A stretch of DNA of 64,000 bases from contig JAHDFY010000003.1 in the NCBI GenBank assembly GCA_020627925.1, positions 62,001 to 126,000 of the forward strand. The letters are read 5' to 3'. The notes below the pieces were generated by a model that saw nothing but the letters and a program-made list of their open reading frames with translations, did not search any database and had not been told where the DNA came from. Below are positions 1 to 64,000 of this stretch, piece by piece (the stretch's first letter is position 1; each line of letters starts with the position of its first letter). Position numbers and translations under genes: made by a program. The DNA comes from a bacterium (lineage in GTDB: Bacteria; Patescibacteriota; Gracilibacteria; Absconditabacterales; Absconditicoccaceae).

Positions 1-878
1 GTACTTACATTAAAAACAAAGTTAAGCACAGCATTACCCATCACAGGATCGCTTACTCACAGGAAGGTTTGTGTCAACCAAATGTACGGCCAAAACAAAA
101 CAATTCCAATCACAGCAGAGATCACATTAAACATAACTTGTGCCAAAGCCAATTGCCTTTTTATTGTTTTTCCTCCGAGAGAAGCCAAGACACCCGTAAA
201 GGTTGTTCCAATATTTGCACCCATCACAATGGCAATAGACGCAGGAAAATCAATAACTCCTGAGTTGATTGCTGCTAAGGTAAGTACTCATATGGCACTA
301 CTTGATTGTAAAACAACGGTGACCAAAATACCAATAAGGAAAAAAAGAGGTAGACCAAATTGAGCGTATTGCGCCAAATCAAATGTTTGCTGTAGCATTT
401 CAACGCTTTCTTTCATGAAATCTAGTCACAAGAAGAGTAGTCCAAATCCAACAAGCAATGTTGACCATTGTTTTCCTGTTTTTCCTTTGGTAAACAAAAG
501 GCTAATTCATCCTATTGCAAGAATAGGAAAAGCAAATGTAGCAATTTTGAATTCTCCAAATCACAACCGAGCGACGAGCAACGAGGTAAAAGTAGTACCA
601 ATATTAGCTCCGATGAGCACTCCTATGGCATTACTTAATCTCATAATTCCTGCTCCCACAAAGGCAATTGCGATCAAAGAAACTAAACTACTACTTTGTA
701 ATAGTGCGGTTACTAATGTTCCCACGAGTATAGAATTCCAAGCATTGTTGGTATAGTGGTGAAGTACTTCTTTGAATTTTTCTCATCACAAAAAACGTAA
801 TGAGGATTCAAAGGTATGCATACCAAACAAAAAGATTCCAATTCACGCTCAGAGCATCCAAATATCGACTGTTTGCAT
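1..878 (-). CDS. Na+/phosphate cotransporter (NptA/PF02690 family), 3' end cut by window edge
   Basis: The first 292 residues of a polytopic membrane protein that imports phosphate with sodium. The sequence shows the family's internal duplication: a QSSS motif followed by GANIGTTFT occurs twice, once in each half. The start is ATG at 878 (MQTVDIWML...), giving the usual N-terminal helix with a FLFGMHTFE-type segment. Several in-frame TGAs must be read as Gly (for example in LRFLGGEK and ARLGFGE); read as stops they would break the protein. The C-terminal part, which often carries a PhoU-like domain, lies outside the window. It is divergent from the gene at 1056. The nearby VTC/DUF4956 genes suggest a phosphate-storage theme. 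Family call is secure; exact substrate is inferred. Confidence 0.85.
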
Positions 879-1055
879 TACAGATTGGCTAATAAATAAG
901 GCACCAGAATAGTAGTCATACAAAACACATTTTCAAAACTATTACTTATTAATTCATATGAATGTCAAAGAAAATGTGATATAGCATGCCCAAACAGATT
1001 GAAAGATGGCATCTATTACGTACAATGAAATCAGTATTTATACTTTGTCTTCATC

Positions 1056-1349
1056 ATGAAAGTAAAAGATTATCTTATTCAAACATTAGAACTAATCAAA
1101 ATGGAGCGGCCTGTGGCAACACCATTGATCAAATTGATCAAAGAAGACGTCTTAGACAAAGAAGCTCTAGGAACGGTCAAACAAATTCTCATCGGAGCAA
1201 TGAAGCTTATTGTCGACAAAGATAAGGCGACGAAGCTGCAAAAATCAATCGATCTTATAGAAAAAATCCAAAAAAGAGAAGAGCAATCAATTCTCAATGA
1301 TAAATCAGAACTTGATGCGCTTGAAGCAGAAATCAATAGCTTGGACTAA
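1056..1349 (+). CDS. Small helical hypothetical protein
   Basis: A 97-residue, charged, probably all-helical protein (MKVKDYLIQTLELI...). It has heptad-like Lys/Glu-rich stretches in the second half (KIQKREEQSILNDKSELDALEAE), suggesting a short coiled coil. It has no signal peptide or membrane segment. It stands alone on the plus strand and is followed 18 bp later by a strong hairpin terminator, which supports a real transcription unit. It contains only two glycines, so it gives no information on the TGA code. I do not recognise the family. Confidence 0.6.
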   Translation: MKVKDYLIQTLELIKMERPVATPLIKLIKEDVLDKEALGTVKQILIGAMKLIVDKDKATKLQKSIDLIEKIQKREEQSILNDKSELDALEAEINSLD

Positions 1350-1367
1350 CAATGTTCATACAAAAAT

Positions 1368-1401
1368 AAAAAAGCCCATGTCTTTATGCGGGGCTTTTTT
1401 T
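1368..1401. terminator. Bidirectional hairpin terminator
   Basis: The inverted repeat AAAAAAGCCC/GGGCTTTTTT flanks a 13-nt loop, with A and T runs on both sides. It ends the plus-strand gene at 1056-1349. The last codons and TAA stop (1384-1386) of the convergent VTC gene lie inside it. Confidence 0.8.
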
Positions 1402-2166
1402 GATACGATTGGTGTATTTTATTAGTTGTTTGAAGCGATTATGTTTGCTCTTATAGAGCATGATGCTAGCTAAGCAATACTTACTACATGTTCCTATTGT
1501 TCTGATTCATAGTGTTTTCAAAAGATATTTACTAGGGGAGTGATTCATGTCGCTCTTGCTTTCGATGATAATAGCATTCGTGAGCGGATGGCTTCACGTT
1601 TTACCATAAAAGTTGATAGCAAAATCAATGGTAACCCTTTCGTGGTTTTGTTTGTGTACAAGTGTTATTCTTTGGTATTGAATACGAAGAGAATTGCTTA
1701 TTTTTTGTGCAAATGGCTTATTATATTGCTGTTGATACTTTTCAGACAAGAAATTGAACATTGTGTCTGTTAGTTTCCCGTGATTGTGACGAGCAACAGG
1801 TAATCTATATTTGAATGTTTTTGTTCATTTTTTTAGTTTAACTTCAAAATAAGTCAAATCTGGGTCATTGACATATGCTCTGGTTCTCATTTTGGCTCTA
1901 TGTCTTTTTCCTTGGTGGTGTTGGTGATGAGATCGCAAATGATCAGTATCAAAATAACAACTATCATAAGTAAAAACAGAAACTCCATCAATCTCCAATA
2001 AATCATAATCATCCAAAAAAAGCTTCAACACATCAGGAAGCTTTTTTTGATGAATGAGATATTTGGTCTCTTTTCTTTTGAGAAAGTTTGAGCGTTTTTT
2101 GAGTGCTGCAAGAGAAAGAGAATCATACTGACGGAGAATCTTGTCCATGGCAGTGAGTAAATGCAA
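1384..2166 (-). CDS. VTC-domain polyphosphate polymerase-like protein
   Basis: A 260-residue protein of the VTC superfamily, whose members make inorganic polyphosphate from ATP or act on triphosphate in a tunnel-shaped fold. Visible signatures are RKETKYLI near residue 30 (the basic entry strand), YFDTDHLRSHHQ, KMRTRAYV, FEVKLKKG and, near the C-terminus, EIESKS-type and CSKYC motifs. TGA must be read as Gly after FEVKLKK and in three later places to reach the conserved C-terminal half. Its start is 10 bp downstream of the DUF4956 gene, a pairing often seen for these two families. Polyphosphate synthesis is inferred from the family. Confidence 0.82.
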
Positions 2167-2175
2167 AATAACTGT

Positions 2176-2760
2176 TTATGATTTGTAAGTAATTCGCATA
2201 TGGGTGCTGTCTTTGATTGAATCTATTTCAACGATAGTGTAATCAGTTACTTCGACATTGAGTAGGGTACTCAAATGTTCTTTGGTTGTTTCTGGTTCGT
2301 TAAATAATGTCGCAGGTATTGCATCAAGCTTGTAGAGAACTTTTGATTCTGCATGGCTGAAAATGACAGGATTGTCAAACACATACGTCAAAAAAAGGAG
2401 AACAATGTTGATAGCGATCAGTATCATGAGATGTCCATCAGCAACCATTCCATTGATCAAAGACAAACTCATCGCCGCAAAAAAGTAGGTAATCTCTATT
2501 TTGCTAAATGTATCACTTCTCAACCTAATCAAAGAAAGAATACCAAAAATAGCAAAACCTAAGCTAATAACGGCATCATTTCTAATCAGAAAAAATACAA
2601 CAGTAAACAAGAATATTCCAAACAACGTGTAGGTAACAAATCCTTGTTTGTCATGGTGTCTTTTGTAGAACAAAAAGTATGTAAGAACAAAAAGACTGGC
2701 AAGATTAATCAAAAAGAGCGATCAAAATTGGACAAGCAATTCCTGTGCTGATAATAACAT
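2176..2760 (-). CDS. DUF4956 membrane protein
   Basis: A 194-residue protein with about four hydrophobic helices in its first two thirds (FVLTYFLFY, FGIFLFTVVFFLI, ISLGFAIFGILSLIRLRSD, LMILIAINIVLLFLTYVF) and a soluble C-terminal tail. The RLRSDTFSKIEITYFF stretch and overall plan match DUF4956. The start ATG at 2760 is reached only by reading one upstream TGA as Gly (VQFGSLFL). It begins 6 bp after the M16 peptidase stop and is followed by the VTC gene, so the three probably form one operon. DUF4956 members commonly accompany VTC-domain proteins; their role is unknown. Confidence 0.8.
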
Positions 2761-2766
2761 GAAAAT

Positions 2767-3990
2767 TTATTCAACATAAAATAGATAACGATTGTCTTGA
2801 TGAAGGTGGTGAGCAACTTGCTGCACCTCTTGCAATGTAAGATTTTTGTAGGTTGCAATGATATCATCAAGTGTTTCAATGTTTCAGTAGATAAGATACT
2901 GATTACCCAAGAAGGAAGCAAGTGAATCTGAGGTCTCAATCCCCATTTGAAGACTTCCTATGCGATATCATTTTGCATTATCAAATTCTTCTTGCGAAAT
3001 GTCTCCCGTCGCTATTTGATCGAGCTCCTTATTGATTTGTTCTACACCAGAATCAAATCTTTCTTTATCAATTCATGCACCGATAGAAAAATTTCCATCA
3101 AACTGTTGTGGACGGTGAGACGCTCCAATATAATAACACAATCCTTGTTTTTCTCTAATATTTTGGAAAAGTCTTGAAGACATATTTCCTCCCAAGATGG
3201 TCGAAAAAAGAGAAGCAGCAAATCTTTGTTTGCTTTTTCCACTAAATCCGGGTGCCGAAAAAATTAAATGGTTTTGTTGTGTTTCTTTTTTGTATGAGTG
3301 GACTTTTTCTTGGGGAAGTGTTCTGGTATAGGCTGGCTGCTGTCACGTTTTTTTGTCAGGAAGTCTCGCGAAAAGATTCTCAATGAGCGCTATGATTCCT
3401 TCTTTGTCGCTTATTTTCCCTGCAACAACAATAAGTAAATTATCTTTGGTGTACAAAGCATTTTTATGATCAAAAAGATCTTTTTGTGTGAATTTTTTGA
3501 CATTTTCTTCAGGTCCAAGTACGCTCCATCCATAGCTTGAGTCTCCTATGTATCGTTGTTTCCATTTGTCATAGGCTACTGAACGAGGATTGTCGTTATA
3601 CATTTTGATTTCTTGAATAACCACTCATTTTTCTCTTTCCATTTCAGGTTCTAGGAATTGCGAATCAACGAGCATATCAGAAAGAACATCTAATGCTTTT
3701 GGTGCAAATTCAGGGGCACATTTGACATAATAACCAGCATAGATACCTCCTGTGTAAGCATTAAACTCGCCACCAAAATTCTCAACAGCCTGCGCAACGC
3801 TCATAGGGGTCGGATATTTTTTTCCTCCTTTAAAAAACATATGTTCAAGAAAATGACTGATTCCGTTGTTTTCTCTCGTTTCATAAATGTTACCAGCTTT
3901 GACCATGACTTCTATTGTAATCGAGTGGGTATCATTCATTGGTGCAAAAATACAATCAATGCCATTTACTTTTTGTATCGTGTAATCCAT
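2767..3990 (-). CDS. M16 family zinc metallopeptidase (processing-protease-like)
   Basis: A 407-residue member of the insulinase/pitrilysin family. The inverted zinc motif HFLEH is at residues 46-50, and the downstream acidic ligand region is EMEREKGVVIQEIKMYNDNP, where TGA supplies the Gly. A second, non-catalytic M16 domain follows, and the length fits a single two-domain subunit. It has no signal peptide. It is the first gene of a likely operon with DUF4956 and VTC. A TATACT -10 hexamer ends only 14 nt upstream of the ATG. The natural substrate cannot be told from sequence. Confidence 0.9.
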
Positions 3991-4004
3991 AGAGGAGAAG
4001 TAGT

Positions 4005-4010
4005 AGTATA
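4005..4010 (-). promoter_or_regulatory. -10 box close to the M16 peptidase start
   Basis: Minus-strand TATACT, 14 nt upstream of the ATG at 3990. With transcription starting about 7 nt downstream, the 5' leader would be only a few bases and has no Shine-Dalgarno sequence. No convincing -35 box was seen. Confidence 0.4.
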
Positions 4011-4130
4011 AAATTTGCTAGAAACCATAATATATTTTCTCCTAACCGCAGCAAGTAAAAGTTGTGAGAAAATTGAAATACTAAATCGCTTTAAAATTCT
4101 AGAAATTTATTTATAACTATTGATGTTGAC

Positions 4131-4442
4131 GTGTGGGTAGTTTTTGGAGAAAATCATCCTATATTATCCATATGGAAAAGACCAGTTGATGATTGATCTA
4201 ATGATGCTATAGAAACTTGGTTTTTTTAATCCTCAAAACCATGATTTATTGAATTCTTTATTCACACTAAGTACGGTAAAATAAGTTTTTTAGAACCAGA
4301 TGAAAGCTTAGTCATTCCTGAGTTTGAATTGCAAAAAATACGAAAAAGATTTACAAAAACTAACGACGAATTTATTGCTTCACTAAATCTTTTTTTAAGA
4401 AATAATTCTCACAAGGATTTTCATGTGAGGCTATACTTATAA
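4131..4442 (+). pseudogene. Possible decayed small gene with an in-frame TAA
   Basis: One reading frame gives protein-like sequence (VWVVFGENHPILSIWKRPVDDG...), then TAA at 4227-4229 after a run of seven Ts, then more protein-like sequence in the same frame (PGFIEFF...SFLEPDESLVIPEFEL...) up to TAA at 4440. Both halves use TGA where Gly fits. No ATG or ribosome-binding signal lies ahead of it; GTG at 4131 is the only possible start. I do not recognise the family. It may be a relic with a nonsense mutation, or chance. Confidence 0.3.
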
Positions 4443-4454
4443 GTCTCATATGGG

Positions 4455-4473
4455 AATCTCATAAGAGATTTTT
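4455..4473 (+). terminator. Short hairpin with T-run
   Basis: AATCTC/GAGATT with a 4-nt loop followed by five Ts. It lies just downstream of the possible pseudogene and upstream of the gyrB promoter. Confidence 0.4.
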
Positions 4474-4526
4474 CATTTGAGTGTATGTGATTTTTGTTTG
4501 TTATCAACCTGTTCTCTCAAAAAACC

Positions 4527-4554
4527 TTTACAATGCAAATGTGATTACTATACA
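4527..4554 (+). promoter_or_regulatory. Candidate gyrB promoter
   Basis: TTTACA (-35), 16-bp spacer, TATACA (-10). Predicted transcription start is near 4561, giving a leader of about 65 nt that contains a hairpin with a T-run before the gyrB ATG at 4625. Confidence 0.45.
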
Positions 4555-4581
4555 TATACATGAATAATTGACGCAAACTTG

Positions 4582-4603
4582 AATGGGTCAGACTCATTTT
4601 TTT
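4582..4603 (+). terminator. Possible attenuator in the gyrB leader
   Basis: A 7-bp stem (AATGGGT/ACTCATT, one G-U pair) with a 3-nt loop is followed directly by seven Ts. It lies between the candidate promoter and the gyrB start and has no other gene to terminate, so it may act as an attenuator. Confidence 0.4.
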
Positions 4604-4624
4604 ACATTTCATTCGAAAAATTGA

Positions 4625-6541
4625 ATGGCAGACATTACGACAGACACTAATTATGACGCCTCGCAGATTAAGGTATTAGAATGACTAGAACCGGTAAGAC
4701 AAAGACCTGGTATGTATATTGGATCAACAGATATTGTCGGTCTACATCATATGATTCAGGAAATTGTCGACAATGGTGTAGATGAAGCACTTGCTGGTCA
4801 CTGTGACGCTATTACACTTATTCTTCACGAAGATAATTCAGTAACGGTACACGATAATGGGCGTGGAATTCCTGTAGACAAACACCCAAAAACAGGAAAA
4901 TCTGCACTAGAAACAGTTTTTACTGTACTCCATGCGTGAGGTAAGTTTGAAAAAAGTGCTTATAAAATCTCTGGAGGTTTGCACGGAGTTGGTTCGTCGG
5001 TAGTAAATGCTCTTTCTGATCGATTGGAAGCGACTATTCACAAGAATGGAAAAATTTACCGTCAAAGATATGAAAAAGGAGTTCCATGTGGAGATGTAGA
5101 AGTGATTGGAGAATCTGATAAAAATGGAACATCGGTAAGTTTTAAAGCGGACAATACTGTTTTTGAAGTAGAAGAATATATCGAAGCAACAGAAATTGCT
5201 AGAATGAGACGTGGAGCTTATCTAACACCTGGTGTAACCTTTACTATTATCAATGAAAAAACAGGTTTCAAAAAGAGATTTTGTTATGAAGGTGGAATAA
5301 AAACATGGCTGAACGCTGTCGTGTGAGAGCAAGAAAGAATCGCGTCAATGCACTATGTCAACGTTGAGTGAAAAGATTGTTTGACAGAAATTGCTTTCCA
5401 ATTCGTAAACTCTGCAAACGATAATATCCAATCATTCGTAAACAATATCCCAACTGTCGATGGGGGAACACATGTGCTTGGTTTCAAATCAGCCTTGCTC
5501 ACCAAGGTAAACGAAATGGCAAAAGAAAAAGGAAAAATCCACAAAAAAATCGGAGAATTCCAATATTCTGATATTACTGACGGTCTGTATGCTATCGTGA
5601 CAGTAAAAATTCCAGAACCACAATTCCAAGGACAAACCAAAGGAAAACTTGGAAATAGTTATGTTCGTAGACAAGTAGAAAAAGCATGTTATGAATACTT
5701 GACCAACTATTTTGAAGAAAACGAAGAAGAATTTGATAGAATTTTTGAAAAGATTGAGCTTGCTGCAAGAGCAAGAATGGCTGCAAGAATAGCAAAAGAA
5801 ACAGTAATGAGAAAAAATGTTCTTGCTGGAGGAGTATTGCCAGGTAAATTATCAGACTGTCGTAGAAAAGGAAAACAAGACACAGAATTGTACATTGTGG
5901 AGGGAGATTCGGCGTGATGATCTGCAAAACAAGGTCGTGACAGTGAATTTCAAGCTATTTTACCACTGAGAGGTAAAGTACTCAATACAGAGCAGGCACA
6001 TATCCAAAAAATACTTGCAAATAAAGAAGTGAAATCATTACTTACTGCTATTGGTTGCGGTCTCAAAGATTCGTATGATGAAGAAGCACTAAGATATGAT
6101 AGAATTATTATTATGACGGATGCCGATGTCGATGGTGCACATATTAGAACACTACTATTGACCTTCTTCTATCGTTACATGAAGCCGCTTATCGAGCATG
6201 GGCACCTTTATGTTGCTTGTCCTCCTCTGTATAAGCTGACACAAGGAAAAAAGGAAATATATACCTATCCACCAATGGATCTTGATCAAGCTCTCAAAGC
6301 TCATAACATCAATACAGAGCAAAAATTTGATGCGCAAAGATTTAAAGGTTTGGGAGAAATGAATGCCGAACAGCTATGGGATACAACAATGGACCCAGAG
6401 AATAGAAAGCTAAATAAAGTTACTATTGATGATGCTGAAGAGGCCGACAGATTATTTAGAATTCTTATGGGAGAAGACGTAAGTTTAAGAAAACATTTCA
6501 TCTTAACTCATGCAAAAGACGTTAAAGAACTAGATGTATAA
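4625..6541 (+). CDS. gyrB: DNA gyrase subunit B
   Basis: A 638-residue type IIA topoisomerase ATPase subunit. In order: [16 protein letters not shown] (residues about 20-35, start of the GHKL ATPase), [23 protein letters not shown], the transducer region, the TOPRIM start EGDSAGGSAKQGRD (about 425), DADVDGAHI (about 500, metal-binding acidic residues) and RFKGLGEMN near the C-terminus. Both Gly codons of SAGGSAK are TGA, and at least four other TGAs are read through. With GyrA it introduces negative supercoils. The ATG at 4625 is chosen because it immediately precedes the conserved N-terminal block; no Shine-Dalgarno is present. ParE is possible, but the RGKVLN-type TOPRIM context and single-copy location fit GyrB. 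Confidence 0.95.
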
Positions 6542-6555
6542 AAAATAGTATCATG

Positions 6556-6586
6556 ACAAAAAGACAGATTTATTCTGTCTTTTTGT
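6556..6586 (+). terminator. gyrB terminator
   Basis: A perfect 13-bp stem ACAAAAAGACAGA/TCTGTCTTTTTGT with a 5-nt loop, starting 15 bp after the gyrB stop. Confidence 0.85.
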
Positions 6587-6653
6587 ATATAAGTGTTGTT
6601 TTAATGAGGATTTATCTGTATACTTTTCATACGATTTAAAAAGTCCTGTGAAA

Positions 6654-8639
6654 ATGAACGAAATAGTATGAAGTAGTGTCTCTATCGAGAATACATGAGC
6701 AGAAACTCCAAAACATAATAATGCTGTCGATGCAACAGTAGTCAATTTTTCTAAAACCACTTCTTCTTATGATACTTCTACGCTAACACTCACTAACTGG
6801 AGAGATATTAGTAAAGACAATAATGAAAAAACAACTATGGTTGATGCAGATAATGTTGCTCCAATTTCCTATGGTGAGATGAAACAAGTGCTGTATGATC
6901 TCCTCAGTGAAAAAAATGACCGTTTTCGTTATTTTGAAAACCTAACATTTACTCCAAAATTAATCAAAAAATTTCAAGAACATATTTTCCCTAGTGCATT
7001 CAGTTTTACCGAAGAATACCTAGAATTTGACACAAAAGACATTCTGTCAGATTCACCCAAGATGGCTGAGTATAGAACACTTTTTCCTGATTTCTTATCT
7101 GTTGAAAATGCAGAGCAATGCGCACATTTTATGGATGGAGAAGAAAAAATTATAGGTTTTATTAACTCGCTTGTAGATACAAAACATGAATGACTATCCA
7201 AAAATGATAAGGTAAAAAACACAAAGAGAGCGATCTTGTTTTTCTCTTTATGGGCTATGATGAATTTTTATAGCCAGTATGAGCAAATAGAAGAATCATT
7301 TAAAGAATACCAAGAGAGTATCCAAAATGAATTTATGCCTTATTTGGAATCAAAATACCCAGGAATTTCTTCTAAGGTGATACTAATGTTTAGAAGAAAA
7401 TCAGATCGAAGAATTATTAGTAAGCTTCTTCGTAAAGCAAGTACAAACCCAGAAGACGTTATGGCTGATTTATTTTGAAGTCGCATTATTGTCTGCGAAG
7501 AAAGTCATGAAGAAGCAAATAGGATAATAAAAGTATTTATGGAAGAGTTTTTTGGCTTTTATCATAAAAAAAGAATAATTTCTCCTCATTTTGAAAACCG
7601 ATGAGGGCTTCCATCTACTGATTTTTTGGATATAGTTAGTACTTGTATTCGTCAAAGAAATAAAGATAATCTCAATCGTTATTTTTCAACACCAACATAC
7701 AAAGAGAAACATAATAAAAATTTTATAACAACAAAATTAGAGTGGGAGTGGTGTTCTTTTTTGGGTGAAAAATTTGGCTGTGAAACACAATTTGAAAAAG
7801 TTGTGGGTTCAGCAGATGATTACACAACATCAGGGAATGAAGATGCGTTTAATTCTCATATCTTTTATGAAATAGGAGGAACTGAAAACTTCCTTTTGAG
7901 GAAAATGCTGACCACTCATTATGATAGAATACTGAAGAGGATCAAAAAAGGATTAGTACAACATTATTTTAAGCATATCGATTACATCAAAAAAAACATA
8001 ACAGAAAAAAACACCGATCTAAAAAACAAAGTCATTTATATGACTAATGGAGTTATTGACTTTACTTCCTATGATTGGAGCAACGCATCACACAAAATTG
8101 ATCATATATACTTTTGTGAAAAAAGAAAAGGTATCTTCCTTGATAAGGTAATGGTGTGGTCACAAGAGCAACATCAAAAGAAGAAAGATTGACGATTGGA
8201 CGGAGAAGATTTTGCAAACACCACAACAAATCCCGATGTTTTGCTTTCAATTCTTGCTAATGAATTTGTTGCTAATGGTATAAAAAGGGGAAACTTTGCA
8301 CCTGCATTACAATATAAAGCGAATCCGCAGGAAAGCGAAAATGCATTGTTGCCAGAAAAATCACTTCTTGTATCCCCAAAGCATCTTACCAATCATAGAA
8401 CAAATAGATGGAAACTTCACCAAGAGGTTTATGGTAAGTTATTGATTTGTTTAACAGAAAAGTATGCAGAACAAGTAGAGGATATGCGTGAGTATGACAA
8501 AGACCTTTATTATGAAGTACGTAAAATCCTCAACTCTGCGACAATAGAAAATTATCTTTCTGTAGACGATTATGTGCAGGTTGTAACAAAGATAGAAGAA
8601 TATTCTCATAAGAATAAAAATCATAAACCCTCAATTTAA
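6654..8639 (+). CDS. Large protein with a possible RelA/SpoT-like nucleotidyltransferase region
   Basis: A 661-residue soluble protein assembled by reading at least six in-frame TGAs as Gly; the start ATG is at 6654. The middle (about residues 245-290) reads FRRKSDRRIISKLLRK...VMADLFGSRIIV. This resembles the RelA/SpoT synthetase core, where a basic stretch and SK(L)..K precede the D-h-h-G-x-R-h strand. Further on, CETQFEKV followed by AFNSHIFYEI is placed like the ExQ and HxxY elements of (p)ppGpp synthetases. The N-terminal 180 residues and the C-terminal third are unlike anything I recognise. It follows the gyrB terminator. The enzymatic call is a motif-level inference. Confidence 0.55.
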
Positions 8640-8712
8640 ATACATTTCTCTTGCAATTGCTTCTCATATTGGTATTGTAGTAACGCATTTAATCTTGTAA
8701 AACAAATAATAT

Positions 8713-8991
8713 ATGAAACAACCTTTGGATGAATGGTTGACTTTATTAGCATCAGTGCTAGTAAAAGTAGATGATGTTCAAGACATGAAAGGAACATTAC
8801 TCGATCTTCTAACACCTCAGGAGATTGTTGCATTGTGAGAAAGAATTCAAATTCTAAAGCATCTGAGAGACGGAATGACTCAAAGAAAAGTCGCTGAAAA
8901 AATGTGAATCTCCGTTACAACAGTAAATAGAGGAGCAAGAGTACTAAAATTCGGTACAGGAGCTGCAGAAAAATATATACTAGAAGATTAA
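8713..8991 (+). CDS. TrpR/YerC-family transcriptional regulator
   Basis: A 92-residue DNA-binding protein. The N-terminal helices contain LLTPQEIVALGERIQIL, as in TrpR-like proteins. The helix-turn-helix is TQRKVAEKMGISVTTVNRGARVLKFG, with TGA as the turn glycine (KMGIS). It matches the YerC/YecD branch of the Trp-repressor superfamily in length and layout. No tryptophan biosynthesis gene is nearby, so the ligand and targets are unknown. It starts 73 bp after the RelA-like gene and converges on uvrB across a strong terminator. Confidence 0.85.
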
Positions 8992-8995
8992 CCAA

Positions 8996-9030
8996 AAAAA
9001 ACTACAAGCAACAGCTGCTTGTAGTTTTTT
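8996..9030. terminator. Bidirectional terminator between trpR-like gene and uvrB
   Basis: A 15-bp stem AAAAAACTACAAGCA/TGCTTGTAGTTTTTT with loop ACAGC, carrying A and T runs on both sides. It serves both convergent genes. Confidence 0.85.
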
Positions 9031-9058
9031 AATTTGTGTGACACAAAATAATGTATAA

Positions 9059-10645
9059 TTAGCTTGGCGTAATATCGTTATCAAAGTATTGTTTCATGTA
9101 TGGTTTTTTTGCAATAAGAGCATCGACACTTTTTTCCAAAAGATCATAGTCTCCAGATTTTGGATATACATAAGTGATTGGATCAAGGAGTCAGGTTGGT
9201 CTAATGATTTGCTCAACAACCTTATCTGATAGCTCAAGTTCGTATTGGGCTGGTGTCGCCGAAACAAAAAGTGCTTTTGTCGATCATTTGAGTTTTTTTT
9301 CTATAGAAGAGCGGTGGTGCTCTCATGGTTTTTGACCCATCATGTCAGTAAAACTATTACGATAGTCAAGAAATTCGTTCACCTCTTTCTCTTGTGCGTG
9401 ATAGCGATCTAATTTTTCTTTTTCTTTTTTTGTCATCTTCTTGCTAGCGCTATCTTTTGATGGCTTTTGATAAAGACTATCAACAGATTTCCAACCCATA
9501 ATTGCTTCTACTTCATCATAACGCATAGGTCTATGATCAACAGCAGACGGTAACCTAAATCCATGCCTAATGAGATTAATTTTTCTTGCCCTATCCGCCT
9601 TGGGCATTGCGTTGAGCTGAGGAATCGTCATGTGAGATTCATCAACGATAAGCAGAAAATCATCTGGAAAATAGTCAAAAATAGTGTATGGCGCTTCTCC
9701 AGGCATTCTTTTATCAAAGTATGGCGAGTAATTTTCAATTCATCCTACAAATCAGGTTTCACGAATCATTCTAATATCATAACTTACTCTTTTTTTGAGT
9801 CTGTGTGCTTCCAGAACTAATCATTTTTTTTCCATATCAGCGACTCTCATATCCATTTCTTTTTGAATATCAGCAAGAATGTCATCAATGTTTTCTAAAT
9901 TTTGCAGATATTGTGTTGCAGGCCAGAGCCTCACTTCTTGCACAGAACCTTTGTTTGCAAAGCTAAACATATCTTTAACCTCAATCATTTCTAATGTCTC
10001 TTCATCAAAATGACACCTATACAAAAGCTTGTCAATACTTGAATAAATATCTACCATCTCCCCTTTGAAATCAAACATTCCTGGTTCAATATTGGATTGC
10101 ACGGGCGAATATTGCATCCTAATAAGTTGTTTTTTGAGTTCTTTGAACTCATAGTCTTTACCGACATGAAGCTCTAAGCTATGATCTTCAAAATATTCTT
10201 TTTGTCATAGACCATACAAAGAAGAAGCTGATGCGACTACTATCACGTCTTCTCTTGAAATCAACGATGCCATTGCTCCAAGTCTGTACATTTGGATTTC
10301 TTGGTTGATAGTTGCTTCTTTTTCTATGTAAGTATCTTTGTCTGGAAGGTAGGCTTCTGGTTGATAGTAATCAAAGTATGATACAAAATAATGCACAGCA
10401 TTTTTTGGAAAAAAGTGCTTAAACTCTGTTGCAAGTTGTGCTGCAAGTGTCTTATTATGAGAAAGTATCAACGTTGGCCTTTGATAGTGTTGAATTATAT
10501 TAGCCATGGTAAACGTCTTTCCTGTTCCTGTTGCACCCAATAGTGTGACTGCTTTTTGTCATTGGTCAAAGCTATCAATGATTCATTGAATTGCTTTGGG
10601 TTGATCCCCTGCAGGCTGAAACTCAGATTGTAATTGGAAATTCAT
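9059..10645 (-). CDS. uvrB: UvrB-like excinuclease subunit lacking helicase domain 2 and the UVR motif
   Basis: A 528-residue protein against about 660-680 for ordinary UvrB. The N-terminal part is classic: [10 protein letters not shown], Walker A GATGTGKT (37-44), SHNKTLAAQ, the beta-hairpin region [16 protein letters not shown] box, and [16 protein letters not shown] highly charged insertion of about 65 residues (rich in Lys, with [13 protein letters not shown]) precedes [11 protein letters not shown]...IIRPTGLLDPI. About 35 residues later the protein stops at TAA (9059), so motifs IV-VI of the second RecA domain and the UvrC-binding coiled coil are absent. It converges on the TrpR-like gene, leaving no room for a missing exon-like remainder. 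It may be non-functional, or it may need a partner elsewhere. Confidence 0.85.
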
Positions 10646-10720
10646 ATGCGATCCACGTGATAAATTGCAATGATAGTAGTTATTTATACCAACAAAACAA
10701 GTCGGCGAGATAAGATTTAT

Positions 10721-11047
10721 TTATTCTTTGAGCGGATCATGACTCATGAGATGAAGATGGATATGAAACACTTCTTGTCCATGATTGGCACCCGAATTGT
10801 ATTGTAGCTTACAACCTGTCAGTCCATGTTGCTCAATAAGTTTCCATGCAATATCCATCATGCCTTTGACAAGCTCTTTGTCTTCAGTATTTGTTGCGAC
10901 AAAAGACTGAATTCATTCCTTTTTGGGAATGATAAGGAGATGGGTTTTCATTTGTGGGTTGATATCTTTGAAGACAAGGTAGTCATTATCTTCATAAACG
11001 ATTGTTGCAGGAATTGTTCTCTTAATTATCTCTCAAAATATGGTCAT
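10721..11047 (-). CDS. HIT family nucleotide hydrolase
   Basis: A 108-residue histidine-triad protein of the HINT/Hit1 type. The N-terminal MTIFGEIIKRTIPATIVYEDND strand region and KTHLLIIPKKEG are typical. The catalytic triad HIHLHLMSHD occurs near the C-terminus. TGA encodes Gly twice (IFGEI, KEGIQ). Family members hydrolyse nucleoside phosphoramidates or dinucleoside polyphosphates in the cytoplasm. It lies 75 bp upstream of uvrB in the same orientation. Confidence 0.9.
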
Positions 11048-11182
11048 ATCAATATATTAATTATAAAGAACAACTAATTCTATTGATTTACTTTCTTTTT
11101 TCTATAAAAAGCTGCCAAGGACACTGTCCTCAAATTAATAACAACAGCAATAACAAAAACAAATTAACTTAACAAAAACAAA

Positions 11183-11596
11183 ATGAAAAAGACAAACTTC
11201 TCACTACTTTCAATTCTGCCTCTATTTCTTGCATTAACCTTCAGCAACACAAAGGCTCTAGGTCAAAATGCGACAACAACTTCAGAGGAAAAAGAAGCAT
11301 ATGCTACTTATCTAGCTCTTTACAAAGAAAAGTTAGACACATTAGCAGATTTGCTGCTTAAGGATACAAACTCCTATGAAATAGGCTCTGATTCAACAAA
11401 AAGCATTTCAAAGTTTTCAGAATTAGGCGTTGAAATTCATGCCTACAAAAAAGAAAAAGAATACCCTGATGGCTTTTTCAGAAAATCCAGAATAGAAATA
11501 TTTTGTATCAAAGGTGGAATAAATATGCTAGAAAACGGTATATATAACCCACAGGCAATTGATCAGATTATTAAAAAATTAAATGCTAATAGTTAA
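11183..11596 (+). CDS. Small exported protein of unknown function
   Basis: A 137-residue protein with a Sec-type signal peptide (MKKTNFSLLSILPLFLALTF, cleavage probably after a KALG-like site). The mature region is charged, with one cysteine and a helical C-terminus. It lacks TGA-Gly codons. The leader is A-rich (AACAAAAACAAA before ATG) with no Shine-Dalgarno, the same style as the exported genes at 19854 and 20592. It is flanked by minus-strand genes and has its own terminator, so it looks like an inserted single-gene unit. I do not recognise the family. Confidence 0.7.
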   Translation: MKKTNFSLLSILPLFLALTFSNTKALGQNATTTSEEKEAYATYLALYKEKLDTLADLLLKDTNSYEIGSDSTKSISKFSELGVEIHAYKKEKEYPDGFFRKSRIEIFCIKGGINMLENGIYNPQAIDQIIKKLNANS

Positions 11597-11610
11597 ACTA
11601 ATAACAAAAT

Positions 11611-11644
11611 AAGCTACACGGTATCTACCATGTAGCTTTTTTTA
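11611..11644 (+). terminator. Terminator of the exported-protein gene
   Basis: Hairpin AAGCTACACGGT/ACCATGTAGCTT with a 4-nt loop (one A-A mismatch) followed by eight Ts. Confidence 0.8.
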
Positions 11645-11651
11645 TACAATA

Positions 11652-13400
11652 TTATGATTCTTGGTCTTGAAGTCGTTGTAAGATGATGTCTTTTTTGTTT
11701 CTTGCCTGGATGTCATCAATAACCCAATTAAACGCTTGTGTAATCATTGCTCCAAGTTTTGGTCATGCTGGGAGAGAAAAAGCCTCCATCAAGTCATTTC
11801 CATTGAGGTCCATTGCTTTGATGGTAAATTGTCCTTCTTCTTCCATAATTTCATTAACCATCTCCTCTAGTTCAATCAATTCTTCTATTGCAGGAGGCTG
11901 TACCGGATTTTGTTGTCCTAATCTATCTGCAACAGTGATATCAATAAGATTCAGTACTCTTTCAGGTCCTGCTTCACTGATGAGTTTTCTAATTTTTTTC
12001 TTCCAATTTGCTTTTTTTGCCATGGCAATTTCTCCTATTTTCATATGGTTAGCGACATACCAAGTCAGTGCATCTACTTCTTTTTTACTAAATCATAGCG
12101 CTTTAAAATCAGCAGCAACCATATCGGCACCACATCTTATATGATTGAGCCATGTACCAAAAACTTCTCTCACTTCTTCTTGATTTAATCCCATTTCATA
12201 ACTGTAGTATTGCTCCGTTTTTCCCACATCATGATAGATCATTGCATATCTTGCAATATAATCACCATTGATTTCTTGGAATTCCTTAAGACACAACAAC
12301 GAATGAACATACACATCAAAAGGGTGATATCTTACTGGCTGATTCACTCATTTGGTAGCATATAAAGCCGGAAACAAATATTTGAGCATATTAGTCTCAT
12401 CAAGTAGCCCAATAAATCACGCAGGATTTCCTGATTGAAAAACTTTATCAAGCTCTGTTTTGATTCTTTCTTTTGCGACATGTTGAATCTTGTAATAATT
12501 TTTTTTGACTGCTTTCCAGGTTGTTTTTTCAAAATCAAAGTATGCGCTAGGAAAACACGTTTCTTCTGATTTTTTTTGAAGTTTGTGATTGAGTACATTC
12601 ACAAACCTGAGAGCTCTCATAAGCCTGAGCGCATCTTCTTCTATTCTTTTGTCTGCTTCACCAACAGCTTTGAGTTTTCTGTGTAGCATGTCAAGAAGAC
12701 CTTGAGAGGGATCCAGGACGAATCTCCATCATTCTGACGTGAATCTGTCAGAATCTATTTTTTTGAAATGCTTGTGTATGTATGCAATATACGTGGTTTC
12801 ATCAAATTTTCCCGCAGGAAAAAAGCGTTCAATAAGAGCTGAATCACTAATGAAAACAACATTGAGGGATCACAGTATAGACAGACCTGTTTTTTCAAGT
12901 GATTTGCTGATAGCTTGAGGATCTATTTCTTGCTCATCGCTTTTGCTTGGCTGTGAAGTGAGTTTCTCTGAATGAATAGTCGTGTAATACATTGCATTGA
13001 TAGTAAAGTCTCTTCTTTGTGAGTCAAGCACTAGGTTATCCGTCCAATTGACTTGGTCGGGATGACGAGAGTCCGTATATGCTGATTCAGTACGAAATGG
13101 TGTTATCTCATACTGGAGTGTTTCTTTGCTGTTGTCGGCCGGTTGATCATTTTTGGGAATGATCGTCATCGTTCCATATTTTTCTGTCATGAAAAAAGAA
13201 ATCGCTGATTTATCGATAGAATCAGCAATTGCTTTGGGTTGTCATGCAAGTGTGACATCAAGGTCAACAATCGTTTTGTCAATTCCTAATAAAATATCTC
13301 TTACACATCACCCAACAAGAAAGACATCCTTTCTTTGGAGTTTTTGTTGTACATAAGCAACGTGATTATCTAATTGGTTAAGTTTTTCTAGGTGTAACAT
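11652..13400 (-). CDS. cca: tRNA CCA-adding nucleotidyltransferase with HD domain
   Basis: A 582-residue class II nucleotidyltransferase that builds or repairs the 3' CCA end of tRNAs. Visible parts: FLVGGCVRDILLG (residues about 29-41, with a TGA Gly), the catalytic VDLDVTLAG acidic pair, RRDFTINAMYY, the RLMRALRFVNVL neck region, and an HD domain with YHDVGKTEQY. The protein is longer than usual because of an insertion after the first acidic strand and a C-terminal extension. Poly(A) polymerase (PcnB) is the related alternative; the HD domain favours the CCA enzyme. It stands between rsmG and a convergent exported-protein gene. Confidence 0.88.
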
Positions 13401-13479
13401 GGCAAGAAAAAAAGAATAAGAATTGGATTCACTTTATTATAGTGATGGAATCTAATTGATGCAATAATATTGACTAGAT

Positions 13480-14064
13480 TTAGGCATCCTCAGGTTTTTT
13501 GATGATATAGATCACTCTATCAATATCGCCTTCAAAAAGAGAGTAGTGGTGAGAAAATGCTAATATCAAATCAAGTTTATCGCACATTTTTTCAAGTTCA
13601 GCTAGTTCTTCAGGGACATTAAGCTTATATAATACAAAATATCCTCACTTTTTGACAAGATGATGGCTCCAGTTGAGTAGCTTATCTACATAAGCAACGG
13701 CTCTGGTAACCATCACGTCATACTGTTCTTTGTGATCTTCTGCTCTTGTCCATAGCGCTTTTGCATTAGATATGCCAACTTCTTCGATGATTTGATTGAC
13801 AACTTTGGCTTTTTTTTGTCTTGCATCAATGCCTACAAATGTCGTATCAGGATAGTGCATTGCAAGCGGCATCAATGGAAATCAACCTCCTGTTCCTACG
13901 TCGATAACCGTATCCCCCGGTTGAATAATATCAAATTGTGTCAGTGAAAGTGCGTCTTGGATGTGTTTTTGGTAGACTCATTCTTCATCTCTAATCGCAG
14001 AAAGATTTATTTGAGCGTTGTAATGCAAAAAAGTTTTTATCAAAGTATTTCGTTGTTGGTGCAT
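13480..14064 (-). CDS. rsmG: 16S rRNA m7G527 methyltransferase
   Basis: A 194-residue SAM-dependent methyltransferase. The N-terminal MHQQRNTLIKTFLHYNAQINLSAIRDEEGVYQKHIQDALSL block is the RsmG/GidB signature region. The SAM loop is DVGTGGGFPLMPLA. FVGIDARQKKAKVV and VMVTRAVAYVD follow in the expected order. Its length is slightly below the usual 200-240. TGA encodes Gly in the SAM loop region. Start ATG at 14064; truD follows upstream on the same strand. Confidence 0.92.
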
Positions 14065-14091
14065 AGAGTTATGTGTTAGCTAAAAAAATAG

Positions 14092-15270
14092 TTAATGAGG
14101 AACGATAAGTCTGTTTCCTATCATGGTTGCTTGATCAACATCTTCAAACAATGTTCCGACCAATACCGTTGCATAGCTTCCTGTCGGTAGTGAAAATGTC
14201 AAAAAAATATTGTTTTCCTCGTCAAATTGATAAGAAAATTGATCAGGAAATACCCAAAGAGGTCTTCTTCTTCACAGCATACCAAAGTGTTGGCAGTTTT
14301 CAACTTTTTTGTACCAGAACTTGAGACGAGAGTATAGGCTGTTTTCGTGACGAAATGCTTCTGTGTCGCGAGGCGGAATAAGCCCATGAACTCACAACAA
14401 AGGACCTGTTACTTTTCGTTGATCATTCATAGGTTCTTGATGAGTTGCATATTGTGATATATCATGTTTGATAAGGTTTTTCTGCTCGGATTCATAACGG
14501 TCACGATCAACAATCATAACTTGATTATCTCCAAGATAGTACGCGATACGAGTCAGATTATGATGATTTTTATCAACGAGAATATCTCATTCTAGCAAAT
14601 AATTTTGTTGGGACCATCTTGTAGTGACGTATTTATTGAAATGATAGTTTGCATAGCTTTGTAGTACAAATTTGCTAACATATTGCCCGGGCCAAAATCT
14701 ACTATCAGCAATAACTCTTGTTGCCTTATCAAGGTTCTTCAGTCACTTTCCAAATCTTTGCATTCCATAATAGTTGGGAAATCCATGATGTTTGATACGT
14801 TCCAAACGTTCCAACAGCGCTTCTTTGACTCAAGAAGGAATATCTTTTTGCGCTGCAAGTTTAATGCGAAAAGTGTTTCATATGTTGTCTCCCACACGCA
14901 ATCAACGAGAATACCGTTTTGTTTCCAATACCGAAACACCTTCCAGTTGTTCTAGTAACGCGATAGTTTGCTGCAGTCAGCCCGCCATTGCTACAGCGCT
15001 ATGAGGAATACTTATCCATTGTCTTGTGATAGCTATTTTATCCTTGAGACCAGCAATACCAACGTATTTTTTCATAAGGCCCATTCTCTCACAAAGTTGC
15101 AGCACAACGTCCATGCTGTTTCTATTGTTTTTTTCAAAATGAATATACAAAAAAAGATCCTGACCATCAGTCACGTCAGGAATAGTATTTCAGGTATGAG
15201 GAATTCGCTGCCTTTCTAGTTGTTCATGTACGACAAAGTCCTCTGGCTTTTTTTTGAGACGATAGAGTAT
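14092..15270 (-). CDS. truD: tRNA pseudouridine(13) synthase TruD
   Basis: About 392 residues. The N-terminal KPEDFVVHE motif, the catalytic GLKDKIAITRQ loop, and a C-terminal LTFSLPTGSYATVL-like block identify TruD, which modifies U13 of tRNA-Glu. Several TGAs are read as Gly. There is no ATG, GTG or TTG between the upstream in-frame stop and KPEDF. The only start-like codon is ATA at 15270, 14 nt after a TATAAT box, so 15270 is a best guess; an internal GTG would remove the conserved motif. It ends 27 bp before rsmG and probably shares its transcript. Confidence 0.85.
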
Positions 15271-15284
15271 GGAAAAATTTACAA

Positions 15285-15290
15285 ATTATA
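15285..15290 (-). promoter_or_regulatory. -10 box of truD
   Basis: Minus-strand TATAAT ending 14 nt ahead of the first possible truD codon. The expected transcript would start within about 7 nt of the coding region, suggesting leaderless or near-leaderless translation. Confidence 0.45.
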
Positions 15291-15358
15291 AAAAACCTAT
15301 AAATAATAGCATATCTATAAAATACAGAATTGTTTTTTATTTACAATGCTCTTCTGTC

Positions 15359-16015
15359 CTATAAATTTTTTAAAAGTTGGTTACAAGCATTATCGAATGT
15401 TGCCTCATTAAGTGAAAAAAATGATTCTATAGAATTTTTATAAATAAATTTGTGAGCAAAAATAGTTCAGTCATTAAATTCTATGAGTAAGCAATTTTCT
15501 TGGTCTATTGCAGAAATATCTTTGCGAGTATATTCTTTTATTCTTCCAGACAGAGAAAAAAGAAAGCCATTTTTGTCTATGAAGAATGGTTCTATAGCAT
15601 CTAACAATCAAATAAATCGTTCGTTTGATTCGAGTTGTTTGCTGTTAAGACGATCCACTCAGAAACCAGGGATTTTATGTCGAAGAAAATATATATTTCA
15701 TCAATTATCACTAAATAACATATTGTTGTATAAATTGTTGAATTCATCAAGACTCTGTAAATCGTCAACAGGCTTTCATAAAACAAAAATATTTTTACTA
15801 TGATGCAATATAATACCACTATGATAGATTTCTGATTCCCTGACATCTCAAGAAAAAATTGTGTCTTCTTCAAAATATAGGCCATTTTGATCATAGCTAT
15901 ACCATTGATTTAGTGATATTTTCTGAGTGCTTCTTTTTCCATTGTTATATTGTATTGCAAAAAAAGCGACAATTATAAGTGTTATTATTCCTAGTCATGA
16001 CATATATTTTTTCAT
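15359..16015 (-). CDS. Membrane-anchored DKNYY-like protein
   Basis: A 218-residue protein with one N-terminal transmembrane helix or uncleaved signal (MKKYMSGLGIITLIIVAFFA). The extracytoplasmic region has IYHSGIILHHSKNIFVLGK and FIDKNGFLFSLSGRI segments resembling DKNYY-family repeats, in which DKN-aromatic motifs recur. It is extremely rich in TGA codons: I count about eight of roughly fifteen glycines, so in the standard code it vanishes completely. No neighbour suggests a function. It lies between the truD promoter and the terminator at 16044. Confidence 0.7.
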
Positions 16016-16043
16016 CTTAATAATACTATAATAATACAAATAA

Positions 16044-16078
16044 ACTACTTGTTGACGTACAACAAGTAGTCTGAATTT
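16044..16078. terminator. Hairpin between phosphoesterase gene and DKNYY-like gene
   Basis: An 11-bp perfect stem ACTACTTGTTG/CAACAAGTAGT with loop ACGTA. A T-run appears on the plus side after five bases. Being between two minus-strand genes, it probably ends the murC-phosphoesterase transcript, although the U-tract on that strand is poor. Confidence 0.5.
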
Positions 16079-16179
16079 TTTCTCAGTACAAAAGAGATGC
16101 TATTTTGTTATAACAATCATAACATCAGTATTGGGATCTCTCCCCTCAACTATCTTCATACTATTAGAACACAACAAAA

Positions 16180-17448
16180 CTAGTGAAGACCAAGATCCTT
16201 CAACTCATTAAAATAAGAGTCTTTTTCTTGTGGATATTTTTTTGTAATATATTCTTCCAAGATAGCTTTCCAATCATGTCGTCCTCCTGAAAAATCTTTG
16301 GTACTTGTTTCCAATTGTGCAAGAAGGTTACTTACATTTTGACGTTTTTTGTAAAGTTTGATGTTGGCAAAGGTATCATGGAGATCACTTTCTATATATC
16401 TTGGCAGTAGCTCGTAATCAATCACAGGCGTTACCAAAGAAATACTTACATTTCATCGATGTACATCGCTATCATGGTTCACAATGTGGTAATGGTCTGA
16501 TGTGCTAATATTTTCCTGAGAAGAGGCAATAATAGCGCGCCAACGATCATCCAGTCAGGATTGAGTAATTGTTGTATCATGATCATCTATTTCAAAACGC
16601 ACATAAGGGTTAACATGGGTCGCATAGGCATGGAATTTATTCTCTTTCGTATCCCATTGTCGCAAATATTTTTGTTGATTGTATTCCAGAGGACTTGTTG
16701 ACCAAACACTTCCTGTACAGAGATAATTTTTGATCGTAAATGCTTGATGAATATGTCCAGAAATCATCGATAATCATGGATAATTCATCCAGTCAGGACT
16801 CAGCGCAACATCTCTATATTTAAACGAAGTTTTTTGACCGGGAAACTTAGTATCAGCAACGTAATAGTGATGAATGACAGTCAGTGACGAAGAATCCAGC
16901 ACATAGCCTAATAATTGATTATTTAACTCACCAGAAAATTGTTCATATTTGTTGTCTGATTTTTTGAGTTGTTTGCTTGTTTCATGAATTTTCATCAACA
17001 AAGGATCTGTTTTGATTGCCGATTCATCAAGACGCAATCCTTGAGGAAGATCTTCTACTTGTAAGACAAAAGGCAAAAAAAGTATTTCCTGACCCTCGAT
17101 GTTCGTTTTGAGCGGCTTCGTAATGAAGTGTAGTGATCATTTCGCGTTATCGCTTTCTACATTGGCTAGCGCATCAATTGCGTACTGTCCTTCTGCATAG
17201 ACAAAATGTTCGCCTAACCAGTCATGATTCCCTGCCAACACATAAACATTTTTTCCTTGTTGATAAAGTTCCACAAACAATCCAAACAACTTGAGTAATG
17301 ATTTTCTATGATAAGAAAAATGATACACATAATCTCCCACAAAAACAATGTTGTTTTCTTTTGGATGATCAGCGACAAAATCGCGCACCGATTGCACGAT
17401 TTTGTCTCCATATTTTGCTTGAATATGTATGTCTCCTATCAATAGCAT
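16180..17448 (-). CDS. Calcineurin-like metallophosphoesterase (SbcD/Mre11-like layout)
   Basis: A 422-residue protein with all metal-binding motifs of the family: GDIHIQ (residues about 5-10), GDYVYH, AGNHDW, HHYY and SGHIHQAF. The C-terminal half carries an accessory domain without recognisable motifs. The layout recalls SbcD/Mre11 nucleases, but there is no SbcC neighbour. Its ATG overlaps the murC TAA (TAATG), so it is translationally coupled to murC. Substrate unknown. Confidence 0.85.
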
Positions 17449-18875
17449 TATAGTTTTGTTCTCACCAAATAATCTAAATTACCTGCAGCAAAAATCACTA
17501 GAATATGATTATCTCCTGCATGATGTATTGTTTGTAAAATAGTAGTAAGATCAGTTTCATATGTTCATTGGCACTCATCCGCAAACAGCTCTCCCAAACG
17601 TTGAAAGGAGTCTATTGTATGGCTTGTCACCTTACTAAAATCAAAGTCTTCTATTTTTTCTCTTGCCGTGTACAATGTGTAGATAACGCATTGATCATAT
17701 TGACGCAGCGCAGCAGCAAAATCATGCCAACCTTCTACAACTCTTCTTGCTTGATGAGGTTGGAACAGTGCGGTAATAGTGTGATGCGGGTAGCGCTCTC
17801 TCAATGCATTGATATTGGCTTGTAGGGCTGGTGCATGATGAGAATAATCAGTATACAACAATGAACCATTCCCTAAGTCCTTGAGGAGTTCCATTCTTCT
17901 CCAAAGTCACCTAAAATCTTTGAGTGAACTACTAATAGTTGTTTCTTCTAATGAAGGATCCATTGCCTGAAACAATGCAGCAATTTGGTTTGCGTTCCAT
18001 TGATGATGTTCACCAAAAAGAGTAGTGAAAGGAATTTTTTGTCATAATGCTGGTGAAATTTTTATTGGAGAAGCAATTGCTGTGATATCAGCGTATTGCT
18101 CAAGAACATCATGGGCTTGTTGGCTCATAAATGCAGTATGTTTAGTATGGATGATAAGTTGTTCAAATGCCTCGACATAGCTTTCCATTGTCGGAAAAAA
18201 ATCAACATGATCATGATCAATATTGGTAACAACAGAAAAATCATTGTCATAATGCAAAAAGTGATTCTTGAATTCACAAGCTTCTACAAAAAATCGATAT
18301 TTTTTGAATAGTTGAGGATCTGTTGCATTTTTTGCAGTAAAAAGCGAGTCAAAAATACTTTTGATGTCGTCTTTGGCTTCATGATTGAGTGCATAATTTT
18401 GATTGTCAAAATCTGGCATAAAAGCACCAAGTATTCCTATTCCAAATGTAGCAAAAAGCTTGTGAGCACCATAGACTGCCAGTCACGTGATGCTACTTTT
18501 TCCGTTGCTTCACGCAAACGAGACGGTCCTGAAACGTTTGCTTATTTCTCCAAGAAACTCACTATAGGTAAACGGACGATGAAAATGTTTGTTGTCATTA
18601 CGCTCTTGTAATGCAAAACTTTTGCTTACTTCCGGTCATTCTTTGATTGCTTGAATATCCGAATATATCACATAATCTTCTCGTTGTACCTCGTAATTTC
18701 CATGACCAATAATAACATGAATTCATTGTTTGGCCAATTTTTCGGTAATTTCACTTTGGTTTTTGTCTATGACGATTATATTGTCATAACCTAAGTCACG
18801 AAAAAGAAGTGCAAGTGCAGACATTCCTGCACCACCTCCACCGACGAGTACAATGTTTCCTTTTCCCTTGAACAT
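17448..18875 (-). CDS. murC: UDP-N-acetylmuramate-L-alanine ligase
   Basis: A 475-residue Mur ligase. The N-terminal Rossmann motif VGGGGAGMSALA (residues about 11-22) binds the UDP-sugar. The ATP P-loop is AGSNGKSSITG (121-131), with the first Gly encoded by TGA. NIDHDHVDFF and YTDYSHHAPAL are the central and C-terminal ligase motifs. The P-loop differs from the usual GTHGKTTT of MurC, so Mpl (recycling ligase) is an alternative. No other mur gene is in the window. It overlaps the phosphoesterase by one base. The promoter is presumably in the 190-bp divergent gap to the gene at 19066. Confidence 0.88.
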
Positions 18876-19000
18876 GTTTCTATGTGGAATGTAAAACTAC
18901 CATCATCTATACAAAAAAACTTTCAATCTACAATCAAAACTTACACATACATCCAAAACATCAAAAAAGTCAGTATTATGTTTTTTTTAGAGAAAGAAAT

Positions 19001-19028
19001 TTGCGTCTTGGCATAATCTCGTTATAAT
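19001..19028 (+). promoter_or_regulatory. Candidate promoter of the TraC-like gene
   Basis: TTGCGT (-35), 16-bp spacer, TATAAT (-10). The start codon lies 37 nt downstream of the -10 box. Confidence 0.5.
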
Positions 19029-19065
19029 AATACCGATAAGCCAACTTTTACATTCTATATATGTA

Positions 19066-19758
19066 ATGGCAGGATCTGATTCATTAAAAATAAAGCTGAA
19101 TAAAAAAGGAGATGCAGTGTACAATACTGAGACAATGCTTCCTTTTTCTGAAATTCAAGGAAATACCGTGATTCTCAAGGATGGAGGACTGAGAGGAGTT
19201 ATCAAGGTGGAAGGAGTGAATTTGGATCTAAAAAATGGTGACGAAATTGCGATTGTAATTGAGCAATACAAAAGATTTGTTAATGGGTTGGGTTTTCCGG
19301 TGCAAATCATTGTTCGTAATACTTATTTGGATCTTTCAGAATATCTCAAATATGTGACAGGAAATGTAACGAAGATTGACGATAATCCAGTATTAAAACA
19401 ACAAGGAGAAAAATACTTACAATTTCTCGATTCAATCAATTTGCAGCAAGGACTCGTATTTTCCAAGGAATTCTATGTCGTTGTGCCTTTTTATCCTGCA
19501 GGAGAAGATGACAAAAACGTAAGAAAAGCTCGATGGGCAAAGTTGTTAGATACGTTAAACGCAAAGGATAGTGCCGAAAAAATAGTGCAAAGGTATAGAT
19601 GATTTGTCAAAAATAGAAGAAAATTAGACACAAGAGTGAGTTTGATTATGGACGGATTAGCGGGGATTGGATTGACCGTTTCAAGGCTTCAATTGAAGGA
19701 ACTGACAGAACTGTTTTTCAAATACTACAATCCACAAGCAGACTCATCACAAGCGTAA
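19066..19758 (+). CDS. TraC-like domain protein (type IV secretion ATPase N-terminal-like)
   Basis: A 230-residue soluble protein. The segment LPFSEIQGNTVILKDGGLRGVIKVEGVNLDLKNGDE, followed by YKRFVNGLGFPVQIIVRN and FYVVVPFYPAG, matches the TraC/VirB4 N-terminal domain often found in CPR genomes as a free-standing protein. One TGA is read as Gly (RYRGFVK). In conjugation systems this domain precedes an ATPase, but no ATPase, VirB or pilus gene is adjacent here. It may serve a type IV pilus or secretion system encoded elsewhere. Confidence 0.75.
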
Positions 19759-19784
19759 GACAGGTCATAAGACTTGTCTTTTTT
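19757..19784 (+). terminator. Terminator of the TraC-like gene
   Basis: Stem AAGACAGGTC/GACTTGTCTT with loop ATAA and six Ts; it begins within the stop codon region. Confidence 0.75.
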
Positions 19785-19853
19785 GATTGTATTGATATAA
19801 TATAAAAGTAAAAAAAATTATAAACCAAATTAAAAAACTACATTAACATTAAA

Positions 19854-20573
19854 ATGCTGAATTTATTCAAGAAGATCAGTTTATTGTTTATGATGCTATG
19901 TATAGTTACTTCGTGTCAGCAAACAAAAAAAACTGCAACCACAAAAAAAGACTCTTCTTTGTGGAAAATCAAGTACCAGCCATGGGAAGATAACCGTCAT
20001 TCTCATGCGTATACAAATATTGTCTCTAATGAGTGCGGAACCCTATTACAGGGAACTGTTGTCAAGAGAGAAGACGGTAAAGATGTTTCATGGACAGGAG
20101 TGACTGCCTCTGTTGATGAAAAAAATATTAATTTTGTTTTTGGATCTTCAAATCCTTGTTCGACAGGGAGTAGAAGAGCTAATCACACGGTTTATATCTA
20201 TTTGTATGATGAGCCTTCTTCTTATCATATTGCTCCAAAAGATGGGTACTATGTAGGGGAGAAGGAGTGCATTTGCGAAAAAGGAAAGCAGCAGGATGTT
20301 TTTCCTATTTCGCTCGATATGCTTCAAGCAAAATTTGGCGAGAGAGAGAGTTATTTCTTTGGGCTTGTTGTTGCTCCATTTCCTGGGCAAGCGCACTGCG
20401 GTTCTCCGGGAGAACAAACCAGAGGAGGAGCTCATCTACTGATGGAACCAACTCATTACGGAGAACTAAAAAATTCCAAAGGAACTCCTTATTTTCCTCA
20501 GCATGATGAAGATGAAAGACCGTTATTTGATAATGGGCACTTCATTAGCTACATTATCTTAACCAAAAAGTAA
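19854..20573 (+). CDS. Cysteine-rich lipoprotein
   Basis: A 239-residue predicted lipoprotein. The signal peptide ends in the lipobox IVTSC (Cys about residue 21). The mature part is rich in cysteines (ECGTLL, SNPCSTGS, ECICEKG, AHCGSPGE), suggesting disulfides outside the cytoplasm. It has about 20 glycines and none is TGA, unlike most neighbours. The leader is A/T-rich (CATTAACATTAAA before ATG) with no Shine-Dalgarno. The exported gene at 20592 follows 18 bp later, so the two are probably co-transcribed. Function unknown. Confidence 0.75.
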   Translation: MLNLFKKISLLFMMLCIVTSCQQTKKTATTKKDSSLWKIKYQPWEDNRHSHAYTNIVSNECGTLLQGTVVKREDGKDVSWTGVTASVDEKNINFVFGSSNPCSTGSRRANHTVYIYLYDEPSSYHIAPKDGYYVGEKECICEKGKQQDVFPISLDMLQAKFGERESYFFGLVVAPFPGQAHCGSPGEQTRGGAHLLMEPTHYGELKNSKGTPYFPQHDEDERPLFDNGHFISYIILTKK

Positions 20574-20591
20574 AAACAAAAAACACACCTT

Positions 20592-21593
20592 ATGAAATTA
20601 GTATTAAAATTTTCGCTACTATGTCTTCTTGTAAATAATTTTTCTGCTTATGCTTACAAATGCCCAGAAGATAAATGTTTAACAAAAAAAGATTCAATAG
20701 TAGCTAAAAGGATCATTGAAACGTGGTTAGATCCAATAAACATCCAATCAACAATATCTTTGACAACGAAATGTCAGTACATTGAGCAAGGAAACTCAGG
20801 AAGTGCTCGATTACTAAAAAAGAATTTCAGTGACCTACTTTGCAAAATATATAAGCAAAAAACAGGTATTACTTTATCTATTGCTATAAAAAAAGAGCAG
20901 CTTGGAGAGCGTTGTGGTAGGTTATCTGAATATAGATCAATATCATTTTATGCAAATCATCCTCATCCTGTCGGACGGATGTCGTATAAGATAACATATG
21001 ATGAAATGAGTTCAGGAATTCTCTACAAAGATGGCAAACGAGAAGGACCATTTATGGTTACATTGTTTCAATGCGATTGTGAAAAAAATGATCAATTAGT
21101 GAAACACACTCAATTTGTCGACAATGTTCTTTTGGCTTTACATCCTCAATGGTCTACTTTAGGAGGGATTGATAGTGTTTTAATAAAAAGTTTTTTGTTG
21201 TCGCTTGATGATGATAAAACCGATTATTTCACGAGCCCTGAGTACATGAAAATTCTTGAAGAAGAAACGGAAACGGCAATTGATTCTCTAGTAAGCGATG
21301 CGTATTTTACTACAGATTCGACAGCCTGTGCTGTCATAAAAAGTTATGGTAAAGATGTTATACAAGAACGATTTGTTTATACAGTATTCTTTGACAGAGA
21401 TACTCATGCTATAATCAAAAAACAGTTTTCTTATCAACATTTACCTAGGATGATTAATACTCCAGCTTACCATATTACTGTATATAAGCAAAATTCTCTA
21501 CCAGAGACAATTGTTGATTACAGAGATAGATCAAAAATATTAAATGGAATGTATCACTTTGAAAGAAGGCTGATGAAACTTAATAAAAAATAA
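20592..21593 (+). CDS. Exported protein of unknown function
   Basis: A 333-residue protein with a Sec signal peptide (MKLVLKFSLLCLLVNNFSAYA). Cysteines cluster at the mature N-terminus (YKCPEDKCL) and in FQCDCEKND. It contains a tyrosine-rich stretch with FYANHPHPVGRMSYKITYDEM. It has about 16 glycines, none TGA. It is second in the pair with the lipoprotein at 19854 and is closed by a terminator at 21614. I do not recognise the family. The exported cysteine-rich character and A-rich leader link it to the genes at 11183, 19854 and 38007. Confidence 0.72.
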   Translation: MKLVLKFSLLCLLVNNFSAYAYKCPEDKCLTKKDSIVAKRIIETWLDPINIQSTISLTTKCQYIEQGNSGSARLLKKNFSDLLCKIYKQKTGITLSIAIKKEQLGERCGRLSEYRSISFYANHPHPVGRMSYKITYDEMSSGILYKDGKREGPFMVTLFQCDCEKNDQLVKHTQFVDNVLLALHPQWSTLGGIDSVLIKSFLLSLDDDKTDYFTSPEYMKILEEETETAIDSLVSDAYFTTDSTACAVIKSYGKDVIQERFVYTVFFDRDTHAIIKKQFSYQHLPRMINTPAYHITVYKQNSLPETIVDYRDRSKILNGMYHFERRLMKLNKK

Positions 21594-21613
21594 TTAAACT
21601 ATTATAAAAAAAT

Positions 21614-21650
21614 AAGGTCAACATGATTAACTATTGTGTTGGCTTTTTTT
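21614..21650 (+). terminator. Terminator after the exported-protein pair
   Basis: Imperfect hairpin AAGGTCAACA...TGTTGGCTT followed by seven Ts. Confidence 0.65.
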
Positions 21651-21711
21651 GTTGCAATGAGAATTGTGATCCATAGTATGATGGTGATGTTTTTTATTTT
21701 TGTCAAAAAGT

Positions 21712-22053
21712 ATGGCAAGTAGAACTAATAAAAGAGGTATTGCAGCAAAAAAAGCAAAACTCCAAAAGCAAGCCTCAAGATTAAAAGGAGCAAAAAGATT
21801 CGAATATCCGAAGAGAAAACTCGATCTAGAACAATGAAAAGAAATCGGAGTAATTGGAGTGACTACGAACCCTAAAGGAAATACATATCATCGATTTCTC
21901 AAAGGAAGAAAAATCTGCCGAGAAACAAGACTGAGAGTAGATCCAGATGGTTATAGAATGATTAGAACTCCGTCAGGATGAACAGATGTTGTTCCTGTTA
22001 CTGTCTCAGGATGGGTAAGAGGAAGACTACGTAGAAACACAAAATCATTCTAA
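21712..22053 (+). CDS. Small highly basic protein, possibly nucleic-acid-binding
   Basis: A 113-residue protein loaded with Arg and Lys (MASRTNKRGIAAKKAKLQKQ... and GRLRRNTKSF at the end), no signal peptide and no cysteine pairs apart from one Cys. TGA is Gly twice (EQGKEIG, PSGGTDV). The charge and size resemble ribosomal or nucleoid proteins, but I see no ribosomal-protein signature. It begins 118 bp after the exported gene at 20592 and precedes a membrane protein gene by 39 bp. Function not assigned. Confidence 0.65.
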
Positions 22054-22092
22054 TGACAAACATCACCCTTTATCTATTTATTGACCCACCAC

Positions 22093-22524
22093 ATGAAAGG
22101 ACTTAAAATTTTCTTTTGGACAAGTATTTTTTGGCTTGTTGTTGTTGCTGTTATTTTTGGATATGCAAAATATGTAAAAAGCGGACAATGATTAGCAAAT
22201 ACTATTGCCAAAATGGTTGGCGTAACGCCTGCTTCAGAAATGCTCGTAGATGAAGCACTAATGAATACACAAACAGACATGAACGAAGAACTAGAAGCTA
22301 TTCAAGCACAACTAGCTAATATCGAATCAGATGTACAATTGCTTGTAGGAGAAATGATGATGAGTGACACAAAAGATACAGTAAATACTACTGATGACGT
22401 GCAAGATGATGCACAAACACAAACAGGAGATGTCGCTACCAACGATGAAGATGCTGACAAAGAAGAAGTAAAACAAGAAGAGGAAGACACGGAATCAGAA
22501 GAAGACAAGAAAAAAGACGAATAA
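22093..22524 (+). CDS. Single-pass membrane protein with acidic coiled-coil tail
   Basis: A 143-residue protein with one N-terminal membrane helix (FFWTSIFWLVVVAVIFGYA). A heptad-like stretch follows (ELEAIQAQLANIESDVQLL), then a very acidic Asp/Glu/Thr-rich tail ending in SEEDKKKDE. One TGA is Gly (SGQGLAN). Such anchored acidic tails are common in surface or envelope scaffold proteins, but the function is unknown. It is transcribed with the basic protein upstream; their opposite charges could favour contact, which is speculation. Confidence 0.7.
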
Positions 22525-22541
22525 TAACTATACACTACAAA

Positions 22542-22573
22542 ACAAAAAGCTGCATTCTTTGCAGCTTTTTTGT
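22542..22573 (+). terminator. Terminator
   Basis: Stem ACAAAAAGCTGC/GCAGCTTTTTTGT with a 7-nt loop, 17 bp after the stop of the acidic membrane protein. Confidence 0.85.
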
Positions 22574-22633
22574 CTTGTAAATATAAAATAAAACTCTAGA
22601 AAAAAGAATACTTTATGTTTCAATCAAAGCATC

Positions 22634-23953
22634 ATGTATAATTCATATCTATCGTTATTAAAAGAATATATTAGCTTTCAATCAATCTCTACAGACAAAT
22701 CATTCTCACCAGAAATGACCAAAACAGCAAATTGGCTCAAACAACAATTTGAAGCAAACAAATTTGACGTACAATTGGTCGAATGATATGGGAATCCTAT
22801 TGTCATTGCTCGTTATCATCATGATGATACTCTTCCAACAGTTTTGATTTATGGTCACTACGATGTACAACCTGCAGAACAAGAAGATGGATGGGAGCAA
22901 AGTCCTTTTGATTTAAGAGTAACAGAGCAAAGACTCTATGCTAGAGGTGCCGTTGATAATAAAGGGCAATGCGCTGTTCATATGACGACTGTTTTTGAGT
23001 TGATCAAAAATGACGCACTCGCTTACAATGTTGTCTTTATGATTGAAGGTGATGAAGAAACCGGTTCACCACTGATGCCACAATTTGTAAAAGACTATGC
23101 ACAAGAGCTCAAGGCTGATTTTGCGATGATTTCTGATGGAGAGATTATGGGAAACAACCCACAAATTGAAACAGGTTTTAGAGGAGGATTCAACACAACA
23201 TTGACAATTCGTACTGCAAGAACGGATCTTCACTCGGGTATTTATGGTGGTGTTGCTGCAAGTTCATCACATGAAATGTTGCTATTTTTGAGCAAAATGT
23301 ATGACCCAGCAACGTACAATATCACAATCCCATGATTCTACGATGATGTCGCTCACATCACTGAGCAAGAACACCAAAACAATCAAAAAATTCCTTTTTC
23401 AGAACAATCTGTTACAAAAATTATTGAAGCGAAAGCTTTTGTGAGAGATACACAATACTTACCTATCGAAAATGTCGCTTATAGACCAACCGCTCAAGTG
23501 ACAGGAATGAGTGCAGGGTATACAGGAGAGGGATATAGAAACGGAATTCCTGCAACAGCAACAGCAAAAATCAACTTTAGGCTTGTCAAAAATCAAGATC
23601 CTCACAAAATAGTTGCATTATTCAAAGATTTTGTTGCAAAAAACTTACCTGACCATCTCACGTATGATCTTGAAATCAATGATCCGTATAGTGCGTCGCG
23701 TGTAGACATCAACAACGACTACGTAACCAAAACCAAAGAAACACTAGAAAAGACATATGGTGAAGAAGTAATTTTTGCTGCATGTGGAGGAGGCTTGCCT
23801 ATTGTAGGGCTTTTTGAGGAATATCTTAGCCTCACTAATGTGCTTGTACCATTTGGAAATGATGACTGTAATATGCACGGAGTAAGCGAAAATTTCAGAG
23901 TGGATTTAGTTAAAAAAGCGTTGGAATTTAGTAAAGAATTTTTGAGTAAATAG
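22634..23953 (+). CDS. M20 family dipeptidase/aminoacylase
   Basis: A 439-residue zinc peptidase. The metal-site motifs appear in order: YGHYDVQPAEQ (about residue 75), GAVDNKG, IEGDEETGSP (catalytic Glu and ligand), DLHSGIYGG in the dimerisation domain, and NMHGVSEN for the last His ligand. The length and layout match the M20 dipeptidases of the PepV/CNDP type. No signal peptide. Two TGAs are read as Gly (VEGYGN, IPGFYD). Likely role: breakdown of imported or host-derived dipeptides. A lipoprotein gene follows 30 bp later. Confidence 0.92.
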
Positions 23954-23983
23954 ATTTTATATGTATTATTTATCGACACAATA

Positions 23984-24565
23984 ATGAAAAACATATTACC
24001 TGTTTTGATCGTATTTATGCTGGTTGCATGATGTTCGCAACAAGCAAGTTTGCCATCTGAAAAGCAAGAACAACATGCAACCGTGACTACTTCGTGAAAT
24101 GTTCAGGCAGAATCAACAAATGATTCAGATAAAAAACCTTTGATTGAAAAACCCCAATATAGTGTTCACTTTTCTGATAAAGAATGATGGTATACATTCA
24201 CTGCCAAAGACCACGGTTTTCATATGCTTATGCCAGGAAAAAGCCAAATAGATTATCAAACAGACAATTTGTTGAGGATTCAAAACTATAATCCAGAAAG
24301 CAAAAGACAATCGCTAGAACCAGGAAAATATTATCTACAAATTGCCGTAATTTCTAATGATGTGGTCTGTGAAGAACAAGTTGATGGTGACTCATCTTAT
24401 TTTGGAAAAGCACTATGAGTAAAAGGTGGTGTAGATATTCCATTGGGAGAGTCACAAGCAGTTTGCCTCAAATACAAAGGGAAAACGTACTCAGTTGTTG
24501 CAGTAGAAAATGTTCTCAATGAATCTCTGACACAAACAATGCTTGATAGTCTCTCATTTGATTAA
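23984..24565 (+). CDS. Lipoprotein with TGA-encoded lipobox glycine
   Basis: A 193-residue lipoprotein. The signal peptide ends in LVAGC, where the Gly before the lipid-modified Cys is TGA; in the standard code the gene would stop here. The low-complexity linker (Gln/Glu/Thr/Ser) leads to a compact domain with GWYTFTAKDHGFHMLMPGKSQ, two cysteines (VVCEEQ, AVCLKYK) and a C-terminal LTQTMLDSLSFD typical of PsbP-like or similar small exported domains. Function unknown. It has its own terminator. Confidence 0.8.
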
Positions 24566-24576
24566 TAAAATATTGT

Positions 24577-24604
24577 AGCTCCGTTGTTATGCGGAGTTTT
24601 TTTG
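24577..24604 (+). terminator. Terminator of the lipoprotein gene
   Basis: Stem GCTCCG/CGGAGT (one G-U pair) with a short loop and seven or more Ts. Confidence 0.75.
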
Positions 24605-24676
24605 TTGATTGGGCCAATAAATCATACCATTTTTTTTAAAAAAGTATCACGAAATCAAACTGGGTGCTAAAAACTC

Positions 24677-24706
24677 TTGCAAATAAAAATAGCATGGATA
24701 TATTAT
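24677..24706 (+). promoter_or_regulatory. Candidate dnaK promoter
   Basis: TTGCAA, 18-bp spacer, TATTAT. The leader would be about 80 nt. I looked for a CIRCE (HrcA) inverted repeat and did not find one. Confidence 0.4.
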
Positions 24707-24736
24707 AGGTGCTATAAATCTAGAGATTCTTGCTAA

Positions 24737-26692
<1,956 letters not shown>

Positions 26693-26723
26693 TATTTTTA
26701 TACAACAGTATAGATATTCTACG

Positions 26724-26963
26724 ATGACCCACTACAAGCAGAGAGTGCTAGAAATTCTCTACGAGCTAGGTTATGGTAAAGCGACCGGGCAGAATGTTTC
26801 TCAATCGCTTGCTATGTGGCTTGCGCTTATCATCAAGGTAAGTGACGGTCAGTTCTCTAAATTTATGAGAAAACTAAATCCTTATATCAACAACAATAAG
26901 GATTTGTATTCACAAACCGATGCATTCTATCGTAAATTTTTGAGAGAATTTAGCATGATATAA
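26724..26963 (+). CDS. Small hypothetical protein downstream of dnaK
   Basis: A 79-residue, probably helical protein (MTHYKQRVLEILYELGYGKATGQNVSQSLAMWLALIIKV...). It starts 31 bp after dnaK and ends at a strong terminator, so it is likely in the dnaK transcript. Tyr/Lys/Phe-rich C-terminus. I do not recognise it. Confidence 0.6.
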   Translation: MTHYKQRVLEILYELGYGKATGQNVSQSLAMWLALIIKVSDGQFSKFMRKLNPYINNNKDLYSQTDAFYRKFLREFSMI

Positions 26964-26969
26964 AAAAAG

Positions 26970-27000
26970 ATCACCCGCTCAAATGAGCAGGTGATTTTTT
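26970..27000 (+). terminator. Terminator of the dnaK unit
   Basis: Stem ATCACCCGCTC/GAGCAGGTGAT (one mismatch) with loop AAAT and six Ts. Confidence 0.85.
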
Positions 27001-27085
27001 AGCAAAAAAACTGGGATTTCTTGCTTTTATGCATGGTATAAATATTACTGTGCTATAACTTTATTATTTGCATATACTAGTATTG

Positions 27086-27505
27086 ATGAAAAAAGTACAA
27101 AGAGACGCACTAAAAATTATCGGTCTAAAAGTAAGAACGAATAACGCAAATGGTGGGAAAGATATTATGGCACTTTGGGAAAATTTCAACAAATTGTGAC
27201 TACAGCCTAAGAATGGAAAATTCTATGGTGTGTATTGCAATTATGAAAGCGACCACACAGGAGATTATGACCTATTTGTGTGAGTAGAAGACTCATGAGA
27301 AATTACTATCCCTGATGGGGAACATGTGACCCTTGTTGCAGGAGAATACACAGAGTTTCCTGTTGAAGGAAAAATGCCTGAATCTGTATTTGCTGCGTGG
27401 CAAAAGGTTCGATCTTCTGATATAAAGAGATCATATCAAACAGATTTTGAAGAATATTATTTTGACGGAAAAAATCCTCCTCAAGCAATAGTCTTTATTG
27501 GCTAA
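27086..27505 (+). CDS. GyrI-like (AraC effector-binding) domain protein
   Basis: A 139-residue stand-alone small-molecule-binding domain. The pattern FYGVYCNYESDHTGDYDLFVGVE followed by TLVAGEYTEFPVEGKM is typical of GyrI-like/SHS2 proteins, which bind drugs or small effectors or inhibit gyrase. Four TGAs are Gly, including the conserved one in FVGVE. Convergent with the BaiN-like gene, with 12 bp between stops. Confidence 0.8.
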
Positions 27506-27517
27506 AAAGCACACACA

Positions 27518-28810
27518 TTAGTTGTTTTTTGCGATTGATTTTCCTGCTACCCATCAAGTAGCCCAGCTTGATTGTAGATTAAATCATCAAGTAACGCCAT
27601 CGATATTCAAAATTTCTCAAGCAAAATAAAGACCGCTACAACGTTGTGACTCCATAGTGGACGGATTGACCTCATCGAGTGAGACTCCTCATGACGTCAC
27701 AAACTCATCTCCCGGTCTGCGTGCAATAAGTGTGAGAGATAGTTTTCATGACAACAAATGAGCAAGTTGTTTGCGTTGTTCCTTGCTCACATGTGCCGCT
27801 TGCACAATAGGAGAGATATCTGCAATATGTAGAAGTGTTTCTACAAATCTTTTGGGCAACAATAATCAGAGAACTGTTTTCAGTTCTTTTTTTTCGTGTT
27901 GTTGCATAAGAGAAAAAATTTCTTTCTCTCGTTGTTCAAAAGATTTATGTGCATCAATGTTGATACAAATAGTTGCGGGCTCTTTTTTACTCACTTTTTC
28001 TTGTGACATGTGAGCAGAAAGTGCAAAAATAGCAGGTCAAGTAATACCAAAATGAGTAAAAAGAATAGGTCACGTTTCTTTTTTGACAGTTCCATCACTA
28101 AGGGTTGTAGAGACACTTGCTTGAGGGAAAGAAACTCCAGAAATATTTTCAGGCCATGATTCTTTGCTCAAAAAACTGTTGAGTGACGGACCTAGAGGAG
28201 TAATGGTGTGTCCACATGTTGCTGCAAATGAGTAACCATCTCCTGTTGATCCTGTGTGAGCATAAGCATTCCCTCCGGTAGTTACAACAAGGTAATCTGC
28301 TTGGTACATGCTTTTGTTGGTGACAATAAGGAAGTTTTTTTCTCTAGGGCATCCGTCGTTACAAACAATAGGACCATGACGCAAACTAATACTATCAACA
28401 CCTTCGTTGAAATGGATATCGACATGGTGTTGATGAAACAGTTTTTCAAATACTCAAACGATATCTTTACCATCATTGGAGACAGGAAAAACACGAAGGT
28501 CATCCTCAACTTTCAATGGAACTCACTGTCCTTGAAACCAGTCAAAGCATTTTTTTGGAGAAAAAACTTTGAGTGCATGGGAACCCAAAAACTTACTACC
28601 ATGAATATACTTGGTAAGTAGTGTTTTTTTGTCTCTTAGTCAGGTAGTGACATTGCATCTTCCGCCACCGCTAATGAGTACTTTGGCTCATAGTTTGCTA
28701 TTTTTTTCAAATATATGTATTTCAGCATTGGTTTCATGTGTGAGAAGGGAAGCTGCAGTCATCATACCAGCAGCTCCTCAACCAATAATAGCAACTACTT
28801 TTTTTTGCAT
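27518..28810 (-). CDS. NAD(P)/FAD-dependent oxidoreductase, BaiN/HI0933 family
   Basis: A 430-residue flavoprotein. The N-terminal dinucleotide fold IIGGGAAGMMTA, the SGGGRCNVTT motif, LVVTTGGNAYAHTGSTGDGY and the C-terminal GLYFAGEILNIDGVTGGFNLQ block are diagnostic of the HI0933/YhiN family. Several TGA glycines occur in invariant positions (VTGGFN, SWATGW). The reaction is uncertain; family members reduce varied substrates. It diverges from the glycosyltransferase gene. Confidence 0.9.
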
Positions 28811-28925
28811 TGTATCTAAGGTCAAAATAAGTCAAAATATGTTTTTGTGATAATAAGTCTTGTGTATTGAATGAACAAATATAATGAGTAGTATAATTGC
28901 ATCATTTGTATTCACAATAGTTTTC

Positions 28926-29636
28926 ATGAATAAAGTATCAGTAATTATTCCATGTTATAATGACACAAATTTTGTCAAAAAAACGGTGACACACACGTTA
29001 CGAGTATTTGATGGTGATGTCGAAATAATTGTATCGGCTCAAACAGATTTTGCCACTATTGCAAAAATGTTTAATGGTGATCCCCGTATTACAGTGCATA
29101 ACTCAACAGGAACCAACAGGTCACAAACACTCAATCAGTGAGCCACTATCGCGACGGGCGATCTTTTTGTTTTTTTGCACGCAGATTCGATTTTGGATAG
29201 AAATGCAGGTTGAGTGCTCAGAAATCTTGACACAAATCAGTACGTATATGGCGGGTTTTCAAAATGTGTTAGTCCATCGTTCAGAGTAGTGGATATGCTA
29301 TTATTTTGGGATAATTGGTCAACCAAACTCATTGGCGAGTTTTGGGGAGATAATGCAATATTCGCTACTAAGCCTTTTTTTGAACAGGTTGGGCAATTTC
29401 CTGATATTCCTGCTTTTGAAGATGTGCAATTTTCTTATCGTGCAAAAAAACTAGCTCGCCACCTTGCAAAAAAAAGGATTTTTTTGGATTACCCCACAAT
29501 TACTTCAGGAAGAAAATTTGTCGAAAATGGTCCTTGGGTAATGACGCGAAAATTTATTTACATTAGATTATTGTATATGTGCGGCGTTTCTCCTCACACA
29601 CTGCACAAAATATATTCTCGCTATAGAAAAAACTAG
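28926..29636 (+). CDS. Family 2-like glycosyltransferase
   Basis: A 236-residue GT-A enzyme. MNKVSVIIPCYNDTNFVK is the nucleotide-binding start, GATIATGDLFVFLHADSILD contains the metal-binding acidic region, and FWGDNAIFATKPFFEQVGQFPDIPAFEDVQFS is the acceptor-side loop with the catalytic ED. It resembles the TIGR04283 group. TGA encodes Gly in LNQGATI and in NAGGVLR. The ATG at 28926 is preferred; an earlier ATG at 28884 lies in the promoter region (TATAAT at 28892). Probably adds sugar to an envelope glycan or lipid. Confidence 0.85.
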
Positions 29637-29652
29637 CCCGATTGAGCTAGTT
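29625..29652 (-). terminator. Terminator of msrA
   Basis: On the minus strand, AACTAGC/GCTAGTT with an 8-nt loop followed by TTTTTTC. It overlaps the 3' ends of both msrA and the convergent glycosyltransferase gene. Confidence 0.7.
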
Positions 29653-30312
29653 CTGTGATGGACGTCACGAATGTTTTTTGTAGTTACCATAAACATCAGG
29701 TGATTTTTGATAAAAATCTTGATGATATTCTTCCGCAACAAAAAATGTTGTAAATGGTTGTATCGGAACACGAATCGTGTTGTCAACTGTCCCTTGGAGT
29801 GCTTGTTTCGAGGCGATAGCATCACGACGTTGGACCATTGTCGTATAAAAAATAATCGGTCTATAATGATTACCTCTATCAACAAACTGTCACTGATCAT
29901 CGCTATAATCAATAGTTTTCCAATATCGATCCAACAATTCTTTGTAGCTAACAACACTAGAATCGAAATAAATCTGAGCGGCTTCAACGTGATTAGTTTT
30001 TCCTTGTGAGACAAGATCGTATTGAGCGTTTTCTTGCATTCCACCTGCATACCCTACAATTACCTCATGAACTCACTCCACTTGCTCAAACACCTGCTCG
30101 GTACACCAAAAACATCATCATGCAACGACAGCAACATCATAACCAGTAAATAGTTTATTGATTGGTTGAGGCAAAGTCTCTGCATCAGAAAGTAATGATA
30201 AATGATCAGCTCATTCGTGTTTTGGTTGCTGAGGATAAACAAACAGCAAGAGAGCTGCACAAAGCACAACAAATAATCAAGCTACAAGTTGTTGACGAGA
30301 AAAATATTTCAT
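29647..30312 (-). CDS. msrA: Membrane-anchored peptide methionine sulfoxide reductase A
   Basis: A 221-residue protein with an N-terminal membrane anchor (AGLFVVLCAALLLFVY) and then an MsrA domain: VAVVAGGCFWCTEQVFEQVEGV (catalytic Cys67, the two preceding Gly both TGA), VIVGYAGG, NHVEAAQIYFD and DQGQFVDRGNHYRPIIFY. It reduces methionine-S-sulfoxide in oxidised proteins, here probably outside the membrane. The C-terminal end lacks an obvious resolving Cys pair. It lies 10 bp downstream of a flavin disulfide reductase gene, which could supply reducing power. Confidence 0.92.
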
Positions 30313-30322
30313 CAGGTTGTTT

Positions 30323-31771
30323 CTATATAAAAGTACGTGTAATTGTTTTTTTTCTTTTGTAAAGCCTATAGGGATTGAGAATATTTCTAACCAAAACAAG
30401 ACACCATAGTCAGATAGTTTTGGGTAAATTTTCCATAAGTCACAAAACAAAATTTTGCGAAGCTATTCTATATACTTCATTTTTGGTCGGATAAGCAAAA
30501 AGTTGATTCATTAATCTCAGTGCTGAGACATTATGTCTGACTGCATAAGTTCCTAGAGCAAGAAGTTCTGAAGCATTATGACCAATAACACTGACTCATA
30601 AAACACGCCCTGTTAACCTTCCAAAATGAATACGAAAAAAACCTTGTGTGTGATCGTTGAGAAAGCTCCTATCGTTTTTTACAAAAGGAAGATCTATTGT
30701 AATATATTCATCTTTGTTGAAAAGCTTATGAAGGTCACGACAATTGAGTCACACAGAAGCAATTTCTAAGCCCGTATATGCTGCAGCAGGCAAGGTATTA
30801 AACCTATACGATTCTTTCCAAAACGGAAATAGTATATTTCTGACTACACCCACTCATTCATTGTTTGACCAATGAGTAAATTGAGGATTTCCGGCTACAC
30901 AGTCACCGATAGCATAAATATGTTTTTGTGATGTTCTATTGTATTTGTCTACTATAATTCATTGTGCGCTATGTTTGATTCAAGCTTTTGTCAGTGAAAG
31001 TGATTTGGTTCTTGCTTTTCTTCATGCGGCAATGAGCACTTTGTCAAATGGAATTTTTTTTGTTTCTCCGGTGGCTTTGTTGCTCACAAAAAGTTCCTTA
31101 TTTTCTATTTTTTCTGTGATACAGTTGGTATGAATGGTGATTCATTTGCTTTGTAGGTATTGTAGAAGCGTTGTTGATATGTCATGATCTTCGAGAGGTA
31201 CGATGTGTTTATTTCTTTGGACGATAGTAACATTGATGCCTAGATCGTGCAATGCTTCTCCCAACTCACAACCAATATACCCACCGCCAATGATGGTCAG
31301 ATTTTTGCTATGATAATTTTTTTCAAAAATAGTTTCATTGGTGAGAACATCATTAGGATCTATACCTTCAATTGATGGTATAACAGGACTAGATCACGTC
31401 GCGATAATAATTTTTTTTGCTCTTACTTTGGTGCCGTCAACGTCGAGAGTATGTTTGTCTATAAAGCGAGCGTGTCATTGCATTGATTCAAGGTCGTATT
31501 GTTGATGGAGTGACGAAGAAGATTCCTCATCTCTGTAATGTTTTCTTTTGCTATGGACATACGATAATGCTTCATCGAGTGTTGCTCATTGATGGTGCCT
31601 GGCATAGTGAATCATTGCTTTGGACGGAACGCAACCATGATTGGTGCAATCACCTCCCATATGAGCTGATTTTTCAATAAGCAACACGTTTTTTTTGTTG
31701 ATCGCAAGCCCTGCCGCGACGGTAAGTCATCACGGTCATGCGCCAATAACAGCATAATCTACATGTTTCAT
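30323..31771 (-). CDS. Pyridine nucleotide-disulfide oxidoreductase (mercuric/lipoamide reductase-like)
   Basis: A 482-residue class I flavin disulfide reductase. Start GAGPGGLTVAAGLAI (FAD, three TGA glycines), redox-active GGDCTNHGCVPSKAMI with Cys42 and Cys47, NAD domain TIIGGGYIGCELGEAL, HIYAIGDCVAG, and the dimerisation domain. The usual C-terminal HPT..E motif is replaced by LFAYPTKNEVYR. A roughly 30-residue hydrophobic/basic tail (LWCLVLVRNILNPYRLYKRKK) follows. With msrA it forms a likely oxidative-stress operon. Exact disulfide substrate unknown. Confidence 0.9.
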
Positions 31772-31952
31772 ATCTCAAAGAAACAGAATAAAATTGTGAT
31801 ATAATAAGAATAACTCTCACAATAATAGAGCTTTGCCAACAAAATACAATGCTAGGATGGTATTATTGTTTTGCTTTCTTTTTTGTTGTGAACGAGTAGC
31901 AGATCTATATAAATTTGATACTTTTTTTTGCTTTTGGGTAACTTCTTTTTTG

Positions 31953-32618
31953 ATGGCAGGTTTATCGAAGAAAAATATATGAAAAAAAATAAAAAAATTG
32001 TCTTACTGGGGATTTTTTTGAATAATTTGATTAGTTACTGTCTCACGATTTTCTCAAGAACGAATAGCAAAGCAAAATACTTTTTCTGAAATTCAAAAAA
32101 TTCCTGATGTTGATGTTGGTTTGCTTTTGTGAACAACAAAAATACTAAAAAACGGGAAGAAGAACCTATTTTTTATTTATCGTATAAACGCAGCCGTTTC
32201 TTTGTATAAAGAATGAAAAATTGATTATATATTAGTAAGTGGCGATAATGGAAGATCAACGTATGATGAAGCGAGTGATATGTTTGACGAACTGGTCAAA
32301 CATGGAGTAGCATCTTGAGACATTGTCTTAGATTATGCATGATTTCGCACATTAGATAGTGTTATTCGTGCTCAAAAAGTATTCTGAGTAAAAAACATGA
32401 CTATTATTTCTCAAAAATTTCACACAACGAGAGCTTTGACTATTTGTTATCTTAATGGTCTTGAATGCCTTGCGTATCCAGCACAAGATGTTCCCATAAA
32501 TAGAGGACCCAGAGTACTGTTACGTGAAACTTTAGCAAGAGTTCTTACTTACATTGACCACGTCATTGCTAGAAAGCCACATTTTCTGGGTGAAGAAGAA
32601 GAAACTCCCTGGAAGTAA
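31953..32618 (+). CDS. DUF218/YdcF-SanA family membrane protein
   Basis: A 221-residue protein with one N-terminal membrane helix that becomes visible only with TGA as Gly (LSYWGFFGIIGLVTVSRF). The DUF218 domain follows: VDVGLLLGTTKILKNGKKN, YILVSGDNGRSTYDEASDM, VLDYAGFRTLDSVIRAQKVFG and MTIISQKFHTTRAL. SanA/YdcF/ElyC proteins act in envelope barrier function and bind nucleotides or lipid-linked intermediates. ATG at 31953 is chosen because the same frame runs through the membrane helix. Divergent from the reductase gene. Confidence 0.85.
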
Positions 32619-32648
32619 TAAATAATGAGACCAGGATAGCAAAATTTA

Positions 32649-33338
32649 TTATTTAAATCGACTACGAACAGTTGTTCATACATTATTGGCTGTATTAGAA
32701 ATACTGTTTCCAACGTTGGTTGCAGTATCGACAATGCCGTCTTTGATTGCAGCTGTTTTTGCGGTAATGTTTTGCAGTGTTTGTATATTTTCCCAAATAG
32801 TATCTAGTACTGCTTGTATCTTGGCAGCAACAAACATATACCAATCTGCTACATAATATGTCATATAGACCACCGCTGCAGAAATAAGAATAAAAAGGAT
32901 TCTCACAAACCGCTTACCTTGTCAGATAAGCATATACATAATGATAGAAGATTTGCGTTTTTTTATGAAAGAAAAAAGAAATCCAGAAAGCCAAAACAAA
33001 ATAATCATGATGACAATGCTCACAGGAGCAAATGAAAAATTAGTAATAAACCCAAATGGCAAAAAGACAAGAAGCGCCCTATAGAGCGTCATCTCTGTAC
33101 TTCCCATAAAGTCGTATAAATCAACACCTGAGTGGAGATCTGGATAATGTTTTTTGAGTACATCGTGCACCTTTTTTTCAATAAGTTTGTCCATTTTTTC
33201 TGGATCGAACGATTCTGCTGGTTTGATGTCGTTCATACTAATTGATTCTAGTATTGGATCAGGATCAGTAGGGGGGGTGATCGGTTTTGCTGCAGAAGCA
33301 GTTTGATCTGATAAAAATGATTCGTTTTGAGGCATCAT
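32649..33338 (-). CDS. Membrane protein with three hydrophobic segments
   Basis: A 229-residue protein. The N-terminal half is soluble, proline- and acid-rich (TASAAKPITPPTDPDPILES). Two membrane helices (ALLVFLPFGFITNFSF, VSIVIMIILFWLSGFLFSF) and a third (RILFILISAAVVYMTYYV) follow. The C-terminal tail has repeated hydrophobic heptads and Asn/Ala/Thr-rich sequence (DTATNVGNSISNTANNVG). TGA is Gly in two places. No family recognised. It lies downstream of the M42 peptidase gene but behind that gene's terminator. Confidence 0.7.
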
Positions 33339-33390
33339 GTCTGGTCACAAAATGAAATGAGTTGCACACAACTATAACAATCTATCCATC

Positions 33391-33427
33391 AAAAAAAAGT
33401 CCAAACGCCACAGCGTTCAGACCTTTT
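33391..33427 (-). terminator. Terminator of the M42 peptidase gene
   Basis: On the minus strand, AAGGTCTGAACGC/GCGTTTGGACTT with a short loop, followed by eight Ts. Confidence 0.85.
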
Positions 33428-33439
33428 GTAGGTATTTTA

Positions 33440-34570
33440 TTATGAAAGATAAGAAAAATTTTGTCCGTCTTCAATTGCGAGAACTGATTCATAAATCAGC
33501 TTGATAGCATTTTCGACATCATCTTTGTGGGCAGCTTCTACCGTCGTATGCATATATCTTAGTGGAAGCGAAACCAGCGCAGAAGGAACTCCTTCATTGC
33601 TGTAGGCAAAGGCATCCGTGTCTGTTCCTGTATAATACGAAGCAGCCAATCTTTGAAATGCAATGTCTTTATCTTTGGCTACATCCTTGATGAGTTGAAG
33701 AAGATTGTTGTGTACAGCAGGACCCGTTGTCAATACAGGACCAGCACCACATTTTGTGTCTCCTTCCTTTTTGATATCAATCATGGGAGTTGATGTATCG
33801 TGACAAACATCAGTCACTATTGCGACGTTGGGTTTGATACTATGAGCAATCATATGAGCACCTTTTAAACCGATTTCTTCCTGAACGGAATTCACGATAT
33901 ATAGAGAAAATGGAAGTTGTTTCTTATTTTGACGGAGGAGTCTTGCGACTTGCGCAATCATGAATCCACCGGCTCTATTGTCCAGAGCTCTTCCTACATA
34001 GTACCTATCATTGAGTATCATGAATGTATCAGGGTAGGTCACGACATTACCTACATAAATTCCCATTTCATGGACTTCTTCTTTGCTTGTTGCTCCACAG
34101 TCTAAGAAAATTTTATCCATTGTTGGAGCTGGATCATCGCCTCATTTTTTGCGAGTATGAATTGCAGGCCATCCAAAAACAGCAGGAATTTCTTTACCAT
34201 CTTCTGAGTGGATAATAACCCTTTTTGATGGTGCAATCATATGGTCAGAACCACCATTACGAGTGACATAAATGAAACCTTTGTCATCAATATAATGCAC
34301 AAATCGGCTAATTTCATCCGCATGCGCCTCGATGACTACCTTGTAGTCACAACCAGGATTCACAATACCTACCGCAGTTCCGTAGGTATCAACATAGGTT
34401 TCGTCGACAAATGGTTTTATATAATCAAGCCATACTTTTTGCCCTGTATACTCAAATCCTGTTGGTGAAGGAGTGTTTAATAATTTTTCAAAAAAATTCA
34501 CAGACTCCTTGGTAAGTATCGATGTCTTTTGAGTGTTCTTGTTTGTTTTTGCTGTCTTTTTTTCTGCCAT
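33440..34570 (-). CDS. M42 family glutamyl/leucyl aminopeptidase
   Basis: A 376-residue metalloaminopeptidase. Metal and catalytic motifs: IEAHADEISRFVHYID (first His/Asp), GRALDNRAGGFM (bridging Asp), VNSVQEEIGLKGA (catalytic Glu pair), TDVCHDTSTPM and YMHTTVEAAHKDD (last His). A Lys/Thr-rich N-terminal extension (MAEKKTAKTNKNTQKTS) precedes the core. One TGA is Gly (KKGGDDPAP). M42 enzymes form large tetrahedral complexes that trim peptides. Its own promoter (TTGCAT/TATACT) lies just upstream. Confidence 0.92.
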
Positions 34571-34606
34571 ATTCGTCCACAAATAAGTAATAAACGTTGT
34601 CTCCGC

Positions 34607-34634
34607 AGTATAGCCAATTTTCACGGTAATGCAA
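34607..34634 (-). promoter_or_regulatory. Candidate promoter of the M42 peptidase gene
   Basis: Minus strand TTGCAT (-35), 16-bp spacer, TATACT (-10). The ATG is 36 nt downstream of the -10 box. Confidence 0.5.
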
Positions 34635-34636
34635 AA

Positions 34637-34688
34637 CAAAACAAGCCCTTGGTTACATTATTTATACAATATTAAGGGGCTTGTTTTG
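34637..34688. terminator. Long-stem hairpin, likely terminator
   Basis: A 12-bp perfect stem CAAAACAAGCCC/GGGCTTGTTTTG with a loop of about 28 nt. It probably ends the cysS-2H transcript coming from the right. The region 34571-34995 otherwise holds the M42 promoter, a second small hairpin with T-run (CACCAAGGTG then GCATTTTTTT at 34782-34803, plus orientation) and no gene I can support. Confidence 0.55.
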
Positions 34689-34995
34689 TAGTTTTTATAA
34701 TATTATTTCATATGTATACGAGAATTTTTCTCCCAAACAAAAATGCTTTTAACAAGAATAATACTATAGGATAGAAATAATAATCACCAAGGTGGCATTT
34801 TTTTGTGAACAAATGTATAATGAATCCTCAGAGTGCCTATGTATTAGAGAATTGTATTCATTGCAAATCATAGTGAAGGTTGTATATACACCCAAACGAA
34901 AGAACCCCCACATACAAAGGCGAAAGCAAAACAAATAACACCGTCTTTTTTCTTTCTGTAATAAGAATAGCTTGTTATGTAAAATATTCTTTGAT

Positions 34996-35577
34996 TTAGG
35001 CCTTCCCTCACATTCTAGTAAAGTACATTTCTTTGGTAAGTCTTCCTCTGTAACCAATTTTCCAAAGAGCTATTTTTTGAGAAAAAAAGGTAAACTGACG
35101 TTCTTGTGGCGTACGGCTTCCATACCCAAGTTCTATCATAGGCTGTCGACGTCTAAAAGCGTGTTCTGAAGCATAATTTCTTACCATATTGATTGTTGCC
35201 TCATCAGCTGCTTGTTCATCAAAAAAGTTGGCGCTACCGTAGGTTTCGACACTATATGATTGTAATTCTTTCATTGCCATTTGATGAAGTTGCCAGAGTT
35301 TTTTATTGAGTTCGAGTGAGTAGTAGGTCATTGCTTCACCGGTATGATAGATGTCACGTGAATCACGATTGGTAATACGACAATCAATACGACTAAATTG
35401 GCGAGCAATCAGTCTCATTACTTTTCTTACTCTATCAATGTTGCTATAATCAATAACCCCCATTGATAAAGTGATATGAGGTTGATAGGCGAGAGTGCTT
35501 TTGAATCATTTTGCACAGTATTTTTTGGCTACATGGGGTAATACCAAAACTAGTTTGGAAGCGGAAACATTAAGCAT
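34996..35577 (-). CDS. 2H phosphoesterase / 2'-5' RNA ligase-like protein
   Basis: A 193-residue protein. The first 2H motif is visible as AYQPHITLSMGVID near residue 30. The second is less clear, in the RDIYHTGEAMTYYSLELNK region, which also resembles nucleic-acid-binding helices. TGA is Gly in CAKGFKS and at the C-terminus. The ATG overlaps the end of cysS by 8 bp (ATGCTTAA), so it is translationally coupled to cysS. Coupling with a tRNA synthetase favours a tRNA- or RNA-related role, but this is inference. Confidence 0.65.
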
Positions 35578-37105
35578 TGTTTTTTTCTATAGAATATCAA
35601 TCAGCTGTATCATGAATTTCATAACCAGCACTAGTAATTTCATCTCTAAGAGCATCCGCTCTTGTGTAGTCTTTTTCTTTTTTTGCTAATATGCGAGCTT
35701 CTGCTAGATCAATGATATCTTGCGGAATATCTTCATCATCAGACGCTTGTAAATCAAATAATCCACACTTGAGCACAAAGGTTTCAAGATAGTCTATAAT
35801 AGTGTATATCTCTTCATTAGGTTGGTGCAATGATTTGTTGATTGTAGCGAGTACTTGAGGCATGTTAAGGTCTTTTGATAACGCGTTTTCTACCGAAGAG
35901 AGAAGTTCTTTTCAGGCGTCAGTAGAAACATTCACTGTCAATTCTTTTCGTGACTTATATTGAAACGCTGGTTCGTGTCCTAATAATTTTTTTTGTAGTT
36001 TTTGTCTTGTTTTTCTCGCTGCACCGACTGCCTCCCAAGTAAAATCTTGGAAGTTTGAGTAGTGAGCAGTAAAATAGAAGTATCTGAGATCAAGAGGATC
36101 AATTCATTTGTTGATTAGGTCTGTTAATGTGTAGGCATTACCAAGTGATTTACCCATTTTTTGTCATCCAACAGTAATAAACTGTCCGTGAATCCAGTAC
36201 TTTACCCATTCTTTGTGAGCAGAATCACAACAAACACTATGCTCTGATTGACAAATTTCATTGGTATGATGGGTTGTTTTCAAATCCATTCCTCCTGTAT
36301 GGATATCAAAATTTGTTCACAAATATTCTGTTGCCATTGCGCTACATTCAATATGCCAACCAGGGAAACCACGAGTTACTTGCTCTTCTTGAGTAAGCGT
36401 ACTTCTGTTGTCATGAGTCAACAATTCTCACGAACGTGAACCATCATAAATCCACTCCATTTGTCTTGTTTCATCTGTAGGAGAAAATTTCCAAAGAGCG
36501 AAGTCAGTCGCGTTTTTCTTTCCATGATCTTCGACTCTTGCTCACGATTGCAGTCCTTCTAGATGTCATGCAGGGAGAAGTTTTCCATAATCATCGATTT
36601 TTGCTGTATCAAAATAAATACCATCTCATGCGATGACATAAGTAAGTCATTTTTTTGTAAGTTTTTTGACCATATCAATTTGTTGGCGGATATGATCAGT
36701 TGCTTTGGGATAGTGATCAATATCAACATTGTTGAGTAGTGACATATGTTCCATAAATTCATCGGTATATCTTTGAGCGATATCTCGCGCAGAGATTCCT
36801 TCTCTTTTTGATCATTTTTCCATTCTGTCTTCACCGTTGTCACCATCTCCAACAAGATGCCCCACATCCGTCAAGTTCATGACATGCTTGACTGGATAGC
36901 CCATAATGTGTTTTATGACATTTTTTATTAAATCAGAAAGTTGGAAAGTTCTCAAATTACCAATGGTCGCAGTGTTGTAGACAGTAGGTCAACAGCTATA
37001 TATTCACACATAGTCTTTTTTTGGCCCTTGGTAATTGGGATCCTCTATAAGTGGAACAAACTTTGCAAGTTTGCCCGTTACATTGTCGTGTATATATAGT
37101 TCCAT
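35570..37105 (-). CDS. cysS: Cysteinyl-tRNA synthetase
   Basis: A 511-residue class I synthetase. [19 protein letters not shown] carries the zinc-ligand Cys and the HIGH-equivalent TIGN. Further zinc ligands are in WHIECSAMA and HTNEICQSE. The KMSKS-equivalent is [10 protein letters not shown]. The C-terminal anticodon-binding helices end in [18 protein letters not shown]. Many TGA glycines occur, and without recoding the gene falls into more than ten pieces. The GIYSCGPTVY start and overall length fit CysRS well. It shares a transcript with the 2H-like gene. Confidence 0.94.
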
Positions 37106-37153
37106 TGTAAGCGATTGAATAATAAACTATCTTGATACTAGTAATTCCAGCAC

Positions 37154-37183
37154 AAAAAAAAACACAAACTTTCGTTTGTGTTT
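37154..37183 (-). terminator. Terminator of the small lipoprotein gene
   Basis: Minus strand AAACACAAAC/GTTTGTGTTT with a 4-nt loop followed by a run of Ts. Confidence 0.85.
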
Positions 37184-37207
37184 GTCTGAGTCTTGTTGAT
37201 CAGTTGA

Positions 37208-37516
37208 TTAGTTTGATGATTCAGCGCTTGCGTCTTCAATCATTTGTTCAACTTCACTTACTACTTCTTCAGCAGTTTCAGTTGCTTCAGCTTCTTCGGC
37301 GTCAACAGCAGATCCTGTTTCATTTTCAGTAGTAGTTTCCTCAGTTGTTTCTTCAGCGTCAACTGTTTCAGTTTCAACAGTATTTCCTGTTGTTGTATCA
37401 ACAGTTTCTACTACGTTTCCTGATTCTGTTGTTACTTCAGTATTAGGTTGTTGTGAACCACAACCAGCCAATACTACAACGAACGCCAAAGCAAACAATG
37501 CTGTAAGTTTCTTCAT
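37208..37516 (-). CDS. Small acidic Thr/Glu-rich lipoprotein
   Basis: A 102-residue lipoprotein: signal peptide MKKLTALFALAFVVVLAGC with a clear lipobox (Cys19). The mature chain is entirely low complexity, made of Thr, Glu, Val and Ala (for example VETVDTTTGNTVETETVDAEE). It probably forms an extended, negatively charged surface chain rather than a folded enzyme. The start is the ATG at 37516 that begins the signal peptide. It has its own terminator. Confidence 0.8.
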   Translation of the reverse strand: MKKLTALFALAFVVVLAGCGSQQPNTEVTTESGNVVETVDTTTGNTVETETVDAEETTEETTTENETGSAVDAEEAEATETAEEVVSEVEQMIEDASAESSN

Positions 37517-37756
37517 TATCAAAGCGTACAAAAATAAACTCTTCGTCCTCTTAAGACCATCGCAATATAGAGATTGGTTATAACAATGCAAGCCCAAATA
37601 AAAATTATAAGACAAATTATTATATTGTCACTTATCAAAATAAAATCATCGTCTTATGGAAATATTGACATGTTTTAAATTTGATGATGAAAAATGGTCT
37701 TGTTTTACTATAATAATGCAAGTGATAGTAAGTGTTTATAGATTAATTAAGAGCAT

Positions 37757-37942
37757 ATGGATTTTTTGATAAAAGAAGACTCAAAATTGAGACAACGCGA
37801 TGTCTATTATTATACTCGCACAAAACTGGATAGGTTGCAAAATGAAATCTGCCAACAAGAGCCAAAATGAATGATCAAACAACTAGGAAAACAAGTTTCT
37901 CACATCATACAAATAATTGTTGGTATTTTTGTAATGAGCTAA
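37757..37942 (+). CDS. Small protein with C-terminal hydrophobic segment
   Basis: A 61-residue reading frame (MDFLIKEDSKLRQRDVYYYTRTKL...) with a short C-terminal hydrophobic stretch (SHIIQIIVGIFVMS). One TGA is Gly. It is followed by a strong terminator at 37970. No family recognised. Confidence 0.5.
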
Positions 37943-37969
37943 TGAGGCTTTTGTAATTGTAACAAATAG

Positions 37970-38003
37970 AAAAAGAAGTTTCGCATAACGAAACTTCTTT
38001 TTT
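37970..38003. terminator. Bidirectional terminator
   Basis: A 14-bp stem AAAAAGAAGTTTCG/CGAAACTTCTTTTT with loop CATAA, with A and T runs on both sides. It serves the convergent genes at 37757 and 38007. Confidence 0.85.
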
Positions 38004-38006
38004 ACA

Positions 38007-38468
38007 TTATCAAAAATCAGGTGATATGCGATCTGATTTCCAAATGTAACCATTTACTTGGTAGCCTCCCAAATTAGGATCTCGACTATCAGGACTTTGC
38101 ACATAGACAAATAATTCGTAGCTGCATGATGGATGTCCTGGGTTATCAAGATTGATTGCTATTATTGTACTGCCATTTCCTAGTGTAGCATACTTGCTAT
38201 TATTCTGTTTTTCATGGTTATTGTGATACTCTCGTAGAACAAGAGTAACGTCATCAAGATCATGATAACAACCTTCTGTAAGGAATGAAGCTAGATCAAT
38301 ACTAGCGCTTATTTTATTGTCTCCTCCAGTCGTATCGATAGTGATACTATAAGGAGGGGATAGATGGCAACAATTCCCTATAAGGGTATGAGGAGATTTG
38401 CGGCATCCACAGACAAAAACAAAGCTACTAAATAGCAGTAAAAACAAACTGTTTTTTTGTAAATTCAT
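38007..38468 (-). CDS. Cysteine-rich lipoprotein of unknown function
   Basis: A 153-residue lipoprotein: signal peptide MNLQKNSLFLLLFSSFVFV, lipobox VCGC. The mature part has Cys in IGNCCHLSPPYS, EGCYHDL and PSCSYEL, so disulfides are likely. It reads ...SPDF-TGA-TAA. Under code 25 the protein ends in Gly; under the standard code it ends one residue earlier. No internal TGA occurs among about 12 glycines. In style it matches the exported genes at 11183, 19854 and 20592. Function unknown. Confidence 0.72.
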
Positions 38469-38530
38469 TTTTTGGTTTTTTTGTTAGAAAAGAGAAAAAT
38501 ACTATACATAAACAAACTATTTTTAGCAAC

Positions 38531-38558
38531 AAAAAAAGAGCAATCTAGATTGCTCTTT
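38531..38558 (-). terminator. Terminator of ppaC
   Basis: Stem AAAGAGCAATC/GATTGCTCTTT; on the minus strand it is followed by a run of Ts. Confidence 0.8.
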
Positions 38559-38568
38559 GTACAAAAAA

Positions 38569-39513
38569 TTATGATGAAAGTGCCTCTGATATTGGTGGCA
38601 CAATGGTTTTTTTTCTTGAAACTCTTTTTCCAAGATGTGCAATGTGATCGCTCGTTTCTGCATCAAAAGCTTTTTTTACAATGGATGCTTCTACGTCGCT
38701 AGCAACAATACACGTGTTTGTTTCGTTCAAAATGTCAATCACACACAACAACACGAAATCAAGTCAGGTTTCTTCCTTTATCGTATGAATTGCTTCAACA
38801 ATTTCTTCCTTTCTTCCCAATGCGTAGTCTGGATCTGTTGTTTCTATCACGCCAATTCATGATTTCATCCCTCCAAATTCAAAATTTTTGTAGTCAATTT
38901 GTACTAACTCTTTTGCAGAAATATCACCCAAATCAGATTTTGCAGAGAACATTTTCATACTATATTCGTGTAAATCTTCAATTGCAGCAATAGTGTTTAG
39001 TTCCTCAACAATTGCTTTGTCCTCTTCGGTAGTTGTTGGCGATCTAAAGTGTAATGTATCCGAAAGGATCGCACTAATCATCATGGTTGCAAGTTGTTGC
39101 GATGGTTGATATCCTTTTTCTTTGAAGATTTTGTGTAGGATAGACGCAGTAGAACCCAACGTTTCTAACCTCATATGAAGCGGTTTGTGCGTAGAAAAAT
39201 CTCCCATTTTGTGGTGATCTACTACTCATTTGATTTCATGTTTGTCCATGTCATAAATACTTTGATTTTGTTCATTATGATCGACAAGAACGATATGGGC
39301 ACCATCTGGCAGCTCCTCAACGATCATAGGCATATCCATCCCTACATGCTCAAGAACAAACTTTGTTTCGTTGTTTGCTTCCCCCAAGGCAACCGGCTCT
39401 ACATCATGACCATGATCAGCCAAAAAAGCAGCATAAACCAACGCAGAAACAATAGCATCAGTATCCGGGGATTTATGTCCCATTATATAAGTTTTTGTAT
39501 TCTTATCGTACAT
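38569..39513 (-). CDS. ppaC: Manganese-dependent inorganic pyrophosphatase (DHH family)
   Basis: A 314-residue class C (family II) pyrophosphatase. Motifs: MGHKSPDTDAIVSALVYA at the N-terminus, VLVDHNEQNQS, VVDHHKMGDF (the DHH signature, the Gly before VVDHH being TGA), and the DHHA2 domain with RKKTIVPPI at the end. It hydrolyses pyrophosphate in the cytoplasm, pulling biosynthetic reactions forward. It lies 67 bp downstream of the zincin-like gene on the same strand. Confidence 0.93.
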
Positions 39514-39580
39514 AGAAAGATAATGCAAAAAATAAATATCAGTCTCATACTAGTGTTTGTGATTGTATTTTCAAGTCTCG

Positions 39581-40528
39581 CTAGCACAAACGTTTTTTTT
39601 GCTGCAGTGTTGCTAACCGGTTTTTGTTCATACGTCATTCTGACAGCTGCGTAAAAGCTTTCATAACTAATTGTATTTTTTTGGAAAGAAGAGGATCGTT
39701 ATTGGCTCTATGAAACATATGAGCAGGATCTCTCAGTAAACATTCGGCGATAGTTGCTTGATCTTCGGATATGTTTTCTTTTCCATAATTGTAAGCAAAT
39801 CATTTGCTTTCTTTACTGAGCTGCCTTTTTTGATAAAAAGAATCTTTGAGGCGTCTGAGGCTTGCTCGATCTGTAATATCATTGTACCAATGCATTGCTT
39901 GGTGATAGAGCTCATGGTCGAATGACTTTCTAATACGATGAGCATTCAAATAAACGTTGTTGTTCTCGTTGGACGTGAATCATCATAGATTCGTGCAATG
40001 CGTTCCTTTTTCTTTTTTTGAAAAACTTTCTGCGATGATGATGCTTTCTAATTTGCTATGGTGAATATAGATGGGAGGATATTTGGCAATTTGTTTTTTG
40101 ATTTCAGGAATAGCAGCAATAAATGAAGTAGGGGAGAGTCAAGGAGTGTAGATGCTGTCATGCCAAAAGCCTTCTTCGATTCTAGGCAGAATAGTAATCT
40201 GGTAGGTCTGTTCTATTCGTTGTTTTTCTTTGTCTATGTGCTCTTGGTGCATAGCAAATTCCAAAAGGTTTTCATAGAGCGTAAAAAATTCTTTGTGAGA
40301 AATTTTTTCTCACCAAAAATCTGAGTGAAAAAGTGATAACAACAGTTCCCTAGGATCAGACAAGGTGCCAAAGCAAAAAAGCATTGCCTCGTGAAGTTGA
40401 TCAGAAAAAAAATCAATTAGTTTTTCTCTATGTTCTTGATCTACTTGAGTGAGTAAAAAATCAAGATATTCTAAAAGAAGCTTTTTATCTTCAGGAAAAT
40501 AAAAATTAGCAGATTGAAGCATATTCAT
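39581..40528 (-). CDS. Zincin-like metallopeptidase candidate
   Basis: A 315-residue protein without a signal peptide. The segment SFDHELYHQAMHWYND contains an HExxH motif, and a downstream acidic EDQATIAECLL could supply the third zinc ligand, as in gluzincins. The N-terminal half is helical and Leu/Phe-rich. TGA is Gly in DFWGEKIS, in SKGFAYNYG and near the end, where LSEGRMNKNR continues past a TGA to TAG at 39581. Family not recognised; peptidase activity is inferred from the motif alone. Confidence 0.6.
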
Positions 40529-40710
40529 GACGTCTTGTTGTTGTAATCACTTCACAATAACACACAAATTACACGATAATAAAATTTTTACTACTATTTA
40601 GTGTATAGTTATGTATATTTTTGTCAAATAACGAGGCATTTTTTTTGAAAAAATATTGCAATTATTTGAGTGAAACAATACATCCTATGTATCTTTATTT
40701 GTATAGATAG

Positions 40711-40716
40711 TATAAT
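40711..40716 (+). promoter_or_regulatory. -10 box of the DUF4282 gene
   Basis: TATAAT ending 13 nt before the first ATG of an ATGATGATG start cluster at 40730. The 5' leader would be about 8 nt or less. Confidence 0.4.
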
Positions 40717-40729
40717 AATGAAAACAAAA

Positions 40730-41002
40730 ATGATGATGAAAGATTGGTTTACAAAAGAAGGAGTTTGTAAATTTGTTTTTGACTTTAACGAATTGTTCGT
40801 TGCGCCGGTAATTATCAAAGTTCTCCACCTTATCGTGCAAATTGGATTGGTTGTAGGATTGCTTTTTGCCACATTTACAGAATCTTTCTTTGCATTTCTT
40901 CTTATCGTACCAGGAGTATTCGTAATAAGATTTTACTTTGAAATGATTAGTGCAATCTTTTCAATCAACAACAATCTTGCTGCTATCAAAAAGGCAAAAT
41001 AA
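40730..41002 (+). CDS. DUF4282 membrane protein
   Basis: A 90-residue protein with two membrane helices (FVAPVIIKVLHLIVQIGLVVGLLFATF and FFAFLLIVPGVFVIRFYFEMI) joined by a short loop. The RFYFEMISAIFSINNNL segment is the DUF4282 hallmark. Three consecutive ATGs (40730, 40733, 40736) could start it; the upstream ATG at 40718 lies only 1 nt after the -10 box, so it is unlikely. Role unknown. Confidence 0.75.
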   Translation: MMMKDWFTKEGVCKFVFDFNELFVAPVIIKVLHLIVQIGLVVGLLFATFTESFFAFLLIVPGVFVIRFYFEMISAIFSINNNLAAIKKAK

Positions 41003-41012
41003 TCACAAAAGA

Positions 41013-41040
41013 CTGTAGCAATAGTTGCTACGGTTTTTTT
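41013..41040 (+). terminator. Terminator of the DUF4282 gene
   Basis: Stem CTGTAGCAA/TTGCTACGG (one G-U pair) with a 3-nt loop followed by seven Ts. Confidence 0.8.
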
Positions 41041-41114
41041 TATGAAAACTAGCATTGCCCTTGGGATCAAAATGTCTATATATGAATGAATAATTTACCT
41101 TGCCTATATGAAAA

Positions 41115-41687
41115 ATGAATAAGTTATTGCTTACTGCACACCCCAACCCTGATGGCTTTACTCACAAAATAGCTGCCACCTACCAACAACACTCAGAAGA
41201 AAAGAATCATAATGTCAAAATCATCGACCTCTATGATCCTCAACGAAAACAAGACTTTCTGATTCTCGACAAAACAAATAGGCCAGTGGATGATCCTTTG
41301 AGATCGACTATGCAAGATCTAATTACACGAGCAGATGAAATTGTATTTATTTTTCCAGTATGGTGGTTTGATGCACCTGCAATTCTCAAGAATTGGTTTG
41401 ATATCAATATGACTCAAGGATTTGCTTTCAAATACAAAGGATGACTTGTGCCAGATAAATTACTAAAAGAAAAAACATCAAGAATATTCCTTACTACCGG
41501 TGGTCCAACCTGGGTATCATATTCTTTGTGATTGTGTTATTGGTTGTCGTGGGTCAAAGGAAGATTAGGATTTGTTGGTATCAAAAATAAATCATACACT
41601 GTGTTTGGTAACATGAACAAATTAAGATACCCCAAAGATAGAAAAAAAATGCTAGAAAAAGTAAAATTTATTGCCTTAGAAAAGTAA
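41115..41687 (+). CDS. NAD(P)H quinone reductase / flavodoxin-fold protein
   Basis: A 190-residue member of the NQO1/MdaB/KefG group. LLLTAHPNPDGFTHKIA is the flavin phosphate loop, IVFIFPVWWFDAPAILKNWFD the characteristic FMN/FAD-binding strand, and LTTGGPTWVSY the third loop. TGA is Gly in YKGGLVPD and SLGLCY. It is the first gene of a set with a membrane protein and a Na+/H+ antiporter. KefF/KefG-type proteins regulate K+/H+ antiporters, so the position is suggestive. Confidence 0.85.
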
Positions 41688-41691
41688 CATA

Positions 41692-42219
41692 ATGCGAGAA
41701 TATGTGGTTTTAGGGTTTTTGGCGTGATCAGCAACATTTTTGCCTGCAGCATTTCCGCTCGCACTTGCAAATGTTTTTTTGTTGTTGGGCCAATGATATG
41801 ATCCTTATTCTGTGTTGCTTTGGGCCGTTGTATGATCATTGATTGGTGATGCGTTCTTGCGATACATTGATCCCTATTTGATAGGCGCAGTCAACCGAAT
41901 ATATAGGGTACTTTTCAACAAAAAAGAACAATTCAACAAAGAAGAAAAACACCAACAAATACAGAACATGCAACCTACCTCTAGGTTTTGAAAACGGATG
42001 AAAAAAGCATATTTGTCTATTACTGATGCAAAAAATTCTTGAATTCTTTTTGTTGCTGTTGCGTTTACTACCTACGTGGCAATACCCGATATTTTGATTA
42101 TCACTCTTGTTCGTCAAAGAAAGTCGATGCTATTCTTTATGCTCGCTGCTTTTACGTGAAAATTTGCTTTATATGCCGGGTATGCTCTTGGTGTTGTGTG
42201 AATTAGTTCTTTGTTTTAA
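41692..42219 (+). CDS. Polytopic membrane protein, unidentified
   Basis: A 175-residue protein beginning 4 bp after the quinone reductase stop. Several hydrophobic stretches (VVLGFLAGSATFLPAAFPLALANVFLLLG, GILFVAVAFTTYVAIPDILIITL, LFFMLAAFTGKFALYAGYALGVVG) are separated by a basic soluble loop. Seven or more TGAs are Gly within membrane helices. The GSATFLPAAFPLALANVF pattern recalls SNARE-associated/DedA-like or YqaA-type proteins, but I cannot confirm it. It sits directly upstream of the antiporter gene. Confidence 0.6.
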
Positions 42220-42240
42220 ATTCGTTACTTGCTTGCTACT

Positions 42241-44325
42241 ATGACAGAATTTTTGGCTATCTTGGTCTATTTCGTTATTGCATCTGGGGTGCATATCGTT
42301 GCAAAAAAAATTAACCTTCCTTATACCATTTTGTTGTTTGTGACGGGATTAGTTCTTATTCCACTAACTATCTATGTTCCAGGATTTCATATTTTAGATG
42401 AATTTCAACTGACACCAGATTTGCTCTTTTTTGTTTTTTTACCAGTGCTTATCTTTGAGTCAGGATATAATATTAAACACCAAATTCTTGCAAAAAATTC
42501 AAAAACAATACGAACATTGGCAACAGTTGGTTTGTTGATTGCTATGAGTATTATAGGTTTTGGTACCTATTTTATTACTCAGGCAGTCGGGCTTTCGATT
42601 CCTTTAGAAGTAACTTTACTTTTTGGAGTGATTATTTCGGCGACAGATCCGGTTGCTGTACTCTCTATTTTCAAAAAACTATGAACACCCCATAGATTAA
42701 ACCTTCTTTTCGAGGGAGAAAGTCTTTTTAATGATGGAACTGCTGTTGCTATTTTCTTGGTATTGATAGAAATCTTTAGACATGGCGTTTTTGATGGACA
42801 AACAATTGCATTATGACTTGTTACGCTAGTAGTCATGATTTTGTGATGAATATTAGTGGGGATCACTGTAGGTATTATTTTTTCTAAAGTAATTCAACAA
42901 ATCAAGAACAACGAAGTAGTTGAAATATCACTCACTATGATACTAGCTCATGCCGCATTTATTTTTGCCGAATATCTCAGTGAATACGTTGTTATTGGTG
43001 GACGAGAGCTCAAAATATCATGAGTAATTGCTACAGCATTTGCTGCTATCATCATGGGAAATTACGGAAGAACAAAAATTTCACCGAGAGTAGAAAGCTA
43101 TATGGATAAGTTTTGGAACTTTTTTGCATTTTTGTGTAATTCATTAATTTTTCTTTTGATGGGACTTATGGTTAAAGATATCAACGTTCCGCTAGAAGAG
43201 CTGCTATTCCCTCTCTTTATTGGAATCCTCATGGTTATTATAGGAAGAGCAGTCAGCATCTACGTCCCTATCGGTATTATGAATATAAAAAAGTCACATG
43301 AACACATTCCACTTTCTTGGCAACACCTCATGGCTCGAGGAAGTCTCAGAGGAGCATTGTGATTAGTATTAGTCTTGCTCATTCCTAATGATTTCACCAT
43401 TGCGTGATGGCAACATGTATACTCTATCAAAGAATTTTTGCTTGCAATGGTTATTGGTGCAATCATGTTCTCCCTCATAATCAAAGGTCTCACTATTAAA
43501 GGATTGATACAAAAATTAAAATTAGACAAACTTCACGTTTTGGAGTGATTTGAAAAATTGGAGCTAGACATTATGGTGTATCAAAAAATCATAGAGAAAA
43601 TTTCTTTTATGAAGGAAGAATATCACATAGCAAAAAAGAACTACGACGAACTCAAAGCAAAGTATATTGCAAAACATGACGAGGCCGTCTTGGAAATGCA
43701 GCTTTATTTGCAACAATTAGAAAAGCCAGATGCAGTTGTTTCAAAAGCTCTTTGATTGCACGCCTTAGGTATAGAAAAACAATATCTAAAGGAAATGTTT
43801 GAATACAACGAGTGTAACGAATCAATCTATATGCATATGCTAGGAAGAATTGAAAGGCAGATATTGAGAGTTGAAAAATGAGCACCGCAAATCAAAAAAG
43901 AACATGAAAACGAAGAAAAAACGACACAACCTCGATTAGAAAAGCTTATTGACCTTTTGCATACCAAAAAGCACAAAGATTGTGATACCTATGTCATAGC
44001 AAGAGCAAGATATATCGTAACGTCAAAAGTTATCAATGCACTTCAAAAACTTAAAGAAATGGATTTTGGTTATAAAAAATCATTAATTGAACCAGTCATT
44101 GCTCTCTATCAAGAATTCAACAATCATGCTCATGAAGAAATGGAAGCAATGACAACAAAAAAACCATATCTTGTCAATGAAGTTAACAAAATATTGCTTA
44201 ATAAGTGATTAATGAAAACAGAAGAAAGAATTGTAAAAGATTTTTGGAAAAAGGAAATGATTACGTCGAAACTGTACAAACACTTTATGAACGAAGTAGA
44301 AAAAGAAATTTTGAGAGATGTATAA
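42241..44325 (+). CDS. Na+/H+ antiporter, CPA1 family, with long cytoplasmic tail
   Basis: A 694-residue exchanger. The first 430 residues hold about 12 membrane helices with SATDPVAVLSIFKKLG (ion-binding DP), FEGESLFNDGTAVAIF and HLMARGSLRGALGLVL (conserved Arg). The last 260 residues form a charged, coiled-coil-prone cytoplasmic region, roughly in the position of NhaP/NHX regulatory tails. About ten TGAs are Gly. The genes upstream (flavodoxin-fold and membrane protein) are probably co-transcribed. It likely keeps internal Na+ and pH in balance. Confidence 0.92.
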
Positions 44326-44410
44326 TCATAATGACGATGATACGGCTTGCACTACCTTGCTAAAAAACTAGAATGGAGAAGAATTTTTTATTATTGTATG
44401 ATACAATCAA

Positions 44411-45115
44411 ATGAAAAAATTGTTTGCTCTCGCTGCAATGTCTACTCTTTTGTTTTCAACTTTTGCTGTGAATGCTTGAGATAATCACAATGCAAATGCA
44501 AAACCTGAATTTGCAGAACCACTACTCCAAAAAGACCTTAACTTCACAGCTGATCTCGTAGATGGTCATGTAATGATGAATTGGGATCATATTGCGATGC
44601 CTAATGGAGAACAATTTCTTTGGTATAAACTAATGAGAGGTGCTGCCAATGCTGTCTACCCAGATCAAGGAGCAATCCATGTAGGAGTTAAAGAATATGA
44701 AACAACAGCAAAAGACTGGAAGCCAGGAGAAAGCCAACACTACAGAGTGTGTCTTATCACAAAGAAATCTAACGGTCAAAAATGAAGATACTGTTCAGAA
44801 GCTGTATACATTACAAGTAATGGAACAAGCGCAACAAAAACATACCCAGAAAAAAAGGAATACACAACAACTTCAAAACTATCACAAAAAGTAAAAGATA
44901 AACTAGAAAAAATCGTTGATGGATTTCTTATGAAAATTGATGAAAAATACGGAGATGACGAAGAAATGAAAACAGCAGTAATTAAAACAGTAATTGAAAA
45001 AATAGAAGATCTCAAAGCAAAGAAACCTCATATGAAAGAAATTCTAGCATACCTTGCTACACTGCTCAACGAAGCAATTGATCTTGATGACATCGAAAGT
45101 ATTTTTGATATCTAA
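44411..45115 (+). CDS. Exported protein with possible FN3-like region and helical C-terminus
   Basis: A 234-residue protein with signal peptide MKKLFALAAMSTLLFSTFAVNAG; the last Gly before the mature chain is TGA. The central WDHIAMPNGEQFLWYKLMRG...GESQHYRVCLITKKSNGQKGRYCSEAVYIT resembles the strand pattern of a short fibronectin-like domain with a disulfide between two Cys. The C-terminal 80 residues are helical and charged. Family not recognised. Followed by a strong terminator. Confidence 0.68.
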
Positions 45116-45121
45116 GACTTT

Positions 45122-45157
45122 AAAAAAAATGTGAGATACTATCTCACATTTTTTTTA
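45122..45157. terminator. Bidirectional terminator
   Basis: Near-perfect stem AAAAAATGTGAGATA/TATCTCACATTTTTT with a short loop, with A and T runs on both sides. It lies between the convergent genes at 44411 and 45178. Confidence 0.85.
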
Positions 45158-45177
45158 GCATCAACAAGACAAAAAGA

Positions 45178-46866
45178 CTATTCATTTCACAATGGACAAC
45201 CAAAAAGACATTTGTCTATCATTCCAGGATTTTTGTAGTATTTCTTAGAATAGCTTTCTTGCTTTTTTGTTATATTAATAATAACAAAGTCATCTATGAT
45301 AAAAGGGGAATCGGTTCCAAGGATATGATTCTTATCTCGCTTTTGGGGTATGTAATCCGTTCTTTCTTGTAGCTTGGCACTAGCGGTGATGTGTAGCCAA
45401 CGATCTTCATATTTTATGGTAATAATCTCTCACTCGCGACTTATATTAGTAATCTTCCAATCGCTAAACCCATCAGAGCTGTAGTAGTTATTTTTACTAT
45501 GATCTTTATGTTTAATTGGTGAAAGCTCAGATATTTCATGCCAAGTAAGAGGGGTGATAATTCTTTCATCAAGAATTTTGTTTAGTTCTTTGTTACTAAT
45601 ATGACAGGTAAAAGCTTCTTTTGCTTTATCGTAGAAATAATATTCACAGCTATGGATTGTTATAGAGGGCTCATATTGTTTTACATTATCGGGAAGTTCT
45701 ACGTCAATACCAGGCCGCCATGTAAATTTCATTGTTTTGGGAACATACATAGTAGTAATATCTGTTTCCATTGGAACAAAAGGGACTTTAGTACTAAATG
45801 TATCTTTTTCAGAAAAATCAATAAAAATATTTTCTCCTATTTGACGAAGAGAGAACGATTGTAATGATCATGAGATTGTATTGGCTAAGTTATCAGGTCA
45901 TAGCCATGTAGTTTTTGTATGGACTGTAAGATATTCATCATCAGATGCTACTAGTTGAACTGATCTATTTCATATAAATGATGTGAAATTTCTATCTTCT
46001 CTTTGGAGGACATCTAATTGATATACACTATCTGTTTGAGGGATAGCAAGAGATTGGGAATGATTAATTTGTTTTCCAGATTGTCCATTGTAGCTACTGA
46101 AGAGAGAAAATCATGTCAAAGAACCTGCTCCAATACCAATAACCAAACAACTACTAGCAAATATAATATATTGCAAGCTGACACTTTTCTTTTTTATCCC
46201 ATACAAGAAAGCAGCAATTCCCAAGAGTAACAAACCAATAACAAGAAATATTCCTGACACTGCAAAGGTTTTGGGAACAAGAGCAAAAAAATAGATATTA
46301 TTTAGTGAAAAATCTGCAAAATAAGCTCAGAGCAAAGTGATTATCATCAATATCACAGCAAAAAACAACAATCAAACTCCACAAAAAATGAAAATCCTCA
46401 AAAGAGAAAATATATTTTTTCATAGCCATTGTACTGTTTTCATTATTTTTTTAAGTGAGTATTTGATAACTTCTCCTATAGATTTTTTTTCAGAAAAAAG
46501 AGAAATAATTCAATAAAAAATAGCTCATACTATAAAAAAAGGAATAATAATGCCACTTGTCGCAGCTATCATAAAAGCAACAAAAATAGCACCAAAAAAA
46601 TAGTAAAGTAGCTTTTTGTTGAGCAATTTTTTTATACCTTTTGCTTGGGGTTGGATAGAGTGGGTAGGAGATTTGTGAATTTCCTCGCCATCAAAAATTT
46701 CCTCAGGTTCGCCTAGAGAGTTAACAATTTTGATGCAATCTTTTTGTGTTATTGTGTTGTTTTTTTGATGCATTTCTTGCAATTTTTCCTCTATTCATAC
46801 AAGTATATCATGATAAAGATCTGCATCCAAATGATGACTTTTTATATATGTTTGTATTCTTTCCAT
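45178..46866 (-). CDS. Large membrane protein with HAAS/DUF1700-like N-terminus
   Basis: A 562-residue protein. The N-terminal 60 residues (IKSHHLDADLYHDILVGIEEKLQEMHQ, then CIKIVNSLGEPEEIFDG) look like the HAAS domain (DUF1700/DUF1129 family) usually encoded beside PadR regulators, as here. About five membrane helices follow (residues about 95-260), then a beta-rich extracytoplasmic domain with WRPGIDVELPDNVK and a C-terminal KCLFGCPL. More than ten TGAs are Gly. The PadR gene is immediately upstream. Probable role: envelope stress or signalling. Confidence 0.72.
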
Positions 46867-47015
46867 ATACTTTGTAAGAAATAAGTAACTGTCTTTTGTT
46901 ACATGAAAAGTAGTTTGATTGATGGTAATTTTTTTCATAATTTTGTGAAAAGAAGAAGAGTAAAATTTTGTATTATGTTGACTAAAGCAAAAAGTTTTAC
47001 TTATGTCACAATGTA

Positions 47016-47348
47016 TTATGTTAGATTTTCTATAGCGCCAACTGTTTGTGTTATATTGTGCCGTACATCTCCCATGATTTTTAGTGCTATTTTGCCTTTT
47101 TCACTAAGTGTGTAGTATTTTCTGGGAGGTCAACTTGGTGATTCAACTCGAAGATATTTCAACATCCCATCTTTTTTGAGACGAGAGAGTAGTGGATACA
47201 ATGTTCATTCTACGACAAGAAGTTGGTGCTCTTTGAGTAATTCGATTATTTCAGATACATACAACTGTTTTTTGTCCAACAGAAGTAAAACAAGATATTC
47301 AAGTATACCTTTTTTCATCTGTTTACTGATCGTGCTTTCTGTGTACAT
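47016..47348 (-). CDS. PadR family transcriptional regulator
   Basis: A 110-residue winged-helix regulator. KKGILEYLVLLLLDKKQLYVSEI is the first helix set, VVEGTLYPLLSRLKKDGMLKYL the DNA-recognition helix, and ESPSGPPRKYYTLSEKGKIAL the wing. The Gly of VEGTLYP and of SGPP are TGA. It lacks the long C-terminal dimerisation helix (short PadR-s2 type). It precedes the HAAS-like membrane protein by 149 bp and presumably regulates it. Confidence 0.92.
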
Positions 47349-47467
47349 TCATAAATAAAGTAAATAAATATAGTTCCTTGTAATACAAAGTACTGTAAAA
47401 AATAAATTATAAAAAACAAGAAGAATTTATAGTATTTTTATTTGTGAGTGTTTTTTATTACACAAAA

Positions 47468-47500
47468 AAACAGCACCATTCCAATTGGTCAGTGCTGTTT
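47468..47500 (-). terminator. Terminator of the DsbB-like gene
   Basis: Minus strand stem AAACAGCAC/GTGCTGTTT with an internal CCAATTGG palindrome, followed by Ts. Confidence 0.75.
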
Positions 47501-47526
47501 TCTATTATTTTATGATATGTGTAATA

Positions 47527-47991
47527 CTATTTCTTTGTTTGTTTGAGAAGCAAGTGTGACGTTACAAAAATGACTACAAAAGCAACTAAGCACAAGAACG
47601 GGATTGTCACAAAACCAAAGTAATTGACGTAGAGAGCGTCACATGGATGAGCAGCGGTACAGGTTGTTCCTACATCGATGTTTACTTTTTGGAGGAGGTA
47701 ATGTCGCAATTCCAAGAGAATTCACACAAAAGAAACCCATTTGATTGTTAGTAATGATCATGTTTGCTTTCTCACAATATCAAAGAGCGAAAACCAAACG
47801 ATAGGGTACATCAGAATTCTTGCATACCAACAAAGATTACAAGGAGCAAATCATCTGTCAGCATCAAACAATTTTCATAAGATAAGGTTTTCATATGGAT
47901 CTCAGAAATAACCATAATACAACGATCCCAACATGGCCAACAAGGCTTGCGTGAATATAATCCAGTATCCATATTTTTTAATAAATTGCAT
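47527..47991 (-). CDS. DsbB/BdbC-like disulfide bond oxidoreductase
   Basis: A 154-residue, four-helix membrane protein. The first redox pair is FAPCNLCWYARILMYP near residue 50, and the second is CTAAHPCDALYV in the periplasm-side loop. Layout matches the BdbC/DsbB family, which reoxidises a DsbA-like thiol oxidase with quinone. TGA is Gly in YFGDPY, RGFAPC and others. The many cysteine-rich exported proteins in this window are plausible clients. No dsbA is adjacent. Confidence 0.88.
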
Positions 47992-48002
47992 AGTAGTTGT
48001 TA

Positions 48003-48317
48003 TTATAAAGTTAAATCAAATGCATCAAAAAAAACCGTAGAAAAGTTTTGAATTTTGCCCGCTTTCACGTTGATGCCTTCCTCTTTGAGTAAGTTAATCT
48101 TCGGTTCGAGTCCGTAAGCATATCCGCCGATTCAACCATTGGCTGCAACAACACGGTGACAAGGAGCCTCTTTGGACGGATTTGGGTTTTTATTCATAGC
48201 ATTCCCGACAGCTCTATATGCCTTGGTGCCTAGCGCATTGGCAATGGCTTTGTAGGTGGTCACTCTTCATTCAGGTACTTGTGCCAATAGTAGATAGCAA
48301 CTTTGAGCAAAGCTCAT
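48003..48317 (-). CDS. Methylated-DNA-protein cysteine methyltransferase (Ogt/MGMT-like)
   Basis: A 104-residue single-domain protein. QVPEGRVTTYKAIANALG is the DNA-binding helix-turn-helix with its Arg finger. The acceptor motif is PCHRVVAANGGIGGYA with Cys53, and LEPKINLLKEEGI follows. It lacks the N-terminal ribonuclease-like domain of full Ogt but has the catalytic Cys, so it should transfer alkyl groups from O6-alkylguanine to itself. ATG at 48317, 10 bp after the nudix TAG, is chosen because it begins the conserved first helix. Confidence 0.85.
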
Positions 48318-48327
48318 CAGTTCTTTT

Positions 48328-48783
48328 CTATTTTTTTTTCCATCTGACAAGTTTGTTGTTTTCATCATAGTAAACAGCCAATGAAATAAACTCATTTTTT
48401 TCAAAAAACAAAGGAAACATAATCTTATCTGCTTCTCGCATCTGTTCGTATGGTAGGTTGTTTTTGTCAAACCATTGTATTGCAACCATTTCATCGCTAT
48501 CAGAAAATTCTCCTGTATAGCTTCATGAAAAAACAAAACAAGGACGTTCTTTATCTGGCCAGATAAACTGTATGTGTCCTATTTGTTCAAGTTGATGTGC
48601 AGGATACACAATAGACGTCTCTTCTTGTAATTCTCTGGTGGCGGCTTGCAAAGGTGTTTCTTCTTTTGCATCAAATTTTCCACCAAAACCATTCCATCGT
48701 CATTGGCCAAATCACCTTCTTTTGGATCACAAAAGTAGTTGATTTTTTTCATTGAACAACAGGACTAGTGTTGTTTGTATCAT
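48328..48783 (-). CDS. MTH1/MutT-type Nudix hydrolase
   Basis: A 151-residue protein. KRRGFGQGRW-NGFGGKFD is the MTH1-type substrate-binding start, and the Nudix box KEETPLQAATRELQEETSI follows (catalytic Glu in RELQEE). The C-terminal EKNEFISLAVYYDENN ends as in 8-oxo-dGTPases. Four TGA glycines lie in the conserved start. It probably cleans oxidised nucleotides from the pool. It begins 6 bp after glyS and is followed by ogt, so glyS, nudix and ogt form one operon. Confidence 0.88.
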
Positions 48784-48789
48784 GAGCTA

Positions 48790-50238
48790 TTATTGCATAA
48801 ATGAAGCTAATGCATCTTGAGAAACTCTTTTTTGTTCCATGCTGTCTCTGTGTCTGATAGTTACCGTACCATCATCAAGTGTTTGGTGATCTACCGTAAT
48901 ACAAAAAGGTGTTCCAATTTCATCTTGGCGACGGTAACGTTTACCAATTGCTCACCCATCATCATATTCACACATCCAATTTTCTGCTAGTTTTTTGTAG
49001 ATGTCATGTGCTATTGCTACTTGTTTTTCGTCTTTTTTGATCAATGGTAAGATTGCATACTTGATAGGCGCAATATTTTTGTTGAATCTTGCTACCACTC
49101 TTGTTTGTTCTCTCTCATTTTGATCGGTGTATGTTTCTTCGTCATATGCATCCAAAAGAGTAGTTACCACTGTTCTAGAAAGTCACATACTTAGTTCTAC
49201 AACATGAGGAATGAATCTTTCTCCTGTATATGGATCAGAATATCTCATGTCTTTCCCTGACATTTCTTGATGAGCAGAAACATCAAAATCGCCTCTATCG
49301 TGGATACCTTGCAACTCACCCCATCCCCAAGGATATTGATATTCAAAATCACGTGCTTGGCTTGCATAGTGAGCAAGTTCATCGCTAGCATGATCTCTAT
49401 TTCTTAGGTTATCTTTGTTGAGACCGACTCTTTGTGTCCAAAACTCCCAACTCATTTTTTCAAATTTTTTGTACCAGTGAGCGGCATCTTCTGCTCTCAA
49501 AAACATTTGAATTTCCATTTGTTCAAACTCTCTTGTACGGAACAAGAAGTTACCAGGAGTAATTTCATTACGGAATGCTTTTCCTATTTGTGCCAAACCA
49601 AAAGGGAGTCTTGCTCTTGTTGTATCAATAACATTTTTGAAATTCACAAACATTGCTTGAGCAGTTTCCGGTCTCATCCATACTTTTGCACTATCATCCT
49701 CAATAACACCAAGCTTTGTCGACAACATAAGAGAAAAAGTCCTTACATCCGTCCAATCAGCATCTTTTTTAGAATTAGGATTTTTGATATTTTCTTCTAT
49801 GATATATTGATGTTGTGTTGTGAGCTCCCAAGAGTCAGGAACTACATTATCCACACCATATTGTTTTTTGATATGAGCAAGTATTTCATCTTCTGAGTGA
49901 TCTTTTCTCTTCGCTTCGATATGATCTTCAATGATTTTATCTGCTCTAAATCTTTCTCCTGTTTTTTTGTCATCAATCAATGGATCATAAAAACCACCAA
50001 CATGTCCTGATGCTTCCCAAACTTTAGGGTTCATCAAAATAGCACCATCAATTCCCATGATGTTCGGTTGTTCTTGGACAAAAAACTTCCACCATTGATC
50101 ATAGATATTTTTTCTCAAAAGAGACCCATAAGGACCGTAATCCCACGAGTTAGCAAGGCCGCCATAGATGTCAGAACCAGGATAGACAATACCTCTTCTT
50201 TTACACCATGAAACAATCGTTTCTAATTTATGCGTCAT
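48790..50238 (-). CDS. glyS: Glycyl-tRNA synthetase (alpha2 type)
   Basis: A 482-residue class II synthetase. Motif 2 region [37 protein letters not shown], motif 3 region [21 protein letters not shown], and C-terminal anticodon-binding domain. Start [16 protein letters not shown] is typical of eukaryote/archaea/Firmicutes-type alpha2 GlyRS. Two TGAs are Gly (SMGLSR, DGGAIG). In this organism it must also charge the UGA-reading tRNA-Gly(UCA). It has a clear promoter and heads the nudix-ogt operon. Confidence 0.96.
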
Positions 50239-50271
50239 TACTAATCACAAAAAAATATAAATCTGACTGCT

Positions 50272-50299
50272 ATCATAGTAATCACACCCATTATTGCAA
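50272..50299 (-). promoter_or_regulatory. Candidate glyS promoter
   Basis: Minus strand TTGCAA (-35), 16-bp spacer, TATGAT (-10). The ATG is 33 nt downstream of the -10 box. Confidence 0.5.
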
Positions 50300-50424
50300 T
50301 GTCATCATTGTCATTCACGTCTCTTCTATTGACATATTGAATATATTTTCATTTTTTTAAGTAAATATGACGAACAAGCGAAACTTTTTTATTTGAATTA
50401 GTAATCCAATTATTACAATATCAG

Positions 50425-50453
50425 AAAAACCTAGACGTATTGTCTAGGTTTTT
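50425..50453. terminator. Hairpin terminator in a gene-free region
   Basis: Perfect 12-bp stem AAAAACCTAGAC/GTCTAGGTTTTT with loop GTATT. There is no protein gene on either side that it must end, so it may belong to a small RNA. Confidence 0.7.
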
Positions 50454-50845
50454 CCTTTGAAAGAAGTATATATTGAGAAATGATAACAAAGAATGTGGTT
50501 GGCGTTCTGTCGCAAAACAAGAAACACCTTCATGATTTTTTCACCAACCTAATTACTGTTTTTATGTATATATCCATTAAATCTTTTGTATCAAAGTAAT
50601 GGTAACTTATCAGTGATTTACGATACTATATAGAGTAATAATACTAATATCGTTTCATAAATATATATAAGATTGTTACATTAGGTTTATCTATGTTATT
50701 GATCTTGGGGATCATAAACATATCTTGTGGTAATATAAAATTTACAATATATCATAAATTTTATAGTTGTACAAGCATATAGAAGACATTCCAATATAAT
50801 TTCTGTAACCCTCATTACATTATTATTTGGGCTCAACCATGTCCT

Positions 50846-50863
50846 GTATAGGTTTATACCTAT
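50846..50863. repeat. Inverted repeat TATAGGT-type, copy 1
   Basis: ATAGGT-TTAT-ACCTAT palindrome inside GTATAGGTTTATACCTAT. A close relative occurs at 51477, and CCTATACC occurs at 50971. Confidence 0.5.
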
Positions 50864-51476
50864 CATGTATCTTGAATTGGTTGATTACTACATTGTTCAT
50901 ATATCATGTTTTTTTGGTAAAAAAATGATTATGCAAGTAGAAATAATGTTGATATATGTGTATGTGAAGTCCTATACCTCACTAAATACATCAGACATAT
51001 GAATTCAAGGTCGTACATGAATACAGTCTTTTTTTATTTTTCTCGTCTATATATGATCTTCTTTCTACCACATATATCAGAAGTATCCGATCGATATGGT
51101 AGGAAAAAAAGCAAATGGGAGAGGTCAGCGATAAGTAATGGAGTAGTGCGTTGTAGTCACTTGCTACGTGTACCGACATACATATAACTAGGTAAGTGCT
51201 ATAACATATGCCTTATATGGATCCTATTCGAATAAGACAAATTGCTTCTACGCCTGTATACATGATTGATATAACGGGATATTAAGGTTTTGTATATCCG
51301 TTGTTGATAGAGTAATTGATTTTGAACAAATACTATGAAGTTAAAATAAAGTAACATTATAGGAACATGTTTACCAAAATTCTGCAGGAATTTTCTCGAA
51401 ACTGTTGTCTATAAAAACTTTTTTTTACAACGTAATATTTTGTCCTTAATTTTTGTTAGAGTTTTGTACGTTTCTC

Positions 51477-51492
51477 TATAGGTTTTATACCT
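51477..51492. repeat. Inverted repeat TATAGGT-type, copy 2
   Basis: TATAGGTTTTATACCT, differing by one extra T from the copy at 50846. It lies 80 bp upstream of the DnaA-box-like cluster. Confidence 0.45.
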
Positions 51493-51568
51493 TCATACAA
51501 AGAATTGTATTCTTGCATAACTTATCTATTTTCCACGTAATAATGCTTGAATAATTATCTATCAAGTG

Positions 51569-51606
51569 TTATACACAAAGCAATGTGTACAGATTATTGT
51601 GTACAA
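51569..51606. promoter_or_regulatory. Cluster of three DnaA-box-like sites (candidate oriC core)
   Basis: TTATACACA at 51569 (matches the consensus TTATNCACA). TGTGTACAG at 51584 and TGTGTACAA at 51598 are reverse-orientation near-matches (reverse complements CTGTACACA and TTGTACACA). They are spaced 15 and 14 bp apart, and the surrounding sequence is very AT-rich. Confidence 0.4.
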
Positions 51607-51990
51607 AGTTATTATTGGTGTCGACATTATGCCCAGTCAAGCGCTTGATCTCTCGTTAAATACGATTACAAGGGGTCGGGTGCTTTTCTAGTATTGCACA
51701 ATTGCCAATAGTATCTATGTAGACTCACAATAAACATTATTATCAATGACCGTCTTCCCAGTTGATATGATGACTTATTACCATCGATGTCTACAGGGAA
51801 GTCGACCAACATGCACAAGCAACTGGCTGCTAAATACTTTTTGAAGAGCTGCTAATGATGTAAAATGATTATACCACAATATTTCTCTATTTGCAAATTT
51901 TTGCATACTTTTTTTATATTAATATGTTTTTATTGCTAATAAAGTAGTTCTTCATTGTTGTTTTGTGGTTTCTTAAAAAGTCTGAATTAC

Positions 51991-52019
51991 TTGAATTTTA
52001 GAACAAAAAAACATATACT
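51991..52019 (+). promoter_or_regulatory. Candidate promoter of the 1165-aa protein gene
   Basis: TTGAAT (-35), 17-bp spacer, TATACT (-10). The first ATG (52039) is 20 nt downstream of the -10 box. Confidence 0.55.
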
Positions 52020-52038
52020 GTACATAGTTTTTATTCTC

Positions 52039-55000
52039 ATGACCTTTTTCATGAAAAAGCTTCTTTCTTCTGATCACAATCATGGTATTGTAAATAACAC
52101 TAACAACAACGCCAATAATACTGCAATAACTACCGCTGAGCAAACGCAAGTGACGTTTGAATATCCTTATGGAGACTTTCTTCCTGAAGAACCTAAAAGA
52201 ATGGAAGATGCGCTTCGTTTTGCTGTGGAAATGCAGTGACAGTACAGAAAGGCACAAAAGCTTGCTGCTGAAAATGGCATGGATTTTTCAGATAACGAGA
52301 AATTAAGAGATCAATTTAAGATAAAGCTTGAAAAATTGCATGATGTGATCAAAAAATCATCAGCTGCTCTTTTTTTGTCAAAAGACGGTTTTCCGCATAA
52401 TCCTAATGATATAGAAGAAAATTATGTAAAATTAAATGCCCATTACAGAAAGCAAATAAAAGATAACTCAGCAAATGAAGCCAATGCAATAAAAGCAATT
52501 ACATTAATTACCAATGCAAAAGAGTTACTACTTTCTCCTAATACAAAAGAAGTACTGAACAATATTAATCTCTATGCATTGGAATGAGACAATAACGTAA
52601 ATCAGCCAAAGGAAGATCCTTATAAAGAATCAAAAACATGAGCACAATGAGGAACTAGGAGTGATTTCCTTAAACAAAATGCTACTGATCTTGATTTTGA
52701 AGAAGTGATAGACCCAAAAGAAAAAAAAGATTCTCTCGATGCAGAACAAAAAACAGTTGACACAGACACAGATAACACCAAATCACATGAGCCCAATTTT
52801 GTCATAGTAGATACACCAGAAGACGAATCAAATAAAGAAGAGCAAAAGGCAGAAGCAATTTCAGATAGCAAAATAGGTGAAGAACAAACGACAAATAAGA
52901 AAAAAAATAAGAAAAAATCGAAAAAGAAGAGCAAAACATATGAACCAAATTTTATTATGGAAGATTCTCCTGAAGATGAAGCAAAAAATAACGAAAAAGA
53001 GGAAGAAGAAGACGTAAAAGCAGAGGCAGCTTCGGACAATAACACATACAAACAGCAAACAAAAACAACCAATACCAACGCCAACAAAAATACAACAAAA
53101 GCAAATAATGCCAAAACAAATACTAACAGTAGCACAAAGAGAGCAAAAAAGAAAAGCAATGCTACTCATTTTTCTGATGCAGCGGGAGGAGAGTATGTTG
53201 ATTTTGAAGAAGTATCATCAACCAACAGTACCAACCAAAAAGCAAAAGATACTGACTCACAAACTACTAAGCAACGAGCAAACACAACCAAAACCAATGT
53301 GGATAATTCTGTAGATAACTTGTCTGATGACATGGTAAAAAAGGAAGTTGCAAGAATTATGGCTTTGGCAGAAGAAAGGTTTAGTAAAAAAGACATTCCT
53401 CGTTCGGCAATTAGAAACGAAGCTCTAGCACTTGCTAGATTAGAAAATGCTATTGCTGAAGCGGCAACAACAGGAGAATCACAAATTCAAAAAGCAGTTG
53501 CAGAAAAAGTAGCGTCACAGCTACACACATTGCTTGAAAATATCGATGCCGCAGCGATGACAAGAGCGTGGAAACACAAAAACACCATTGCAACAAACTT
53601 TACTATAACGGTCTGTAATCTAACTGACGATCTTCGCGGGTCATTTGCAAATCATGATGAAACGTTGGCAAATAACTACAGAAAACTTATTGCACACGCA
53701 CCATTTGAATCATTTACCGATAATGAGACAAATGTAGCAAACCTTTCTCAGCTAATCGACACAATTGCAAACAATACCGCAATGGAAACCTATCATAAAT
53801 TGAGATGTTATATGATAACAGAACGAGGATTGTTCAACGTAGACGTCAACGAGCCAAATCAAGATACTCTCTTTGGTTCGTACATGAGACTTGCTGATCT
53901 ACGATGGACAGAATGAAAAACTATCAATGAGGATGCTGCCAAAAAAAGAGTTGCTAGATTATTCAAAGAAATGAAAAGAAGAGCAAACAATGGAGCAAGC
54001 CTTTACAAAAATCATATGGAAGCTTTTGCTAATAAACATAACTTGAGTGACCAAGAAAAATTAGATCTTTTTGGTGCGCAACAAGCAATGAGTGATATGG
54101 CAGAAGGTGAGCCAAAATACATGCATATCAAAAAAACCAAAAATGGCGACAAAGAATCAAGAATACTTTCACTACAACAAGATGAATTTGCCACTAGCAG
54201 ACGTGAAGTGGGGGAAATCATTCAAGACAGTCCTAATTTTTTCTATTGCAAACCTCTCAAAGGTAATACCAATGAAATTATCGTGGTAAGTAAAGCGACA
54301 GGAAAAGTTGTCGCTCCTCATCTGACCAAACATGGCTATCAAAAAGATCTCGATACAAAAGATCACGGTCTATTACTTGTTTCAAAAGCAGGGGATACGA
54401 ACGCAATGAGCGTTATTACTAGTGAATGAAAGGAAATTTTGCCATTTGCGTTTACAAGCATCAATGTTGTCAAAAACACCGCAAAACCAGAAAATTCACT
54501 GATTGTAGCCAAAGATCAAGATGGTGAAATTTCTGTATTCGATCTCAAAGGGAACACCTACCTCAAAGGAAAAAATATTACTAATGTTGCTTACAAACCA
54601 GGAAGAGGATATGAACTACAAGCAAAAGGTTTTTGGGCAAAAATCACCAAAGGAGAAGCAACAACTTACTACCTCAATGATGATTTGCAATTTATGAAAA
54701 AATGAGCAGATGGGCAATTGAGAAAAACTTGAGTAGGAGGAAACCCAGCCAATCAAACCATGATGGGAAGAGTAACAACAGAAGTAAAAAATTTCTTCAA
54801 GCAATGATTTGCTGATTTGGCAGAATATCCTTCGTTAGTCAAACAAGCATATAAGGATATGAGTGGAGAAAGAGCTCCTGCTGAAGAAGATGATGCGCCA
54901 ACAAAGGAATCAAAACCGCAACAAGAAAAAGCAAAAGAACCAATTCCTGTAATTGTGGAAGATGCTGAGCCAACACCTCAAAAAACGAAACAACCAGAAA

Positions 55001-55536
55001 AAAAGAAAGAAGAGGAAAAGAAACCTAAAGCAAAGCAAGATGACAACAAAAGTAAGGAAAAAACCGAAAAAAAAGAAAAAACCGAGGCAGTCCTTACCTA
55101 TAAATGAGATAATATTACCATAGGCTCTCATACTATAGATTCTACTAAAATCATTAGATCAGATCTAAAAAAATTATCTAATGTTGGTTTTGTTTTTGGT
55201 GATAACCTTACAAGAAAATGAACAGGTGGACAAGCGTGAGAAATGAGAGGAGAACCTAATGCTTTGGGGGTAGCGACACTTCACGAGCCAGGAAAACCAT
55301 TCAAAGACGATACACTAAAGCAAAATAAAGAAAACATAGATAAGGATTTTGATAAAATACGAGATTATATTAAATCATGAAAACCAGTCGTATTTCCCAA
55401 AGATTGAGTGGGAACGTGAATAGCAGATCTTGCAAAAAATGCGCCTAAGACACTTGAATATATCAACAAAAAAATTGATCAAGCAAAAAAGCACATGCAA
55501 GACAAAGGAATGATAAAACAAACAGCTACCGCCTAA
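52039..55536 (+). CDS. Giant low-complexity protein with C-terminal phage-type glycine-rich domain
   Basis: A 1165-residue protein; about fifteen TGAs are Gly. Order: short Asn-rich N-terminus; helical region (about 60-185); a very charged Lys/Glu/Asn/Thr-rich linker (about 190-430) with twice the motif EPNF(V/I)(I/M).(D/S)(T/S)PED; a folded alpha-helical region with RSAIRNEALALARLENAIAE; a beta-rich region with IVVSKATGKVV and ISVFDLKGNTYLKGK; a second charged Lys/Glu/Pro linker; and a C-terminal 130-residue domain. That domain reads NVGFVFGDNLTRKGTGGQAG then RGEPNALG, which I recognise from phage and bacterial proteins of unknown function. No signal peptide is visible. Start ATG 52039 (or 52051) follows a good promoter. 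Confidence 0.75.
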
Positions 55537-55540
55537 TCAA

Positions 55541-55568
55541 AAAACACTGCTTGTAAGCAGTGTTTTTT
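55541..55568. terminator. Bidirectional terminator
   Basis: Perfect stem AAAACACTGCTT/AAGCAGTGTTTT with loop GT. It lies between the convergent large genes at 52039 and 55585. Confidence 0.85.
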
Positions 55569-55584
55569 TGTTGATTACTATTTT

Positions 55585-58500
55585 TTACCTAAAGACGCTC
55601 AGTGCTTTCTCAATCGTTGAAGCTGTTTCTCCATTATCTATAAGCATTTTTTTCATAATATTTTTTGATTCATCTTCGGACATTCAACCATGTTTCATCA
55701 TGGATTTTTTTGTGGTGTGTACAAGTCTTTTGCTTATCAAGAACTCAAGAGAAACCTCACGACCAAGAATTTCTTGCAGAAGAGGCGTCATCTCTCCAAT
55801 AGCGGCATCTCTGGAATCCTTATCAACAAATTCTTTGAGTGTACATGCAATGGCATTATTGTTTGTCATTCCTATTTCGACTCATGAAGGGTCTTTGAGT
55901 CAGAGTCTTTGTTGAAGGGCTACTTGTAGCCATATTTTTATGAATTCTTGTTTTTCTGTTTCATTGTTTAGTGCGCGGTATTCTTTGAGTAATGCTTGGT
56001 GAGCAACAGAAGGTTCTTTACGTAATGTTTGTTGCACATGCTTCAGTATTTTTTGCTTTTCTGTTTGCCCTGTCCAGCTTTCTCGTAGATAATTTACTCC
56101 GTAATATCCTCCCGCGATCAGTGCTGCCAATCAACCAGCTCTCAATGTTGCTTTGGTCGCAAACTGCTTGCTGTGTTTCCACAAAGAAGCACTATCTTGT
56201 GCCAATAGTTTGGGTAATTGACTGCTATGTTTTATGAATGCATGTGATCAATATACTGCATTTTTTGCAAATTTTCCTACTGATTCAAAAGGTTCTGCAA
56301 ACATCCACAACTTACTTCTTGCTGTTTTTGCATTCATCACGACTCGGCCATCATAAGCAAAGGTCATAGCACCAAATGACAGAGAAGTATAATCAATAGG
56401 CTTGTCTGCACTGAAGTTGAGACTTTCATTGATAAGCATGACTGGACCAACAAGAGGCATCAGACTTCCCATTCATTTTGCTACAGTCATTGCAATATTC
56501 CCTTCTGGATTATGGTGAATCTCGTGCAACACCTCTTTCCCAACCAAAATAATGGGTGCATTTTTGAGTAACGTAGCCGCCGCATGAGGTGCTTTGTCTA
56601 TAAGGTACCCCATTTGCTCAAAATATTTTTTTGCATCATCAGCAGTTTCTAAATAAAAACTCATTTTTTGACTGCTGTCAGGTATGTCTGCCAGTTGATG
56701 TGCGAGTGCACGTCTCTTAAAGGACTTATATCATGGAACAACATCAATAAGTTTTGTATTGACAAGTTCGCCATACGTGTTTGCAAGTGATCTGTATTGC
56801 TCGACAAACTCCTTTCTAAATGAAGCTTTGGAGTAGGAAAATCCTTCCATTAATTCATCTTTCATTTGCCCAAAAAATCATTTTCTTACTTCTGTAATAT
56901 TTGCTTCTGCCGTTGCTTTCATATAGTTAGAAAGCTGTTTTTTGTAATTAAAGTGTGATGCCTCGATATCGATATTGTTATCTTTGAGATATCTTTCAAA
57001 AGAATCAGTTGGAATATTCGCTTGTTGCATTTTTGCTAAATAGTCTTGATAGCTTTTTTTGCCTGCATGAGTCTGTGATCAGGCAACATTACTAGAATAA
57101 GCATTAAAAAGCATATTGTTTTTGAGCTTTTTACAGAAATCTGAAGCCTTAGTACCATGCGTGTCTTTGAAAAGTCAGCCATCTTTCATCGATTTTTCTC
57201 GTTCTTCAAGTAATGCTATTTGTTTGTCAACATCTCCCATGATTCACCCTTTCCAGTAAGCAGTCAGTTGGTCTGTTTCAATTCATCACAATAGGGTTGA
57301 AGTAACAGAAGCACTAGCGCGTCACAGAGAAGAGAGAATATCGGTGATAATACCTCCATGTCTGTAGAGCGCTCACCATAGAATCATACGGTCATTCGTA
57401 TCAATATTCATATCAGAGACGGTTGCCGCAACTTCCTCCAGAGACATTGCTCCAAATAGGTTTTTGGCTACCGATCAAACAAAGGTTGTTCCTTTGAGTG
57501 CAAAATTGAATAAATAATGACCTCTATGCAACACTGATGTCACTGCAATATCTTGTGGTGCAAAAAATCATGCATTGATACAGCGAACCATCAAATCTCC
57601 TCAAGCTTTTGCAGGAAGAGCAAGAGTACTGATAATATTGCTGATCGTATGAAATTCACTTTCTCCTGTTTTTTGATTTTCAAACTCCTCGCTTAAATTA
57701 TCCAAATGAGTACCCAATGCATCTTTGTGATCTTCATACCATTCGGAAAAAACACGAGAAAAAGATGCATCATGAATGGTTTTTCATGTTGCTTCTTCAA
57801 TTCTTTTTTTATAAGCGGGCATGACAACTTGCTGAAATATTTCCTCTCTTTTTTGTTGCAATGCTTCTTGTTGTTCGGGGCTAATTGCCACATTATCGAC
57901 TGATCAAGCGACCTCATCTACTGCATCCCTTGCTGATTCTGTAAGATCAGTTTTGATATCCGGAAATAGATCACAAAGTCACAAAGCACTAATCGATTGC
58001 AATTGTTGTAAGAGAGCAGCACCTCCCAAGAGCGAAAGAATAGTTCATTGTGTTCGGTTTCTCCACCTTGATGTTTCTTTTCCACTCGCTTTATCTTTTG
58101 CATATTGACCAACACCAAGCGTTTGAAACACAAAGCGACCATACCAGGTCTTTTTCTTTTTTTCCAAGAATTCGTCTACGGCTTTGTTGGCTAATTCATT
58201 TTTTTTATCCAATAATTTTTGTTTTGCCTCTTGGGGTGTCATGAGATCCGCTGATGATCATGGCGCTACATTATTTTGCTGATTGCTGTTGATTTGCGTC
58301 GTTCTTACTGTTTGCTCAAATTCCTTCAAACTTTCATCAAACTGATCAGCAGAATTTTTTAATGCTATTTTTTTCTCTTGATCAATATAAACAAAATGCG
58401 AAGAAAGGTGGTGTTCCACTACTTGCGACAAAATTTGCAGGTCTTTTTTATCTAAGAAAAAATGAGGCTGACTGCTTTCCAGTCTTTGCTTGAGCGAATT

Positions 58501-58725
58501 CATGTGAGACTTCGATTCTTGATTGGGAAACGTTGCATTTCATCTACCCAAACTCTCAATGAAGTCTGTCATATCTTTTTTTTGCTCTTCGTTGAGTTGC
58601 TGATTCAAAGAAACATTTTCTTGCAAATAAAAAAGAGTTACCTTTATTCTTTGAAACAAAGATTCTATTGATTGTTCTTTTTCTTTCATTTGTCTTGGTG
58701 TTTCCAAATGAGTGTTTGCTGTCAT
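55585..58725 (-). CDS. Giant hypothetical protein (1046 aa), possibly membrane-associated
   Basis: An uninterrupted 1046-residue frame with about 20 TGA glycines and no TAA or TAG. The N-terminus is soluble and coiled-coil-prone (LFQRIKVTLFYLQENVSLNQQLNEEQKK). Mostly helical, charged sequence follows, with hydrophobic segments near LLGGAALLQQLQSISALGLGDLF, MPLVGPVMLINES and AALIAGGYYGVNYL. No signal peptide or known domain is visible. It begins 24 bp after its upstream partner of similar size and style, so the two are one transcription unit. Family not recognised; probably clade-specific. Confidence 0.7.
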
Positions 58726-58749
58726 CACAAACCAATAACACAAAATAAA

Positions 58750-61700
58750 TTATTCCATACGAATTGCTCCTTCATAATCATCAGCGTTCCAATATTCATG
58801 CACTGCATCTATCCCAGATTCAATCATCCCTGTTTCATAAAAAACATAAGCAATATCCGCCATCCCCAAAAGCCTAAATCTCACAAAATCAGTGAATATC
58901 TCTCCTGCATGCTCTGCTTGCGAATAAGACAATCACAGCATGAGAGAATTTGCAATCATGGATGTTCACGATACTCCTCCTAGCGCTGCTCTCAAGAAGT
59001 TATGCGGCGTTTTTTCTGCCCAAAATTTCTTTGAAGCTTCCCAAAGATCACCATATGTTGCTTTTTTGAGCCATTCCTTTGTAACTCCAAGCATGTGTTG
59101 AGTTTTTTTTCAAGCAGGGGAGTCAAACCGAGCAATACCTAGCTTTTGGGCCAGTGGCGTTTTGATCCCACGAGCATGAGAGGTAAATTTCATAAACGAC
59201 TGATCGAGTTCTTTTACTATTGATGCTTCAAAAGAAGCAGCAATGTTGCTGATTTGCGCTTCAGAAAGAACGGATCAATCTTTTGCTGTCATACGAATTT
59301 GTTTGTTATCTCAGAGACTTATTTTGTACGTTTCTTTACCAACTTTTATTTTTTTTCAGTGAAGCTGGTGGATAGTATCTGATCATAAATAGCTAAGACG
59401 GCGCACCCAAGCATGAGCCATTCATTGCGGACTTTTTTTAAGCTCTTTTTGTATCGCATCTAGTACTTCTTGTTTTGATGAATAGACCTTGTTTCCATGA
59501 GCAAACTCCACATGATAGCTGCTTCCTTGTTTACCTATACGAATTGTATCGCTAATTGGTACAAAGCTGCCATTGTCGGGAAGTGCATCAATTTCTTTTT
59601 CAAGCCTACGAGTAACTGTTTCGACCATCCCTCCATAAAGATCTTTGTGAATACCTGCCTGCAATGATTGCAATGTTTGTATATATTCGTTGGTTTGGGC
59701 GTAATCAGTTTGCAATGCTGCATATTCTGCTTTTTCCTTATCAGAAAGTTGTTGTATTCATTTTTTTTCTAATACTTGCTGTTGTTGTATATTGTTTTGT
59801 AGAGCAGTATTTTTGGCTGTAATCTCTTGTGCCATTTGTTTTTCATAAAGAGCTTTTTCTTGTCATATTTTTCTTTGTAATTTGTTCCACAATTTATCAG
59901 CTTTTGCTTCATTTCCTAATAGACGCAATTGCTTGATTTTGTGCAATTCTTTTTGTACATGACTAGTTAGTTGGTCAGATACTCCCAAAAACTTTCTTGG
60001 TATGTTTTTGAGTGATGCAGTGAGCGGTCACATTTTTTGTAAAGCAACAGGGAAAAACGCAAATCATAAATTACTGAAGACGGAAGTTGTTAAACCAAAT
60101 TCGTGTTCACTGACATGTGATCTGAGTATATCTGCAGCAACACCAGTCCCAGTATACAAACCAATCTCCTTGAGCAAAAGGTTTCTTGCGAGTGAGTTAG
60201 ACAGTTGGTAAGCTTTTGATACGCCATGAGCCACTCTCAAACGTTGAAATTTTGATGCAATTCCCAACGGGACAGCACCCATAATTCCTTCTATTGCATA
60301 CTCTGACCATAAGTACTCTCTCCCATCGATATAGGACATTGCATGAGAAGTTGCTACGCCAGCCATTCATCATACAGCCAAAGGAATTCCCGCTCCACTC
60401 GCGATACCGCCAGAAGCAATCGTCAAAGCAACTCAACCTATCACACAAACACTAGCACCACCAATACGTATCCAGCGGTCTTTTTTATCATTGTTGAGGT
60501 CAAAAAATCATTGCGCCCCAATAATATCTGCAAAATGTCACAACGCTTTGCGCTCTTGAGTTGTCATAGAAAAATTATCTTTTGCTTGATATATTTTTTG
60601 TATTTGCTCAAACAAACGATGTTTATAGGAGTCATGTAGTGCGGCGTAGGACTTATCAAAAATAGCAACCGCTTCGTATCATTGTTTTCATTCATCAGGA
60701 GCAATAAGCTGCTCGACACCATATGTCTCGACAAATTGTGAAACGAGAGCAACCTCATGCGCATTTGTATGTTGTTTGATATGTGCAAAAACTTCATCGA
60801 CACTTGGCTCAGGAGGAATGGCATAATCTTTTGCTTTTTCTCCATTATTGTTCAATAATTGTTGCACAAAAGGTAAATAGAGAGATTTTGCCACCGTGGT
60901 ATTCCTCAAGTTCTTATTTAGCTTAAAGGCAAAAGCATCAGCAATAAACAAATACATATCATTGATAGTCGTTTCCCAATCAGATTTTCGTTGTTTTTCC
61001 TCTTCATTTGTTGGAGTAAACGATGCGAATTGTTGCTGTACAGATGAAATACTAGGAAATAAACCATTTTTTCCATCTGTTCCATAGACTGCTTTTTGTA
61101 TGTCTTGCATTGCGGTAGCGACATTGCTGACTCTCATCGTGCTATAACGATCAACAGTTGAGGTAAAATTAGCAAACTGTTTGTTGATCGAGTGAGTCAA
61201 TGAAAGAATTTGTTGCGATTGTTGTTCGTGTTCTTTTTGCTTATCTACTATTCAAATCCCTGTTTGTTCAAACGATACATCACCTGTCGGAGCTGTCGCA
61301 TTTTTATGATTGTTAGGAGGAGCGGGATTCCATGATCAGTATGAAGGAGGAATAGGAACATTAACCGATGATCATTCCGTTGGTTGTGTTTGAGGAGTTT
61401 TCACTTTTCTTTCTATTGTTTCATGGTAGATTTCTTTGACTGATTTTTTCTCTTTGTAAAGTTTTTTGTACAATCGAGCGATACTTACTCATCATCATAA
61501 CCACATAGCCATTTTTTTGAACTTGGAAAGGAATCATTCGTCTTCTGCTTTTTCCAAGTCGTCTTGCGTAGGGGTAATTGCGTCTTTTGTTTCACCTGCT
61601 TGATCATTTTCTTTTTCTGAAGATCAAAAATATGATTGTATTTTTTTGATTGCATTATAAGCAAAGAACGCACTTCCTCACCATTTTGCTACAGTCCAGA

Positions 61701-62097
61701 GATTTTCCGTAGTAAAATAGTCAGTTCGTTCTTTTGTCTTGTTATATATTCCTTTGGGAGCTCCCAGGGGAGTTGCCTGTTCATTAACTGCATTATTAAG
61801 TCTAATATGGAGCTCATAATTATTGATTTCTTGTTGTTTTTTGGAAATTTCTGTTTGTGAACTAACGTTCTTCAGGTCATCAGTTGTTTGCTCTTCGATG
61901 TTATAGGATTGTGCTACAAATTCTGCATTGTTAATATTTTCATCATGATGGAAATCTTGATTTATTTGGTCAATTTGCCTAGATTCTGGTGTTGTTTCTT
62001 TCTTTTTTTCTTTTGATAATCAAGAAATTTCTGCTGCATGGCTTGCATGAGCAGCAGGTAACAAACGTTCCGTACTAGTAGATCAAGATTTTCCCAT
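58750..62097 (-). CDS. Giant hypothetical protein (1115 aa) with hydrophobic centre
   Basis: An uninterrupted 1115-residue frame with many TGA glycines, including three consecutive TGA codons at about residue 200. Order: disordered N-terminus (about 1-130, Ser/Thr/Glu/Asn-rich); a hydrophobic patch (TVAKWGSAFFAYNAI); a Lys-rich stretch; a Pro/Asn/Ser-rich linker; a long helical domain (from about 300); then Gly/Ala-rich hydrophobic segments (GGMAGVATSHAMSYIDG, IEGIMGAVPLGIASKF) and a second helical domain with repeated KEKAEYAAL-type heptads. It ends with DYEGAIRME. No family recognised. The next gene, at 58725, is similar in size and composition. Confidence 0.7.
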
Positions 62098-62324
62098 ATT
62101 TTTTAGAAAACCATAAAGTATCTAAACTATACACAACAACAGCATTTTTTTCTATTTTTACACCAATGCAATCCCAATAACTTGTCGTTGTAAATAATAA
62201 TATATATAGTATGTCAATAAAAGAAGCTATTAGTTGTATTTTCGGTAGTTAAAATTGAGTTTTCCGTTTGCATCAATGAGATAAGCAAGTATATTTTTTC
62301 ATGATTTATCATTGCTAGGAAATT

Positions 62325-64000
62325 ATGGTCAACAATGAAATAAAAATACTTATCAATGGCGTAACAATTCCCTCGTTGTGTCTGGCAATAGGCTTACTAC
62401 AAGAAGAAATTCCCATCAAACTTATCGATAAAAGAGATGACATGCCCGAGCAAGAAGGAGAAGAGGAGTTGTTCATTATCTATCCTGAAACACAAAGTTT
62501 TCTCAAAAAGATTGATGTCTGGTATGCAATAGAAGAGTACGTTCAACCTATCTCATACGTTAATTTCTTTGCAAAAAACTCAGATGCCTATGCATATCAA
62601 CTTAATCTAGAAAAAGAAGTAACTTCTTCGGTATCTATTCCTTACAATACATTACTCAAAACTCTTCATGAACAACTAGAAGATTATGATTTTGCTGTTG
62701 ACCGATCAATAAACCTCATTGATTACAAAAACAAAAAGAAGTTTAATTTATGTACCTTAGAATCAGCTGGAGAAAAATCATTATTACAAACACAATACAT
62801 TATTGCTGCAGATGAAAATGATGGCGTTACTCATTCAGCATGACTAAAAAAGGAAAAAGGAGATTACACAATCAACCAATTGATTGCATTATCAACACTA
62901 ACAATATCACCAGAAGCTGAGCAAGAGGAAGACGCAAAAAATCAAGATGCCATCACTATACAAAATAAATCAGTACAAGCTGATGATATTAATATTTTTT
63001 CACACAAAAAAGCAACTTGTTCATTACTTCCTTATAAGGAAAAATATAGCATCGTTGTTGAATTTGAGCAATCATCAACAAAAGAAGAAGCAGAGGAGTT
63101 TGCCAATGAATTGCTTTCTATTGCAGCAACAAGATTGTGACTTATTGCAACACCAGTAGAGTCACGAATCCACAAGACCAACCAACAGTTTTCACATACA
63201 CCAATGCAACAAAACAATGTGTTTTTTATTGGTCAATCAGTGAATGTTTATGCAAATATTCATCAAACAATCAATCAAGGAGTTGCTGATGCAGAAAATA
63301 TTATTCGAAGAATTATTCTCGCAGAAGAAGAAAAATGAACACGCAAATTATTGCATACATATGGAAAAGAAAGAGAAATATCGCACAGTGAAGATCACCT
63401 TCATGATCAAAAGATTATTGCAGCGCTATATCATCCAACGTTGATTGGGGGAGTGTCGTCTCTCAAAAAAACGCTTCATCAAAAAAATGTTCGCCAGTCT
63501 ATTTTTTATAGATATCAAGGGACTTACGATCAATATCCAGAAAGCCCTGAATGTGTAGAAGAATACCCATCATTATGAGCAATGGCACCTTGGAACAAGA
63601 CAACCGATGTAACATGGGCAGACGGATTCAGTTTTTTTTCATGACCCAAAGCCGGATATCAAGCTCCTGATGGCTATCTTGTGTTTGAAAGCAACGAGCC
63701 AAAACAAAACCGAAAAGAATTACTCACCAATACAAGGCATGTTTTACTCGTGTTTGATGGAATTAAAACAAAAGATACCAGCCACATAGATCAAATAATA
63801 GAGGAGGTGCAAACAAGATATGATCAATTTTTGGACTGCTATAGAGTGACAACTAGCTATGACATTACCAAACATGATGGTGATGCCAGTGTCTTTGGAG
63901 ATGCAGACAGCTTATTGCACAAAACATACAATGCAAAAAGATCATCATTCTACTTGATTCGCCCGGATGGAGTTATTGCCTTTAGGTCAATTGGTTTGCT
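62325..64000 (+). CDS. Aromatic-hydroxylase-like flavoprotein, degenerate FAD site, 3' end cut by window
   Basis: 558 residues are visible. The layout follows FAD-dependent phenol/PheA-type monooxygenases: an N-terminal Rossmann strand, YNTLLKTLHEQLEDY (as in these enzymes), FFIGQSVNVYANIHQTINQGVADAENII in place of the usual GDAAH..P..G.G.N..., and a C-terminal thioredoxin-like part with SSFYLIRPDGVIAFRSIG. But the expected GxGxxG reads NGVTIPS and the GD motif is absent, so FAD binding is doubtful. At least five TGAs are Gly. It diverges from the giant-protein pair. Confidence 0.65.

Follow-up and report, generated by a model that had tools for sequence, protein, structure and literature searches.

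A phage-type DUF7831 domain at the tip of a large orphan protein from a code-25 bacterium of the Absconditicoccaceae

The stretch of 64,000 nucleotides analyzed here (hereafter "the window") contains, at positions 52039..55536 of the + strand, a gene for a protein of 1,165 amino acids with a glycine-rich motif near its C-terminus. A sequence-only reading had linked this motif to phages, placed the protein at the cell surface and considered a toxin- or effector-like layout. The locus thus raises the question of which family the C-terminal region belongs to, and what it may do at the end of such a long polypeptide in a tiny, probably host-dependent bacterium that reads TGA as glycine.

Reading frame and C-terminal domain

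Translation of the + strand at 52039-55536 with table 11 encounters 15 in-frame TGA codons, while in code 25 (TGA = glycine) the frame is open for 1,165 codons and ends with a TAA stop, exactly at the coordinates and with the length reported earlier. At the composition of the window (35% G+C) a frame of 1,165 codons would stay open by chance with a probability of ~1e-15, any start position being counted. TGA accounts for 15 of the 59 glycine codons, which is inside the range of the neighboring genes, and the third-position G+C resembles that of the neighbors. The gene is present in one copy in its genome. It is preceded by ~1.8 kb (50251-52038) lacking a convincing coding frame, which seems long given the compact genome.

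It is close to certain that the C-terminal domain (residues 1036-1144, ~110 aa; 55144..55470, + strand) is a member of DUF7831. Its E-value against the Pfam model PF25176 is 2.9e-34, and its score of 117.9 bits, over model positions 5-117 of 118, exceeds the curated gathering cut-off of 27; it also matches phrog_2072, which has no annotated function. Both motifs quoted in the sequence-only reading proved exact, FVFGDNLTRKGTGGQAG corresponding to residues 1051-1067 and RGEPNALG to residues 1070-1077. An alignment of 35 sequences reveals two conserved loops. Loop 1, FGDNxxRxGxGGQA (residues 1051-1067; 55189..55239, + strand), has invariant F, G, D, N, G, G and A; loop 2, PKDGVGTGIADL (residues 1120-1131; 55396..55431, + strand), has the invariant G1125. 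All family-invariant residues (FGDN, R, G-GG-A, R, GxG) are kept in the window copy, which shares 23-46% identity with viral and bacterial members.

Three of the TGA codons (55219, 55405 and 55417), the last two encoding G1123 and G1127 of loop 2, fall on DUF7831 columns that have glycine in 34/34, 30/34 and 32/34 relatives, respectively. Because these codons coincide with glycines of the relatives, the recoding is proved within the domain itself, and the conserved glycines of a phage family provide a clean internal proof of it. The anonymous motif has thereby acquired a family name: the tip of the protein is a real, named, phage-type domain, and DUF7831 has a new setting in this large protein. 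In the literature library searched, no paper names the family.

Predicted fold and its comparison with known folds

The AlphaFold model of the window domain is a confident, compact alpha/beta domain (pLDDT 91.1), and that of the member from Hymenobacter (pLDDT 95.4) is likewise a confident, compact alpha/beta structure, with four strands; in both the order of elements is beta-alpha-beta-alpha-beta-alpha-beta-alpha. A compact C-terminal domain is therefore predicted, and the expectation of a folded end in the sequence-only reading stands. In the models loop 1 comes after strand 2 and loop 2 (PxDGxGTGL) after strand 4, and because of this topology the two conserved loops should share one edge of the sheet, where ligand pockets usually lie. 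In a Foldseek comparison with viral models the window domain matched that from Caulobacter phage Seuss (E 1.2e-12, TMq 0.76, rmsd 1.3). The Foldseek search of the PDB gave no significant match (best E 1.6 for the window model and 0.095 for the Hymenobacter model), and the weak matches lean toward tyrosine-phosphatase and rhodanese folds.

Two assignments to known fold classes deserve consideration. DUF7831 might be a minimal, divergent macrodomain (PF01661) that binds or hydrolyzes ADP-ribose derivatives, as the order of its motifs (Asn, then GxGGxA, then GTG) is loosely like that of the macrodomain glycine loops, a phage macrodomain is among the highest TM matches outside the family (TMq 0.47 to the window domain, insignificant), and NAD-salvage genes are neighbors in some phages. 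Sequence profiles, however, lend it no support: hhalign against 29 macrodomains scored 11.9, i.e. at the null mean (12.4 +/- 2.4), hmmscan gave no Macro match for 35 DUF7831 members at E-values up to 10, and none is among the PDB matches listed, so that we regard this assignment as distinctly unlikely. As to the strands, the Hymenobacter model has four and the macro fold six. Membership in the rhodanese/tyrosine-phosphatase (PTP) fold class with a cysteine-less phosphate loop we also find quite improbable. PTP/DUSP structures are the recurring top Foldseek matches of the better model, they recur together with rhodaneses for the other model too, and a related idea has been published for the phage family DUF4326, tied there to ADP-ribose metabolism (PMC9503650); but the matches are not significant (best E 0.095, TMq ~0.3, rmsd ~8-9), and the 35-sequence alignment has no conserved Cys that could be the catalytic one. 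Given the profile and structure comparisons, we do not file DUF7831 as a macrodomain, SLOG or phosphatase.

In the comparison with the SLOG/LOG profile (PF03641), whose motifs are GGxxGxM and PGGxGT, only one loop (PGGxGT-like) aligns, with a score of 20.0 against a null of 13.3 +/- 2.6 with a maximum of 20.2. DUF4326 (PF14216) and other phage families of ADP-ribose processing resemble DUF7831 in their spread among jumbo phages and giant viruses, and a counter-defence role has been proposed for them (PMC9503650), but DUF4326 is a separate family with no detectable sequence match. A search for DUF4326 seeds in the phylum yielded none that were usable.

DUF7831 in phages and in the Absconditicoccaceae

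The sequence-only reading was right to link the C-terminal motif with phages: 93 phage records contain DUF7831/phrog_2072 relatives, most of them from phages of Caulobacter, Rhizobium and Brevundimonas and many from jumbo phages, and 34 viral contigs contain them as well. Further relatives are found in 6 plasmid records and in three bacterial contigs, namely of Hymenobacter, Hellea and an armatimonadote. Predicted viral structures additionally place the domain in the giant viruses Hyperionvirus, Tupanvirus, Yasminevirus and mimivirus, and in large proteins of uncultured phages. The usual member is a standalone protein of ~130 aa from a large, mostly alphaproteobacterial phage, whereas the window copy sits at the tip of a cellular protein of 1,165 aa, in a bacterium that uses code 25. 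DUF7831 is joined to a large protein also in a phage DNA polymerase B, but there it is internal, with the exonuclease domain before and the polymerase domain after it (L007:3879-6998; the same arrangement, judged by sequence, is seen in L024). In a Hellea MAG the DUF7831 gene (L039:7974-8980) overlaps a gene for a proteasome-type peptidase, and a protein with a Lon substrate-binding domain is encoded upstream.

Analysis of 38 loci, in raw counts that include near-identical and closely related phages and have no background rate, shows rIIA or rIIB within 5 kb of DUF7831 in 11 loci, CCA-tRNA nucleotidyltransferase in three, NAMPT with NadM-Nudix in two, and RtcB in one. Annotated phages show the same pattern: in CcrRogue the DUF7831 gene comes directly after the rIIA-rIIB pair, in Bajun and Domovoi it follows the equivalent genes, in MD18 it is near the CCA enzyme, and in a Mesorhizobium phage near RtcB, NAMPT and NadM. 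A position near, and often just after, rIIA-rIIB was noted in phages at L125, L127, L129, L006, L009, L011-L014, L018, L021, L025, L026 and L030.

In the phylum, 379 other genomes were sampled, and the Pfam model detected DUF7831 in none. Better profiles, applied to 353 genomes of the class, yielded two convincing carriers, the window genome (E 2.8e-43) and G029 (E 1.2e-28), a member of another genus of the same family; weaker matches in the class are short and partial, and we take them as chance. The G029 protein has 460 aa and scores 62.3 bits, above the Pfam cut-off. Like the window protein it carries DUF7831 at the C-terminus behind a long K/E-rich linker. The N-terminal parts of the two proteins are unrelated, that of G029 being common to other proteins devoid of DUF7831, and the DUF7831 copy of G029 has insertions beside both conserved loops. 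The N-terminal family of this protein is found also in G014, where it is followed by a coiled-coil-like tail, and in G024, where it has no tail. Because one N-terminal family ends differently in these genomes, DUF7831 behaves, as far as domain architectures tell, as a portable tip in the Absconditicoccaceae. This N-terminal family is represented at L134, L135 and L069:9946-11328, with three C-terminal ends (DUF7831, coiled coil, none).

In the unconstrained tree the window and G029 copies fall into different phage clades, while a tree that joins them is slightly better than the unjoined one (p-AU 0.557), so the tree is compatible with one capture as well as with two and does not fix the position of the window copy. 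Synteny with G029 via the giant neighbor proteins was rejected, as no homology was found. At least two genera of a CPR family that uses code 25 have cellular proteins into which this phage domain has been fused. The direction of transfer, from phage to bacterium, is assumed from the distribution.

The orphan protein and the possible role of its tip

The ~1,020 residues ahead of DUF7831 are orphan sequence: the whole protein has no counterpart in the 58 relatives searched, residues 427-956 have none among 287 other genomes of the class, and searches of Pfam, NCBIfam, PADLOC and PDB sequences returned nothing meaningful beyond DUF7831. The layout proposed earlier, with charged linkers separating three regions, is largely borne out: two charged linkers poor in hydrophobic residues (about 186-426 and 940-1020) alternate with three regions of higher hydrophobicity, of which the C-terminal one is compact. 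The N-terminal region (residues 38-185; 52150..52593, + strand) is largely helical as predicted by eye, has no Pfam match and is an orphan; its weak candidate relatives in G015, G028 and G006 turned out on inspection to be unrelated genes, including a UDP-GlcNAc epimerase and a glycosyltransferase, and a J-domain at residues 100-185 found no support. The middle region (residues 427-925; 53317..54813, + strand) is likewise an orphan, with length and composition that fit one or more folded domains; WG/beta-propeller repeats at residues 728-897 were considered and found no support.

Linker 1, delimited by hydropathy and composition (52594..53316, + strand), contains two kinds of repeated motifs. 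DFEEV occurs at residues 219-223 (52693..52707, +) and 388-392 (53200..53214, +), and between these copies there are two of a longer repeat, EPNFVIVDTPEDE (residues 251-263; 52789..52827, +) and EPNFIMEDSPEDE (residues 302-314; 52942..52980, +), with the consensus EPNF(V/I)(I/M)(V/E)D(T/S)PEDE. The K/E/P-rich linker 2 (54856..55098, +; from the composition map) contains a related motif, EPIPVIVEDAEP (54937-54972, +). From 52693 to 54972 short acidic-hydrophobic repeats stand out amid otherwise disordered-looking linkers; they may be docking motifs. The other predicted proteins examined on contig C3 gave no match to the EPNF-type motif or to DFEEV.

The code-25 gene therefore encodes an intact DUF7831 head behind ~1,020 residues of orphan sequence, which include two charged, flexible linkers. 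Our preferred, though tentative, explanation is that a captured phage domain binds or processes a phosphate-bearing, nucleotide-type ligand at the end of a flexible intracellular tether. DUF7831 would have come into the lineage from phages, in whose gene pool it may serve as a standalone early or counter-defence-type protein, and would then have been fused to a lineage-specific protein. The two glycine-rich loops on one sheet edge would form the pocket, whose phosphate-bearing ligand would probably be of the nucleotide or ribose type; the rest of the protein would tether the head inside the cell, its folded regions and repeated linker motifs recruiting partners. The bacterial role might be the sensing or processing of a metabolite or end group, for defence or nucleotide/tRNA repair, rather than a task outside the cell. 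This explanation is based on the family membership, the proof of the code at conserved glycines, the retention of invariant residues and the confident fold in two members, and on the phage neighbors, the lack of a signal peptide or transmembrane segment, the chromosomal setting and the linker-plus-tip layout shared with G029. The ligand-handling part follows from the predicted fold, the conserved residues and the phage neighborhoods; as there is no significant match to a solved structure, the ligand class is guessed from the two loops and the gene neighborhoods.

A delivered effector, i.e. a long protein exported to or into the host bacterium with DUF7831 as an active tip that manipulates it, is in our opinion unlikely, even though the long flexible stalk with a small C-terminal domain fits it, the N-terminal family of the G029 protein has varying ends across genomes, predation or epibiosis has been described for other members of the class (PMC8080830, PMC11393006), and Patescibacteria have a conjugation-type secretion system (PMC12102498). 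The best 19-residue mean hydropathy of the protein is 0.81, at residue 148, and neither a signal peptide nor a transmembrane segment appears, because of which the surface placement in the sequence-only reading is unsupported, although leaderless secretion is compatible with the missing signal peptide. The toxin- or effector-like layout suggested there may still apply: the single-copy gene has no secretion signal, no paralog with another tip and no meaningful PADLOC match to anti-phage defence systems, and one related architecture, that of G029, supports a modular tip. With respect to polymorphic toxins, the N-terminus and middle are orphan, and neither a gene for immunity or secretion nor a polymorphic-toxin marker was recognized beside the gene. 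Moreover, phage DUF7831 proteins are mostly standalone with repair-type neighbors and presumably act within the infected cell. It is highly unlikely that the fused domain has been domesticated as a non-catalytic binding or structural module devoid of a nucleotide role: the orphan scaffold with linker motifs and the insertions beside both loops in the G029 copy would agree with it, but the window copy retains all invariant residues, which suggests that the pocket is still used.

Returning to the preferred ligand-handling domain, a bolder form of it, which we consider very doubtful, holds that DUF7831 is a so far unrecognized class of domain handling nucleotide- or ADP-ribose-type ligands, employed by large phages against the defence of their hosts and captured by Gracilibacteria-type bacteria as a swappable tip of tethered proteins, for their own defence or for attack on host cells. 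With a confident predicted fold that has no significant solved counterpart and with recurring phage neighbors (rII, tRNA repair, NAD salvage), DUF7831 moves from a blank to a testable candidate for counter-defence chemistry.

The region around the gene is ordinary chromosome, with genes for gyrase B, DnaK, the CCA-adding enzyme, cysteinyl-tRNA synthetase, a class II tRNA synthetase, peptidases, redox enzymes and a sodium/proton antiporter. A prophage origin was rejected, as the proteins scanned in the region yielded no phage structural gene. The polyvalent proteins of phages and conjugative elements (PMC5512222) are likewise large and multidomain, with a phage-type domain, but the window gene is chromosomal, lies in a housekeeping region and has no other recognizable polyvalent-protein domain. 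Downstream of it and convergent with it, two giant uncharacterized proteins are encoded in tandem on the - strand (55585-58743 and 58750-62097). The first (1,052 aa) belongs to a family present in six other genomes of Absconditicoccaceae, one of them with a weak partial match. Its long relatives in five other genomes each have another large, mostly unrelated protein upstream, and in two of these (L070 and L071) an NlpC/P60-type hydrolase follows.
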